Positions 1-64,000 of a DNA stretch of 64,000 nt are shown piece after piece. The notes under the pieces were generated by a model. It was not told where the DNA came from. It ran no database searches and saw only the letters and a list, made by a program, of their open reading frames with translations. The position numbers and the translations under genes are program-made. Origin of the DNA: Wigglesworthia glossinidia (GTDB taxonomy: Bacteria; Pseudomonadota; Gammaproteobacteria; Enterobacterales; Enterobacteriaceae); NCBI GenBank assembly GCA_030827005.1, contig JAVBJL010000008.1, positions 23,926 through 87,925 on the forward strand, read 5' to 3'. Each line of letters opens with the position of its first letter. Within the stretch, counting starts at the first letter, position 1.

Positions 1-168
1 GATAATATTCACTATAATATATCGAATAAAGTTCGCATATCTAGTGGGATTTTTCTAAAATGGTTTTCTTCATTTGGACCAATTTCTTTATCTTATGCCA
101 TTCCGATTCAAAAACATACTTATGATCATATTGAGTCTATCCAATTTAATATTGGAAAAACATGGTAA
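1..168 (+). CDS. bamA: BamA outer membrane assembly factor, C-terminal fragment (5' end outside window)
   Basis: Frame 1 reads ...ISSGIFLKWFSSFGPISLSYAIPIQKHTYDHIESIQFNIGKTW*, matching the last beta-strands of BamA (QFNIGKTW end); directly upstream of skp. Confidence 0.9.
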   Translation, partial: DNIHYNISNKVRISSGIFLKWFSSFGPISLSYAIPIQKHTYDHIESIQFNIGKTW

Positions 169-237
169 AAATTAATCAATTTTTTACTGGATTTAATAAT
201 TAATAAAATTTCATAAAAATTTAAGGAATATTTATCA

Positions 238-747
238 GTGAACACACGATCTTTAATATCCTGCTTTATTTTTACTTTTATCTTCATGTTTATACAAAAA
301 ACATATGCAATTGAAAAAATTGCAATTATTAATTTAATAAATATTTTTCAACAATCTCCGCAACAAGCATTAGCTGCTAAACAATTAGAAATTGAATTTC
401 AAGATCGTGCTACAGAACTGGATTTAATCCAACGCGATTTAAATGCAAAAATTGAAATTTTAAAAAGAAATTCAAAAAATATGGATTCCAATGCACGTAA
501 TGCTTTAGAAGAAGCACTGACTGCACAGCGCGAAAATTTTTCTAATAAAGCTAAGTCGTTTGATCATGATCAAATGCAAAGGCAACATGAAGAACAAAAT
601 AAAATTATTAACCAAATTAAACATATTACAAAGCAAGTTGCATTTGAAAAAGGTTATCAATTAGTTATTGATTCTAATGCGATAATTTATTTTAATAATA
701 TTCAAGATATTACTGAAGATGTTTTAAAAAAAATGGATCAAAAATAA
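238..747 (+). CDS. skp: Periplasmic chaperone Skp (OmpH)
   Basis: 169 aa, GTG start, signal peptide, IAIINLINIFQQ...DITEDVLKKM similar to Skp; between bamA and lpxD. Confidence 0.9.
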   Translation: MNTRSLISCFIFTFIFMFIQKTYAIEKIAIINLINIFQQSPQQALAAKQLEIEFQDRATELDLIQRDLNAKIEILKRNSKNMDSNARNALEEALTAQRENFSNKAKSFDHDQMQRQHEEQNKIINQIKHITKQVAFEKGYQLVIDSNAIIYFNNIQDITEDVLKKMDQK

Positions 748-1772
748 TGTTGGCAATTAGTCTTTCGGAATTAGCAAAAAAAATATACGCAAAATTATAC
801 GGAGATGATAATGTTATTATACATGGAATATCTTCTATAGAAAATGCTAGATCCGGGCACATTTCATTTCTATCTGATAAGAGATTTAGAAAAAAATTAT
901 CTTTATGTAAAGCTTCGGCGATTATCATATCTAAACACGATCTGCCATTTTGTAAACAAAATGCATTAGTAGCAAAAGATCCTTATCTTGCTTATGCACG
1001 AGCAGCCCAAATTATGAATAATACGCCAGTTCCAAATTATGGAATCAGTAAAAATTCTATTATTTCTAAAGATGTTTTATATGGTAAAAATATTAGTGTC
1101 GGACATCATTCAGTTATTGAATCTGGAGTAAAATTGGGAGATGACGTGATTATTGGATCTGGATGTTTTATTGGTCAAAAATCATTGATCGGATCCTATA
1201 CTCGATTGTGGGATAATACCACTATACATCATAGCACTATAATTGGAAAATGTTGCGTGATACATTCTGGAGCTGTTATAGGATCAGATGGTTTTGGATA
1301 TGCAAATGATCGTGGAACTTGGATTAAAATCCCTCATTTCGGTAAAGTCGTTCTTGGAAATAATACTGAAATTGGTTCATTAACTACAATAGACAGAGGG
1401 TCTTTAGATGATACATATATCGGAAATGGAGTGATCATCGATAATCAATGTCAAATTGCACATAATGTATACATTGGAGATCATACAGCAGTTGCTGGAG
1501 GAGTAATTATGGCTGGCAGTGCAAGTATTGGTCGTAATTGTATGATTGGAGGAGCTAGCGTAATTAATGGTCATATTACAATTTGTGATCAAGTTATAAT
1601 TACTGGCATGTCTATGGTAATGCGCTCTATCAATTCTCCCGGAATATATTCTTCAGGAATTCCAACTCAAATAAATAAACAATGGAGAAAAAATACCGTA
1701 TTAATAATGAATATTAACAAAATTAAAAAAAAAATACAAAAATTACAAAAACAAGTTTCAAAATTAATTTAA
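747..1772 (+). CDS. lpxD: UDP-3-O-(3-hydroxymyristoyl)glucosamine N-acyltransferase
   Basis: 341 aa, hexapeptide repeats, LpxD-like; conserved operon order. Confidence 0.93.
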   Translation: MLAISLSELAKKIYAKLYGDDNVIIHGISSIENARSGHISFLSDKRFRKKLSLCKASAIIISKHDLPFCKQNALVAKDPYLAYARAAQIMNNTPVPNYGISKNSIISKDVLYGKNISVGHHSVIESGVKLGDDVIIGSGCFIGQKSLIGSYTRLWDNTTIHHSTIIGKCCVIHSGAVIGSDGFGYANDRGTWIKIPHFGKVVLGNNTEIGSLTTIDRGSLDDTYIGNGVIIDNQCQIAHNVYIGDHTAVAGGVIMAGSASIGRNCMIGGASVINGHITICDQVIITGMSMVMRSINSPGIYSSGIPTQINKQWRKNTVLIMNINKIKKKIQKLQKQVSKLI

Positions 1773-1858
1773 TATGCAATCGCATAAAATAAATAAATTA
1801 ATCATATCTTTTAATTTATTTAAAATAAAATCTATTTTTACTTCTTATTTTTAGCATA

Positions 1859-2365
1859 ATGCTGCATGAATATAACGCTTTAAACAGGAAAAGTGTTTTG
1901 ACTACTAATAATCATACTCTTAATATCGAAGAGATATTAGAATTTCTACCTCATCGTTTTCCATTTTTACTTGTTGATCGTGTTTTAGACTTTGAACAAG
2001 GAAAATTTTTACGTGCAATTAAAAATGTTTCTTTTAATGAACCATTTTTTCAAGGACATTTTCCAGGCAATCCGATTTTTCCAGGTGTATTAATTCTTGA
2101 AGCAATGGCACAAGCAACTGGTATTTTAGCATTTAAAAGTTCAGGTAAACTGTCTCCAGGAGAATTATATTATTTTGCTGCTATCGATCAAGCAAGATTT
2201 AAAAAACCTGTACAACCAGGAGATCAAATGATTTTACAAGTCACTTTTATTAAAGAACGTCGAGGGGTTGCAAGATTTCATGGAATTGCAAAAGTAGATA
2301 ATAAAATAACTTGTGAAGCATCTATGATGTGCGCTCGTAGACGGGAATTAAATGTTCGTGATTAA
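1859..2365 (+). CDS. fabZ: 3-hydroxyacyl-ACP dehydratase FabZ
   Basis: [59 protein letters not shown]; homology starts at [13 protein letters not shown], so the true start may be the TTG at 1898. Confidence 0.95.
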
Positions 2366-3146
2366 TCAATCTGCTTCTGTGCATCCTAGTTCTATTATTA
2401 ATGATAATGCTATTATTCACGCCGATGTTTACATTGGTCCGTTTTGTCTAATTGGTGCACAAGTTGAAATTGGGGCGCGTACTGTATTAAAATCACATGT
2501 AATTATTAATGGAATGACATATTTGGGAGAAGATAATTTTATTTATCAATTTTCATCAATTGGAGAAGTCAATCAAGATCTTAAATATTCTGGAGAAAAT
2601 ACACGTGTTTATATTGGCGATAGAAATATTATTCGAGAAAATTCTACAATTCATCGCGGTACAATTCAAGGGCATAATATAACAAAAATTGGTAATGATA
2701 ATTTATTCATGGTGAATGTACATATAGCACATGATTGTATAATAGGAAATAACTGTATTTTAGCAAATAATGTAACTTTAGGAGGACATGTAAAAATTGA
2801 AGACTACGTAATCATTGGAGGAATGACTGCTATACATCAAAACTGTATTATTGGCTCGCACGTAATGATTGGAGGATGTTCTGGAGTATCTCAAGATGTT
2901 CCACCATTTATTCTTGCACAAGGAAATCATGCAACTCCTTTTGGTATAAATATAGAAGGATTAAAGCGTCGAGGTTTTGATAAACAAACAAGAATTGCTA
3001 TTCGAAATGCTTATAAAATTATTTATCGTAGCGGACATACATTGCAAAATATTAAAAAGGAACTTAAAAAACTTGCCAAATCACATCAAATTATTTATTT
3101 ATTTTTAGATTTTTTTGCTCAATCTAAAAGAGGAATTATTAGATAA
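2352..3146 (+). CDS. lpxA: Acyl-ACP--UDP-N-acetylglucosamine O-acyltransferase
   Basis: 264 aa hexapeptide protein; 14-nt overlap with fabZ; HRGTIQG motif. Confidence 0.95.
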
Positions 3147-4310
3147 TTGAATAACAAATATATTTCTATCGGAATAGTAGTAGGGGAAATTTCAGGAGAT
3201 CTATTAGGAGCGAGTTTAATAAAAACTTTAAATGTTTTAATACCAAATATTAAATTTTTTGGCATTGCAGGACCAGAAATGTTAAAAGAAAAAAATGTAG
3301 AATCTTGGTATTCAATAAAAGAACTATCAATAATAGGAATTACTGAAATCATATGGAAAATTCCAAAAATTCTTAAAATAAGAAAAGCATTAATTAAAAG
3401 ATTTTTTAATTTAAAACCTCATTTATTTATTGGAATCGACGCTCCAGAATTCAATCTCGATTTAGCATTGGCACTAAAACAAAAAGGAATTAAAACAATG
3501 CACTATATTGGACCATCTATTTGGGCTTGGAGAAAAAATAGAATATTAAAAATTAAAAAAGCTGTCGATAAAATATTAACAATTTTACCTTTTGAAAAAA
3601 AAATATATGATTATTTTAATATATCATGTGATTTTATTGGACATCCGTTAGCAGATAAAATACCAATGCATCCAAACAAGTCTAAAATGCGATCAAGTTT
3701 AGGAATTTCAAAATATATGCCTTGTCTAGCTTTGCTGCCCGGTAGTCGCATTGTTGAAATCAATTTATTAAGTGCACGTTTTTTAGATGCAGCAAAAATT
3801 ATAAAATATCATTTTCCAAATCTTCAAGTATTAGTTCCTATGGCAAACGACTTTTTAAAACAAAAATTTATATCTATTCAATCAAAAATAGCTCCAAACT
3901 TATCAATATTTATTTCAAATGAAAGTTCTTATAAAATATTAGCATGTTCAGATGCTGCGATTGTTGCCTCTGGTACTGCTACATTGGAATGTATGTTTGC
4001 GAAATGTCCAATGGTTGTGGGATATTATATGAAAGCATTAAATTTTATGTTATTAAAAAGATTAGTGTATACTAAATGGATATCATTGCCAAATCTAATC
4101 GCGAAAAAATTAATTGTATCAGAAAAAATACAACAGGATTGTTGTCCAGAAATTTTAGCAAAAGAAATTTTGCCTTTTTTTAAAAATCAAAAGAAAACAA
4201 AAAAATTAAAAAATATATTTTATAAATTGCATAGAAAAATGCGTTGTAATGCCGATTACAAAGCAGCTAATTCCGTTTTAGATTTGCTAAAAGATATATG
4301 TAAAACATGA
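3147..4310 (+). CDS. lpxB: Lipid-A-disaccharide synthase
   Basis: 387 aa, VGEISGDLLGASLI, IGIDAPEFNLDLALALK, LLPGSR; TTG start. Confidence 0.95.
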   Translation: MNNKYISIGIVVGEISGDLLGASLIKTLNVLIPNIKFFGIAGPEMLKEKNVESWYSIKELSIIGITEIIWKIPKILKIRKALIKRFFNLKPHLFIGIDAPEFNLDLALALKQKGIKTMHYIGPSIWAWRKNRILKIKKAVDKILTILPFEKKIYDYFNISCDFIGHPLADKIPMHPNKSKMRSSLGISKYMPCLALLPGSRIVEINLLSARFLDAAKIIKYHFPNLQVLVPMANDFLKQKFISIQSKIAPNLSIFISNESSYKILACSDAAIVASGTATLECMFAKCPMVVGYYMKALNFMLLKRLVYTKWISLPNLIAKKLIVSEKIQQDCCPEILAKEILPFFKNQKKTKKLKNIFYKLHRKMRCNADYKAANSVLDLLKDICKT

Positions 4311-4344
4311 AATACATTACAGTTAATTTCTATAGGAAAACCGA

Positions 4345-7300
4345 ATGTCAGAACCGCAATTCATACATTTAAAAGTACATAGCGATTATTCTATAATAGA
4401 TGGATTATCAAAAATAGAAAATATTTTATATCAAGCTAAAAAATTTTGTATGCCAGCTATAGCAATTACGGATTTTACTAATATATATGGATTAATTAAA
4501 TTTTATAATACTGCGCATAATTTTGGAATTAAACCAATTATTGGTGCAGATTTTTTATTAAAAAACAACATACAATGTCAAAAAGAAAATTTATCCGAAA
4601 TTACTATTTTAGTATCTGATAATTTTGGTTATCACAATTTAATTATGTTAATTTCTAAAGCTTATCAAATTGGTTTCAATAATAACTGCCCAACAATTAT
4701 TCGAGAATGGTTAATAGAACACAGTAAAGGATTAATCGTATTATCTGGATCAGTATTTGGTGAATTAGGAAAATATTTTAAAAAAAATGAAAAAAGCAAC
4801 ATAATTGATTGTATTAATTTTTATAAAAAATATTTTTATAACAGATTTTATTTAGAATTAGAACGTATTGGTTATAAACATGAAGAGGAATACATTCAAT
4901 TTGCATTAAAAATATCATTAAAATACCATATTCCAGTGGTAGCAACAAATAAAATCTGTTTTATTCATTCAAAAAATTTTCAATCACATATGGTAAAAGT
5001 AGCAATCTATAATAACACTACATTAAAAAATTTAAAAAATACTAAATACACTATTCAGCAATATATGCGTAGTACAAAAGAAATGTGTAGTTTATTTTCT
5101 GATATTCCAGAAGCATTAAAAAATAGCGTAGAAATTGCTAAAAGATGTAATGTTACTATTAGTTTAGGGAAGTACCATTTACCTAAAATATACACTAAGA
5201 ATTTATCTTCACAAGAATACTTAACACAACGTGTAAAATTAGGTCTAGAAGAAAGATTAAATATCTTATTTCCGTGCATATCAGAAAAATCTATTAATAG
5301 AAAAATTTATGATATTCGTATAAAACATGAATTAAATATAATTAATAAAATGGAATTTTCTAGTTATTTTTTAATTGTTATGGAATTTATTGAATGGGCA
5401 AAAAAAAATTATATTCCAGTTGGACCAGGAAGAGGTTCTGGAGCAGGATCTCTAGTTGCATATGCATTAAATATTACCGACGTTAATCCATTACAGTTTG
5501 AATTATTATTTGAAAGATTTTTAAATCCAGAAAGAATTTCTATGCCAGATTTAGATATTGATTTTTGCATGGAAAAAAGAGATTTGGTAATTGATTATGT
5601 CATTCAATTATATGGAAAAAAATCTGTTGCACAAATTATTACATTTGGAACTATGACAGCGAAATCTGTTATTCGAGATGTAGGAAGAGTGTTAGGATAC
5701 CCTTATGTGTTTGTAGATCGTATTTCAAAACTAATTCCATCAGATTTTGGAATTACTTTAAAAAAATCTTTAATTAATTGTAAACAATTAAAACAATTAT
5801 ATGTAACAAATGAAGAAGTAAAAATAATTATTGATATGGCAAAAAATCTCGAAGGTGTTATAAAAAATATTGGAACACATGCAGGTGGAGTGGTAATTTC
5901 ACCAGGAGAAATTACTAACTTTACTCCTATATATTATGATATTAAAAATGATACCCAACTTACTCAATTTGATAAAGATGATATAGAAAAAGTAGGATTA
6001 GTAAAATTTGATTTTTTAGGTTTACGCACACTTACTGTGATTGATTGGACTGTAAAAATAATTAATAGAAAAAAATTAGCAAATAATTTAAAAACAATAA
6101 ATATAAAAAATATTCCCTTAAATGACATAAAAAGTTTTAATTTATTAAAAAAAGCAAAAACTACCGCTATATTTCAATTAGAATCTAAAGGAATCAAAGA
6201 ACTAATCAAAAGATTGCAACCAGATTGCTTTGAAGATATTATTGCTTTAGTTGCATTATTTCGCCCAGGACCACTGCAGTCCGGAATGGTAGAGAATTTT
6301 ATTAATAGGAAACATGGTCGTGAAAAAATTTCTTATCCAGATCCAATTTGGCAACATAAATCATTAAAACCAATTTTAAAATCAACATATGGAATTATTT
6401 TATATCAAGAACAAGTCATGCAAATTGCTCAAACTTTAGCAGGATATTCTTTAGGAGAAGCAGATCTTTTGAGAAGAGCAATGGGGAAAAAAAAACAAAA
6501 AGAGATGTCAGAACAACGCGAAAGATTTAAATCTGGAGCTACAAAAAAAGGGATCGACGCAATTTTTGCAGTAAAAATATTCGATTTGTTGGAAAAATTT
6601 GCTGGATATGGTTTTAATAAATCTCATTCAACAGCTTATGCATTAATTTCTTATCAAACATTATGGTTGAAAACACATTATCCATCTGAATTTATGGCAG
6701 CAGCTATGAGCGCTGATATGGATAATACAGAAAAAATTATTACCTTAGTAGAAGAATGTAATAATATGGGAATTAAAATTATTTCTCCAAATATTAATAT
6801 TGGAAATTATTATTTTCGTTCACAAGATGATAAAATTATATATGGATTAGGTGCAATTAAAGGTATTGGAATCTCTTCTGTTAAAGATATTATTAAACAA
6901 TTAAAAAAACATGGAAAATTTAAAAATATATTTGATTTATGTGCGCGTACAGATTCTAAAAAATTAAGTAAAAGAGTTATGGAAAAATTAATTTATTCAG
7001 GTGCTTTAGATACATTACAAAAAAATCGTTTTGACAGCATACAAAATTTACCCAATGCTATGCGATTTTCTAATCAAAAAAAAATAGATACACTTTTTAA
7101 GCAACAAGATATGTTTAGACATACTTTACATTCGTTACAAATGAAACAAGTTAAGATTAAAAATCCAAATAATTTTTCATTAAACCATTTTAATTTATTA
7201 GAAGAAGAAAAAAATGCACTAGGATTTTATTTAAGTGAACATCCGATCACAAGATATCTAGAGGAACTTGTATACTATACTCATGGAACATTATTAAAAC

Positions 7301-7827
7301 ATATTACATCTGATTTAAAAGGAAAAGTTAAAACAATATTTGGAATGATATTTGCAATTAAAACAATACGTGATAAATCTGGAAATTATTTTAAATTATT
7401 AATGATAGATGATTCTTCAAAAAAACTAGAAATAATATTAAGTATGGAACTATTTAATAAAAATCAAAATATTATTAAAAAAAATCAAATTGTTATTTTA
7501 AATGGAAAAATTTTATTTGAGAAAAATCAGTTAAAAATTATTTGTAAGAATATCATGAGTATCGATGAGTCTCGAAAAAAATATGTGAAAAAAATCAATG
7601 TTATTTTATTTTACGATAAAAATATACGTATTTTATCAAAAAATATGCATATATTTGAAAACAAAAAAAATTCAAAAAATGTATTAATTGAATTTTTCAC
7701 AAAAAATAAAAACAATATAGTTAAATTATACAATGAAAAAAAATTTTATATAGAACCTATAGAAAAAATAGTTCAAAATATCTATTTAATATATGGAATC
7801 GAAAAAGTTCACTTTGAATTTTATTAA
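4345..7827 (+). CDS. dnaE: DNA polymerase III alpha subunit
   Basis: 1160 aa, PHP domain [38 protein letters not shown]. Confidence 0.97.
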
Positions 7828-7833
7828 AATACT

Positions 7834-8793
7834 ATGAATTTAAATTTCCTTGATTTCGAAGAACCTATTACTAATTTAGAATCCAAAATAAATTCTTTAA
7901 TTGAATTAAGTAGTCGAGATAAAACGCTACATATTAATTTAGATAAAGAAATTCATTGTCTGCGTAAAAAAAGTCTAGAATTAACAAAAAAAATTTTTTC
8001 TAACTTGAATGCATGGCAAATTACTCAATTAGCCAGACATCCTATGCGACCATATACTCTTGATTATATAAAAAATATTTTTACAGATTTTGATGAGTTA
8101 TCTGGCGATCGTTTATATGGAGATGACAAAGCGATTATAGGAGGTATTGGCAGATTAAATTCACGTCCAGTAATGATTATAGGGCATCAAAAAGGAAGAG
8201 AAATTAAAGAAAAAATTTTTAGAAATTTTGGAATGCCAGCGCCAGAAGGATATAGAAAAGCATTAAGATTGATGCACATGGCAGATCGATTTAAATTACC
8301 TATTATTACATTAATAGACACCCCTGGTGCATATCCAGGAATAGGTGCTGAAAAACGAGGACAATCAGAAGCAATTGCAAAAAACTTAAGAGAAATGTCT
8401 ATATTAACAGTTCCTATAATTTGTACGATTATAGGAGAAGGTGGATCTGGAGGAGCGTTGGCAATTGGAGTAGGAGATAAAATTAATATGCTACAATATA
8501 GTATATACTCAGTAATTTCCCCGGAGGGTTGCGCTGCAATTTTATGGAAAGATGTCAATAAAGCTCCGGTTGCTGCAAAATCTATGGGTATTATTGCATC
8601 TAAATTAAAAAAATTAAATTTAATTGATACTATTGTTCCTGAACCTTTAGGAGGAGCGCATCGAGATTTAAATATAATTACTGCTAATTTAAAAGATAGA
8701 TTGTTAAAAGATCTAAAAATGTTAGATAAAATGAGCGTTTCTGAATTACTAAATTTTAGATATAAAAAATTAATGAGCTATGGATATGTGTAA
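7834..8793 (+). CDS. accA: Acetyl-CoA carboxylase carboxyltransferase subunit alpha
   Basis: 319 aa, [38 protein letters not shown]. Confidence 0.97.
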
Positions 8794-9033
8794 TATTATA
8801 TATCTAAAAAGATTTAATTATCAATTGAAATATTGAATGTATTAAAAATAAAATTCATTTAATAAGTATACGCTTATACGACTTTTTTTTAAATATCTAA
8901 AACTTTATACATATAAAAAAATAAATAATATATATAATATTTAGTAGTTATGTAATACATACTAATTATTTTATTTATCAAAATCTTTACACTTATATAT
9001 CTTAATAGATAAAATAACAATATAATCATTAAT

Positions 9034-10479
9034 ATGATCAATTATTTTATTATTTGTTCATTTTTAATAATAATCAGTATTGTGCTAAGCACGTTCTCAT
9101 CACGATTAGGAATTCCTATTTTATTAATTTTTTTAGTACTTGGCATGTTAGCAGGAATTGATGGAATAGGAAAAATAGATTTTAATGATTATTCTGTTGC
9201 TTATACAATAAGCAATTTAGCACTAGCAATTATTTTATTAGATGGAGGTATAAAAACTAAATTCCAAACATTACGAATAGCTTTACTACCAGCTCTATCC
9301 TTGTCAACTCTTGGAGTAATTATTACATCAGGTCTTACTGGAATAGTAGCATCATGGATATTTAAATTAAATGTACTAGAAGGTATGTTAATTGGAGCTA
9401 TAATTGGATCTACAGATGCTTCAGCTGTTTTTTCACTTTTAGGAAATACAAATCTTAAAGAACGTGTAAATGCTACTTTAGAAATTGAATCTGGAAGCAA
9501 TGATCCTATGTCTATGTTTTTAACTACTACGTTAATATCCATTATTCAAAATAAAAATTCTATTAATATAAATTTAGAAATGTTATTAAATTTGTTTTAT
9601 GAATTTGGTTTAGGTATTATCTTAGGATGCATAGGAGGCTGGTGTATATGTAAAGTGATTAATTACTTAAAATTAGCTCATGCTTTATATCCCTTGCTAG
9701 CTTTAAGCGGAGGAATTATGGTGTTTAGCATTACTAATTTATTGCATGGAAGCGGTATTTTATCAATTTATTTATGCGGACTAATGCTAGGAAATTATCC
9801 AATTCGAAATCGTTTTGAAATTTTACAAGTATTTGATGGTATAACATGGCTCAGTCAAATCTGTATGTTTTTAATTTTAGGATTATTAGTTACTCCAAGT
9901 GATTTATTAAATATTGCACATCCAGCCTTATTATTATCTTTTTGGATTATCTTTATTGCACGTCCTTTATCAGTACTATTTGGATTATTACCATTTAAAC
10001 AATATACAAAAAAAGAACGTTTATTTTTATCCTGGGTTGGTTTAAGAGGTGCAGTACCTATTATTCTTTCTGTCTTTCCAATGATGGCAGGTTTAAACAA
10101 TGCTCATTTGTATTTTAATGTATCTTTTTTTATTGTTTTAATTTCTTTATTAATACAGGGAACATCTATTAATTTTATAGCAAAATTAACCAAGGTAACT
10201 GTATCTAAAATAAATACGCCAATTTTTCGAAGAGAAATTGGTTCTTATAAAGAAAATTTTTGGGAAATACTATTGTATAAAATTAGAAGTGGGAGTTACT
10301 TATCTAGAATGCAATTGAACACACTAAGTTTACCTCGACACTCTCATCTCGTTGCAATTCTTAGAAAGAATAAACTTGTACCGATTTTTTCCAATACTAA
10401 ATTGTATGATAACGATATAGTTGTAATTATAGCAAAAAATTCTACTTTATTAAAATTAGAAAAGTTATTTAGTGGTTAA
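9034..10479 (+). CDS. nhaP2: K+/H+ antiporter NhaP2 (CvrA), C-terminally short
   Basis: 481 aa; SRLGIPILLIFLVLGMLAGIDGIGKI, LALAIILLDGG, ESGSNDPM, WVGLRGAVPIIL; E. coli CvrA is about 578 aa, so the last ~100 aa are missing. Confidence 0.88.
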   Translation: MINYFIICSFLIIISIVLSTFSSRLGIPILLIFLVLGMLAGIDGIGKIDFNDYSVAYTISNLALAIILLDGGIKTKFQTLRIALLPALSLSTLGVIITSGLTGIVASWIFKLNVLEGMLIGAIIGSTDASAVFSLLGNTNLKERVNATLEIESGSNDPMSMFLTTTLISIIQNKNSININLEMLLNLFYEFGLGIILGCIGGWCICKVINYLKLAHALYPLLALSGGIMVFSITNLLHGSGILSIYLCGLMLGNYPIRNRFEILQVFDGITWLSQICMFLILGLLVTPSDLLNIAHPALLLSFWIIFIARPLSVLFGLLPFKQYTKKERLFLSWVGLRGAVPIILSVFPMMAGLNNAHLYFNVSFFIVLISLLIQGTSINFIAKLTKVTVSKINTPIFRREIGSYKENFWEILLYKIRSGSYLSRMQLNTLSLPRHSHLVAILRKNKLVPIFSNTKLYDNDIVVIIAKNSTLLKLEKLFSG

Positions 10480-10499
10480 ATTAAAAGAAATTTTAATTT
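10478..10499. terminator. Putative bidirectional terminator at the convergent nhaP2/alr junction
   Basis: Perfect 9-bp stem AAATTAAAA-GAAA-TTTTAATTT with a GNRA loop between the two stop codons. Confidence 0.5.
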
Positions 10500-11576
10500 T
10501 TATTCAATTTTTACTAATACTTTAGGATTAATTTTGCACATCAATTCGTAACTAGTTGTTTTTGCTGATTTCGCAATATCATTAATTTTAATATTTTTAC
10601 CCCATAATTCTACTGTAGATCCAATTTTAACTTTTGGGCATGGATTTAAATCAACCATTAACATATCCATACATACAGAACCAATAATTTGTGTACGAAC
10701 GCCGTCTACTAATATTGGAGTTCCGCTTGAATGGATATTATAAGGATACCCATCCGCATATCCACAAGATATTATCCCAATGGTATCAGATGATTTTGAA
10801 TAATAATTTTTTCCATATCCAACATATGCATTAGAATTGATATGCTGAATCGCTACTAATTTACTTTCCAGTGTCATGACTGGTTCAAAACCGTATTTTT
10901 GATTCATAAAGTTATTTTCAAATGGTAATACTCCATATAATATTATACCTGGTCTTATCCAGTCTTTATGAGTTTCTGGATGCAATAAAATTGCAGTTGA
11001 ATTTGCAAGACATTGAGGTGCTTTATTTATTTTATTAGAAACTTCATTAATTATTTTTACTTGTTGGTGCACAGAACGTTTCGAATAACTAAAAGAAAAA
11101 TGACTCATCAATGTTAAATTAGATACTTTTTTAGATTGATAAAGTTCATTCCATGCATAAATAAAATTGTTTTTATCAAAACCTAAACGATTCATACCAC
11201 TATTTAATTTTAAGTATATTTCAATAGTATTGGGGCAATTATATTTTTTTAACATTTCTATTTGCCATCTACTATGTATTACTGTAGTTAATTTATATTG
11301 ATATAATTCAGTTAAATCTGATATTTTAAAAAATCCAGAAATTAATAAAATTGGTCCATTCCAACCGTTCTCTCTTAAAAAAATTGCTTCATCTATTTCT
11401 GATACAGCAAATCCAGAAGTATTTTTTAATCCTTTTAAAGCTGCTCGCATTGTATGTCCGTAAGCATTTGCCTTAATTACACACCAAATCTTTGATTGAG
11501 GAGCATATTTTTTCACAATATTTAAATTTGAAATTAATGCTTTAGAATTTATTCTTATTAAAGAATTGCGTGACAT
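10500..11576 (-). CDS. alr: Alanine racemase
   Basis: 358 aa, VIKANAYGHTMRAALKGL PLP-Lys motif, C-terminal Tyr region; adjacent to cvrA as dadX is in E. coli. Confidence 0.92.
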   Translation of the reverse strand: MSRNSLIRINSKALISNLNIVKKYAPQSKIWCVIKANAYGHTMRAALKGLKNTSGFAVSEIDEAIFLRENGWNGPILLISGFFKISDLTELYQYKLTTVIHSRWQIEMLKKYNCPNTIEIYLKLNSGMNRLGFDKNNFIYAWNELYQSKKVSNLTLMSHFSFSYSKRSVHQQVKIINEVSNKINKAPQCLANSTAILLHPETHKDWIRPGIILYGVLPFENNFMNQKYGFEPVMTLESKLVAIQHINSNAYVGYGKNYYSKSSDTIGIISCGYADGYPYNIHSSGTPILVDGVRTQIIGSVCMDMLMVDLNPCPKVKIGSTVELWGKNIKINDIAKSAKTTSYELMCKINPKVLVKIE

Positions 11577-11936
11577 TTTAAAATCTCTAAAAATATTTAT
11601 TTATTTAATTTATGAATTTTAAAATAACAGTTACATAATATTTAAATAAAATTCTAATATATATGTTATTATGTAATTTTTATTTTTAATAATTTATATT
11701 ATATGAATTTTAAAAAAAATTAAATAATACAAATAAGAAAGTATTTTATTTACAACGTTAGCACCAGGATAGTAGCATGTTTGATTTTTTAAATCTTCTT
11801 AAGTAATACTTAATTTTGAATAAATATTAAATTTTATTTCAATTAATTGTTAATAAACAAAAAATTTTTTAAAAAAACTTGGATCCATATATCTTAGAAA
11901 AAAATTACGCTTTAACATATTAATATTAATTACTCT

Positions 11937-12635
11937 ATGCTTAATCAACCTTGTATAAAATTTTCTGTTGAAAATTTTTCATCTTTAGTTTTGTATTTAT
12001 ATAGTTTAAAGATAAAAATAATTAAAGAAATGATAAATAAAAAAAAAAAACAATTTCCTAAATTTTTTAAAAATGCACCGTGTGTTATTGACATTTCTAA
12101 TTTAACTGATAGCGACTATGTATACTGGCAAGAAACTTATCATAGTATCTTAAATATGGGACTGCATATTGTTGGTGTTAGCGGACATACTAATAAAAAA
12201 TGGAAATTAATATTAATTAAAAATAATATACCAATTGTAAATCAAGCAAATTCAATGAATAAAATTATTAAACCAAAAAAAAAATTTAATCAAATTTACA
12301 ATAATTTTGTTATTGATAAACCAGTACGTTCCGGACAAGTTATATATGCACAAAACAAAAATTTAATTATTATAAGCACAGTAAATTCTGGTGCAGAAAT
12401 TATTGCAGACGGTAATATTTATGTATATGGCTCTTTACGAGGAAAAGCTTCTGCTGGAGCTTCATCAAAAAACAATCAAAAATATCAAATTTTTTGTACG
12501 CAATTATTAGCAGAATTTATATCAATTTCAGGAAAATATTGGGTTAATGAAACTATTCCAAAATTATATTTAGGAAAACCTGCAAGATTTTTTTTAAAAA
12601 AAAATATATTAACTATTCAAAAATTCAGTTTATAA
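11937..12635 (+). CDS. minC: Septum site-determining protein MinC
   Basis: DKPVRSGQVIYAQNKNLIIISTVNSGAEIIADGNIYVYGSLRGKASAGASSKNNQKYQIFC; followed by minD and minE. Confidence 0.93.
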   Translation: MLNQPCIKFSVENFSSLVLYLYSLKIKIIKEMINKKKKQFPKFFKNAPCVIDISNLTDSDYVYWQETYHSILNMGLHIVGVSGHTNKKWKLILIKNNIPIVNQANSMNKIIKPKKKFNQIYNNFVIDKPVRSGQVIYAQNKNLIIISTVNSGAEIIADGNIYVYGSLRGKASAGASSKNNQKYQIFCTQLLAEFISISGKYWVNETIPKLYLGKPARFFLKKNILTIQKFSL

Positions 12636-12645
12636 AGGAATAATT

Positions 12646-13479
12646 ATGACAAAAATTTTAGCAATTACTTCAGGAAAAGGAGGGGTGGGAAAAACTACAT
12701 CTAGCGCTTCAATAGCTACAGGTTTGGCTATTTTAAAAAAAAAAACTGTAGTAATCGATTTTGATATTGGATTAAGAAATCTTGATTTAATTATGGGATG
12801 CGAAAGAAGAGTAGTATATGATTTAGTGAATGTTATTCAGGGAGAAGCGTCATTAAATCAAGCTTTAATTAAAGATAAATATACTGATAAATTATATATT
12901 TTACCAGCATCGCAAACAAAAGACAAAAACATATTAACATGCGAATCTGTTGATATGATGTTAAAAAATTTGCAAGATATGGAATTTGATTTTATTATAT
13001 GTGACTCCCCGGCAGGTATTGAAAAAGGGGCTCTTATTTCTTTTTATTTTGCAGACGAAGCAATTATCATTACAAATCCTGAAGTATCATCCGTACGTGA
13101 TTCAGATAGAATTTTAGGCATATTATCATCAAAATCATATCGTGCTGAAAATGATCTTGAACCTATAAAAGAGCATTTATTATTAACACGATATAATATA
13201 AAACGTGTAATTACGGGGGATATGTTAAGTGCAGAAGATGTAATTGATATTTTACGTATCCCATTACTTGGGATCATACCTGAAGATCCAAATATTTTAA
13301 AAGCTTCAAATCAAGGAAAACCAATTATTTTAAATCAAAAATCACATGCAGGACAAGCATATAAAAAAGTGTCGCATCGTTTATTAGGAGAGAAATGCGC
13401 ATTTAATATATTAAAAAAAGAAAAAAAAGTAGGAATAATTAAACGATTATTTTATGGAATTAAACATGGTATTACTTAA
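12646..13479 (+). CDS. minD: Septum site-determining ATPase MinD
   Basis: SGKGGVGKTTSSASIATGLA, FDIGLRNLDLIMGCERRVVYDLVNV; C-terminal amphipathic tail. Confidence 0.97.
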   Translation: MTKILAITSGKGGVGKTTSSASIATGLAILKKKTVVIDFDIGLRNLDLIMGCERRVVYDLVNVIQGEASLNQALIKDKYTDKLYILPASQTKDKNILTCESVDMMLKNLQDMEFDFIICDSPAGIEKGALISFYFADEAIIITNPEVSSVRDSDRILGILSSKSYRAENDLEPIKEHLLLTRYNIKRVITGDMLSAEDVIDILRIPLLGIIPEDPNILKASNQGKPIILNQKSHAGQAYKKVSHRLLGEKCAFNILKKEKKVGIIKRLFYGIKHGIT

Positions 13480-13738
13480 ATTTTTTATATCTCGTAAAAA
13501 AATGACTGCTCATGTGGCTAAAAAACGTTTGCAGATTCTTGTAGAAGAAGAAAGAAGAAATAAAATACAGCCAATTCATGCACAATTACAAAAAGATCTT
13601 AAAAAAATTATTGGAAGATACTTTAATATAGATCCTAAAATACTATCAGTAAGATTAAAATACAAAAAGAAAAAAGACATACAAATATTTGAGTTAAATG
13701 TTATATTGCCAACAACAAATGGAAACGAGATAATATGA
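13466..13738 (+). CDS. minE: Cell division topological specificity factor MinE
   Basis: MVLLKFFISRKKMTAHVAKKRLQILV; start at 13466 rather than the longer ORF start 13454; overlaps minD by 14 nt. Confidence 0.92.
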   Translation: MVLLKFFISRKKMTAHVAKKRLQILVEEERRNKIQPIHAQLQKDLKKIIGRYFNIDPKILSVRLKYKKKKDIQIFELNVILPTTNGNEII

Positions 13739-13739
13739 T

Positions 13740-14405
13740 TTATTCTATATATACATTATTAAAATCATAGAAATTATTTTTATTTGAAATTTTTTTATTT
13801 AAAAAATAATTTTTAGCTAAAATAACGATATCTTTGGGATAAATAAATATATGTTTAATATAAACAAGATCCGTATTTTTTTTTTTAAAGATTATTAGTT
13901 CTTGATACTTGTCCCAACTATCTCCTGCTATTATTTGAATATTAGATATATCTCGTATTAATAATAGCATTTTTTTTGGAGTACAAATATGTTCTTTTAA
14001 CATTTTTGTTATATTATTATATTTATAATAAACAGCCCAATGAATTAAATTTTTTTTGAAATTAACCGCAATTAAAATTTTTATGCAATCAGTATATCTA
14101 AAAATTCTTTTAGATAATATATGCAAATAAGATATTCCTAGAATTGGTAATTTTTTAGTTAGAGATAGCCCTTGCATAATCGAAATGCTGATACGTAATC
14201 CTAATAAACTTCCTGGTCCTTTATTAAAAATAAGATAATCAATATTTGAAAATGATAAACATAAATTATGTAAAATATTATCTATTATATAAAAGATATA
14301 TTTTGTATGTTTTTTTTGTATAAATAATTCGGATAAAATTTTAGTATCTTTCATACAAGTTACCGAACAAATTTTACTTACACAGTCTATTGCAAGAAGA
14401 TTCAT
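13740..14405 (-). CDS. tsaB: tRNA threonylcarbamoyladenosine biosynthesis protein TsaB
   Basis: LLAIDCVSKICSV, FNKGPGSLLGLRISISIMQGLS; TsaB/YeaZ family. Confidence 0.85.
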   Translation of the reverse strand: MNLLAIDCVSKICSVTCMKDTKILSELFIQKKHTKYIFYIIDNILHNLCLSFSNIDYLIFNKGPGSLLGLRISISIMQGLSLTKKLPILGISYLHILSKRIFRYTDCIKILIAVNFKKNLIHWAVYYKYNNITKMLKEHICTPKKMLLLIRDISNIQIIAGDSWDKYQELIIFKKKNTDLVYIKHIFIYPKDIVILAKNYFLNKKISNKNNFYDFNNVYIE

Positions 14406-14418
14406 AAAATTTTTTTAT

Positions 14419-15225
14419 TTAAATATTCAGTTGAATCCAAATTGGCACATGATCTGAAAATTTTTTCATTAATCGAAGATGATAGAGTATTCCAGAAGAT
14501 TGCACATATTTTAGTAAGCTAGATGTAACTAAAAATAAATCAATTCTTAATCCAATATTGTTTTCGTATCCACACGATCTATAATCAAACCAAGAATAAA
14601 AATTATTTCTTTTAGGATTTAAATAACGAAATGCATCTATAAATCCTAATTTAAACAGATTTTTTATAAAATATCTTTCTTCTGGTAAAAAAGAACATTT
14701 TTTTAAAATTATCCATTTTTTTATTATATCCTGACTGAATCCAATATCTAGATCAGTTGGACTGATATTCATATCTCCCATGATTAAAATATTGTCATAT
14801 TTTAAACGATAGTCTTTTAGTAATAAATATAATTTGTAATAAAAAAGTTTTTTTTCTTGAAATTTAATTGTATTATATACAGATTCTCCATTTGGAGCAT
14901 ATATATTAATTATAAGAAGTTTCTTAATTTTTTTTGTTTTTAATTCAACAGTAATCATGCGACGTTGCCTATTATCATATTCATGCAATCCTCGGAAAAT
15001 TTTTTGAATTTTAATTCTAGATAATAAAGCAACCCCATTATATTGCTTTTGTCCATAAATATAAGAACTATATCCATATTTTAAAAAAGTTTCAATTGGA
15101 AAGCATTCTTTTTTTGTTTTAATTTCTTGTAAACCAATTATTTCAGGATGTAAAGATTGAATAATAAATAATACTTGACTTTGATGCGCTCTTATCCCGT
15201 TAATATTAAAAGATATAAATTGCAT
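14419..15225 (-). CDS. xthA: Exodeoxyribonuclease III
   Basis: MQFISFNINGIRAHQSQV, IGLQEIKTK, NIYAPNGE, MGDMNISPTDLDIG, SDHVPIWIQL. Confidence 0.93.
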   Translation of the reverse strand: MQFISFNINGIRAHQSQVLFIIQSLHPEIIGLQEIKTKKECFPIETFLKYGYSSYIYGQKQYNGVALLSRIKIQKIFRGLHEYDNRQRRMITVELKTKKIKKLLIINIYAPNGESVYNTIKFQEKKLFYYKLYLLLKDYRLKYDNILIMGDMNISPTDLDIGFSQDIIKKWIILKKCSFLPEERYFIKNLFKLGFIDAFRYLNPKRNNFYSWFDYRSCGYENNIGLRIDLFLVTSSLLKYVQSSGILYHLRLMKKFSDHVPIWIQLNI

Positions 15226-15331
15226 ATATATATTGACCGTTTAAAATTAATTTTTATTAATGTTTTCGAATTTTTATAAACTAAATATTTACAAATTAAT
15301 ACGACGTTTATTATTAATAGTATATTAAATT

Positions 15332-16201
15332 TCAAAAAATTATTGTACGATTTTGAAATACAAGAACACGATTAGAAAATATTAAAGATAATGCACGATT
15401 AAGAACATATTGTTCGACATCATGTCCAACGCGTACTATATCATTCACGGTATAAGTATGATCAATATGTGCAATATCTTGAAAAATTATTGGACCTGAA
15501 TCTAAATAGTTATTAACATAATGGGCAGTAGCCCCAATTATTTTGACTCCTCTTTTATAAGCTCTGAAATAAGGCCTTGCTCCTATAAAAGATGGTAAAA
15601 TCGAATGATGTATATTGATAATTTTATTATTATAATTTTTTATAAAATTCGATGTTAATATACGCATATATTTTGCTAATATAATATAATCTGGTTTAAA
15701 TTTATTAATTAATTTCAACACCTTACTATTATGCTCTTCATCACTTAATGTATCATGATTAATATAGTGAAAAGGAATATTAAATAATTCAACTAATGGT
15801 TTTAAAATTTTATGATTGCTGATTATTGCTAATATTTCAGCGTTTAAATGACCAAATTTATTTTTAATTAATAAATTTCCAATACAATGCGGTTCTTTTG
15901 TAACTAATAATATAATTTTTGGTTTTTTTATACTTTGAAAGTTTAATTTTATATTCGATGATAATAAATCGCGAAATAAATACAAAACAGAACATTCTTG
16001 AAAACATCCTTGAATTTCCAATCGTATAAAAAATATATTAGTATCTACATCTAAATAAGTAGAAATTGCTAAAATTTCTAAAAATTTACTAAAGCATATT
16101 GTCATAATTTGATTAATTATGCCTTTTTTATGTATGCAACTGATAAATAAAACTTTTTTTTTAAAATGTTTTCTTTTTTTATTTTTATTAATTATAGACA
16201 T
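15332..16201 (-). CDS. purU: Formyltetrahydrofolate deformylase
   Basis: 289 aa; ILLVTKEPHCIGNLL, LAKYMRILTSNF, NIHHSILPSFIGARPYFRAYKRGVKIIGATAHYVNNYLDSGPII. Confidence 0.95.
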   Translation of the reverse strand: MSIINKNKKRKHFKKKVLFISCIHKKGIINQIMTICFSKFLEILAISTYLDVDTNIFFIRLEIQGCFQECSVLYLFRDLLSSNIKLNFQSIKKPKIILLVTKEPHCIGNLLIKNKFGHLNAEILAIISNHKILKPLVELFNIPFHYINHDTLSDEEHNSKVLKLINKFKPDYIILAKYMRILTSNFIKNYNNKIINIHHSILPSFIGARPYFRAYKRGVKIIGATAHYVNNYLDSGPIIFQDIAHIDHTYTVNDIVRVGHDVEQYVLNRALSLIFSNRVLVFQNRTIIF

Positions 16202-16564
16202 AAATAATCGTATACAATATTTTTTTAGCTAAATAAAATTGGTATATTTTATTTTAAATGTAATATATAAGGAAAATAAAGATTGAAACATAATTTAGTT
16301 TTTTAATTTATATATATGATATTAATCATATTAAATTTATAATAAATATTTAATTATTAGATGTATTTTTATAACAATAAAAAATTTACATGCTATATTT
16401 TATATTAAAAAATTAGTAAATTTTTTCTAAATAAAAATATTTTTAAATTTATTAAAATTAGTTTATGTATTTTAAAAATTAAAATTTCCTAAAATAAAAA
16501 ATTAATTTTAACGCATATAAATTTTTATTTTAAATGATAATTAAGAATCGTTGAATTTTAGATA

Positions 16565-17464
16565 ATGATAACAGAAAAAATAAATACCGCTATTATTCCA
16601 GCAGCTGGATTAGGTACTCGCATGTTGCCTATTACTGCAACAATTCCAAAAGAAATGTTGCCAATAATAGATGTTCCATTAATTCAATATTCTATTAACG
16701 AATGTATTGCATGTGGATTGTATAATATTATATTAATAACAAAATCTTTTAAATATTTAATTGAACATTATCTCGATTGCAATATCAATATATACAGCAT
16801 ATTAGAAAAAAATATACAATCTCATTTAGTTTCTAAAATAAAGTTAATTTGTCCATCATACGTGACAATTACATATATTCATCAAAAAAATGTTAAAGGA
16901 TTAGGAAATGCCATATTATCTGCATCTCCTATTATGAATAATAAACCATTTGCTGTTTTATTGCCAGATATCATTATCAATGAGAACACTAACAATTTAA
17001 AAAAAGATAATCTATCTGCAATGATTAAACGTTTTGAATATACCGGAACCAGTCAAGTATTAGTTAAAAAAATACATAATATCCAAAATTATGGAGCAGT
17101 ATATTGCGAAAAAAAAAGAATTTGTTCCAATGAGCACGTAAAAATTATGAAAGTGATTGAAAAACCAAATATAAATGAACAAACTTCTAATTTATCTATT
17201 GTAGGAAGATATGTATTTTCTAAAAATATTTGGAAAAATTTAAAAAAAATAAAACCAGGTAAGAATGACGAATTTCAATTGACAGATGCTATTGATTTAT
17301 TAATACAAGATGAAATCGTAGAGGCTCTTCTTATAAAAGGATTAAGTTATGATTGTGGTAATAAATTAGGATATATGCAAGCATTTGTGCAATATGGTTT
17401 ATATGATAAAAATTTTGGTAAAGTTTTTAAAAATTGGATACGGTCTATAATATCTAATAATTAA
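16565..17464 (+). CDS. galU: UTP--glucose-1-phosphate uridylyltransferase
   Basis: IIPAAGLGTRMLPITATIPKEMLPIIDVPLIQY; DEFQLTDAIDLL. Confidence 0.96.
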   Translation: MITEKINTAIIPAAGLGTRMLPITATIPKEMLPIIDVPLIQYSINECIACGLYNIILITKSFKYLIEHYLDCNINIYSILEKNIQSHLVSKIKLICPSYVTITYIHQKNVKGLGNAILSASPIMNNKPFAVLLPDIIINENTNNLKKDNLSAMIKRFEYTGTSQVLVKKIHNIQNYGAVYCEKKRICSNEHVKIMKVIEKPNINEQTSNLSIVGRYVFSKNIWKNLKKIKPGKNDEFQLTDAIDLLIQDEIVEALLIKGLSYDCGNKLGYMQAFVQYGLYDKNFGKVFKNWIRSIISNN

Positions 17465-17502
17465 TATAAAATCATAAATTTTTAATCGCAGGAAATTATA
17501 AA

Positions 17503-18846
17503 ATGAAAGTAACAGTTTTTGGTGCTGGATATGTCGGATTAGTGCAATCTGCAGTTTTAGCAGAAGCTGGATATCATGTGGTATGTGTAGAAAATGATTT
17601 AAACAAAGTTTTAAAATTAAAAAAAGGTATTATTCATTTATATGAACCCGGATTAATGCAATTAGTGAAAAAAAATTTAAAAAAAAACAGGTTAAAATTT
17701 ACTACAAATTTAAAATATGGGATTAAACATGGTTTAATACAATTTATTGCTGTTGGAACACCTATAAAAAATCACCAAATTGATACATCTGCAGTTTATA
17801 ATATAGTAGCTAAAATAGCAAAATATATGGAAAATGATAAAATCATTTTAGAAAAATCTACTGTTCCAATAGGAACGTCAGAAAAAATTTTCTGTTTAAT
17901 GCAAAAAATATTAAAATATAGAAATAACAATTTAACATTTGATATAGTTTTTAATCCAGAATTTTTAAAAGAAGGCACAGCAGTATCAGATTGTATGTAT
18001 CCAGAAAGAGTAATTTTTGGTATAAATAATATAAAATCTGTAAGTATTTTGAAAAAATTATATAAGCCATTTTGTCATAAAAAAAATTCTATTATTTTTA
18101 TGGATTTTCGAAGTGCGGAATTAACAAAATATGCTGCCAATTGTATGTTAGCTACAAAAATCAGTTTTATGAATGAAATAGCTAATTTATCAGAAATTTT
18201 TGGAGCAGATATCGAAAATATTCGAAAAGGAATTGGGTCGGACTCACGTATTGGTAAGAAATATATACATGCAGGATGTGGTTATGGGGGTTCATGTTTT
18301 CCGAAAGATATTAAAGAATTAATTTTTAAATCAAAATCACTTGGATACAACCCTAAATTACTAAATGCAGTAGAAGAAATTAATATGATACAAAAAAATA
18401 AATTATTTAAATTAATTCAATATCATTTTGGTCCTAATTTATATAAAAAAATTTTTGCGTTATGGGGGTTATCTTTTAAGCCAAATACTGACGATATTAG
18501 AGAAGCTTCAAGTTGTACATTAATGGAATCTTTATGGAGCTATGGCGCTATAATACAAGCATTTGATCCGAAAGCAATGAAGGCAATTAATGCAATATAT
18601 GGAAAACGTAATAATTTAAAATTAATGAAAAATAAAGAATCTACTTTAGAACGCGCAGATGCTTTAATTATTTGTACAGAATGGAAAAATTTTTATTTTC
18701 CAGATTTTAAAATAATTAAATCAAAATTAAAAAACCCAATTATTTTTGATGGTCGAAATTTATATAATCCAAAATATTTAAAACATCACGGATTTATATA
18801 TTATGGTATTGGTAGAGGGGAATCATGTGTAAAATTAAAAAATTGA
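17503..18846 (+). CDS. ugd: UDP-glucose 6-dehydrogenase (long form)
   Basis: MKVTVFGAGYVGLVQSAVLAEAGYHVVCV; NPEFLKEGTAV; GCGYGGSCFPKDIKEL; 447 aa. Confidence 0.95.
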   Translation: MKVTVFGAGYVGLVQSAVLAEAGYHVVCVENDLNKVLKLKKGIIHLYEPGLMQLVKKNLKKNRLKFTTNLKYGIKHGLIQFIAVGTPIKNHQIDTSAVYNIVAKIAKYMENDKIILEKSTVPIGTSEKIFCLMQKILKYRNNNLTFDIVFNPEFLKEGTAVSDCMYPERVIFGINNIKSVSILKKLYKPFCHKKNSIIFMDFRSAELTKYAANCMLATKISFMNEIANLSEIFGADIENIRKGIGSDSRIGKKYIHAGCGYGGSCFPKDIKELIFKSKSLGYNPKLLNAVEEINMIQKNKLFKLIQYHFGPNLYKKIFALWGLSFKPNTDDIREASSCTLMESLWSYGAIIQAFDPKAMKAINAIYGKRNNLKLMKNKESTLERADALIICTEWKNFYFPDFKIIKSKLKNPIIFDGRNLYNPKYLKHHGFIYYGIGRGESCVKLKN

Positions 18847-19126
18847 AAATTAATTTTAACAAAATTTTAAATATAAAATTATTTATATTTTAAATAAATG
18901 AATTGAAATTTTTAATTTAAAAAATAAATACTAAAATTATATCTTATATAAAAATATAATTTAATTTTATATATATAAGAAAATATAAAACATAATTTCT
19001 AAAAATCAATAAAACTTGTTTTTTTATTTTTTAAGACAAAATTTTTTTTTAAAAATTAATTTTAATAATTGAATGAAAATAATTAATAAATAATTATTTT
19101 ATTTAACATATATAAGATCAAAAATA

Positions 19127-19534
19127 TTATAATAAAAAGTCTTCCAGTCTTTTCCCCTCTTGATCAATAGCTTTTTTTATTATCGTTGGTGTACGTCCCT
19201 GTCCAGTCCAAGTTTTAATTTCTCCATTTTCATCAATATATTGATATTTCGCTGGACGAATTGCACGCTTAGTTTTTATTGGAATTTTCACTGTACAATG
19301 AGATTGCAGCAGTTCATTGGGGTCGATACCGTCTGCTATTAACATTTCACGATATTGCTTTAATTTTCGAGTACGTTCTTTAATCTCTGCTTGAGCTCGG
19401 TTATTTTCTTCTCTACGTTCATTAACAACTGCTTCTAGTTTTTCTAACATTTCTTCTAGTGTTTCTAAAGTACAGTCTCTAGCTTGTGCCCTTAAAGTTC
19501 GTATATTATTAAGAATTTTTAATGCTTCATTCAT
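19127..19534 (-). CDS. hns: Nucleoid-associated protein H-NS
   Basis: 135 aa; [34 protein letters not shown]...; C-terminal [31 protein letters not shown]-binding motif (TWTGQGRTP). Confidence 0.97.
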
Positions 19535-20003
19535 TTATATTGCTCTCAAGTGTAATAGAATTAGCATTTTTTGTAATAAAATGCTAATTTATTTTATTTA
19601 ATATCGATATTATTATTAATTAAAATTTTTTTATATTAAATTTGTATAAATTGAAAAAAATTTTAATTTTAAACTACATAAAATTACAAAAATTTTTATT
19701 AAAATAGAATATTAAATAAGTTTATTTTTTAATAAAAACTTTATTTTTATTACAATTTAAAAAATAAAAAATTTTTATTTTAATATATTTTTCATGTATT
19801 AAATTTGGAAAATTTTTATATAATTTGAACATTTTATAATTTTATTAAAAATAATGTTTTATTTAGAGTATTAAAAAATAATTTTAATATATATTGATAA
19901 ATTTATTTATAAATCAATATATAAAATTTTTTAGAAAAAATTGTTTAATTAGTTTAGCATAGTTCTTTTGTTATAGAAAACAAATATATTTTAATTAGTT
20001 TCA

Positions 20004-21485
20004 TTATAATAATGGACTAAAAAAATAAAAAAAACGTTCAATTGCACGCTGCCAGTACGGTCTTTTTATCCATTCATTTAAGTTTAATATTGTAGAAAAA
20101 GATATATAATTCATATGTATTTTTTTTAATTTTTTTCCAAAACTACGGTTATCTACTATTAAAGTAACTTCAAAATTTAACCACAAACTTCGCATATCTA
20201 AGTTTGCTGTACCTACTAGGCTTAATTGATTATCTACTAAAATACTTTTAGTATGTAATAAACCAGTTTCAAATTGATAAATTATTACTCCTGAGTGCAG
20301 TAGCTCTGAAAAAAATGCTCGACTAGCCCATCTGACTAGAATAGAATCATTAAGTTTTGGAATAATAATGCATACTAATACTCCTCTTTGTGCTGCTGTA
20401 CAGATAGCACGCAATAAATCGTCGCTAGGAACTAAATACGGAGTGGTAATTACTATTTTTTTTCTGGCAGAATAAATAGCGGTTAACAATATTTGTTGCA
20501 TGAAACCTTCTGAATATCCTGGACCTGATGGAATAATATGTGTTTTATAATTATATTTTGATTTATTAATTGTATTAATTCGATCGGGTACAAAAAAAAT
20601 TTTTTCTCCAGTTTCTATCTCCCAATCGCACGAAAATATAATTCTCATTGTAGATACGACAGGGCCTTCTATACGGATCATAATATCAATCCATTGTCCA
20701 ACTCCACTATTTTTTTTAAAATACTTAGGATCAATCATATTCATGCTACCAGTGTATCCGATACGATTATCGATCAAAATCATTTTTCGATGTTGTCTTA
20801 CATCCATACGTCTAAAAAACATTCTTAGAATATTTACATGTAAAGCTTCTACTATTTTTATACCTGCTCCACGCATCATTTTAACGTGTATACTACGAAA
20901 AAAATTATTACTTCCAGCTGAATCTAAAATTAATCTACATTGAATACCTCTGTGGGCTGCCTTTATTAAAACTTCCGCAACTTGATTGGCCCATCCTCCT
21001 GGATACCAAATATAAAATACCATTTCTATATTTTTTCTAGCTAAATTTATATCCTTAATAACTGTACGCATCATATCGTCAGGATGAGTTAAAATATTAA
21101 TTTTATTGCCTTTTACTCCATCTATTCCTTGACGATGTTTACATAATTGAAATAATGCATGAGCAACTCTGCTATTGTTTTTAGTAAAAATTTCTTTATA
21201 ATTTTTTAAATTTTTTATTTTTTTTAGCGCAGAAATCCAAAGGATTTTATTTTTTTTAATTCTTTTTTTTTCTACATTTAATTCTCCAAATAATAAGTAA
21301 ATTATTGTTCCAAAAAGGGGTACGATATAAATAATTAATAACCACGCCATAGATGCAGATACGGTGCGACGTTTTTTTAAAACTTTTAAAGTAACTTCTA
21401 TAATTAACCACCAGTATCCTAATAATAATATCCAATTAATTATTATTAATAATATATTAATAACTGAATAAAAATTTATGAACAT
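20004..21485 (-). CDS. clsA: Cardiolipin synthase A
   Basis: 493 aa; two HKD motifs ([17 protein letters not shown]..., [21 protein letters not shown]); N-terminal TM pair. Confidence 0.94.
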
Positions 21486-21759
21486 AAAAACATGCTTGAT
21501 TGTTAAATTTTAATAATTTTTAAAAATTATTATTTGTTAAATTTTTAATATAACATTTCTGACATTATTTTAATTTTTTAATAAAAATTATTTTATTACT
21601 AAATTAATAATTTATTATAGATTGTATTTTTTATCGCAAATAATCTCATTTAAACAGAAAATACCAATTTTGTAATAATTTATAAAAATTATTTTAATAT
21701 ACATATAATGTATTTATTTAATTTTAGTTAAATATTTATATTTATTTGTAACATATACT

Positions 21760-22530
21760 TTATAAAATTTGAATTTTTTGATTTATGGATAATATAAATA
21801 AACGATATATATATATTATTATATAGCTAGTAATAATATTATTTATTAAATAAAAAAATATTTTTATAGATATGAGAGAAGAATAAATAAATATTTGAGA
21901 AACTGTTATTAATATTATTAATTTTAGAATTAACCATAATATTATGATTGGTGTAATAGAGCGAATATTCGAAAATGCATAATGCATACTTGTTCGCATA
22001 GCATGAATAATACCAATATTTTTATTAGAAATTAAAATCGGAGAAAAGCTAAAAATAACTAATAAAAAAATTCCCGGTATAATCATGAAAGCTATGCCAC
22101 ATTGTACTAAAAAAGAAACTAAAAGAATTAATGTAAGAAATTTTGGAAAAAACGATAATGCATTTAAGATTAATTGATAAAAAGTATAATTTTTTTTATT
22201 ACAAATATTATAAATCATTAAAATAATATTGCTGAACAAAAAAGCATTTCCAATTAAACCAGATAAATGACTAGATAAAGATAATTTAAAAAGTATATAC
22301 TTTTGATCATTAGATAAATTTTTAAATAAATACTGCATATTATTAATAGATTCATTAACATTAGAAACTATATGAGAAAGAGAAGAGATTTCATCTAATG
22401 TGGGAAAAAAAATATAGCTAACTAAACCGCTAATTATAGCGGATATTATAGAAAAAAGTGTTATATTTAAAATTTGATTAATAAAAAAGTTCCAAGAATC
22501 AAATAGCAAATTTTTTATAAAGATAGGCAC
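21760..22530 (-). CDS. yciC: YciC family (UPF0259) membrane protein
   Basis: 256 aa, multi-TM, GIAFMIIPGIFLLVIFSFSPIL; position between cls and yciK. Confidence 0.75.
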   Translation of the reverse strand: MPIFIKNLLFDSWNFFINQILNITLFSIISAIISGLVSYIFFPTLDEISSLSHIVSNVNESINNMQYLFKNLSNDQKYILFKLSLSSHLSGLIGNAFLFSNIILMIYNICNKKNYTFYQLILNALSFFPKFLTLILLVSFLVQCGIAFMIIPGIFLLVIFSFSPILISNKNIGIIHAMRTSMHYAFSNIRSITPIIILWLILKLIILITVSQIFIYSSLISIKIFFYLINNIITSYIIIYIYRLFILSINQKIQIL

Positions 22531-22671
22531 AATTTTTCTCCCTTCATTTTAAATCAAACATTTGTTTATTTAATATATTTTAAATAAAAACACAGAGTGT
22601 TATTGGGAATAATTATTGTTTACTTTTAAAGTTTTATCAAAAAAAATATTTTATTAAAGTATATCTAAATA

Positions 22672-23430
22672 CTATATTTTTTTAATTTTATTAGCATCAA
22701 ATCGTATTCCAGTTTTTTTATAGCTCATATCTGACATTAAATAAAGATACAAATACATAATATCTTTGGCAAGAGTACGGTTATTTTCTTTTGGAAAAGC
22801 AATTTTTCGCATTTTTGTATTTATAGATCCGGGATTGATAGAATTTACGCGAAGTTTAAATTTTGAATATTCAGAAGATAATACTTTCATTAATCCATCT
22901 ATAGCAAATTTTGAAACGGCATATGCGCCCCAATGAGCTCTTCCTTTTGGGGTAATACCGGACGTAGTAAAAATAATTGATGGATGTTTTGCTTTTAAAA
23001 GTAATGGTAAAAATGTTTGAGTAATCATGAAAGTACCATTCAAATTCACATTAATTACTTTTTTCCAATATTTTGGATTTTGTTGAATAATCGGTGCTAT
23101 CTTTCCTAAAATGCCAGCATTATTTAACAAACCATGAAGACATGGAATTTTATTTTGAATTTGATTAAAAATTAATCTATATTGATTTTGATTAAACGAT
23201 TCTAAATTGATCACAAGAATGTAAATAATGGCACGTGTATTATATTTTTGCATCTCTTGTTTCACTTTTACTAATTTATTTTTAGATTTTCCTAATAAAA
23301 TAACATTTGCTCCATATTTTGTATATGTTATAGCGGCTTCTTTTCCAATACCATCACTAGCTCCGGTGATTAAAATATATTTATTTAACAAAAAATTTTT
23401 AGTAAAAATAAATGTTTTATGATTTGGCAT
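22672..23430 (-). CDS. yciK: SDR family oxidoreductase YciK
   Basis: ILITGASDGIGKEAA, LLNNAGILG, YAVSKFAIDGLMKVL; YLYLMSDMSYKKTGIRFDA. Confidence 0.9.
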   Translation of the reverse strand: MPNHKTFIFTKNFLLNKYILITGASDGIGKEAAITYTKYGANVILLGKSKNKLVKVKQEMQKYNTRAIIYILVINLESFNQNQYRLIFNQIQNKIPCLHGLLNNAGILGKIAPIIQQNPKYWKKVINVNLNGTFMITQTFLPLLLKAKHPSIIFTTSGITPKGRAHWGAYAVSKFAIDGLMKVLSSEYSKFKLRVNSINPGSINTKMRKIAFPKENNRTLAKDIMYLYLYLMSDMSYKKTGIRFDANKIKKI

Positions 23431-23664
23431 GTTAAGTATATAATGATTTATGAAAATATTTTTAGGATGTAATAAAAATTATATTTTACATTATATGAAA
23501 ATAGTTATTTATTTTTGTATATATGATTAAATAAAGTTTTTATTATTTTTTTCAAAATACCATTTTTTATACATTCATTTTTTTAACATAGATTATTGAA
23601 AAAAATTTAAAAAAATTAAAATTAATCAAATAAAAAATTTTTACAAAAAGTTGATTTTTTAAAA

Positions 23665-24264
23665 TTATTTATTTAATGTAGATAGCATATGACCCATCTT
23701 TTCAGCTTTAGTATCTAAATATTTAGCGTTATTAGGGTTGCGTCCAACAATTAACGGGACTCGTTCGGTAATATTAATTCCGGCAGAAGATAACATGTTA
23801 ACTTTATCTGGATTATTTGTTAATAAACGAATAGATTTAATTTTTAATAAACTTAATATTTCTGCGCATACTGTGAAATCCCTTTCGTCTGCAGCAAATC
23901 CTAATTGATAATTTGCTTCTACAGTATCAACCCCCTGGTCTTGTAAAGCATATGCACGAATTTTATTTAGAAGTCCGATGTTACGTCCTTCTTGTCGATG
24001 ATATATTAAAACGCCACAAGATTCATGTGCAATGGATGATAATGCAGCTTGTAGTTGAAAACCGCAATCGCAACGTAAACTAAATAACGCATCTCCAGTT
24101 AGACATTCAGAATGTATACGAGTTAAAATTGATGTATTTTCCTCAATGTTTCCATGAAGTAATGCAATATGATTACATTTTGTTTTAATTTCCTCAAAAC
24201 CTACCATAATAAATTCCGTCCATGGAGTAGGTAAACGAGCTTCTGTAATACGTACAATTTGCAT
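23665..24264 (-). CDS. ribA: GTP cyclohydrolase II
   Basis: [49 protein letters not shown]. Confidence 0.96.
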
Positions 24265-24799
24265 ATTTGCTCCAAAAAATCAAATGTTTAAATAAATTAC
24301 TACATAATTGTATTGATTTAAAAAAATTAATTATATTAAATATGATGTTAGCAATTAATTTATTTAAATAATAATTTTATTATATTTTATAGTATAAAAT
24401 ATATAATTGAAATTAAATATATACTATACATAGTTTAATATAAATATTTTTAAAAATAAATTTATAATAAAATTTTTAATTTGATGAAAATCGTTAAAAT
24501 CATAAATTATGATATAAAATAAAATTTTTATGATATACATTTTAGTTTATATCAAAAACTACATAATTTTTTTAAATGCAAATTTAATATAAATTAATAT
24601 TATAAATATTGATTACATATTTTTACTGTATAAATAATACTTAATTTTTTGAAGTCCTATAAGTGATTTATTGTAAGAACAACTATTAAATATTATTTAT
24701 TGAACAGCAATCTGATTAGCAAAAATAAAAAAATATTTTTTTAAATTAAAGATAAACATATACTGATTATTTAAATTAATATAAATTTTTACATATAAT

Positions 24800-25510
24800 A
24801 TGTTAGAAAAACAAAAACTATCTCCAATCATTGTGGCATTAGATTATTCGGATCCAGAACAAGCAATTTATTTTTCTAAAAAAATCTCTCCTATGCAATG
24901 TCAACTAAAAATTGGACAAGAACTTTTTATAAATTCAGGAGCATTTTTAATACATTATTTACATAAAAAAGGATTTAAAATTTTTTTAGACCTTAAATTT
25001 TACGATATTCCCAATACAGTAAAAAAGTCAGTATATGCTGTGACAAAATTAGATATATGGATGCTTAGCTTACATATAGTTGGAGGGAAAAGTATGATGC
25101 TATCTGCTCGATCCGCTCTTTCTTGTTACAAGAATCATATTCCTAAAATTATAGGCGTTACTATATTAACTAGTATGAATAAATTAGAACTACGTCGTAT
25201 TGGAATTTTTACCTCATCTATGCTTAGTTATGTAAAAAAATTATCTATTTTCGCTAAAAAATGTAAATTAGACGGTATTGTATGCTCTCCGTGGGAAGCA
25301 AAAAGTATTAGAAAATTATTTGGAAAAAATTTTATTATTGTTACTCCAGGAATACGACCTAAAACAACAAAATATTACGATCAAAAAAGAGTTATGACTC
25401 CTAAAAAAGCAATAAAATCTGGTGCAGATTTTTTAGTAATTGGACGTCCAATTACACAATCAGACAGGCCAGATGTAATGTTAAAAAGAATTTTATCCGA
25501 AATAAATTAA
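24800..25510 (+). CDS. pyrF: Orotidine 5'-phosphate decarboxylase
   Basis: IIVALDYSDPEQA, FLDLKFYDIPNTV, VTPGIRP, GADFLVIGRPITQS. Confidence 0.95.
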   Translation: MLEKQKLSPIIVALDYSDPEQAIYFSKKISPMQCQLKIGQELFINSGAFLIHYLHKKGFKIFLDLKFYDIPNTVKKSVYAVTKLDIWMLSLHIVGGKSMMLSARSALSCYKNHIPKIIGVTILTSMNKLELRRIGIFTSSMLSYVKKLSIFAKKCKLDGIVCSPWEAKSIRKLFGKNFIIVTPGIRPKTTKYYDQKRVMTPKKAIKSGADFLVIGRPITQSDRPDVMLKRILSEIN

Positions 25511-25619
25511 ATTTTTCAAAATTAAAAAATTTTTAAAATTATGCTATTTACAATAGTTATTTAGTAATATCAAAATTTAACTAATTTAATTTTTTATTTT
25601 AAAAATAATTTAAATTATG

Positions 25620-26408
25620 TTATTCCTGATTATTTACTGCAGACATTATATGAAATCCACCGTCAGCATGAATAATTTCTCCTGTAATTACAGATGATAA
25701 ATCAGAAAATAAAAACGTGGCAACATCGCCTACATCATGAATATTAATTACCTTTTTTAAAGGCGTCATAGATTCATAGTGTTTTAACATTTTTTTAAAA
25801 TTTTTAATACTCGAAGCCGCTAAAGTTTTTATTGGTGCAGCAGAAATTGCGTTTACTCTAATATTTTTAGAACCTAATGAATATGCTATATAACGTACGC
25901 TAGATTCTAAAGAAGCTTTCGCAATTCCCATAACATTGTAATTTGGTATAACTTTCTCGGATCCTATATATGTAATAGTTACTATGCTCCCTCCGGGGTT
26001 AATCATAGATTTACTAATTTTAGACATTTCTGAAAAACTGTATACACTTATATTTTGTGCATTTTTAAAATCTTCTTGAGTCACAGCATCTAAGTAATTT
26101 CCTGATAATTGTTTTGGATTTGCATAAGCAATAGAATGTAAAAATCCATCAAATGTTTTCCATGATTTTTTTAAATTTTCAAACAAATGATAAACATCTT
26201 GTTTATTACTTACATCACATGGAAGTATAATATCGGAATAAAATTGTTTTTTTACAATGTTTTCGATACGTTTTTTTATTTTTTCATTTTGGTAAGTAAA
26301 TGCTAATTCTGCTTTTTCTCTATGCATTGCACAAGCAATGCCATATGCTATAGAGTATTTGTTAACCATTCCTGTGATTAAAAATCGTTTTCCAGATAAT
26401 AAATTCAT
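25620..26408 (-). CDS. fabI: Enoyl-ACP reductase (NADH) FabI
   Basis: GKRFLITGMVNKYSIAYGIACAMHREKAELAFTYQ; YNVMGIAKASLESSVRYIA. Confidence 0.96.
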   Translation of the reverse strand: MNLLSGKRFLITGMVNKYSIAYGIACAMHREKAELAFTYQNEKIKKRIENIVKKQFYSDIILPCDVSNKQDVYHLFENLKKSWKTFDGFLHSIAYANPKQLSGNYLDAVTQEDFKNAQNISVYSFSEMSKISKSMINPGGSIVTITYIGSEKVIPNYNVMGIAKASLESSVRYIAYSLGSKNIRVNAISAAPIKTLAASSIKNFKKMLKHYESMTPLKKVINIHDVGDVATFLFSDLSSVITGEIIHADGGFHIMSAVNNQE

Positions 26409-26763
26409 ATTTTATTTTCCTAAAATTTGATAAATGATATTACTATTTATAATATTTTGTGTAGTATCAAAAAAATATAATTATTTAAAATTTTTTTAAA
26501 ACAAAAAATAAACTAGTATATTAAAATGTTTTAGTTTGCATAATTAATACGAAAATATGCATTTTCTTGATATGTTATGAGTAAAAAAATAATCATTTTT
26601 ATACCGTCAATACATATACTATATATCAATTAACTTATAAAAATAATATATTTAATATAAATCAAATATAAAAATATCAATAAAATTTGATTTTATATGG
26701 TCATTTTATAATATTTATATTAAAATTAAATAATACTTATTTGTTTTTAACATAAATTTTTAT

Positions 26764-27141
26764 ATGAAACACTTAACTAATGCAGTTAAATATTATAATT
26801 ATATACAGAATCCATTGCAAAAATTTTTTTTGACTGATACTGCTGTAAAAAAAATTAAACAACTAATAATAAAAGATCAATCTATTTTAGGTATACGTAT
26901 ATTACTAAAAAAATCTGGATGTGCAGGTTGGAGTTATTTTATGAGTACAGTGTTTAAATTTGTAGAAAATGATTTCATATATGAATATAAAGGAATAAAA
27001 ATATGTACACCAAAAAAATTTTTGCCACTGATTAATAAGATTGAATTAGATTATATTAAAACTGGATTAAATCATAAGTTTGTATTTAATAATCCAAATG
27101 TGAAAAATACATGCGGTTGCGGTAAAAGTATAAATTTTTAA
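26764..27141 (+). CDS. sufA: Fe-S cluster assembly scaffold SufA
   Basis: 125 aa; SGCAGWSY and NTCGCGKS cysteine motifs; first gene of the suf operon. Confidence 0.92.
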   Translation: MKHLTNAVKYYNYIQNPLQKFFLTDTAVKKIKQLIIKDQSILGIRILLKKSGCAGWSYFMSTVFKFVENDFIYEYKGIKICTPKKFLPLINKIELDYIKTGLNHKFVFNNPNVKNTCGCGKSINF

Positions 27142-27155
27142 CGAGATAATATTTT

Positions 27156-28631
27156 ATGGAAAATAAAATTAGTTATTCTAGTAATTTAAACAAGTGCAAT
27201 ATGCATTTAGATAAATATAAAGAAGGATTTACTACAAATTTAAAAACAGATGAACTAGAAAAAGGAATTAATGAAAAAATAGTACGATCTATATCTAAAA
27301 AACGTCATGAACCCGATTGGATGTTAGATTTTAGATTACAGGCATATACGTCATGGATAAAAATGCATGAACCACATTGGTTGCATGGACAATTTGATCC
27401 AATTAACTACAATGAGTATAGCTATTATTCTGCGCCACAGTGTGATGCATGTCAAGATAATAAAAAAAATAAAACACAAGCTTCTTCCAACAACTATCTT
27501 GTTCCCGAAGTAAAACATACATTTGAAAAGCTAGGAATACCTACTAAAGAAAATAATAACATAGCAATTGATGCCATATTTGATTCCGTTTCTGTTTCAA
27601 CTACATACCAAGATAAACTAAAAGAGATAGGTATTATTTTTTGTTCTTTTAGCGAAGCTATTCAAAATCATCCAGAACTCGTACGTAAATATCTAGGCAG
27701 TGTTGTTCCTGCAGACGATAATTTTTTTGCAGCTTTAAACGCCGCAGTAGCTTCAGATGGAACATTTGTATATATTCCAAAAAATGTAAAATGTCCAGTA
27801 GATTTATCTACATATTTTCGTATAAATTCGGCTAACACTGGTCAATTCGAACGTACTATTTTAATAGCAGATAATTATAGTACAGTAAGTTATATTGAAG
27901 GATGTTCTGCTCCGATACGTAATAGTTATCAACTGCATGCTGCCGTCGTAGAAGTCATTATATTAGATTATGCTACAGTAAAATATTCTACCGTACAAAA
28001 TTGGTTTCCAGGAAATTTTAAACAGGGAGGTATATTAAATTTTGTTACAAAACGTGCTTTATGTAAAGGAAAAAAATCAAAAATGTCTTGGACACAATCT
28101 GAAACTGGATCTGCGATTACATGGAAATATCCTAGTGTTATTTTACAAGGAGACTATTCGATAGGAGAATTTTTTTCTATTGCTTTAACAAAAAGCTATC
28201 AACAAGCAGATACGGGTACGAAAATGATTCATATAGGTAAAAATAGTAAATCAACTATTATATCTAAAACAATATCTTCTGGAAGAAGTAATAATACGTA
28301 TCGAGGTTTAGTAAAAATCGCACCACAAGCAAAATACTCACGAAATTTCACTCAATGTGATTCGATGTTGATTGGTAAAAAATCTGGCGCACATACTTTT
28401 CCAGATATTCAAGTGCATAATGAAAGTTCCCAAATTGAACATGAAGCTACAACTTCTAAAATAGAAGAAGATCAAATTTTTTATTGTCAACAACGCGGTA
28501 TAAGCACAAATGACGCAATTTCAATGATTGTAAATGGATTTTGTAAAGAAATATTTTCTAAATTACCATTAGAGTTCGCTATAGAAGCAGAAAAATTACT
28601 TCATATTAATTTAGATCAAAGTGTTGGTTAA
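27156..28631 (+). CDS. sufB: Fe-S cluster assembly protein SufB
   Basis: 491 aa; EPDWMLDFRLQAYTSWIKM; SFCS-like core and TFPDIQVHN. Confidence 0.97.
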   Translation: MENKISYSSNLNKCNMHLDKYKEGFTTNLKTDELEKGINEKIVRSISKKRHEPDWMLDFRLQAYTSWIKMHEPHWLHGQFDPINYNEYSYYSAPQCDACQDNKKNKTQASSNNYLVPEVKHTFEKLGIPTKENNNIAIDAIFDSVSVSTTYQDKLKEIGIIFCSFSEAIQNHPELVRKYLGSVVPADDNFFAALNAAVASDGTFVYIPKNVKCPVDLSTYFRINSANTGQFERTILIADNYSTVSYIEGCSAPIRNSYQLHAAVVEVIILDYATVKYSTVQNWFPGNFKQGGILNFVTKRALCKGKKSKMSWTQSETGSAITWKYPSVILQGDYSIGEFFSIALTKSYQQADTGTKMIHIGKNSKSTIISKTISSGRSNNTYRGLVKIAPQAKYSRNFTQCDSMLIGKKSGAHTFPDIQVHNESSQIEHEATTSKIEEDQIFYCQQRGISTNDAISMIVNGFCKEIFSKLPLEFAIEAEKLLHINLDQSVG

Positions 28632-28679
28632 ATCAATAAAAACGTTTTAATAGAAATATGATTTTTAGGGACAGATAAC

Positions 28680-29408
28680 ATGTTATTAATTCAAAATTTA
28701 AAAGTTATAGTTGATAAACAACTGATTTTAAATAAATTAAATTTAAAAATAAAAAAAGGAGAAATACATGCAATTATGGGTCCAAATGGATCAGGAAAAA
28801 GTACTCTCGCAGACACTTTATCTGGGAAAAAACACTGTATTATTTCTTCTGGAAAAATTTTATTCAAAAAAATTAATCTTTCTCAACTTACCCCAGAAGA
28901 AAGAGCAGGAGAAGGCATATTTATAGCATTTCAATATCCTATGGAAATACCTGGAATAAATAATAAAACCTTTTTACATACTAGCGTGAATGCCGTACGT
29001 AAATATCAAAATAAACCCCATTTAGATATTTTTAACTTTTCTCAGATATATAAAAAAAATTTAAATTTACTTAATATTTCCGAATCATTTATGCAAAGAT
29101 CATTGAATATGGGGTTTTCAGGAGGAGAAAAAAAACGAAATGAAATTTTACAAATGATTACACTGCAGCCCAGTTTATGCATACTAGATGAAATAGATTC
29201 AGGATTAGATATAGACTCATTAAAAAATATTGCTAATTGTATAAACATGTTACGTGATAAAAATCGTGCTTTTATTATCATTACACATTATCAGCGTATA
29301 TTAAATTACATACTACCAGATTATGTGCATATATTAAATAAAGGAAAAATTATACAATCCGGAAGTTTTGAATTAGTAAAACATATCGAGGAATATGGAT
29401 ATGGATAA
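28680..29408 (+). CDS. sufC: Fe-S cluster assembly ATPase SufC
   Basis: MGPNGSGKSTLADTLSG, FSGGEKKRNEILQM, LDEIDSGLDIDSL. Confidence 0.96.
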   Translation: MLLIQNLKVIVDKQLILNKLNLKIKKGEIHAIMGPNGSGKSTLADTLSGKKHCIISSGKILFKKINLSQLTPEERAGEGIFIAFQYPMEIPGINNKTFLHTSVNAVRKYQNKPHLDIFNFSQIYKKNLNLLNISESFMQRSLNMGFSGGEKKRNEILQMITLQPSLCILDEIDSGLDIDSLKNIANCINMLRDKNRAFIIITHYQRILNYILPDYVHILNKGKIIQSGSFELVKHIEEYGYG

Positions 29409-30684
29409 ATTAAAATATAATAAATATATTGTTAATATTTTAAATCAATATCATAAATTATTTTTTTGCAAAAAACGTTCAAATAATTCTCATAAACACT
29501 GGAACAAAATTATTAAATTCAAATCATCAAATTATTCAAAAAATATTTTTCATAGTGCGTTTTTAAAAAATTTTTTTAAAAAAACACTTTTTATACCAGA
29601 AAAAAATACGATTAATAATTCTAAATTAAATACACCTTTACTATCAGTATCGAGTTATAAATTGGTATTTTTTAATGGTTTTTTTTGTAAAAGTTTAAGT
29701 GATAATGATTATGGAGAATGGAAAATAAAAATACAGAAAAAAAATAAAATACATACATCTCCTAAATTTTTAATAAAATCCAATTTTTTTTTGCATCTAT
29801 CAGAAAGTTTAAGCGAAGACATTATCTGTATTGATTTAGAAAAAAATTCAAAAGTTTCTAAACCATTATATTTGATTCAAATTAGTGAAGGAAAAGAAAA
29901 TAACAAAATTGCTATAATAAATTCTCGTATTCATGTCAATATAAAAGAAAATGCTCGAGGAGAAATAATAGAGCATTTTTTAGGAAATAACAACTATTCT
30001 TATTGCAATAACGTACGAACAACTTTTTTATTAGACGATCATGCTCAAATAAATTATATAAAAATTAATCTTGATAATTTTAATAGTTATCATTTTTCTA
30101 ATAACGATATCCTTTTAAATAAAAATTCTAAATTTTTTAATCACATTTTTACTTTTGGCGGATGTATTTACCAAAATCACTCTAATATAGCACTTAAAGA
30201 TTCAAATATTAATTTGCTCATTAACAGCTTATCTATTCCAAGTAGTAAACAAATTATCGATATAAATACATACGTAGATCATCAATCTTGTTTATGTAAA
30301 AGTCGACAGTTGCATAAAATGATTTTATCTGAATGTTCTAAAGGAAAGTTTTTTGGAATTATTAAAGTTGAAAAAAATGCGATAAAGACAGATGGTCATA
30401 TGAAAAATGATAATTTGTTAACTAGTAAATATACTCAAATAAATACGAAGCCTCAACTAGAAATTTATGCAGATGATGTAAAATGTAGTCATGGTGCTAC
30501 CATTGGATATATAAATTCGAAACACTTATTTTATTTAAGATCTAGAGGAATTTCAAAAACAAATGCAAAAAAAATGATTATACATGCATTTGCTTTAGAA
30601 GTACTTAAGCATATATCTAATAAATCAGTTTATGATATTTTAAATAATTTAATTATATCATTTTTAGAGAAAATAAAAATATGA
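29395..30684 (+). CDS. sufD: Fe-S cluster assembly protein SufD
   Basis: 429 aa; LEIYADDVKCSHGATIGYI; divergent N-terminus; 14-nt overlap with sufC. Confidence 0.92.
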   Translation: MDMDKLKYNKYIVNILNQYHKLFFCKKRSNNSHKHWNKIIKFKSSNYSKNIFHSAFLKNFFKKTLFIPEKNTINNSKLNTPLLSVSSYKLVFFNGFFCKSLSDNDYGEWKIKIQKKNKIHTSPKFLIKSNFFLHLSESLSEDIICIDLEKNSKVSKPLYLIQISEGKENNKIAIINSRIHVNIKENARGEIIEHFLGNNNYSYCNNVRTTFLLDDHAQINYIKINLDNFNSYHFSNNDILLNKNSKFFNHIFTFGGCIYQNHSNIALKDSNINLLINSLSIPSSKQIIDINTYVDHQSCLCKSRQLHKMILSECSKGKFFGIIKVEKNAIKTDGHMKNDNLLTSKYTQINTKPQLEIYADDVKCSHGATIGYINSKHLFYLRSRGISKTNAKKMIIHAFALEVLKHISNKSVYDILNNLIISFLEKIKI

Positions 30685-31913
30685 TTTACCCAATTAAGAA
30701 TATTCGAGAAGATTTTCCTATTTTAAAACAAAAAGTTAATAATTATCCATTAATTTATCTTGATAGCGCAGCTAGTGCTCAAAGACCGAAATATGTTTTT
30801 GAAAGAGAAATTCAGTATGCATCAGAACAACATTCTGCTGTTCATAGAGGAATTCATACTTTAAGCAAAAATGCTACAAAATATATGGAAGATATTAGAT
30901 CAAAAATTGCGTATTTTCTCAATGCAAAATCAGAAACAGAAATTATTTTTGTTAAAGGAGCTACAGAAGGAATTAATTTAGTTGCTTATTCTTGGGGTGA
31001 AAACTATATAAATACAGGAGATAATATAGTAATTACTCAAATGGAACATCACGCCAACATTGTACCATGGCAAATACTTGCAAGAAAAAATAAAATAGAA
31101 ATTAGATATATTCCACTATTATTTAATGGAAGATTAGATATTGATCAATTAAAAAATATTATTAACCACAAAACACGTCTATTATGCATTACACATATGT
31201 CGAATGTTTTAGGTACATTTAACGAAGTAGAAACAATTATTAAAAAAATAAAAAAACTTTATAAGATTACAGTATTAATTGATGGAGCACAAGCAATTGT
31301 GCATCACGATGTAGATGTACAAAAAATTAATTGTGATTTTTATGTTTTTTCAGGACATAAATTGTATGGACCGCCAGGGATAGGAGTATTATATGGCAAA
31401 AAAGAAATACTAGATAGTATGCCTCCATGGGAAGGAGGCGGAGGTATGATTCAAAATGTTTGTTTAAATTCAGGAGTAACATTTAATTCTGTTCCATGGA
31501 AATTTGAAGCCGGGTCCCCTAATATTTCCGGGATTATCGGATTAGGTGCGGCTATAGATTATATAAATCAAATAGGGAAGGCTCATATTCATATACATGA
31601 AAATCAAATAATAAATTATGCCTTATTAAAACTAAAGAGTATTCCCAAAATTAAAATTTATGGATCAGAACCATTTTCTGGATTAATTTCTTTTAATTTA
31701 GAAAATCATCATGCTTATGATATTGGATTAATACTCAATGAATATGGTATTGCTATTCGTACTGGACATCATTGTGCTATGCCTATTATGAAATTTTTTA
31801 AAATAGATAGTATGTGTAGAATATCAATAGCTATGTATACAAATAAATCGGATATTCGCTATTTTATAAAAAAACTAATTAAGACAATAAATTTTTTAGA
31901 AAAAATTAATTAA
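30681..31913 (+). CDS. sufS: Cysteine desulfurase SufS
   Basis: YLDSAASAQRP, QMEHHANIVPWQ, FSGHKLYGPPGIGVLYGK, RTGHHCAMPIM. Confidence 0.97.
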   Translation: MIYPIKNIREDFPILKQKVNNYPLIYLDSAASAQRPKYVFEREIQYASEQHSAVHRGIHTLSKNATKYMEDIRSKIAYFLNAKSETEIIFVKGATEGINLVAYSWGENYINTGDNIVITQMEHHANIVPWQILARKNKIEIRYIPLLFNGRLDIDQLKNIINHKTRLLCITHMSNVLGTFNEVETIIKKIKKLYKITVLIDGAQAIVHHDVDVQKINCDFYVFSGHKLYGPPGIGVLYGKKEILDSMPPWEGGGGMIQNVCLNSGVTFNSVPWKFEAGSPNISGIIGLGAAIDYINQIGKAHIHIHENQIINYALLKLKSIPKIKIYGSEPFSGLISFNLENHHAYDIGLILNEYGIAIRTGHHCAMPIMKFFKIDSMCRISIAMYTNKSDIRYFIKKLIKTINFLEKIN

Positions 31914-31931
31914 TAATCGATATCATATTTT

Positions 31932-32339
31932 ATGAATAAACATGAATTTATAAAAAATTTTTCTTATTTACATAATTGGCAAGAAAAATATTTATACCTA
32001 ATAGAATTAGGAAAAAGCTTATCTCCATTTCCTGAAAAATTTAAAAATTCTAATCATCTTGTTACTGGATGTCAGAATCTTGTTTGGATTGCATTATTAC
32101 TTAATCGAGGTCAAATAAAATTTTATGGAGAAAGTAATTCCGTTATTGTTAAAGGATTAATAGCGGTTTTATTTATTTTATATAAGAATTTAAAGGTATC
32201 TGAACTAGTTTTATACGATATCAATTCATACCTAAAACGTTTATCTTTAACAGATCACCTAACCCCTTCTCGAATGCAAGGGTTAGGCGCTATTATTAAT
32301 TTTATAAAAAAATCGGCTTTTTTTCTACAAAAAAATTAA
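31932..32339 (+). CDS. sufE: Sulfur acceptor SufE
   Basis: 135 aa; VTGCQNLVWI active cysteine; SRMQGLGAII. Confidence 0.93.
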   Translation: MNKHEFIKNFSYLHNWQEKYLYLIELGKSLSPFPEKFKNSNHLVTGCQNLVWIALLLNRGQIKFYGESNSVIVKGLIAVLFILYKNLKVSELVLYDINSYLKRLSLTDHLTPSRMQGLGAIINFIKKSAFFLQKN

Positions 32340-32357
32340 AAATTTGAACAATAAAAT

Positions 32358-32591
32358 TTATTTTCTATAATAAAAAGAACGATTATTAAGACGCTGATTT
32401 GCACGATCCGCTTCTTCTTTGGCTATGTGAGCATCTGATTTAATATTTTTCAAATCTTCTGAAATATGATCTATTTGATTATGCAGTTCTTTTATATCAG
32501 AATTTAGCTTGCTATTACTTGGACTATTTGTACAACTTGTTAGTATTAATACGCTAAAAATTATGTTTAGTACGATTTTATGATTTAACAT
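32358..32591 (-). CDS. lpp: Major outer membrane (Braun) lipoprotein Lpp
   Basis: 77 aa; lipobox LTSC; heptad repeats; ADRANQRLNNRSFYYRK with terminal crosslinkable Lys. Confidence 0.93.
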   Translation of the reverse strand: MLNHKIVLNIIFSVLILTSCTNSPSNSKLNSDIKELHNQIDHISEDLKNIKSDAHIAKEEADRANQRLNNRSFYYRK

Positions 32592-32891
32592 TTTATTTCC
32601 TTAAATAAATCACTTATTAGAATCGAATTGTATTTGATATGAAAAAATTATTTCTATTTTTTTATTAAAGACATATAGAGTTAATTTTTTTGTTTATTAT
32701 ATTCAAAACTAATTTTTTTATTATATTAAATAACATATATATATTGTAGTATTTTATTTTTATAATTTTTAATAAAAAATTCATATTAAAATGTATACAT
32801 ATTAATAATGTGCTAAAATTTTTGTTATTTTATCTTTCGAATATGTATTGATTTAAAAAATCTAATACTTTAATCTTATTAATTTCAATAA

Positions 32892-34520
<1,629 letters not shown>

Positions 34521-34584
34521 TATATTTATTTAATATTATTTTAGTATAGTATTAAATGCTATCCACATATTAATATAAAATATA

Positions 34585-35889
34585 ATGTATACTACAAAAA
34601 TTATTAAAGTTATTGGTCGTGAGATTTTGGATTCAAGAGGTAAACCTACAGTAGAAGCCGAAGTTCATTTATCAGGTGGAATTATAGGAAGAGCCTCCTC
34701 TCCATCCGGAATATCTATTGGCTCTAAAGAAGCATATGAATTACGCGATGAAGATCCTTCACGTTTTTTGGGAGCAGGTGTTACAAAAGCAGTAGCAATA
34801 ATAAATAAAAAAATTTCGAAATCTTTAGTTAAAAAAAATGCTGAAGAGCAAAAAAATATTGACGATATCATGATTAATTTAGATGGAACAGATAATAAAT
34901 CTAAATTAGGAGCAAATTCAATTTTGGCCGTATCACTTGCAAACGCTAAAGCAGTTTCAAAAATAAGAAAAATTCCTTTATATAAATATATATCAGAATT
35001 AAATGAAGTACCAGAAATATTCTCTATGCCATTACCAATGATTAATGTTATTAATGGAGGAAAACATACAAATAATAATATTGATATTCAAGAATTTATG
35101 ATTCAACCAGTTAGTGCAAAGAATATTAAGCACGCAATTCAAATGGGTGCCGAAGTATTTCATAATTTAGGAAAAATATTGCATGAGCAGGGAATGAGTA
35201 CTTCTATCGGAGATGAGGGAGGATATTCTCCGAATTTACAATCTAATATTGTTGCATTGAATTTAATTCAAGAAGCAATAGAAAAATCTGGATTTCGTAT
35301 AGGAATAGATATCACATTAGCAATTGATTGTGCAGCATCAGAGTTTTTTGAAAAAAGTTACCAATCATATTATTTAAAAAGTGAAAAGCAAATGTTTTCA
35401 TCCTATGAATTTATAAAATATTTAACTGATCTTACAAATAAATACCCAATTCTTTCTATTGAAGATGGTTTACATGAAAATGATTTATCGGGATTTAAAA
35501 TTTTAACAAATTCTTTAGGAAAAAAAATTCAAATTGTCGGAGATGATTTATTTGTCACTAATTCTAAATTATTAGATTATGGGATAAAAAACGGTATTGC
35601 TAATTCTATTTTAATTAAACCCAACCAGATTGGCTCTTTAACAGAAACATTAAAAGTAATCAAAATTGCTAAACAAGCAGGATATTCCACTATCATTTCA
35701 CATCGATCTGGAGAAACTGAAGATGTTACGATAGCAGACTTATCAGTTGGAACAGCATCAGGACAAATTAAAACGGGCTCTATGAGCCGATCGGATCGTA
35801 TAGCAAAATATAATAGATTGATTCGTATTGAAGAGGAGTTAAGATTTCAAGCTCCATTTCATGGACGAGTAGAAATTAAGAATCAATAA
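34585..35889 (+). CDS. eno: Enolase
   Basis: 434 aa; [33 protein letters not shown]. Confidence 0.97.
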
Positions 35890-35899
35890 AATTTAAATT

Positions 35900-36829
35900 C
35901 TAATTTTTTACAATATTAATTGGAAATCCATGACGCTCCTGAAATGCTTTTGTTACAACAAATTGATTCACTTTTGGATCTCGTATAAAATCATATATTT
36001 TTTTAGGAATTTTAATTGGATCATGATAAAGCGATTTAAATGTTTTTAAACTATTTGATAATGGATAGTGCACTTCTATATATTTACTTCCATCTAATTC
36101 CAGAGAAACCTTGATCGGTTCATTAATAAATTTTACTACGGTTCCAATTGGAACATGATCAAATAAATATTTGATATCCGCATCTCTTAATCGAATACAT
36201 CCATGAGTTACGCGTAATCCAATACCAAAATTTGCATTTGTTCCATGAATAGCGTATAAATTTTCTAAATATAAAGCATATAGCCCCATTGGGTTATTTT
36301 TTCCAGGAGGATAAACTTTTAATAAAATTTTTCCTCTAGATAAATATTCTTTACGCATAGATTGCGTTGGTATCCAAGTTGGTCCATACTTTTTATTTTT
36401 AATAAAAGTAGTCCAGTTATTTGGTGTTTCTGTTCCTACTTGTCCAATACCAATAGGAAAAATTATTACTATATTAGAATTTTTAGGAAAATAAAATAAT
36501 CTCATTTCAACAGTATTTATAACAATCCCTGTATACTGAATATCTGGTAAAATAAGTTGTTTTGGAATAATTATTTTTGTGCCTGCTACTGGTAAGAAGA
36601 CATCTACTCCTGGATTAGCAGCTAATATATTTGTTAATCCTACATTAAATTTTTTAGCAAAATACTCTAAAGAATACGAATTATTTTTTGGTATAGTAAT
36701 AACGAAGTTTTCTCCAATTATTCTGCTACCATTTTTAGGTAGTTGATATATTTCTGAATAAGTAATTTTGCAGAATATTATTCCTAATATGCATATTTTA
36801 AGGTGGATAACCAATTTTCTAATGTACAT
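35900..36829 (-). CDS. ldtA: L,D-transpeptidase (YbiS/ErfK/YcfS family) with LysM-like region
   Basis: 309 aa; signal peptide; YkuD motif YAIHGTNANFGIGLRVTHGCIRLRDADI; which paralogue is uncertain. Confidence 0.85.
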   Translation of the reverse strand: MYIRKLVIHLKICILGIIFCKITYSEIYQLPKNGSRIIGENFVITIPKNNSYSLEYFAKKFNVGLTNILAANPGVDVFLPVAGTKIIIPKQLILPDIQYTGIVINTVEMRLFYFPKNSNIVIIFPIGIGQVGTETPNNWTTFIKNKKYGPTWIPTQSMRKEYLSRGKILLKVYPPGKNNPMGLYALYLENLYAIHGTNANFGIGLRVTHGCIRLRDADIKYLFDHVPIGTVVKFINEPIKVSLELDGSKYIEVHYPLSNSLKTFKSLYHDPIKIPKKIYDFIRDPKVNQFVVTKAFQERHGFPINIVKN

Positions 36830-36901
36830 TTTGCTTCAGATATTATAAATATAAAATAAAAAACCTGTATTTTTTTAATTTTAAAATTTTTAAAAAAATT
36901 A

Positions 36902-37978
36902 TTAAATGTTAAATAAAAATTCGATAATATCTCCATTTTTTATTAGGTATTTTTTTCCTTCTAATCGAACTTTTCCAAATTTTTTTGCTAATTGCATATC
37001 TTTATAATAAATAAAATCTTCAAAAGAAATTACTTTTGCTCGAATAAATCCTTTTTGAAAATCACTATGAATTTTACCTGATGCTTGCAACGCTGTAGTA
37101 TTATGATGAATTAACCATGAGCGAACTTCTTTTTTTCCTACAGTGAAAAAGTTATTTAAGTTTAATATTTTACATCCACAATTAATAATTTTTCCTAAAT
37201 CAGAATTTTCCAATATAGGTATTATTTCAATTTTAGACGATTCTTTTTTTAAAGAATTTATAAAAATATCTTCTGATTTAGCACATATTTTAAGTACAGG
37301 TATTTTAAAATTACTAAAATATTTTTTTATTTCATTTATATAGAAATTATTATTCAAATTATTTTTAGCAATATTCAAGATAAACATTTTTGGTTTTAAA
37401 CTTAAAAAGTTGCACTCAGAAATTATATTTTTATGTAAGTTTTGTATATTAAAATTTTTTTTTCTTAATAATTTTTCTAAAAAAGATTCTAAAATAATAA
37501 TAGAATTTTTATTATCATTATTTTTATTTTGTTTTTTTAAAAAAAGAATTTTTTCAGTACATCTGCTTATATCAGATAATACTAGTTCTGAATGTACAAT
37601 GTGAATCTCATTTAATATATCATTAATAATTTTAGAAGAGTCTGTTTTTTTTAAAAAACAACCCACTACGTGGCTGATTGCATCAACAGTACGAATTTGA
37701 CTTAAAAATTGATTTCCTAACCCGCATCCTTCGGATGCGCCTTTAACTAAACCTGCAATATCGATAAATTCAATATACTCGGGGATAATACTACTGGATT
37801 TTACAATATTTTGCAATTTAAATAGACGTATATCTGGTATGGGAGCTAGTGCAATATTTGGTTTTATTGTACAAAATGGAAAATTTTTAGCTGATGCTCG
37901 TGACTTGGTAAGCGCATTAAATAATGTAGATTTTCCAACATTAGGAAGCCCTATAATTCCAATTTTTAACCCCATCAC
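36902..37978 (-). CDS. ychF: Ribosome-binding ATPase YchF
   Basis: KIGIIGLPNVGKSTLFNALTKS, FIDIAGLVKGASEGCGLGNQFLSQIR; C-terminal TGS. Confidence 0.95.
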   Translation of the reverse strand: MMGLKIGIIGLPNVGKSTLFNALTKSRASAKNFPFCTIKPNIALAPIPDIRLFKLQNIVKSSSIIPEYIEFIDIAGLVKGASEGCGLGNQFLSQIRTVDAISHVVGCFLKKTDSSKIINDILNEIHIVHSELVLSDISRCTEKILFLKKQNKNNDNKNSIIILESFLEKLLRKKNFNIQNLHKNIISECNFLSLKPKMFILNIAKNNLNNNFYINEIKKYFSNFKIPVLKICAKSEDIFINSLKKESSKIEIIPILENSDLGKIINCGCKILNLNNFFTVGKKEVRSWLIHHNTTALQASGKIHSDFQKGFIRAKVISFEDFIYYKDMQLAKKFGKVRLEGKKYLIKNGDIIEFLFNI

Positions 37979-38021
37979 AGTATCCTCTTTATTAATTTTA
38001 TTATATTTTAATATTATAAAA

Positions 38022-38597
38022 TTAACTTTTATGTAAAATATTCATAGCGTGATATTGATTTTTTTTTATTAAAATATTAATACAATTAATAGATTTATTA
38101 ATTATTTGTTTTAATTGAAATAATTCTTGTACATTTAATTTGCTTAAAATATATCTTTTTATATCATAGTTTTTTTTAGGACGTCCAATTCCGATACGCA
38201 ATGTATGAAATAAAGATTTTTTTTCAATTAAATTTACTATACTTTTAATTCCATTATGACTGCTGTTTCTATGAAAAAATTTAAATCGAGCACAACCTAT
38301 TTTTAGATCTAATTCATCGTGAATAATTAGTAATTCTTGAGGATAAATTTTATAAAAAGTATAAAAATTATAAATTATTTCTCCGTTAATATTCATATAA
38401 TTATCTGGAATCATTAAGATTATATTATTTAGATCTATATTGATTTTTGCGTAATAGCAAGAAAAAAATTTATCTTTTTTTAAATTTTTATTATATTTTT
38501 TCGCTAAAGTATTAATGAATAGTTCTCCGATATTATGACGTGTATACGAGTATTTTGGTATCGGATTTGATAGTCCCACAATCATTTTTAATTTCAT
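38022..38597 (-). CDS. pth: Peptidyl-tRNA hydrolase
   Basis: MIVGLSNPIPKYSYTRHNIG; HDELDL; HNGIKSI. Confidence 0.94.
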   Translation of the reverse strand: MKLKMIVGLSNPIPKYSYTRHNIGELFINTLAKKYNKNLKKDKFFSCYYAKINIDLNNIILMIPDNYMNINGEIIYNFYTFYKIYPQELLIIHDELDLKIGCARFKFFHRNSSHNGIKSIVNLIEKKSLFHTLRIGIGRPKKNYDIKRYILSKLNVQELFQLKQIINKSINCINILIKKNQYHAMNILHKS

Positions 38598-38635
38598 AAA
38601 ACATCTTAAATTCTTATCTAAGAATTAACTTATTT

Positions 38636-39550
38636 TTATTCGTTAATGATATTTTGTATATATTTTGTTAATATTTTAGAAACTGTTAAAATTTTCATAT
38701 TTGGTAATATTTGTTTAAAGCTTGCATTTATTGGAATTGTATCGCATAAAATAAATTCATCAATAACGGATGATCGCATATTATCGAGTGCATTTCCAGA
38801 TAATACCGGGTGTGTAATATAGCATATAATTTTTGATGCTCCTTTATTTTTTAAATAATACGCAGATTTACATAAAGTTGATGCTGTATCAATAATATCA
38901 TCAATTATTATACAGATACGATTTTTTACATTTCCAATAATATTCGCCACTTTTGTTTGATTAACGTTAGGTCGATATTTTTCTATTACTGCAATATCTA
39001 TATTTTTCATAGCATTTGATATTTGTCTTGCACGATGTATGCCTCCAAAATCTGGAGCAACAACAACTGGATCCAAAAAATTTTTTTTCTTTATATCATT
39101 TAAAAATATTTTTTTAACAGGTATTGAATCAAATGTTATATCAAAAAATCCTTGTATTTGTTCAAAATGCACGTCAATAGTGACTATTTGATTAATTCCT
39201 GATGCAGATAAAAGATTTGCAATTAATTTTGCTGAGATTGGAACTGATTCTGAATTAATTCTGCGATCTTGTCTGGAATATCCAAAATACGGTATTATTG
39301 CAACAATTTTTTTAGCGGCAGCACGTTTTAGCGCGTCAGTAATTAATAGAAGCTCCATCAAATTTTCATTTACTGGAGTGCAGGTGGACTGGATGATACA
39401 TGCATTTTTCCCTCTTACGTTCTCATTGATTTTTATATTAATCTCTCCATCTTTAAAGCGATTAATAGATATTTTAGATAACGATATGTTAATTTTATTA
39501 GAAATTGAATTTGCTAATTCTAAGTTAGACGTTCCCGAAAAAATTTTCAT
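38636..39550 (-). CDS. prs: Ribose-phosphate pyrophosphokinase
   Basis: SGTSNLELANSI, RFKDGEINIKINENVRGK, PYFGYSRQDRR, EQIQGFFD, DDIIDTASTL (PRPP loop). Confidence 0.95.
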   Translation of the reverse strand: MKIFSGTSNLELANSISNKINISLSKISINRFKDGEINIKINENVRGKNACIIQSTCTPVNENLMELLLITDALKRAAAKKIVAIIPYFGYSRQDRRINSESVPISAKLIANLLSASGINQIVTIDVHFEQIQGFFDITFDSIPVKKIFLNDIKKKNFLDPVVVAPDFGGIHRARQISNAMKNIDIAVIEKYRPNVNQTKVANIIGNVKNRICIIIDDIIDTASTLCKSAYYLKNKGASKIICYITHPVLSGNALDNMRSSVIDEFILCDTIPINASFKQILPNMKILTVSKILTKYIQNIINE

Positions 39551-39617
39551 TTTAATATGGCAGTTGTTTAGCTTTATTTTTAATGTAGCGCTAAAATATA
39601 TTTATTTCAAGCAAAAA

Positions 39618-40529
39618 TCATACTCTAAATCGGTTGTTTAGCACTTTTCTTAATAAAGACATATTTGAGCTTTTGCTTATAAAAGCTCGTATATTTTTTG
39701 GTAATTTATATAAAATTTCTTGAGCATTTTTTTCAGAACAAAATTCTGCAAATATACATCCTCCTGTACCAGTCAGACGAAATTGTGCATATCTAGAATA
39801 TTTTTTAATTAAGTTATCCATAATAGAAAAATTTTTTTTTACTAAATTTTGAAAATCGTTAGTAAAAGGTTTTTTTAGATGTTGATTCAAAGTTTTTGGT
39901 AAACTATAATATCGCATAGAGAATTTATCAAACATTGATTTAGTGGAAATACTTATTGGAGGAACAATAATTAAATACCATTTTAATGGAAGATTTATTA
40001 AAGATAGTTTTTCACCGATACCTTCTGCAAATGCAGACTGTCCATATATAAAAGTAGGAACATCGGATCCAATTTTTAATCCTAAATTAGCTAATGTTTT
40101 TAAACTTAACCCACACTTCCAATGAAAATTTAAAGCAAGCAATGTTGTTGCAGCATTTGATGATCCTCCTCCTAAACCACTACCTATAGGAATATTTTTT
40201 TTGATAAAAATATTTGCACCGAAAACTTTTTGATTTTTATATTTTTGTAAAAAATTTTGTAATAACTTAGCAGACCGTATAATTAGATTATCTTCATAAT
40301 GTATGCCTTGAATAGAATTTATTAATGTTATTTTTTTGTTTAATGTAGAATTAATAACTAGAATATCACTATATTCAAGGAATCTAAATACAGTTTGAAT
40401 ATAATGGTATCCGTCAAAACGACGACCTATGACGGATAAAAATAAATTTATTTTTGCAGGTGAAGGCCAATAATATTTTACATGATCCAGTGATGAATTT
40501 TTATATTTAAAAAAATATTTTTGTGACAT
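39618..40529 (-). CDS. ispE: 4-diphosphocytidyl-2-C-methyl-D-erythritol kinase
   Basis: WPSPAKINLFLSVIGRRFDGYH; IPIGSGLGGGSSNAATTLLALN; N-terminal ~20 aa extension overlaps lolB. Confidence 0.95.
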   Translation of the reverse strand: MSQKYFFKYKNSSLDHVKYYWPSPAKINLFLSVIGRRFDGYHYIQTVFRFLEYSDILVINSTLNKKITLINSIQGIHYEDNLIIRSAKLLQNFLQKYKNQKVFGANIFIKKNIPIGSGLGGGSSNAATTLLALNFHWKCGLSLKTLANLGLKIGSDVPTFIYGQSAFAEGIGEKLSLINLPLKWYLIIVPPISISTKSMFDKFSMRYYSLPKTLNQHLKKPFTNDFQNLVKKNFSIMDNLIKKYSRYAQFRLTGTGGCIFAEFCSEKNAQEILYKLPKNIRAFISKSSNMSLLRKVLNNRFRV

Positions 40530-41088
40530 AATTTTATTTTTTTTGGAAAAATCATGGGTTCATTATAATATTGTATATAATGAATTCTCCATATCTTACC
40601 TAAAACTATATATTTTGCGCTATCTAAGTATCCATATTGATTGTATTTTTTATCAAATATATTTTTTGGAATACCCAAAATTAAGTTATGAATATTATTT
40701 AATGGAATTGAATATCCAAAAATGTTTTTGATTATACTATCTAAATCATGACTAAAATAACGTTTTTCTTGATTATAAATCATTTCTACATAATTTGGAT
40801 GAATATTTAATATTACTTCAACGCTGCTAAATATATGACGTAGTATTAACTGGTAATGTGTATGATTTTTTTTTATTAAAGTAAAATATAAATTTAATTT
40901 ATCTTGTTCAGAATTAAAAAAAAACTACCGTATATACGATAATAGGAATTATGAGAAATTTGATTTAAATTTTTTTGTAAATTTTTTAAATTATTATGAT
41001 TTAAACTATCATGTTTGTATGTGGAACATCCAGAAAATAAAATACTTAAAAATAAAAAAAAATATGAAATTTGACGATAATATAACAT
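40478..41088 (-). CDS. lolB: Outer membrane lipoprotein receptor LolB, single frameshift in a poly(A) tract (candidate slippage-rescued gene or pseudogene)
   Basis: Two ORFs in different frames (MLYYRQ...SGCSTYKH...YRIYGSFF and FNSEQDKLNLYFTLIKKNHTHYQLILRHIFSS...IPLNNIHNLILGIP...IKIHHWIM) join at the 9-A run 40916-40924 (+ strand) into a ~205-aa LolB-like protein; between ispE and hemA as expected. Confidence 0.87.
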
Positions 41089-41234
41089 AAACTTTCCTGT
41101 ATTAAATTTATTTTCAATTTTAACAATATTAAAAATAATAATATAATTATATTATGACAATAAAAATATTAAAATAAAAAAATTATATTTTGAAAAAAAT
41201 TAATATATCGTTTAATTAATAAAATAAAAAATTT

Positions 41235-42494
41235 ATGAAATTACTTGTACTAGGTATAAGTTATAAAACTGCGCCAATATCTTTAAGAGAAAAAATGATA
41301 TTTTCTACTAAACACTTAGATATTTCATTAAATGATTTACTAAAAAAATCAAATATGAGAGGAGGGATTATAGTTTCGACATGTAATCGTATAGAAATTT
41401 ATCTAAGTGTAAAAACATTAAATAATTTAAAAAAAATTTTAATATACTGGCTATATAAGTTTTATAAAATTAAATTCAAATTAATACGTCATAATACTTA
41501 CTATTATTCAGATATTTATGCTATCAGACATTTAATGCGTGTAGTAAGTGGATTAGATTCTATGAATCTAGGGGAATCACAAATAATTAGTCAAGTAAAA
41601 TCTGCATTTTTTAAATCATTACAAAAAAAACATTTATCAGTAGATTTGCAGAAATTATTTGAAAAATCATTTTCTGTATCAAAAAAAATTAGAACAGAAA
41701 CTAAAATAGGATCATATTCAATATCAATATCCCATGCAATATATTTATTATTAAAAAATAAATTAAAATGTTTATCAGAAATTAAAATCCTATTAATAGG
41801 TTCTGGAAAAATTAATACGTTAGTAGCAAAAAATCTGCATCAATACAAAATAAAAAAAATTTTTATTGCAAATCGTACATTGAAAAATGCAAAAAATTTA
41901 GCTTTAAAAGTTAATGGATCTGCTATTCAATTAAAAAATATTATAAAATATTTAAATAAAATTAATGTTGTTATTGCATCGACATCTAGTAAAAAACCAA
42001 TATTACACGTTGAAACTGTAAAACGTATTTTAAAAAAAAGTAATAAAATAATACTTTTTATCGATCTTTCTATTCCCAGAAACATACATCCGAATATAGG
42101 CAATTTACCCGGAGTAGATTTATATATTTTAGAAGATTTAAAAGTTGTTTTAAATAAAAATTTAGAAAAAAGAAAAAAAGCAGCATTATTAGCGGAAAAT
42201 ATTATAAAAGAAGAAAGTAAAAAATTATTGGTATGGCTAGAAGGTTATTCTAAAATTAGCATTTTACAAGAATATAGACATCAAATCGAACAAGTAAAGA
42301 AATTATATGAAAAACGTGCTTTAATGGAATTAAAACTCGGTGTAAATCCCGAAATTATTATTAAAAAAATTATTTATACACTCACTAATCGATTGATGCA
42401 TAATTCTACAAAATTATTGTATAATACAGTATTTTCCAATAAAAATGACGTTTTAAAACGTTTATACAATCATTTAAAATTAAATATTAATTAA
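41235..42494 (+). CDS. hemA: Glutamyl-tRNA reductase
   Basis: LGISYKTAPISLREKM, STCNRIEIYL, GLDSMNLGESQIISQVK. Confidence 0.96.
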   Translation: MKLLVLGISYKTAPISLREKMIFSTKHLDISLNDLLKKSNMRGGIIVSTCNRIEIYLSVKTLNNLKKILIYWLYKFYKIKFKLIRHNTYYYSDIYAIRHLMRVVSGLDSMNLGESQIISQVKSAFFKSLQKKHLSVDLQKLFEKSFSVSKKIRTETKIGSYSISISHAIYLLLKNKLKCLSEIKILLIGSGKINTLVAKNLHQYKIKKIFIANRTLKNAKNLALKVNGSAIQLKNIIKYLNKINVVIASTSSKKPILHVETVKRILKKSNKIILFIDLSIPRNIHPNIGNLPGVDLYILEDLKVVLNKNLEKRKKAALLAENIIKEESKKLLVWLEGYSKISILQEYRHQIEQVKKLYEKRALMELKLGVNPEIIIKKIIYTLTNRLMHNSTKLLYNTVFSNKNDVLKRLYNHLKLNIN

Positions 42495-42536
42495 AAAAAA
42501 TAGAAAATTTATTTATAACTGAAATGTGAATTTAAA

Positions 42537-43640
42537 ATGCATCAATTGATAATTGTGAAATTAGAAAATTTAAGCAATAGATATAAAGAACTCAATAAAA
42601 TTTTAAGTAATTCGAATGTGATTACAGATAAAAGTAAATTTTTATCTTTATCAAAAGAACACTCGCGATTAAGTATATTAGAATATTATTTTAATTCCTG
42701 GAAAAAATTAAATCGAGAAAAAATTTCATTGAAATCTATGTTGTCAGATACAGAAATTCATGATCTCGTACAAGATGAGCTAAATGTAATTCATATAAAA
42801 ATTAAAAAAATAGAGGAAAAAATTATTTTATTTTTGATGCCTCAAGATTTTTCAAATAAATATAACTGTTTTTTAGAAATTAGAGCTGGAACTGGAGGAG
42901 GAGAAGCAGCTTTATTTGTTAAAGACTTATGTCGTATGTATATAAAATTTTCTGAATTCCAATCTTGGAAAATAAAAATTATTCATTCTAGTCATTCAGA
43001 ACATAAAGGATATAAAGAAGTTATTATTAAAATATGCAATAAAAAAGCATATTCAAAATTAAAATTTGAGTCAGGAGGTCATCGTGTACAAAGAATACCT
43101 GCCACAGAATCACAAGGTCGAGTGCACACTTCTACATGTACAGTGGCGGTTATGCCAGAAATGTCAGAATTAAAATTACCTAAAATCAAATCATCTGATT
43201 TAAGAATTGATACATTTCGTTCTTCTGGAGCAGGAGGACAACATATTAATACTACAGATTCAGCAATTCGCATTACACATGTTCCAACTAATACAGTTGT
43301 AGAATGTCAAGATGAAAGATCGCAACATAAAAATAAATCAAAAGCAATGTCTGTATTATTAGCTCGGTTACAAACGAATTTATTAAAAAATAGAAAAAAA
43401 AGTGAATCTAAAATACGGCGCAATTTATTAGGATCTGGTGATAGATCAGATCGTATTCGTACTTATAATTTTACTCAAGGTAGAATTACCGATCATCGAT
43501 TAAATCTGACAATATACAAATTAGATGAGATCATGGAAGGTAATTTAGATTTAATACTCGATCCTATTTTAAAAAAATATCGCCTTAAAGATATTGAAAA
43601 ATTTTTACAAAAACAAAATAAATATGGTAACGTGGAATAG
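42537..43640 (+). CDS. prfA: Peptide chain release factor 1
   Basis: 367 aa; [21 protein letters not shown] (GGQ); [26 protein letters not shown]. Confidence 0.97.
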
Positions 43641-44469
43641 TTGGATACAAAAAGCCACCAAAATATTACGTGCGTCTAAAAAAATTGCACCAGAAATTGA
43701 AGCAGAAATCTTATTACAATACGTATTAGGTATTGATCGAGCAAAGATGATTGCTTATGAAAAAAATCACTTAACATGTACTCAGTACAATTTTTTGAAT
43801 ATTTTGTTATCTAGAAGAAAATTAGGAGAACCCATAGCATATTTAATAAATAATCGTGAATTTTGGTCTATAAATTTATATATTAGATCCGGTATTTTTA
43901 TTCCAAGATCAGATACTGAATGTTTGGTAAAATTAGCTTTGTCGGTTCCGTTATCAAAAAAAGCTAACGTCTTAGATCTTGGAAGCGGCAGCGGAGCAAT
44001 CTCATTGGCACTTGGATTAGAAAGACCCACATGGAAAATTACTGGAATCGATAAAAGTAGTAAAGCTATTAAAATTTCTAAAAAAAATTCTGATAAATTA
44101 AAAGTAAAAAATGTTTTTTTTAAAAAAGAAAGTTGGAAAAAGTTACAAAAAACTGTATATTACTCAATGATTGTTAGCAATCCTCCATACATTGCAAGTC
44201 AAGATCCCCACTTGCTTATAGGAGATTTAAAATTTGAACCAAAATCTGCACTTATTTCCGGTAAAGATGGACTACAAGATATAAAAATAATTTGTAAAAT
44301 ATCCAAAAATCATCTAAAAAATCATGGATGGTTACTAATAGAACACGGTTTTCAACAAGCATATGAAGTACGTAAAATATTATTAACGGAAGGATACAGC
44401 CTCATTCGTACCCACATGGATTACGGAGGAAATGATCGTGTAACCCAAGCTGCGTGGATTTACATTTGA
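43624..44469 (+). CDS. prmC: Release factor glutamine methyltransferase
   Basis: NPPY motif in [28 protein letters not shown]; start at 43624 favoured over ORF start 43594; overlaps prfA by 17 nt. Confidence 0.94.
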
Positions 44470-44550
44470 TAATACTTCTTTATAGAAATTTAATAATCTG
44501 GTTAATTTGTATTAAAATACTAAAAATAAAATTAAAATAAGATCAAAATT

Positions 44551-45408
44551 TTGAATATAAATAACAGCATAACAATTTCGTTACAAGATATAAAAATATC
44601 GAACCATCTTCCGATAGTTATTTTTGGAGGAGTAAATGTTTTAGAAGATTACAGTACTACTAAGTATATCTGTAAACATTTTGTAAAAATAACAAAAAAA
44701 TTAAATATGCCATTTATTTTTAAAGCGTCTTTTGATAAAGCTAATCGATCTTCGATACATTCTTATCGCGGTCCCGGTTTAGAAAAAAGCATAGAGATTT
44801 TCTCTAAAATCAAGTCAAAATTCAATGTAAAAATCATTACGGATATACATGCACCAGAACAAGCTAAAGATATAGCAAAAATAGTAGATATCATTCAAAT
44901 TCCAGCATTTTTGGCTCGACAAACTGATTTAATTGAATCAGCTGCAAAAACAAATAAAATAATCAACATAAAAAAGCCACAATTTCTCTCTCCAGAACAA
45001 ACATACTACATTGTAGAAAAACTAATTAAATCGGGAAATTCAAAAATAATTTTATGTGAACGTGGAACTATGTTTGGATATAATAATTTAATTGTAGACA
45101 TGCTAGGATTAAATATTATGAAACAAGTATCTGGAGGACTTCCGGTGATGTTAGATGTAACACACGCACTACAAATGCGAAATAATTTTAGCCCAATATC
45201 TAGCGGAAAAATTTCGCAAATCAACGTACTCGCACGTGCAGGAGTGGCTGTAGGTATTGCCGGGTTATTAATTGAAGCACATCCAGATCCAAAAAATGCT
45301 CGATGTGACGGTCCCTGTGCATTACCACTTCAATCTCTTGAATCTGTTTTAAAAGAAGTTAAGTGTATGGATGAGGTAACTAAATCTATATTGTACAACC
45401 AAAATTAA
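44551..45408 (+). CDS. kdsA: 3-deoxy-8-phosphooctulonate synthase
   Basis: [52 protein letters not shown]. Confidence 0.97.
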
Positions 45409-45459
45409 AAAAATATTTCTATTTAACTATTATTTTAAAAATTCAGATTCCGTTAGATT

Positions 45460-46263
45460 ATGAGTAATCAATCAAAAATTATAAGAAACTTCAAAGTCCA
45501 ATCTGATTTTAATGCTAAATTAGCATTTAAAAAAATTAAATTTTTTTTAATCTCATATTTAAAAAAATTTACTGAACTAAAAACTCTAGTAGTTGGAATT
45601 AGCGGAGGTCAAGATTCTACATTAACAGGAAAAATTTGCCAAGAAGTAATTAATGATTTAAAACAATACGATTTATTAGATTATCAATGTATCGCAGTTC
45701 GACTACCATATGGTATTCAGTACGATGAAGATGACTGTAAATTAGCCATAAATTTTATTAAACCTGATCGAATAATAAATATTGACATCAAACCTATCGT
45801 AGAATCCAGTATTATTACTTTACAAAAATCTGGAATTCATATGACTGATCACTTAAAAGGAAATGAAAAATCAAGAGAACGAATAAAAATACAATATAGC
45901 ATTGCAGGATCTACCTCAGGCTTAGTAGTTGGCACATGTAATGCATCTGAAGCAATAACTGGATTTTTCACAAAATATGGTGATTCGTCTTCTGATATCG
46001 CCCCTATATTACATTTAAATAAACGACAAGGAAAAAAAATGTTACAATATTTAAATTGTCCTCAGCGTTTATATTTAAAACAACCTAGTGCCGATTTAAA
46101 CGAAAATTATCCAGGATATCCCGATGAATCTATTTTAAAAGTCAGTTATGATATGATCGATGATTATTTAGAAGGCAAACTACTTGATAAAAAAATAGCT
46201 AAAATTATTGAAAATTTATATTATAAAAATCAGCACAAACGTAATTCTCCAATATGCATGTAA
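45460..46263 (+). CDS. nadE: NH3-dependent NAD+ synthetase
   Basis: VVGISGGQDSTLTGK; GNEKSRERIKIQYSIAG; FFTKYGDSSSDIAP. Confidence 0.96.
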   Translation: MSNQSKIIRNFKVQSDFNAKLAFKKIKFFLISYLKKFTELKTLVVGISGGQDSTLTGKICQEVINDLKQYDLLDYQCIAVRLPYGIQYDEDDCKLAINFIKPDRIINIDIKPIVESSIITLQKSGIHMTDHLKGNEKSRERIKIQYSIAGSTSGLVVGTCNASEAITGFFTKYGDSSSDIAPILHLNKRQGKKMLQYLNCPQRLYLKQPSADLNENYPGYPDESILKVSYDMIDDYLEGKLLDKKIAKIIENLYYKNQHKRNSPICM

Positions 46264-46330
46264 AAATTTAAATTTCTAATATATATGGAAACTATCTTCT
46301 AATAAATATTTATATTTTAAAGGAAAAATT

Positions 46331-47713
46331 ATGTCAGATTTTAGAACAGAAGAAGATATTTTTGGTAAAATTTTTATATCTAAAGAAATTTTATGGGGTG
46401 TGCATACACAAAGATCTCTGAAAAATTTTAATATTTCTACAGAAACCATGCCGCACGAATTTATTTACGCTTTAGCACAAGTGAAATATGCTGCTACACA
46501 AACTAATAAAGAATTAAATTTATTAGATACGAAAAAAGCAAATGCGATTTTGCAAGCAATTGAAGAGATACTATCCGGTAAGCACATAAATAGTTTTCCA
46601 TTAAAAATTTGGCAAACCGGATCAGGAACGCAAACAAATATGAATATTAATGAAGTAATTGCAAATCGTGCCATAAAAATTCTAGGGGGTAATTATGGAG
46701 ATTATTCCATAATACATCCGAATGATCATGTTAATAAAAGTCAAAGCTCTAATGATGTGTTTCCAACTTCTATGCATATTGCTGCAACTATAGCTTTAAA
46801 AAATAGATTATTACCAAACATTCTAAATTTAGTTGATATCTTTTCACAAAAATCAATTAAATTTGATAAGATTATTAAAATTGGGCGTACTCATTTACAA
46901 GACGCAGTTCCTTTAACGTTAGGACAAGAAATATCTGCTTGGAAATATATGTTACAAAAAAATATTTGTCACATTAACGACACTATTTCACATTTATCTG
47001 AAATTGCACTAGGAGGTACTGCAGTAGGAACCGGATTAAATTCTCATAAATTATATCCAGAAAAAACAGCCAATATTTTATCAAAATTAACCGGACATAA
47101 TTTTGTTACTTCGCCTAATAAATTTGAGGCCTTAAGTACATGCGACGCATTAGTACATGCACATGGCGCACTAAAAGGTTTAGCAGTATCTTTAATGAAA
47201 ATCGCCAATGATATTCGATGGTTATCTTCTGGTCCAAGATGTGGCATTGGAGAGATTTTTATTCCAGAAAACGAACCAGGAAGTTCTATCATGCCAGGAA
47301 AAGTTAATCCTACACAATGTGAATCTATTACAATGATATGTTGTCAAGTGTTTGGTAATGATACTTCAATAATTTCCGGAGGTTCTTCTGGAAATTTTCA
47401 ATTAAATGTTTTTCGTCCAATGATTATTTATAATTTTTTACAATCAGTAAGAATATTGTCAGATGGAATACTGAGTTTCAATAAAAACTGTGCGGCAGGA
47501 ATACGACCTAATCAAAAAAGAATTGATAAATTTTTAAAAAAATCATTAATGTTGGTAACCACATTAACTCCATATATTGGATATGATAAATCTTCTAAAA
47601 TTGCGAAATTAGCATATAAAAAAAATATTACTTTAAAAGAAGCTTGTATGAAATTGGAATATTTATCAGAAAATGAATTTGAAAAATTAGTATGTCCAAA
47701 AAATATGATTTAA
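46331..47713 (+). CDS. fumC: Fumarate hydratase class II
   Basis: TGSGTQTNMNINEVIANRA; GSSIMPGKVNPTQCESITM. Confidence 0.97.
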   Translation: MSDFRTEEDIFGKIFISKEILWGVHTQRSLKNFNISTETMPHEFIYALAQVKYAATQTNKELNLLDTKKANAILQAIEEILSGKHINSFPLKIWQTGSGTQTNMNINEVIANRAIKILGGNYGDYSIIHPNDHVNKSQSSNDVFPTSMHIAATIALKNRLLPNILNLVDIFSQKSIKFDKIIKIGRTHLQDAVPLTLGQEISAWKYMLQKNICHINDTISHLSEIALGGTAVGTGLNSHKLYPEKTANILSKLTGHNFVTSPNKFEALSTCDALVHAHGALKGLAVSLMKIANDIRWLSSGPRCGIGEIFIPENEPGSSIMPGKVNPTQCESITMICCQVFGNDTSIISGGSSGNFQLNVFRPMIIYNFLQSVRILSDGILSFNKNCAAGIRPNQKRIDKFLKKSLMLVTTLTPYIGYDKSSKIAKLAYKKNITLKEACMKLEYLSENEFEKLVCPKNMI

Positions 47714-47948
47714 AATAAAAAATTAAATTTATGTTTTAATAAAAATTAAAATGTATAAATTCATCTAATTAATTTATATCAAAATAATATATAAAAAATA
47801 TTATTATGTACTCCAGTAAAGTATTACTTTTTATACATTACTTAAAATTCTACTTAATTTCAAAAATTTAAATAGAAAATTTAATTTTACAAAAAAAAAA
47901 TATAGTTTAAACTTTTAATATAAAATTTAAAATCTAATAATAGATAAT

Positions 47949-48503
47949 ATGAAAAAATTTTTTTTTATTTTCTTTATTCTTTGCAGTCTTATTAATTCAA
48001 ATATAGTATTAAGTACAACAAATAATACGAGTTCTAATTTAATTAGAGTAGGATTTTCACCTGGAAATACTGCTCAAAAAATAATATTAGATGCAATAAA
48101 AGAATCGTCTATTTCAATTGATATAGCAGCATATTCGTTTACAAGTAAATTAATTAGCCTCGCTTTAATAGATGCGGAACAGCGCGGAGTAAAAATTAGA
48201 ATTTTAGCAGATAAAAAATCAAATAGTGGAAAATATACTGCGGCTACATATCTATCTAATCATAAAATACCTGTACGATTAAATGATAAATATTCTATTA
48301 TGCATAATAAGTTCATGATTATCGATCACAAATCAGTGCAAACTGGATCATTTAATTATACACAAAGCGCAGCAAATAAAAATGCAGAAAATGTCATTTT
48401 TATAAAAAATATTGCAGAAATTGCAGAAAAATATGAAATAGAATTTAATAGACTATGGAATGAAGCATCTGAAAAAAATAAAAATTACTTAATTAGCAAC
48501 TAG
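47949..48503 (+). CDS. Phospholipase D-family (Nuc-like) secreted/periplasmic endonuclease
   Basis: 184 aa; N-terminal signal peptide; single HKD motif HNKFMIIDHKSVQTGSFNYTQSAANKNAENV. Confidence 0.85.
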   Translation: MKKFFFIFFILCSLINSNIVLSTTNNTSSNLIRVGFSPGNTAQKIILDAIKESSISIDIAAYSFTSKLISLALIDAEQRGVKIRILADKKSNSGKYTAATYLSNHKIPVRLNDKYSIMHNKFMIIDHKSVQTGSFNYTQSAANKNAENVIFIKNIAEIAEKYEIEFNRLWNEASEKNKNYLISN

Positions 48504-48547
48504 CCGATTCAGCGCATAACACGAAAACCCAATTTATTTAAAATCAA

Positions 48548-49179
48548 ATGAATAAAAAAAAATTTCCGAAATCTTTACAAGATTGCAACAAAAAATACCA
48601 AAACCAGTAATTGAGTTAAAATTTTCATCCCACTTTGAACTTTTTATTGCTGTTTTATTATCTGCAAGATCAAGAGATACGCAAGTAAATAAAATAACTA
48701 AAAAATTATTCATTCAAGCTAGTAATCCTAGAGATATGTTAAATTTAGGTAGAAAAAAAATTATTTATCATATTCGTTCTATTGGATTATATAAAAAAAA
48801 AACCGAATTTATAATAAAATCTTGTCAAATACTAGTACGAAAATTTCATGGGAATATTCCAAGTAATAGACGTAATCTAGAGCTACTACCTGGTATCGGA
48901 AGAAAAAGCGCTAATGTGATATTAAATACTGCATTTAATAAAAAAACTATTGGAGTGGATACACATGTTTTGCGAGTTAGTAATAGATTGGGTCTGTCAA
49001 ATTCGAACAGTCCTAAATTAGTCGAACATCAACTAATTACTCGAATTCCAAAAAAATTCATCTTAAATAGTCATATCTGGTTGGTATTGCATGGAAGATA
49101 CGTGTGTAAATCCAGACATCCTTTGTGCAAAAATTGTAGTTTAAATGATCTTTGTTCCTACAGGATCAAAATTAGTTAA
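48548..49179 (+). CDS. nth: Endonuclease III, frameshifted at codons 3-5 in a poly(A) tract
   Basis: ORF 48583-49179 lacks the Nth N-terminus; ATG at 48548 followed by AAT then A9 (48554-48562); adding one A gives MNKKKISEIFTRLQQKIPKPVIELKFSS, which aligns with the E. coli Nth N-terminus. C-terminal CKSRHPLCKNCSLNDLC 4Fe-4S motif retained. Confidence 0.9.
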
Positions 49180-49183
49180 AAAA

Positions 49184-50464
49184 TTAATTATTCCAGACTA
49201 ATAAGCAAAAATTTTTTTTTCCTTTTTTTAAAAGTGTATATCGTTGATACAATTTATCTGAATGACTCAAAATATAGTTTGAAGATATATTTTTTTTATT
49301 ATTAATAGAAATTGAGGAACATAAAATCATATTTTTAGCATTTTGTTTTGATGTAGATAACCCGGAACCTACTAAAATATTTTTAATATCCATACATTTT
49401 TTAAATATGTTATATGTATTCATTCCTGAATTAGACAATAAGATTAAATCTTTTTCTGAAATATTTAAAATATTTTTATGAAATAAAATTTCTGTTGCTT
49501 TTTGTACTAAATTTAATTTATGTTTTCCATGTACAAAACGAGTGATTTCTTGAGCTAAAATTTTTTGAATTTCAAATGGTTTTATTTGTTTATTGACAAA
49601 TTTTTTTTCTAATGCATTAATGTCTGAAATTTTTAAAAAAGTAAACATTTTTAAAAATTTGAATACATTTGCGTCTGCACAATTCATCCAAAATTGGTAA
49701 AAATCATAAACGCTGGTTTTATTTTTATCTAACCATATTACATTATCATCGTCTGATTTTCCCAGTTTAGAACCATTAGATCGAAGCATTAATGGTGTGG
49801 TAACTCCATATACTGATTTTTTATTTACGTGTTTTACTAAATCAATTCCTAAAGTAATATTTCCCCACTGATCTGAGCCTCCAATTTGTAGAGACACATT
49901 ATATTTTTTATTTAAAAAACAATAATCGTATCCTTGTAAAAAACTATAAGAAAATGTCATCAATGATAAATGACATTTATTTTTGAGTTTAGTTTTAATT
50001 ATTTCTTTATTCAATAATTTGTTTATTGAACAATAAATTCCAATTTTTCTTAAAAAATTTAAAATTGTTAAATTTTTTAACCAAAAATAGTTATTTAATA
50101 TATGTAGTTTAGATGGATTTTTTTTGCAAAATAAAAATTTTTTAATTTGTTTTTTTATATTTTTAGTCCAATTACAAATTGAACCATGCGATAATAGTTT
50201 TATATTTTTTTCTTTAAAACTAGGATCTCCAATTAGAGCCGTACCTTGTCCTATTACAATGATTAATGTATGACCGCTTAAATAAAAATGCTTTAAACAT
50301 AACAAAGGAACTAAATGCCCTATATGTAAGCTTTCTGCAGTTGGATCAAAGCCGCAGTACAAGTTAATTTTTTTTTCTTGCATAATTTTTTTTAGATTAT
50401 CTTTATCGGTTAATTTTGAAATTAAACCTCGACTAAATAATTCTTGAATTATATCAATTTTCAT
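49184..50464 (-). CDS. tyrS: Tyrosyl-tRNA synthetase
   Basis: YCGFDPTAESLHIGHLVPL; QIGGSDQWGNI; KLGKSDDD; C-terminal S4. Confidence 0.97.
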   Translation of the reverse strand: MKIDIIQELFSRGLISKLTDKDNLKKIMQEKKINLYCGFDPTAESLHIGHLVPLLCLKHFYLSGHTLIIVIGQGTALIGDPSFKEKNIKLLSHGSICNWTKNIKKQIKKFLFCKKNPSKLHILNNYFWLKNLTILNFLRKIGIYCSINKLLNKEIIKTKLKNKCHLSLMTFSYSFLQGYDYCFLNKKYNVSLQIGGSDQWGNITLGIDLVKHVNKKSVYGVTTPLMLRSNGSKLGKSDDDNVIWLDKNKTSVYDFYQFWMNCADANVFKFLKMFTFLKISDINALEKKFVNKQIKPFEIQKILAQEITRFVHGKHKLNLVQKATEILFHKNILNISEKDLILLSNSGMNTYNIFKKCMDIKNILVGSGLSTSKQNAKNMILCSSISINNKKNISSNYILSHSDKLYQRYTLLKKGKKNFCLLVWNN

Positions 50465-50505
50465 TTTTGTCTAGTATAAAAATATATTTTTTTAAAAAGT
50501 TAAAA

Positions 50506-51156
50506 TTATGGAGCTATGCGTGTCACTATCCATTTTGAATGAATTTTTTCATATAAAAATCTATCATGTAATCGGTTGCGTCTGCCTTGCCAAAATTCTG
50601 CTGTGTAAATATCCACTTGATATCCACCCCAAAATTTTGGAAATGGCACTATGGAATTTTCAAATTTTTTTTGAAATGTTTTAAATGTATGTTCTAGTAT
50701 GTTTCTATTAGAAATTTTTCGTGATTGCTGTGATGCCCAGATGCTAATTTGGCTCAATTTCGGACGCGTATAAAAGTATTTTAAACTCTTATCGTGCGAT
50801 ATTTTTTTTGCAGTTCCTAAAAGTAAAATTTGTCTATTGATGTTATTCCATATAAATAATAAGCTCACGCGAGAATTATACTTTATATGCAATGCTTTTT
50901 TACTAGAAAAATTAGTAAAAAATATAATCTTTTTTTTTTCAATTTTTTTCATCGAAACAATTCTTTGATGGGATTGATGATTTTTATCTATGGTTCCCAA
51001 GCTCATCATATTAAAATCTGGTATTTTTGCTTCGTATGCATCTTTTAACCATATCTTAAATAAATTAATTGGATGATAAGTTAATTGAAAACTTCTTAGT
51101 TTTCCTTTTAAATATTCTCTGCGTGATAATAGAATTTTATTTATTTTTTTATTCAT
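50506..51156 (-). CDS. pdxH: Pyridoxamine 5'-phosphate oxidase
   Basis: FFTNFSSKKALHI; RPKLSQISIWASQQSRKI; FWGGYQV, EFWQGRRNRLHDR. Confidence 0.96.
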   Translation of the reverse strand: MNKKINKILLSRREYLKGKLRSFQLTYHPINLFKIWLKDAYEAKIPDFNMMSLGTIDKNHQSHQRIVSMKKIEKKKIIFFTNFSSKKALHIKYNSRVSLLFIWNNINRQILLLGTAKKISHDKSLKYFYTRPKLSQISIWASQQSRKISNRNILEHTFKTFQKKFENSIVPFPKFWGGYQVDIYTAEFWQGRRNRLHDRFLYEKIHSKWIVTRIAP

Positions 51157-51256
51157 TTAATAACAAATTAGACATAGTAATTATAATTTTTAAAATTTGC
51201 CGGCCTCGAAATAAGACCGGATATAAGTTAGTAGCTTAAAATTTATTTTAATACAA

Positions 51257-51691
51257 TTAAGATTTATTGTATAATTCTAAAATATTTTTTTCTAATTTAG
51301 AGATCATCTGACTCAGCCATTCAATTTCTTCTTGACTAATGCCTTGAAGAACTTCTTTACGCGTAGTATGGATGACACTATTTACTTCTTTAATAATTGG
51401 TTCTGCAAATTTAGTTAACTTAATTCTTTTAGCTCTTCGATCGTTTGTACATGTATGACGTGTGATGAGTTTTTTTTCTTCTAACTGATCTAATGTTCTT
51501 ACTAATGAAGGCTGTTCGATTCCTATAGATTTTGCTAATTGAATTTGAGATTGTTCTGGTGGTAGTTGACAGATATTATGTAAAGTTATCCAGTGTGTTT
51601 GTGTAAGCTCTAATGGTTTTAAGCGATGATCAATCAGGGCACGCCATATTCTTACTAAACGCGCTAAATCAGATCCTAAAGGTGATTCCAA
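51257..51691 (-). CDS. slyA: MarR-family transcriptional regulator SlyA
   Basis: [71 protein letters not shown], near-identical to enterobacterial SlyA. Confidence 0.97.
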
Positions 51692-52150
51692 TTTTATCTC
51701 CTTATTTGTAATAAGTATTCAATATTTTTTTTGTTTTATTAAAGTATTTTTATGTATACAGGTATTATTTACTTTAAATAAGTATGATTATACATTTTTT
51801 TAAAAAATATATACAATGTTTATATTTGTTATTTTAATATTTTATTTTATATTAATTTCGTTAAAAATTTTTATTTTCATTCTTTAAATTATTAATAAGT
51901 AATAATTATATTTTTACAATAAAAACATTCATGCATATATTATTTTATAAGAAATTTAGAAAATACAAAATAAGATGCTATAATCGTTAATTAATAAAAT
52001 TATTAACTTAATTATAGTTAATTAAAATAAATCATTATATAAAAGTCAATAATATTTTTTAAGAATTATTTCAATTTATACATCCTAAGTTTTTTAATAG
52101 AAAATTAGTTTTATTTAAACTTTAAATTTTATTTTTATTATAATTTTACC

Positions 52151-52798
52151 ATGTTTCAAAAAATCGAAGAAAATACTTTATATAAACGATTTAGAGGTTT
52201 TTATCCAGTAGTTATTGATGTAGAAACTGCAGGATTCAACTCTAGCAAAGATGCTCTATTAGAAATTGCAATAATTACATTTAAAATGGATTATGATGGG
52301 TGGTTGGTAATAGATCAAAAATTACATTTTCATATTATCCCCTTTCCTGGTTTAAATATTGAAAAATCAGCATTAGCTTTTAATAAAATCGATCCTTATA
52401 ATCCTTTTCGAATTGCAATAAAAGAACGCGAAGCATTAAAAAAAATTTTTCAAACAGTACGTCAGGGAATTAAAATACAATCCTGTAATAAAGCCATTGT
52501 AGTTGCGCATAATGCAGCTTTTGATCACAGTTTTTTAATGGCAGCTACTAAACGATCATTGTTGAAATATAATCCGTTTCATCTATTTTCGACTTTTGAT
52601 ACAGCAACGCTAAGCGGACTAGTTTTAGGACAAACAGTATTGGCTAAAGCATGTGCGACGGCAGGAATTAGATTTGATAGCAATGCGGCGCATTCTGCGT
52701 TATATGACACAGAAATAACTGCGAAATTATTTTGTGAAATAGTGAATCGTTGGAAACGTTTAGGTGGGTGGCCAATTAAACGATATAAAAAGTATTAA
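52151..52798 (+). CDS. rnt: Ribonuclease T
   Basis: [56 protein letters not shown]. Confidence 0.97.
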
Positions 52799-52813
52799 AA
52801 ACAAATTTTTAAT
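52794..52813. terminator. Putative bidirectional terminator at the convergent rnt/grxD junction
   Basis: Perfect 8-bp stem ATTAAAAA-CAAA-TTTTTAAT overlapping the rnt stop codon. Confidence 0.45.
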
Positions 52814-52826
52814 TTATTATTAATTT

Positions 52827-53162
52827 TTATTCATCAGGAATTGCTGATTTCAACGCGTTACTTATCAGTGGCACTAATTCTCCATTCTTATGCATTTGAG
52901 TTACAATATCACATCCTCCAATTAAGTTACCATTAATCCATAATTGAGGAAACGTGGGCCAATTAGCAAAATCTGGTAGTTGTAATCGAATATCTGGATT
53001 TTCAATAACGTCTACATATGCGAATTTAAATCCTAAATTACATAGTATTTGTGATATTTGTGCAGAAAAACCGCATTTTGGATTTTCTGGCGATCCTTTC
53101 ATGTATAAAAGGATTAAATTTTTTTTTATTTGTTCTTGAATTTTTTTTGTCGTATTGTCCAT
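52827..53162 (-). CDS. grxD: Monothiol glutaredoxin Grx4
   Basis: LYMKGSPENPKCGFSAQ (CGFS), WPTFPQLWINGNLIGGCDIV. Confidence 0.97.
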   Translation of the reverse strand: MDNTTKKIQEQIKKNLILLYMKGSPENPKCGFSAQISQILCNLGFKFAYVDVIENPDIRLQLPDFANWPTFPQLWINGNLIGGCDIVTQMHKNGELVPLISNALKSAIPDE

Positions 53163-53229
53163 TTATAATTTTCCAATAATTATTATTTTTTTGATTTTAA
53201 AAAATATTTATATGTATAGTTGAACTTTT

Positions 53230-53856
53230 CTAATCAATCTCGCAATTAAATTTTTTATTTAATATTCTTTCAACAGTATCAACTATTATTTGTGTGTTTA
53301 AATCTATTTCGATATTTACTAAGCTACCTATTTTTTTGTATTTTAAAGCCGTTTTTTCAATTGTTTCAGGAATTAAATGTATATAAAAACCATTATTTAA
53401 TATTTTTGAAATAGTTAAACTAATTCCATCAATTCCAACGTATCCCTTATAAAAAAAATATTTCATTATTTTTTTATTCGGTATTGTAATATAAATAGTT
53501 TTTTTATTTTCAGTGCATTGAATTTCTGATATCGTTCCAAAACATGTAATATGTCCAGACATAAGATGTCCGCCGATCGGTTGGTTAAGAGAAACTGATT
53601 TTTCTAAATTAATTTGATCTCCGATTTTTATTTTTTTGAAATTTGTAATATCAATTGTTTCTTTTATTAAATCAAATGTAATATTTTCATTTTCAATTTT
53701 AGTTATTGTTAAACAGCATCCATTATTTGATATCGAATCTCCTATTGATAAATTTGATAAAAGATTTTTTGGGAAAATAACACTATAGGTGAATATATCA
53801 GTGTTTTTTTTTAAAGTATTTACGAAACCTATTCCTTGTATAATTCCAGTAAACAT
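53230..53856 (-). CDS. ribE: Riboflavin synthase alpha chain
   Basis: MFTGIIQGIGFV; duplicated lumazine-binding domains; GGHLMSGHI. Confidence 0.95.
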   Translation of the reverse strand: MFTGIIQGIGFVNTLKKNTDIFTYSVIFPKNLLSNLSIGDSISNNGCCLTITKIENENITFDLIKETIDITNFKKIKIGDQINLEKSVSLNQPIGGHLMSGHITCFGTISEIQCTENKKTIYITIPNKKIMKYFFYKGYVGIDGISLTISKILNNGFYIHLIPETIEKTALKYKKIGSLVNIEIDLNTQIIVDTVERILNKKFNCEID

Positions 53857-53975
53857 AAAATTTATCTTATCAATTGTTTAATATTTATTTTATACATTTA
53901 GTATTTGCATGATTATAACTTTTAACAAATTTTAATTTAGTTTTATACGATTTATTTCAAAACTAAAAAAATTTA

Positions 53976-54050
53976 TACGTCTGAGTGGATTTGAACCACT
54001 GACCCCCACCATGTCAGGGTGGTACTCTGACCTTTCTGAGCTACAGACGT
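53976..54050 (-). tRNA. tRNA-Val (anticodon GAC)
   Basis: Minus strand ACGTCTG.TA.GCTC...CCACC CTGACAT GGTGG.GGGTC.AGTGG TTCAAAT CCACT.CAGACGT.A: full cloverleaf, anticodon GAC; 3' CCA not encoded. Confidence 0.95.
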
Positions 54051-54257
54051 AAATTAGATCTTTATATATTTAATAAAATAATAAATAGCAATAATTTTTT
54101 TACTATAAAATATTTAAATTAATTTAAATAAAATTACATTATATATATATTTATATAAATAACAATATGTGTTTGAAATATTATTTATATAAGAACAGTA
54201 TATAAAAACTAAAATTTAGTATATTATAATCACGTTAACTCTTCCAAAAAAAACAAT

Positions 54258-55310
54258 ATGGAAAATAAAAAAAGTCTACTATATAAAGATTCAGGGGTTA
54301 ATATTAAATCGGCTAACAATTTAATAAAAAAAATCAAATCTTTAGCGCGTAAAACACATGCTAAAGAAGTTATGAATAATATTGGTGGATTCTCTTCCCT
54401 ATGTGCCATCCCAAAAAAATATCATCAACCAATATTAGTTTTAAGTACAGATGGAGTAGGAACAAAACTACGTTTTGCAATTGATAACAATATTTATAAA
54501 AATATCGGAGTCGATTTAGTAGCAATGTGTGTCAATGATATAATCACACAAGGAGCGCAGCCTTTATTTTTTTTAGATTATTATGCGACTGGAAAGTTAA
54601 ATCTCGATATATCTATAAAAATTATTGAAGGAATAATAACAGGATGTGAAATTTCTAAATGTTCATTAGTCGGTGGGGAAACATCTGAAATGCCAGGAAT
54701 GTATGCAAAAAAAGATTTTGATCTATCCGGTTTTTGCGTAGGAGTAGTAGAAAAATCGAAAATAATTAATGTTGATAAAGTTAACATTGGAAATTCAATT
54801 ATTGCTCTTAGCTCTAGTGGATTACATTCTAACGGATATTCTTTAATAAGAAATATTATAAAAAAAAATAAAATAGACTATCATAATTATCTTTTAGATA
54901 ATAAAAAATTAATTGATCACCTATTAATTCCTACTCGTATTTATGTTAATTCAATAATTAATTTGATAAAAAAAATTAATGTACATGCGATTGCACATAT
55001 TACCGGAGGAGGTTTGATTGAAAATATTCCAAGAATTTTACCAAAGAACACATGCGCAGTCATTAAAGAAAAAACTTGGAAATGGCCAAATATTTTTAGT
55101 TGGATAAGTAAAATTGGTAATATTCAGAAAAATGAAATGTATAATACATTCAATTGTGGAATTGGAATGATTATTATTATTTCTTCAAAAGATATACAAA
55201 ATTCATTGAAAATACTAAAAGATAGCGGAGAAAATGCATGGATAATTGGAAAAATTATTGATAAAAATTTATACAAACAATCAATATATTTTGAAAATTT
55301 TTTTGATTAA
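54258..55310 (+). CDS. purM: Phosphoribosylformylglycinamidine cyclo-ligase
   Basis: 350 aa; STDGVGTKLRFA; DLVAMCVNDIITQGAQPLFFLDYYATG; GGETSEMPGMY. Confidence 0.96.
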   Translation: MENKKSLLYKDSGVNIKSANNLIKKIKSLARKTHAKEVMNNIGGFSSLCAIPKKYHQPILVLSTDGVGTKLRFAIDNNIYKNIGVDLVAMCVNDIITQGAQPLFFLDYYATGKLNLDISIKIIEGIITGCEISKCSLVGGETSEMPGMYAKKDFDLSGFCVGVVEKSKIINVDKVNIGNSIIALSSSGLHSNGYSLIRNIIKKNKIDYHNYLLDNKKLIDHLLIPTRIYVNSIINLIKKINVHAIAHITGGGLIENIPRILPKNTCAVIKEKTWKWPNIFSWISKIGNIQKNEMYNTFNCGIGMIIIISSKDIQNSLKILKDSGENAWIIGKIIDKNLYKQSIYFENFFD

Positions 55311-55575
55311 AATTATTATATACTTACTAAATAAAATAATCTAAATTTAAAGACATATAGTTTATAAGATGTATTAAAAAAATAAAATTTTAAAAACAAT
55401 CATATTCATAAGTTATTTGTTAATAAAATTACTATTAAAATAATTTATATAAATAAACCTATCCTGTAGATAGCTAAATTCTATTAATATACTAAAAGTT
55501 ATATCAACTGTAATATATCTAAAAATAATTATTAATTTAAATGCATAATAATTATAACTTTATAGGAAATTGTAC

Positions 55576-56466
55576 ATGTTTTCAGGCAGCATAGTAGCAT
55601 TGATTACACCCATGTTAAATTCTGGAAAAATAGATTTTGATAGTTTAAAAAATTTGATAAATTATCACATATGCAATAATACTTCGGCAATATTAATTAT
55701 AAGCTCTACTGGCGAGGGATATTCGTTAACTTTTAAAGAAAAATGCGAAGTATTAATATTTTCTTTAGAACTATGTGCCAATAAAATTCCTATTATTACA
55801 GGTATAGGATCGGCTTCATTTAAAGACATAACAAAACAAATATCTTTTTATAATCAAACAAAAATAAACGGATTTTTAATATCTACGCCATACTATAGCT
55901 GTCCAAATCAGGACGGATTATATCAGTATTTTAAAAAAATTTCTGAACTTACTAATGTTCCACAAATTATTTATAATATACCTCGTCGTACCGGATGCGA
56001 TATTTTACCAAAAACTGTTGCTAAATTGTCAAAAATTAAAAATATTGTTGGTATTAAAGAATCTAGTGGCGATCTAAGTCGAATTAAAAAGATAAAAATT
56101 ATATCTGATAATCATTTTAAAATACTTTGCGGAGACGATATACATATATTAGATTTTATAAAACTTGGTGGATCTGGAGTAATATCTATGGCATCTAACA
56201 TTATAGCTAAAGAGTCAGCACAGATATGTCGTTTAATGAATAATAAATATTACTATGAAGCAGAAAAAATATATAATAAATTGTACAATTTGTACCACGC
56301 ACTTACTATCGAACCTAATCCATCAGCTATTAAGTGGGCATGTAAATTTTTAGGATTAATTAAAACATGTAAATCGCGACTACCAATTTTACATATCAGT
56401 AAAAAACATGCATATTTTTTAAAAAATATATTAAAAACTATTTTTACAAATAAAAAATTTTTTTAG
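55576..56466 (+). CDS. dapA: 4-hydroxy-tetrahydrodipicolinate synthase
   Basis: MFSGSIVALITPM; YNIPRRTGCDI; GIKESSGD; ATG at 55576 preferred over TTG 55570. Confidence 0.95.
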   Translation: MFSGSIVALITPMLNSGKIDFDSLKNLINYHICNNTSAILIISSTGEGYSLTFKEKCEVLIFSLELCANKIPIITGIGSASFKDITKQISFYNQTKINGFLISTPYYSCPNQDGLYQYFKKISELTNVPQIIYNIPRRTGCDILPKTVAKLSKIKNIVGIKESSGDLSRIKKIKIISDNHFKILCGDDIHILDFIKLGGSGVISMASNIIAKESAQICRLMNNKYYYEAEKIYNKLYNLYHALTIEPNPSAIKWACKFLGLIKTCKSRLPILHISKKHAYFLKNILKTIFTNKKFF

Positions 56467-56510
56467 AATTATATTCTTTATTAAAATTTATTTGAAATTT
56501 CATTTATTAT

Positions 56511-57230
56511 ATGAAAATTATAAAACATAATAAAATTTATGATGGTAAATCGAAAAAGTTATATGAAACGAATGATTCTAATATACTAATATTACAATTT
56601 AAAGAAACTATGTCTAAATGTAATGGAAAATATATTAAAAAATTTGTAAAAAAAGATATTATTAATAATAAGTTTAGTTATTTTATTATGAATTTATTGT
56701 CTAAAAATAATGTAAAAACTCATATAATATCTTTATTATCAGAAAATCAAACATTAGTTAAAAATTTAAATATGTTTCCTATAGAATGTGTAATGCGTAA
56801 TTACGCAGCTGGATCAATAGTGAAAAGACTTAAAATTAAAGACAAGTCTTTTTTAAAACCTCCAGTATTTGAGATATATCTTAAAAACGATGATCTTGGA
56901 GATCCATTAATTAATGACTCTCACTGTATTACATTTAATTTAATTAGCAAAATACATCTGGAAAACATAAAAAAAATAATAAATCAAGTTAACCATATTT
57001 TAAAAAAGTTATTTTATAAAGCAGAATTAATATTAGTGGATTTTAAATTAGAATTTGGTCTATTTAATAATGTTTTGACGCTAGGAGATGAATTTTCTTT
57101 AGATAGCAGTAGAATTTGGGAAAAAAATACATTTAAAACAATGGATAAAGATATTTTTAGAAATAATTTAAATTTTGATATTATTAGATGTTATCAAAAA
57201 GTAGCTAAAAAAATTGGATGCGATCTTTAA
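56511..57230 (+). CDS. purC: Phosphoribosylaminoimidazole-succinocarboxamide synthase
   Basis: KIYDGKSKKLYET; PIECVMRNYAAGSIVKRL; LVDFKLEFG, GDEFSLDSSRIW. Confidence 0.95.
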   Translation: MKIIKHNKIYDGKSKKLYETNDSNILILQFKETMSKCNGKYIKKFVKKDIINNKFSYFIMNLLSKNNVKTHIISLLSENQTLVKNLNMFPIECVMRNYAAGSIVKRLKIKDKSFLKPPVFEIYLKNDDLGDPLINDSHCITFNLISKIHLENIKKIINQVNHILKKLFYKAELILVDFKLEFGLFNNVLTLGDEFSLDSSRIWEKNTFKTMDKDIFRNNLNFDIIRCYQKVAKKIGCDL

Positions 57231-57310
57231 AAAAAGATAAAAAATTATAGATAAATTAATTTTTAAATACTTTAATAATTGATAATCTTTTTAATTTTAA
57301 ATAAACGTAC

Positions 57311-58567
57311 TTATTTTTTTAATCTTTTAATATTTGCACCTAATTGTCGAAGCTTATTTTCAATACAATCATATCCGCGATCAATATGAGAAACACAGTC
57401 TACTATTGTAATTCCATCTGCAATGCATCCCGCGAGTATGAGACTTGCAGAAGATCGTAAATCTTTAGCAATTACTTGTGTTCCATATAGCTGCTTAACT
57501 CCATAGCAAAAAATTTTATTGCTTTTAATAATTGCTTTTGCGCCCATTCTTATAAGTTCTGGAACGTGCATAAATCTATTTTCAAAAATTGTTTCTACAA
57601 TAACACCTAAACCTTGAGAAACTAAATTTAATAAAGTAAATTGAGCTTGCATATCTGTTGGAAATCCAGGATACGGTTCTGTTTTAATTTTAACAGCACG
57701 AGGCCTTTTCCCGCACATATCAAGTGTAATCCAATTTTTACCAATATTAATTTTTGCACCTGCTTCGTATAATTTTTTTAATACAATATTTAAATTATTA
57801 GGATTAGTATCGTAACACGTAATTTTACCTCTAGACACTGCTCCTGCAACCAAGAATGTACCAGTTTCTATACGATCTGGCAATATACGATATACACCGC
57901 CTCTCAATTTTTTTACACCCTGAATAATAATAGTTTTTGTCCCTAAGCCATGTATTTTGGCTCCTAATAAAATTAAAAAATTAGCTGTATCTATTACCTC
58001 TGGTTCCCTCGCGGCATTTTCAATTACAGTCATGCCGATTGCTAATGTTGCAGCGCTCATTATCGTAACTGTTGCTCCTACACTGCTTTTTTTCATTACA
58101 ATATGTGCACAGTGTAATCTCCCTTTTACATTAGCTTTAACATATCCATCTTTAAAATAGATTTTTGCACCAAGTTTTTTTAAACCATCAATATGGAGAT
58201 CGACTGGTCTAGATCCAATGGCGCAACCTCCAGGAAGAGAAATTTTGCCTTCTCCAAATCTAGCAAGTAGAGGACCTAAAATCCAAATGGAAGCACGTAT
58301 GGTCTTTGCTAATTGACATGGGGCATGGTATATATTAATACTTCTTGCATTAATATAAATAGATTTATTTTCTTCAACTTTAGCTCCTAAATATTTTAAT
58401 AAATTTATAGCAATTTCGATATCTTTTAATTTAGGTACATTTTGTATTTCGATTTCTTCTTCTGATAATATTGTTGCAAATAAAATAGGAAGAGAAGAAT
58501 TTTTAGCACCTGATATTATGACATCTCCACTTAATTTAGTTGTACCTTGAATGTAAAATTGATTCAC
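57311..58567 (-). CDS. murA: UDP-N-acetylglucosamine 1-carboxyvinyltransferase
   Basis: [32 protein letters not shown] catalytic Cys; 418 aa. Confidence 0.97.
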
Positions 58568-58607
58568 TGTGAGTTTATCTCTATCAATTTATGAATAAAT
58601 ATAATAA

Positions 58608-58868
58608 TTATCTATTTTTAAAATTAATTTTATTTTTCAATTCCCATTCTTTTAAAGTATATGGATAAATAGATATAGCATGAATAGAATTATTTTTAAT
58701 ATATGGTTTTAAATATTTATAAATCATTTGTTCTCTTTGCACATGATTAAGTTGAGAAAAAATATCACTAATTAAAGTAATTTTAAAATATTTTCCATTA
58801 TTAGTTATATGAATATCATTAAATTGAAGTTTATTTTTCAGTATATTTTTTATTTCTTTAATTTCCAT
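58608..58868 (-). CDS. ibaG: BolA-family protein IbaG (YrbA)
   Basis: 86 aa; HVQREQMIYKYLKPYIKNNSIHAISI; adjacent to murA as in E. coli. Confidence 0.88.
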   Translation of the reverse strand: MEIKEIKNILKNKLQFNDIHITNNGKYFKITLISDIFSQLNHVQREQMIYKYLKPYIKNNSIHAISIYPYTLKEWELKNKINFKNR

Positions 58869-59216
58869 ATCATTTTCATTTTTTTAAAGTTTATCTAATT
58901 ATTATTTAATATATCAACTGTATTATCAAATATTTAATGAATATAAAAAAAATAAAAGTAAAATATTGCACCAAATAAATTTATATGAATTAATACTTAA
59001 TTATTGACTTATATTAATTAATTAATAACTTTTAACAAGTTTTATTTAACAAAATATTGTAATATAAAATTATAAAAACTATATATCTAAATTAATAAAT
59101 AATTACATAATTTATTTTTTTTAATAACTCAAATAATTTTTAATATAAGTAAAAAATGTAATTATTTTTAATATATTAAAAATCAATTTATCCGTTCATT
59201 GTAATAAAAAGTAAAT

Positions 59217-59234
59217 ATCACAATCGATTGTGAT
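59217..59234. promoter_or_regulatory. Perfect 18-bp palindrome, candidate operator
   Basis: ATCACAATCGATTGTGAT equals its own reverse complement; located in the 538-bp ibaG/kdsD divergent intergenic region. Confidence 0.35.
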
Positions 59235-59406
59235 TTAAAAATGTCAATATTTAAATATTTAAACATAAATAAAATTAAATTTAAAACGTAATATAATTTA
59301 ATTAATCATATTAATATTAAATTAAAAATAATTATATATTATATTTAATTTATTTAAATAAAATATAAAATTATATTAATAATTAAAATTTCACTGAGAT
59401 ATTGAA

Positions 59407-60390
59407 ATGTTAAAAAATTCTTTAGTTTCAACTTTTGATTTTGTTAAATCTGGAAAAAAAATATTAGCTTTAGAATTAAAAAATTTACAACAGCTACATC
59501 AATGTATTAATCATAATTTTCAAAAAGCTGGAGAAATTTTATTAAATTGTAGCGGAAAAATAATAACTATGGGTATTGGAAAATCGGGATATATAGCTAG
59601 AAAATTAGCTGCTACATTTTCTAGTACCGGAAATCCTTCTTTTTTTATTCATCCAACAGAAGCAAGTCATGGAGATCTCGGTATGTTATCATCTGGAGAT
59701 ATTATAGTTGCCTTTTCTAAATCCGGAGAATCTCACGAAATAATTGTTTTGATTTCTTTTATCAAACATTTAGATATTCCTTATATTTGTATTACTGAAA
59801 ATCCTTCAAGCACTATTGCAAAATCAGCAAATGTTTATATTTCTATTCATAAAACACAAGAAGCTTGTGCTTTAGGTGCTCCTACTACTAGCACGACTGC
59901 TGCATTAATTATAGGAGATGCATTAGCTATTTCATTAGCACGTGCGAAAAATTTTAATGTTAAAAAATTTTCTTTTTTACATCCTGGAGGTTTATTAGGA
60001 AAAAAACTATTGATACGTGTACATGAAATAATGCGTGCTAAAAATGATATCCCAGTCGTCGATTGGACATGTTCTGTTTTTCATGCAATTATAGAAATTG
60101 CAAAAAAAAATTTTGGAACCGTGGTAGTTTTAAATAATCATAAAAAAATATTAGGTGTTTTTACATCAAAAATTCTTATTAGTCTATCTAAATTAGATTT
60201 AGACTTCAGAAACACTAATATTAAAACTGTTATGACATCTACATTTAAAATAATTCATCCAAATATTTTGGCTTCAAAAGCATTAGAAGAAATGAAATAT
60301 AGCAATGTAAAATTTTTATTAGTAGCAATTAATAGCTATCTTCTTGGAATTATTCAAATGCGCGATATATTAAACATTGGATTATATTAA
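59407..60390 (+). CDS. kdsD: Arabinose-5-phosphate isomerase KdsD
   Basis: SIS domain GIGKSGYIARKLAATFSSTGNPSFFIHPTEASHGDLGM plus CBS repeats. Confidence 0.95.
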   Translation: MLKNSLVSTFDFVKSGKKILALELKNLQQLHQCINHNFQKAGEILLNCSGKIITMGIGKSGYIARKLAATFSSTGNPSFFIHPTEASHGDLGMLSSGDIIVAFSKSGESHEIIVLISFIKHLDIPYICITENPSSTIAKSANVYISIHKTQEACALGAPTTSTTAALIIGDALAISLARAKNFNVKKFSFLHPGGLLGKKLLIRVHEIMRAKNDIPVVDWTCSVFHAIIEIAKKNFGTVVVLNNHKKILGVFTSKILISLSKLDLDFRNTNIKTVMTSTFKIIHPNILASKALEEMKYSNVKFLLVAINSYLLGIIQMRDILNIGLY

Positions 60391-60741
60391 TTTTTTATAT
60401 CGATTGATGTATTATAATAATATATTTACAATAAATAATTGACTTGAATATTTTTTAGATTTTTACAAATAAGATAAATTTTTTAAAAAATTAATTTTTT
60501 ATGTATTTAAAATGTATAATTTTAATTTATACATTTGATTTTTTCAATCTCATTTTTAATATTTATATAAAATATTATTAATTAATTTATAAAATATAAT
60601 TAGATTATATTTTTTAGTATAATTATTTATTGATATAATAATATATGCCTTGTTTTTAATTAAAAATTTTTAATATTATAAATTTATATATATTTTATAT
60701 TCAAATAATATTCAATTAATTTTTAATGCTATTAAGTTGAG

Positions 60742-60780
60742 TAAAAAAAATAACATACATATTTCATTAAACTGTATGTT
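60742..60780 (-). terminator. Rho-independent terminator downstream of lptB
   Basis: Minus strand AACATACA...TGTATGTT stem followed by ATTTTTTTT immediately after the lptB stop. Confidence 0.75.
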
Positions 60781-61498
60781 TTATGAAAAATTACCTAAAT
60801 AAATATTTTTTACATAATCATTTTTTTTAATACTTTTTGGAGATCCTGATGCAATTAATTTTCCTTGATGTATAATATATATACGATGACATATCGAAAA
60901 TATTTCACGTACATTATGATCGGTAATTATTATTCCAAGATTTTTTTGGGATAATTTTTGAATAGTTTTTTTAATATTTAAAATTGCAATAGGATCAACG
61001 CCAGAAAATGGCTCATCAAGTAAAATAAATTTTGGTTTAATAGCGAGAGTACGTGCAATCTCTAACCTACGTTTTTCTCCTCCAGATAAAACATATCCTA
61101 AATTATTTTGAATATGGCTGATTTTAAATTCTTCCATTAATTGCTGTGCCAATTGATTTTTTTTATATTGATTTAAATCGTAACGATTTTGTAATGCTAT
61201 CATTAAGTTATCTAATACACTAATTCCCAGTAATATTGATGGTTCTTGTGGTAAGTATCCAATTCCTAATTTGACACGTGCATATAATGGAAGACGACTA
61301 ATATCTTTGTTATTTAATATAATCGATCCTTGATCTGCGCGTAATACTCCGGCTATTATATAAAAAGTAGTTGTTTTACCTGCTCCGTTAGGACCTGCTA
61401 ATCCTATGATTTCTTTAGATTTTACATGCAAATTGATATTAGATATAATTTTTTTTTTTATATGATTTAAATATTTTGTTTACGTTTAATATAGACAT
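60781..61498 (-). CDS. lptB: LPS export ABC transporter ATPase LptB, frameshifted near N-terminus in a poly(A) tract
   Basis: ORF 60781-61431 lacks the first ~23 residues; upstream ATG at 61498 reads MSILNVNKIFKSYKKK, then the 11-A tract (61449-61459) shifts frame; with 10 A it continues IISNINLHVKSKEIIGLAGPNGAGKTT. Walker A, LSGGE and FILLDEPFSGVDP intact. Confidence 0.9.
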
Positions 61499-61513
61499 AT
61501 AGCGTTTGTATTA

Positions 61514-61987
61514 TTACTTAAAAGTAAGTATGGTTTTAATTTGTTTATTACTGTTACCTTTTGCCTGAACAGTATTATTTTTTAAATTAATAATAATATT
61601 GTCACTAATTATAGTTCCGTTTTCTTGTTTAAGATTAACATTTTCTGATAAAAATAATACTTTATCTGTTATATTAAAGCGTATTCTTAAACAAGAAATT
61701 TGCATAATTATTTTATTTTTTTCAATTTGATTTAAAATAATTGGTGCCCCATATCCTTCTAAAAAATTCTTTGCATTTTTTTTTTGTATAAAAATAATCT
61801 TACTGGCTTGCATTATAAAATTTTTGTATTTTAACTGTACTTTTTCAGTAAAAATTACTTTTTTAGATGAAATATCAAAAATTTGATTATGTGAATAGAT
61901 TTGTATTTTTTCTGTTTTTATGTAATTTGCCAATGTTATTTTGCAAAATAAAATACAAAATATTATTAATAAATGTTTATTTTTCAT
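61514..61987 (-). CDS. lptA: LPS transport periplasmic protein LptA
   Basis: 157 aa, signal peptide, OstA-like; between lptC and lptB. Confidence 0.83.
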   Translation of the reverse strand: MKNKHLLIIFCILFCKITLANYIKTEKIQIYSHNQIFDISSKKVIFTEKVQLKYKNFIMQASKIIFIQKKNAKNFLEGYGAPIILNQIEKNKIIMQISCLRIRFNITDKVLFLSENVNLKQENGTIISDNIIINLKNNTVQAKGNSNKQIKTILTFK

Positions 61988-62519
61988 GAAAAATAGTATT
62001 AATTGTATTTAATCTGATAAATTTTTTTTTTAAATTTCCTTGCATACTATTTCCAATAGAATAAAAATATATACCATATAAGCTAGTTTTTTTTTTGGAT
62101 ATGAAATCTTGTGTTTTTAAATTTATTTTAAAATTTTCAGTTAATACTTGTTTAATATGCGAGTGATAAAAAAAATTTTTAATTTTTACACTACCAGATA
62201 AATGTAAGTGATCTTTTGATAAATATGCTTGTATAGATTCTATAATCCATATTGGTACTTGATATTCATCAAAAATGATTATTTTTGGTTGAGAAAAAAA
62301 TACATGTTCATTGTGAGATATAACATGTATATATTGCGCTGAAATACTATATTTTAGCCCATCATGCATATGATGAATAAAAAATTTAGAATAATTTAAT
62401 TGATTTTTGATTTGCATGTAATATAATGCATATGCATTTTTTTTATACAGGGTTATTAATATTCCGGATAAAATTAAATAAAATAATTTTTTTATTTTAT
62501 ATAATCGAGTTATCTTCAT
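61977..62519 (-). CDS. lptC: LPS export protein LptC
   Basis: MKITRLYKIKKLFYLILSGILI N-terminal TM; overlaps lptA by 11 nt; start at 62519 favoured over the 217-aa ORF. Confidence 0.75.
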   Translation of the reverse strand: MKITRLYKIKKLFYLILSGILITLYKKNAYALYYMQIKNQLNYSKFFIHHMHDGLKYSISAQYIHVISHNEHVFFSQPKIIIFDEYQVPIWIIESIQAYLSKDHLHLSGSVKIKNFFYHSHIKQVLTENFKINLKTQDFISKKKTSLYGIYFYSIGNSMQGNLKKKFIRLNTINTIFHEK

Positions 62520-62686
62520 GTTTTTAAAAAAACTATATAATTTTAAAAAATTTTTAAAAAGAAATATCAAAATAAATTTAATATAGTTTAATTTATAATA
62601 TCTTTTACATAACAAATTTATAAAAACCATATTTTATTATAAATGATATAATAATAAATTTAATACTGATTTGAAAAGGAGTATCA

Positions 62687-62974
62687 ATGAGTATTAATAG
62701 CATTAAATCAATACAGTTTATTAATAAATTAAATAGTATTGAAAAAAAAAATAATAATCAGTTGTATAAAAGAGACGTTATTTCAGTAAAGAAAAAACAA
62801 AAAAATCAAGATATAATAAATTTATTTTTTAAAAAAATAAAGCATCAAGAACACGTTGTCGATATAAAAAAAATAGAGAAAATACGTAACTCTATTGAAA
62901 AAAATTTATTATTTAACGATTTTAACAAAATAGCGGATTCTTTAATAGAAGACTCTATTTTTTTATCTAAATAA
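62687..62974 (+). CDS. flgM: FlgM-like anti-sigma-28 factor
   Basis: 95 aa; starts MSINSIKSI; C-terminal VVDIKKIEKIRNSIEKNLLFNDFNKIADSLIEDSIFL resembles the FlgM sigma-binding region (IADALI). Confidence 0.72.
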   Translation: MSINSIKSIQFINKLNSIEKKNNNQLYKRDVISVKKKQKNQDIINLFFKKIKHQEHVVDIKKIEKIRNSIEKNLLFNDFNKIADSLIEDSIFLSK

Positions 62975-63047
62975 AAAATTTTTGTAATTTCTTTTAAAAA
63001 GTTAAGATTTATATTTATAAAAAATTAACTACAAACTTATTATTTTT

Positions 63048-63914
63048 TTAATCAAAATGCATATTAAAATTTAAAGATCGCATGTCCTTTGTTAATTTTC
63101 CAATAGAAATATAGTCAATTCCTATAGAAGCAAATTTCAAAAGATTGTCTTTTGTAATATTTCCAGACACTTCTAATATCGCTCTATTTCTATTAATATT
63201 TACCGCTTGTATTATGTCTCGATAAACAAAATTATCGAGCATAATAATATCGGATCTAGCATTTAATGCTTCTTGAAATTCTTCGAGATTCTCTACTTCT
63301 GTTTCGATCGGAAGATTGGGATAGTTTATTTTTGCTGTTTTTATTAGATTAGTAATTGATTGAGCATATTTTATATGATTATCTTTTATTAAGATACTGT
63401 CAAAAAGTCCTAATCTATGATTACATGCTCCTCCGCATAAAACTGCATATTTTAACGCATATCTTAATCCAGGTATTGTTTTTCTAGTATCTCTTAGCTT
63501 TATATTGGTTTTTTTTAAAAGATCGGTATAAACTTTTACTTGTGTAGATATTCCTGATAAACTTTGAATAAAATTTAATGCTGTTCTTTCAGCAACTAAT
63601 ATGGATTTTACTGGTCCATATATATTGCAAATTAGTTGATTTTTATTTATTTTTTCTCCATCAGATATATACCAACGAATTTTTATACTATTATTTATTT
63701 GTTGGAATACTTCTTCGAACCATGTTTGACCGCATAAAATTCCATCCTCTTCTGTAAATACACTTGCTGATACATTATGATTAGTTTGTAATAAAGAAGT
63801 TGTAATATCAAAATTAATATCAATTTCTTTTCCAAGATCTTCTATAAGAGCTTGATAAACAGATTGGGATATATTTTTTTTTATACTTTTAATAAAACTT
63901 TGTTTTTTATTCAT
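63048..63914 (-). CDS. nadC: Nicotinate-nucleotide pyrophosphorylase (carboxylating)
   Basis: EEDGILCGQTW, AERTALNFIQSLSGIST, DTRKTIPGLRYALKYAVLCGGACNHRLGLFDSILIKDNH. Confidence 0.97.
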   Translation of the reverse strand: MNKKQSFIKSIKKNISQSVYQALIEDLGKEIDINFDITTSLLQTNHNVSASVFTEEDGILCGQTWFEEVFQQINNSIKIRWYISDGEKINKNQLICNIYGPVKSILVAERTALNFIQSLSGISTQVKVYTDLLKKTNIKLRDTRKTIPGLRYALKYAVLCGGACNHRLGLFDSILIKDNHIKYAQSITNLIKTAKINYPNLPIETEVENLEEFQEALNARSDIIMLDNFVYRDIIQAVNINRNRAILEVSGNITKDNLLKFASIGIDYISIGKLTKDMRSLNFNMHFD

Positions 63915-64000
63915 GATATTTAAAGATCTTATAGAATATTTTTTAAAAAATTGTTTTAAAAGTTTTAATCCATTAAAATTTTGTCTTATAAAAGAATATT

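What the first reader, a model, noticed from the sequence alone, without database searches (positions are those of the whole stretch)
61449..61459. lptB start region is out of frame because of an A11 tract
ATG at 61498 gives MSILNVNKIFKSYKKK, which matches the LptB N-terminus (MATLTAKNLAKAYKG). Eleven A then shift into a stop. With ten A the frame continues IISNINLHVKSKEIIGLAGPNGAGKTT. All catalytic motifs are intact (Walker A, LSGGE, DEPFSGVDP). LptB is essential for LPS export in enterics, and lptA and lptC are present and apparently intact, so selection seems to be acting on a gene unreadable in its literal frame.
Basis: partly seen in the sequence, partly recalled or inferred. Interest (0 to 1): 0.75.

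Follow-up and report, generated by a model that had tools for sequence, protein, structure and literature searches.

The report
Frame-broken lptB at a poly-A tract
In a tsetse-fly symbiont the gene lptB, needed to export lipopolysaccharide, is out of frame at a run of eleven A's but still evolves as a working gene, most likely because RNA polymerase slips on the run and makes some correct messages, as already shown for other genes in aphid and ant symbionts.

Summary
ATG 61498 on the minus strand reads MSILNVNKIFKSYKKKNYI* through an A11 run (61449-61459). The rest of LptB lies in another frame with no internal stop. The genome (719 kb, 10 contigs) fits Wigglesworthia of Glossina palpalis gambiensis. 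The same site is also broken in the sister genome G002 (A12, the opposite shift needed), and in parallel in an unrelated reduced genome, G010 (A11). It is in frame in the third congener, G001, where a T interrupts the run. About 50 other family and order homologues are unbroken. Both sides of the run are under purifying selection between the two broken genomes: dN/dS 0.13-0.14, no stops, little or no rate acceleration. LptA, C, D, F and G are open. recJ and lpxK are broken at homologous A runs in the same two genomes and open in G001, so this is a genome-wide habit. Best explanation: transcriptional slippage on poly(A) restores the frame in a fraction of the mRNAs, the mechanism shown in Buchnera and Blochmannia. 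This is a new member of a known kind. It bears on a published inference that slippage is "not possible" in Wigglesworthia. RNA evidence, and tract length in raw reads, remain untested.

The parts
61439..61498 (-). 5' ORF of lptB: ATG to first stop, MSILNVNKIFKSYKKKNYI* (19 aa)
61449..61459 (-). A11 tract where the frame changes (proposed slippage site)
60781..61448 (-). 3' part of lptB in the other frame: Walker A, LSGGE signature, DEPFSGVDP, stop at 60781-60783
   Evidence: TIGR04406, 301 bits
61429..61431 (-). in-frame TTG, possible internal start; CTG in G002
61514..61987 (-). lptA, intact, 15 nt upstream of lptB
61977..62630 (-). lptC, intact (true start may be further inside)
59407..60390 (+). 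kdsD, convergent neighbour, intact (LPS Kdo pathway)

Best explanation
lptB is a functional gene carrying a tolerated frameshift in a pure poly(A) tract. RNA polymerase slips on the run and makes messages with variable numbers of A. Those with 10 (or 13) A's read MSILNVNKIFKSY-KKK-IISNINLHV... and give a full-length LptB of about 238 aa, while the rest give a 19-aa peptide or another early stop. Shown here: the break, its presence at the homologous codon in a sister species, purifying selection on both sides, and intact partner genes. Inferred: that correction happens, that it is by transcription, and how much protein results.
For: (1) The tract is pure and long enough: A11 here, A12 in G002, A11 in G010, while the in-frame congener G001 has it interrupted (AAAAATAAAAAAA). 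(2) Selection after the tract between the two broken genomes: dN/dS 0.136, 81% aa identity, 0 stops in 2 x 221 codons. This is lower than lptA 0.40, lptC 0.34, lptF/G 0.32-0.39 and lptD 0.44. (3) Selection before the tract: 13 codons, dN/dS 0.127, FKSY invariant. (4) Mean identity to 26 intact relatives is 0.568 and 0.538 for the broken genes against 0.582 for the intact one, so little or no acceleration. (5) Simulated neutral evolution for 10% of the divergence gives no stop in only 1.5% of runs. (6) The pathway is kept: LptF, LptG, LptD and WaaA (KdtA) open, LptA, LptC and KdsD open. (7) G000 and G002 need opposite single-base corrections, -1 and +1, which polymerase slippage can supply and a single kind of ribosomal shift cannot. 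(8) recJ and lpxK are broken at homologous A runs in both genomes and open in G001. (9) Slippage restoring 12-50% of transcripts is documented for Buchnera and Blochmannia (PMC5009743; also PMC3017870).
Against: No RNA or protein data are available here. Baranov et al. [quoted passage not shown] lpxK, another lipid A gene, is also broken in both genomes, so early relaxation of the LPS pathway is not fully excluded. The tract length rests on assemblies.
Confidence: 0.66

Rival explanations
1. The genomic tract length is polymorphic: the many genome copies in a bacteriocyte, or cells of a population, carry A10, A11 and A12, and the in-frame copies supply LptB. The assembly shows only the commonest length.
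For: Long A runs mutate quickly in replication. The symbiont DNA came from pooled bacteriomes if PMC10868223 is the source. Tract length differs between G000 and G002.
Against: Both reported consensus lengths are out of frame, which would be odd if in-frame copies were favoured. recJ and lpxK show the same pattern.
Confidence: 0.12
2. Assembly or sequencing error in a homopolymer: the true tract is A10.
For: Homopolymers are error-prone, and no reads could be examined here.
Against: The probable source is an Illumina assembly at over 1,400x coverage (PMC10868223). G002, an independent genome, is broken at the same codon with another length, and so is unrelated G010. Many other A>=11 tracts checked lie in a single open frame.
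Confidence: 0.07
3. lptB is a very young pseudogene, or the LPS pathway is starting to be lost.
For: lpxK is broken too, once in G000 and twice in G002.
Against: dN/dS 0.136, no stops, at most roughly 5-10% of the divergence compatible with neutrality. All other lpt genes tested are open. Two lineages would have had to break it at the same codon recently.
Confidence: 0.07
4. Ribosomal frameshifting on the A run restores the frame.
For: A AAA AAA is a classical slippery sequence. A -1 shift would fix G002's A12.
Against: G000 needs a +1 (or -2) shift at the same site, the opposite direction. There is no downstream stimulatory structure (z = 0.37).
Confidence: 0.05
5. Translation starts inside, at TTG 61431 or by reinitiation after the 19-aa ORF, giving a 216-aa LptB.
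For: The TTG lies a few bases after the stop.
Against: The codon is CTG in G002 and absent in G010. The product would lack the first strand and the tyrosine at the A-loop position, which the solved LptB aligned here has. The upstream peptide is conserved.
Confidence: 0.03

Closest known systems
Poly(A) frameshifts corrected by transcriptional slippage in Buchnera and Blochmannia (reviewed in PMC5009743; original work Tamas et al. 2008, recalled, full text not held)
   Same: AT-rich reduced symbiont genome, long A tract, otherwise intact gene under purifying selection, envelope functions
   Different: Different genus and gene; no cDNA or protein evidence here
Eight frameshifted Blochmannia vafer genes, with dnaX sharing its break with B. 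floridanus and interrupted by T in B. pennsylvanicus (PMC3017870)
   Same: Break shared by two related species and absent in a third, where the tract is interrupted by T
   Different: Here lptB, recJ and lpxK in Wigglesworthia
Thermus thermophilus dnaX slippage on A9 (described in PMC1088944)
   Same: Slippage on an A run sets the reading frame of the message
   Different: There two useful products are made; here only the corrected one is plausibly useful

Membership tests
LptB (LPS export ATPase) | Sequence match above the curated cut-off of the LptB model, with Walker A, LSGGE and DEPF motifs | tested here: met
   TIGR04406 301 bits vs 240 for the part after the tract; motifs read directly
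LptB (LPS export ATPase) | lptC-lptA-lptB order and presence of LptF, LptG, LptD | tested here: met
LptB (LPS export ATPase) | Single continuous reading frame including the N-terminal strand and A-loop Tyr | tested here: not met
   Frame changes at A11; the Tyr is encoded in the upstream frame
Symbiont gene rescued by poly(A) transcriptional slippage | Frameshift located exactly in a homopolymer of 9 or more, rest of gene open | tested here: met
   A11, no other stops
Symbiont gene rescued by poly(A) transcriptional slippage | Purifying selection despite the break | tested here: met
   dN/dS 0.136 and 0.127; no clear acceleration
Symbiont gene rescued by poly(A) transcriptional slippage | Break persists across species | tested here: met
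   G000 A11 and G002 A12 at the same codon; common ancestry of the break not proven
Symbiont gene rescued by poly(A) transcriptional slippage | Heterogeneous tract length in cDNA with an in-frame fraction | not testable with these tools
   No reads or RNA available
Symbiont gene rescued by poly(A) transcriptional slippage | Full-length protein detected | not testable with these tools
   No proteomics available
Programmed ribosomal -1 frameshift | Same shift direction conserved, with a downstream stimulator | tested here: not met
   Opposite shifts needed in G000 and G002; fold z = 0.37

The most novel reading that the evidence does not exclude
In the Wigglesworthia genomes G000 and G002, poly(A) breaks in several core genes (lptB, lpxK, recJ) are old and jointly kept. 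Slippage would then act as a standing throttle on lipid A synthesis and LPS export inside the host cell, and lptB would be a recurrent site for it because the Lys-rich turn after the A-loop Tyr becomes a pure A run in AT-rich symbionts (also in G010).
Probability: 0.12. Interest if true: 0.65.

Novelty: new member of a known kind. Interest (0 to 1): 0.42.

Why it matters
If true, an LPS-export ATPase that is essential in E. coli depends on polymerase error in an obligate symbiont. It would extend slippage rescue to a genus for which it was argued to be impossible, and it gives a sharp test set: lptB, recJ and lpxK broken in two species and open in the third. It also warns that pipelines calling these genes pseudogenes would wrongly report loss of LPS export.

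Tried and rejected
The first family-wide DNA pattern search used a gap too short to match even the window and is void; a protein search over 79 reduced genomes replaced it. The genome-contig scan returned no symbiont relatives, because its short peptide patterns were poorly suited. Downstream RNA structure was tested and not found. The Rio 2012, Wernegreen 2010 and Tamas 2008 full texts are not held. LptF/LptG comparisons with G001 were discarded because the two paralogues were paired crosswise.

Full report
What is there. On the minus strand the window carries lptC (62630-61977), lptA (61987-61514) and lptB. lptB starts at ATG 61498, runs 13 codons to the A-loop tyrosine, enters eleven A's (61459-61449) and stops at 61441-61439. 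The rest of LptB, to the stop at 60781, is open in another frame. It scores 301 bits against the LptB model, cut-off 240.

Where it is. The window is contig C9 of a 719,035-base, 10-contig genome. Two congeners are held. G001 has a 697,724-base chromosome plus a second contig, and G002 has 719,535 bases; these sizes agree with Wigglesworthia of Glossina brevipalpis (0.698 Mb) and G. morsitans (0.719 Mb). The window's genome fits the 0.719 Mb G. palpalis gambiensis draft (PMC10868223). The match is by size, not by name, and the paper reports 14 contigs, not 10. That draft was Illumina at over 1,400x.

Relatives. Of 61 genomes searched first, all but the most eroded have a LptB-like match, nearly always in a single frame. 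The exceptions at this site are the window (A11), G002 (A12) and G010, a 599-kb genome of another genus (A11). A search of 79 reduced genomes found LptB in 31, and only G010 has the shortened frame at this site; one search shows the N-termini of 50 other loci reading through. G001 is in frame, with the run interrupted by T. The window needs one A fewer (or two more); G002 needs one more (or two fewer).

Selection. Between the two broken genomes the part after the tract has dN/dS 0.136 and the 13 codons before it 0.127 (few sites). Yardsticks: minD 0.10, msbA-like 0.09, lptC 0.34, lptA 0.40, lptD 0.44. Identity to 26 intact relatives is 0.568 (window), 0.538 (G002) and 0.582 (intact G001). A simulation of neutral drift for 10% of the divergence leaves no stop in only 1.5% of runs, and for 5% in 11%. 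So the gene has been under constraint for nearly all of the time since the split. This does not by itself date the break. The break may be ancestral, or it may have arisen twice at a hotspot.

Not alone. Around the window genome's A>=11 runs, Der GTPase (A13) and RecJ (A11) have both halves identified in different frames. LipB, RecD, UbiE and FtsK are likely or start-codon cases. In G002, RecJ (A12) and PssA (A11) have both halves identified, and ThiL (A14) its 5' part. LpxK is broken once in the window genome (A10) and twice in G002 (A11, A11), one site being shared. recJ and lpxK are single open frames in G001.

Mechanism. Slippage of RNA polymerase on the run is the only single mechanism considered that meets the opposite needs of the window and G002. 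Ribosomal frameshifting would need opposite directions and lacks a downstream structure. Internal initiation at TTG 61431 is not conserved and would remove the tyrosine at the A-loop position, which the solved LptB also has; the role of that tyrosine is taken from general knowledge of ABC ATPases. Genomic length heterogeneity among copies is the strongest remaining rival. The slippage step itself is inference.

Known or new. Slippage that restores 12-50% of transcripts in aphid and ant symbionts is established (PMC5009743), and Blochmannia shows the same shared-break, interrupted-in-third-species pattern (PMC3017870). This is a new member of that kind. The one held statement on Wigglesworthia is contrary: Baranov et al. 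[quoted passage not shown] Equal frequencies in coding and noncoding DNA could equally mean that slippage is tolerated. The set lptB, recJ and lpxK makes this testable. No other held paper joins Wigglesworthia with evidence on slippage in it.

Noticed in passing
L004 (G000:C6:37139-37151): GTPase Der (essential in E. coli) changes frame at an A13 run; both halves match TIGR03594.
   Followed up: partly
L121 (G000:C8:32517) and L142 (G002:C1:326782): recJ broken at homologous A11/A12 runs in both genomes; one open frame in G001, where the run is interrupted by G.
   Followed up: yes
L153 (G000:C10, A10 at locus 2128-2137) and L154 (G002, A11 at 1519 and 1969): lpxK, a lipid A gene, broken at a shared A run in both genomes and a second time in G002; open in G001.
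   Followed up: partly
L151 and L141 (G002): pssA (A11) and thiL (A14) change frame at A runs in G002.
   Followed up: partly
L130, L124, L002, L008 (G000): lipB and recD probably broken at A11; ubiE and ftsK have an A11 run beside the start codon that leaves no obvious in-frame start.
   Followed up: no
L037 / L108 (G010, 599,419-base genome): An unrelated reduced genome has lptB out of frame at A11 at the same codon; organism not identified.
   Followed up: partly
window 12039-12050 (minC, A12), 12735-12745 (minD, A11), 13876-13886: Other A>=11 runs in the window stay in frame; slippage would lower their output instead.
   Followed up: partly
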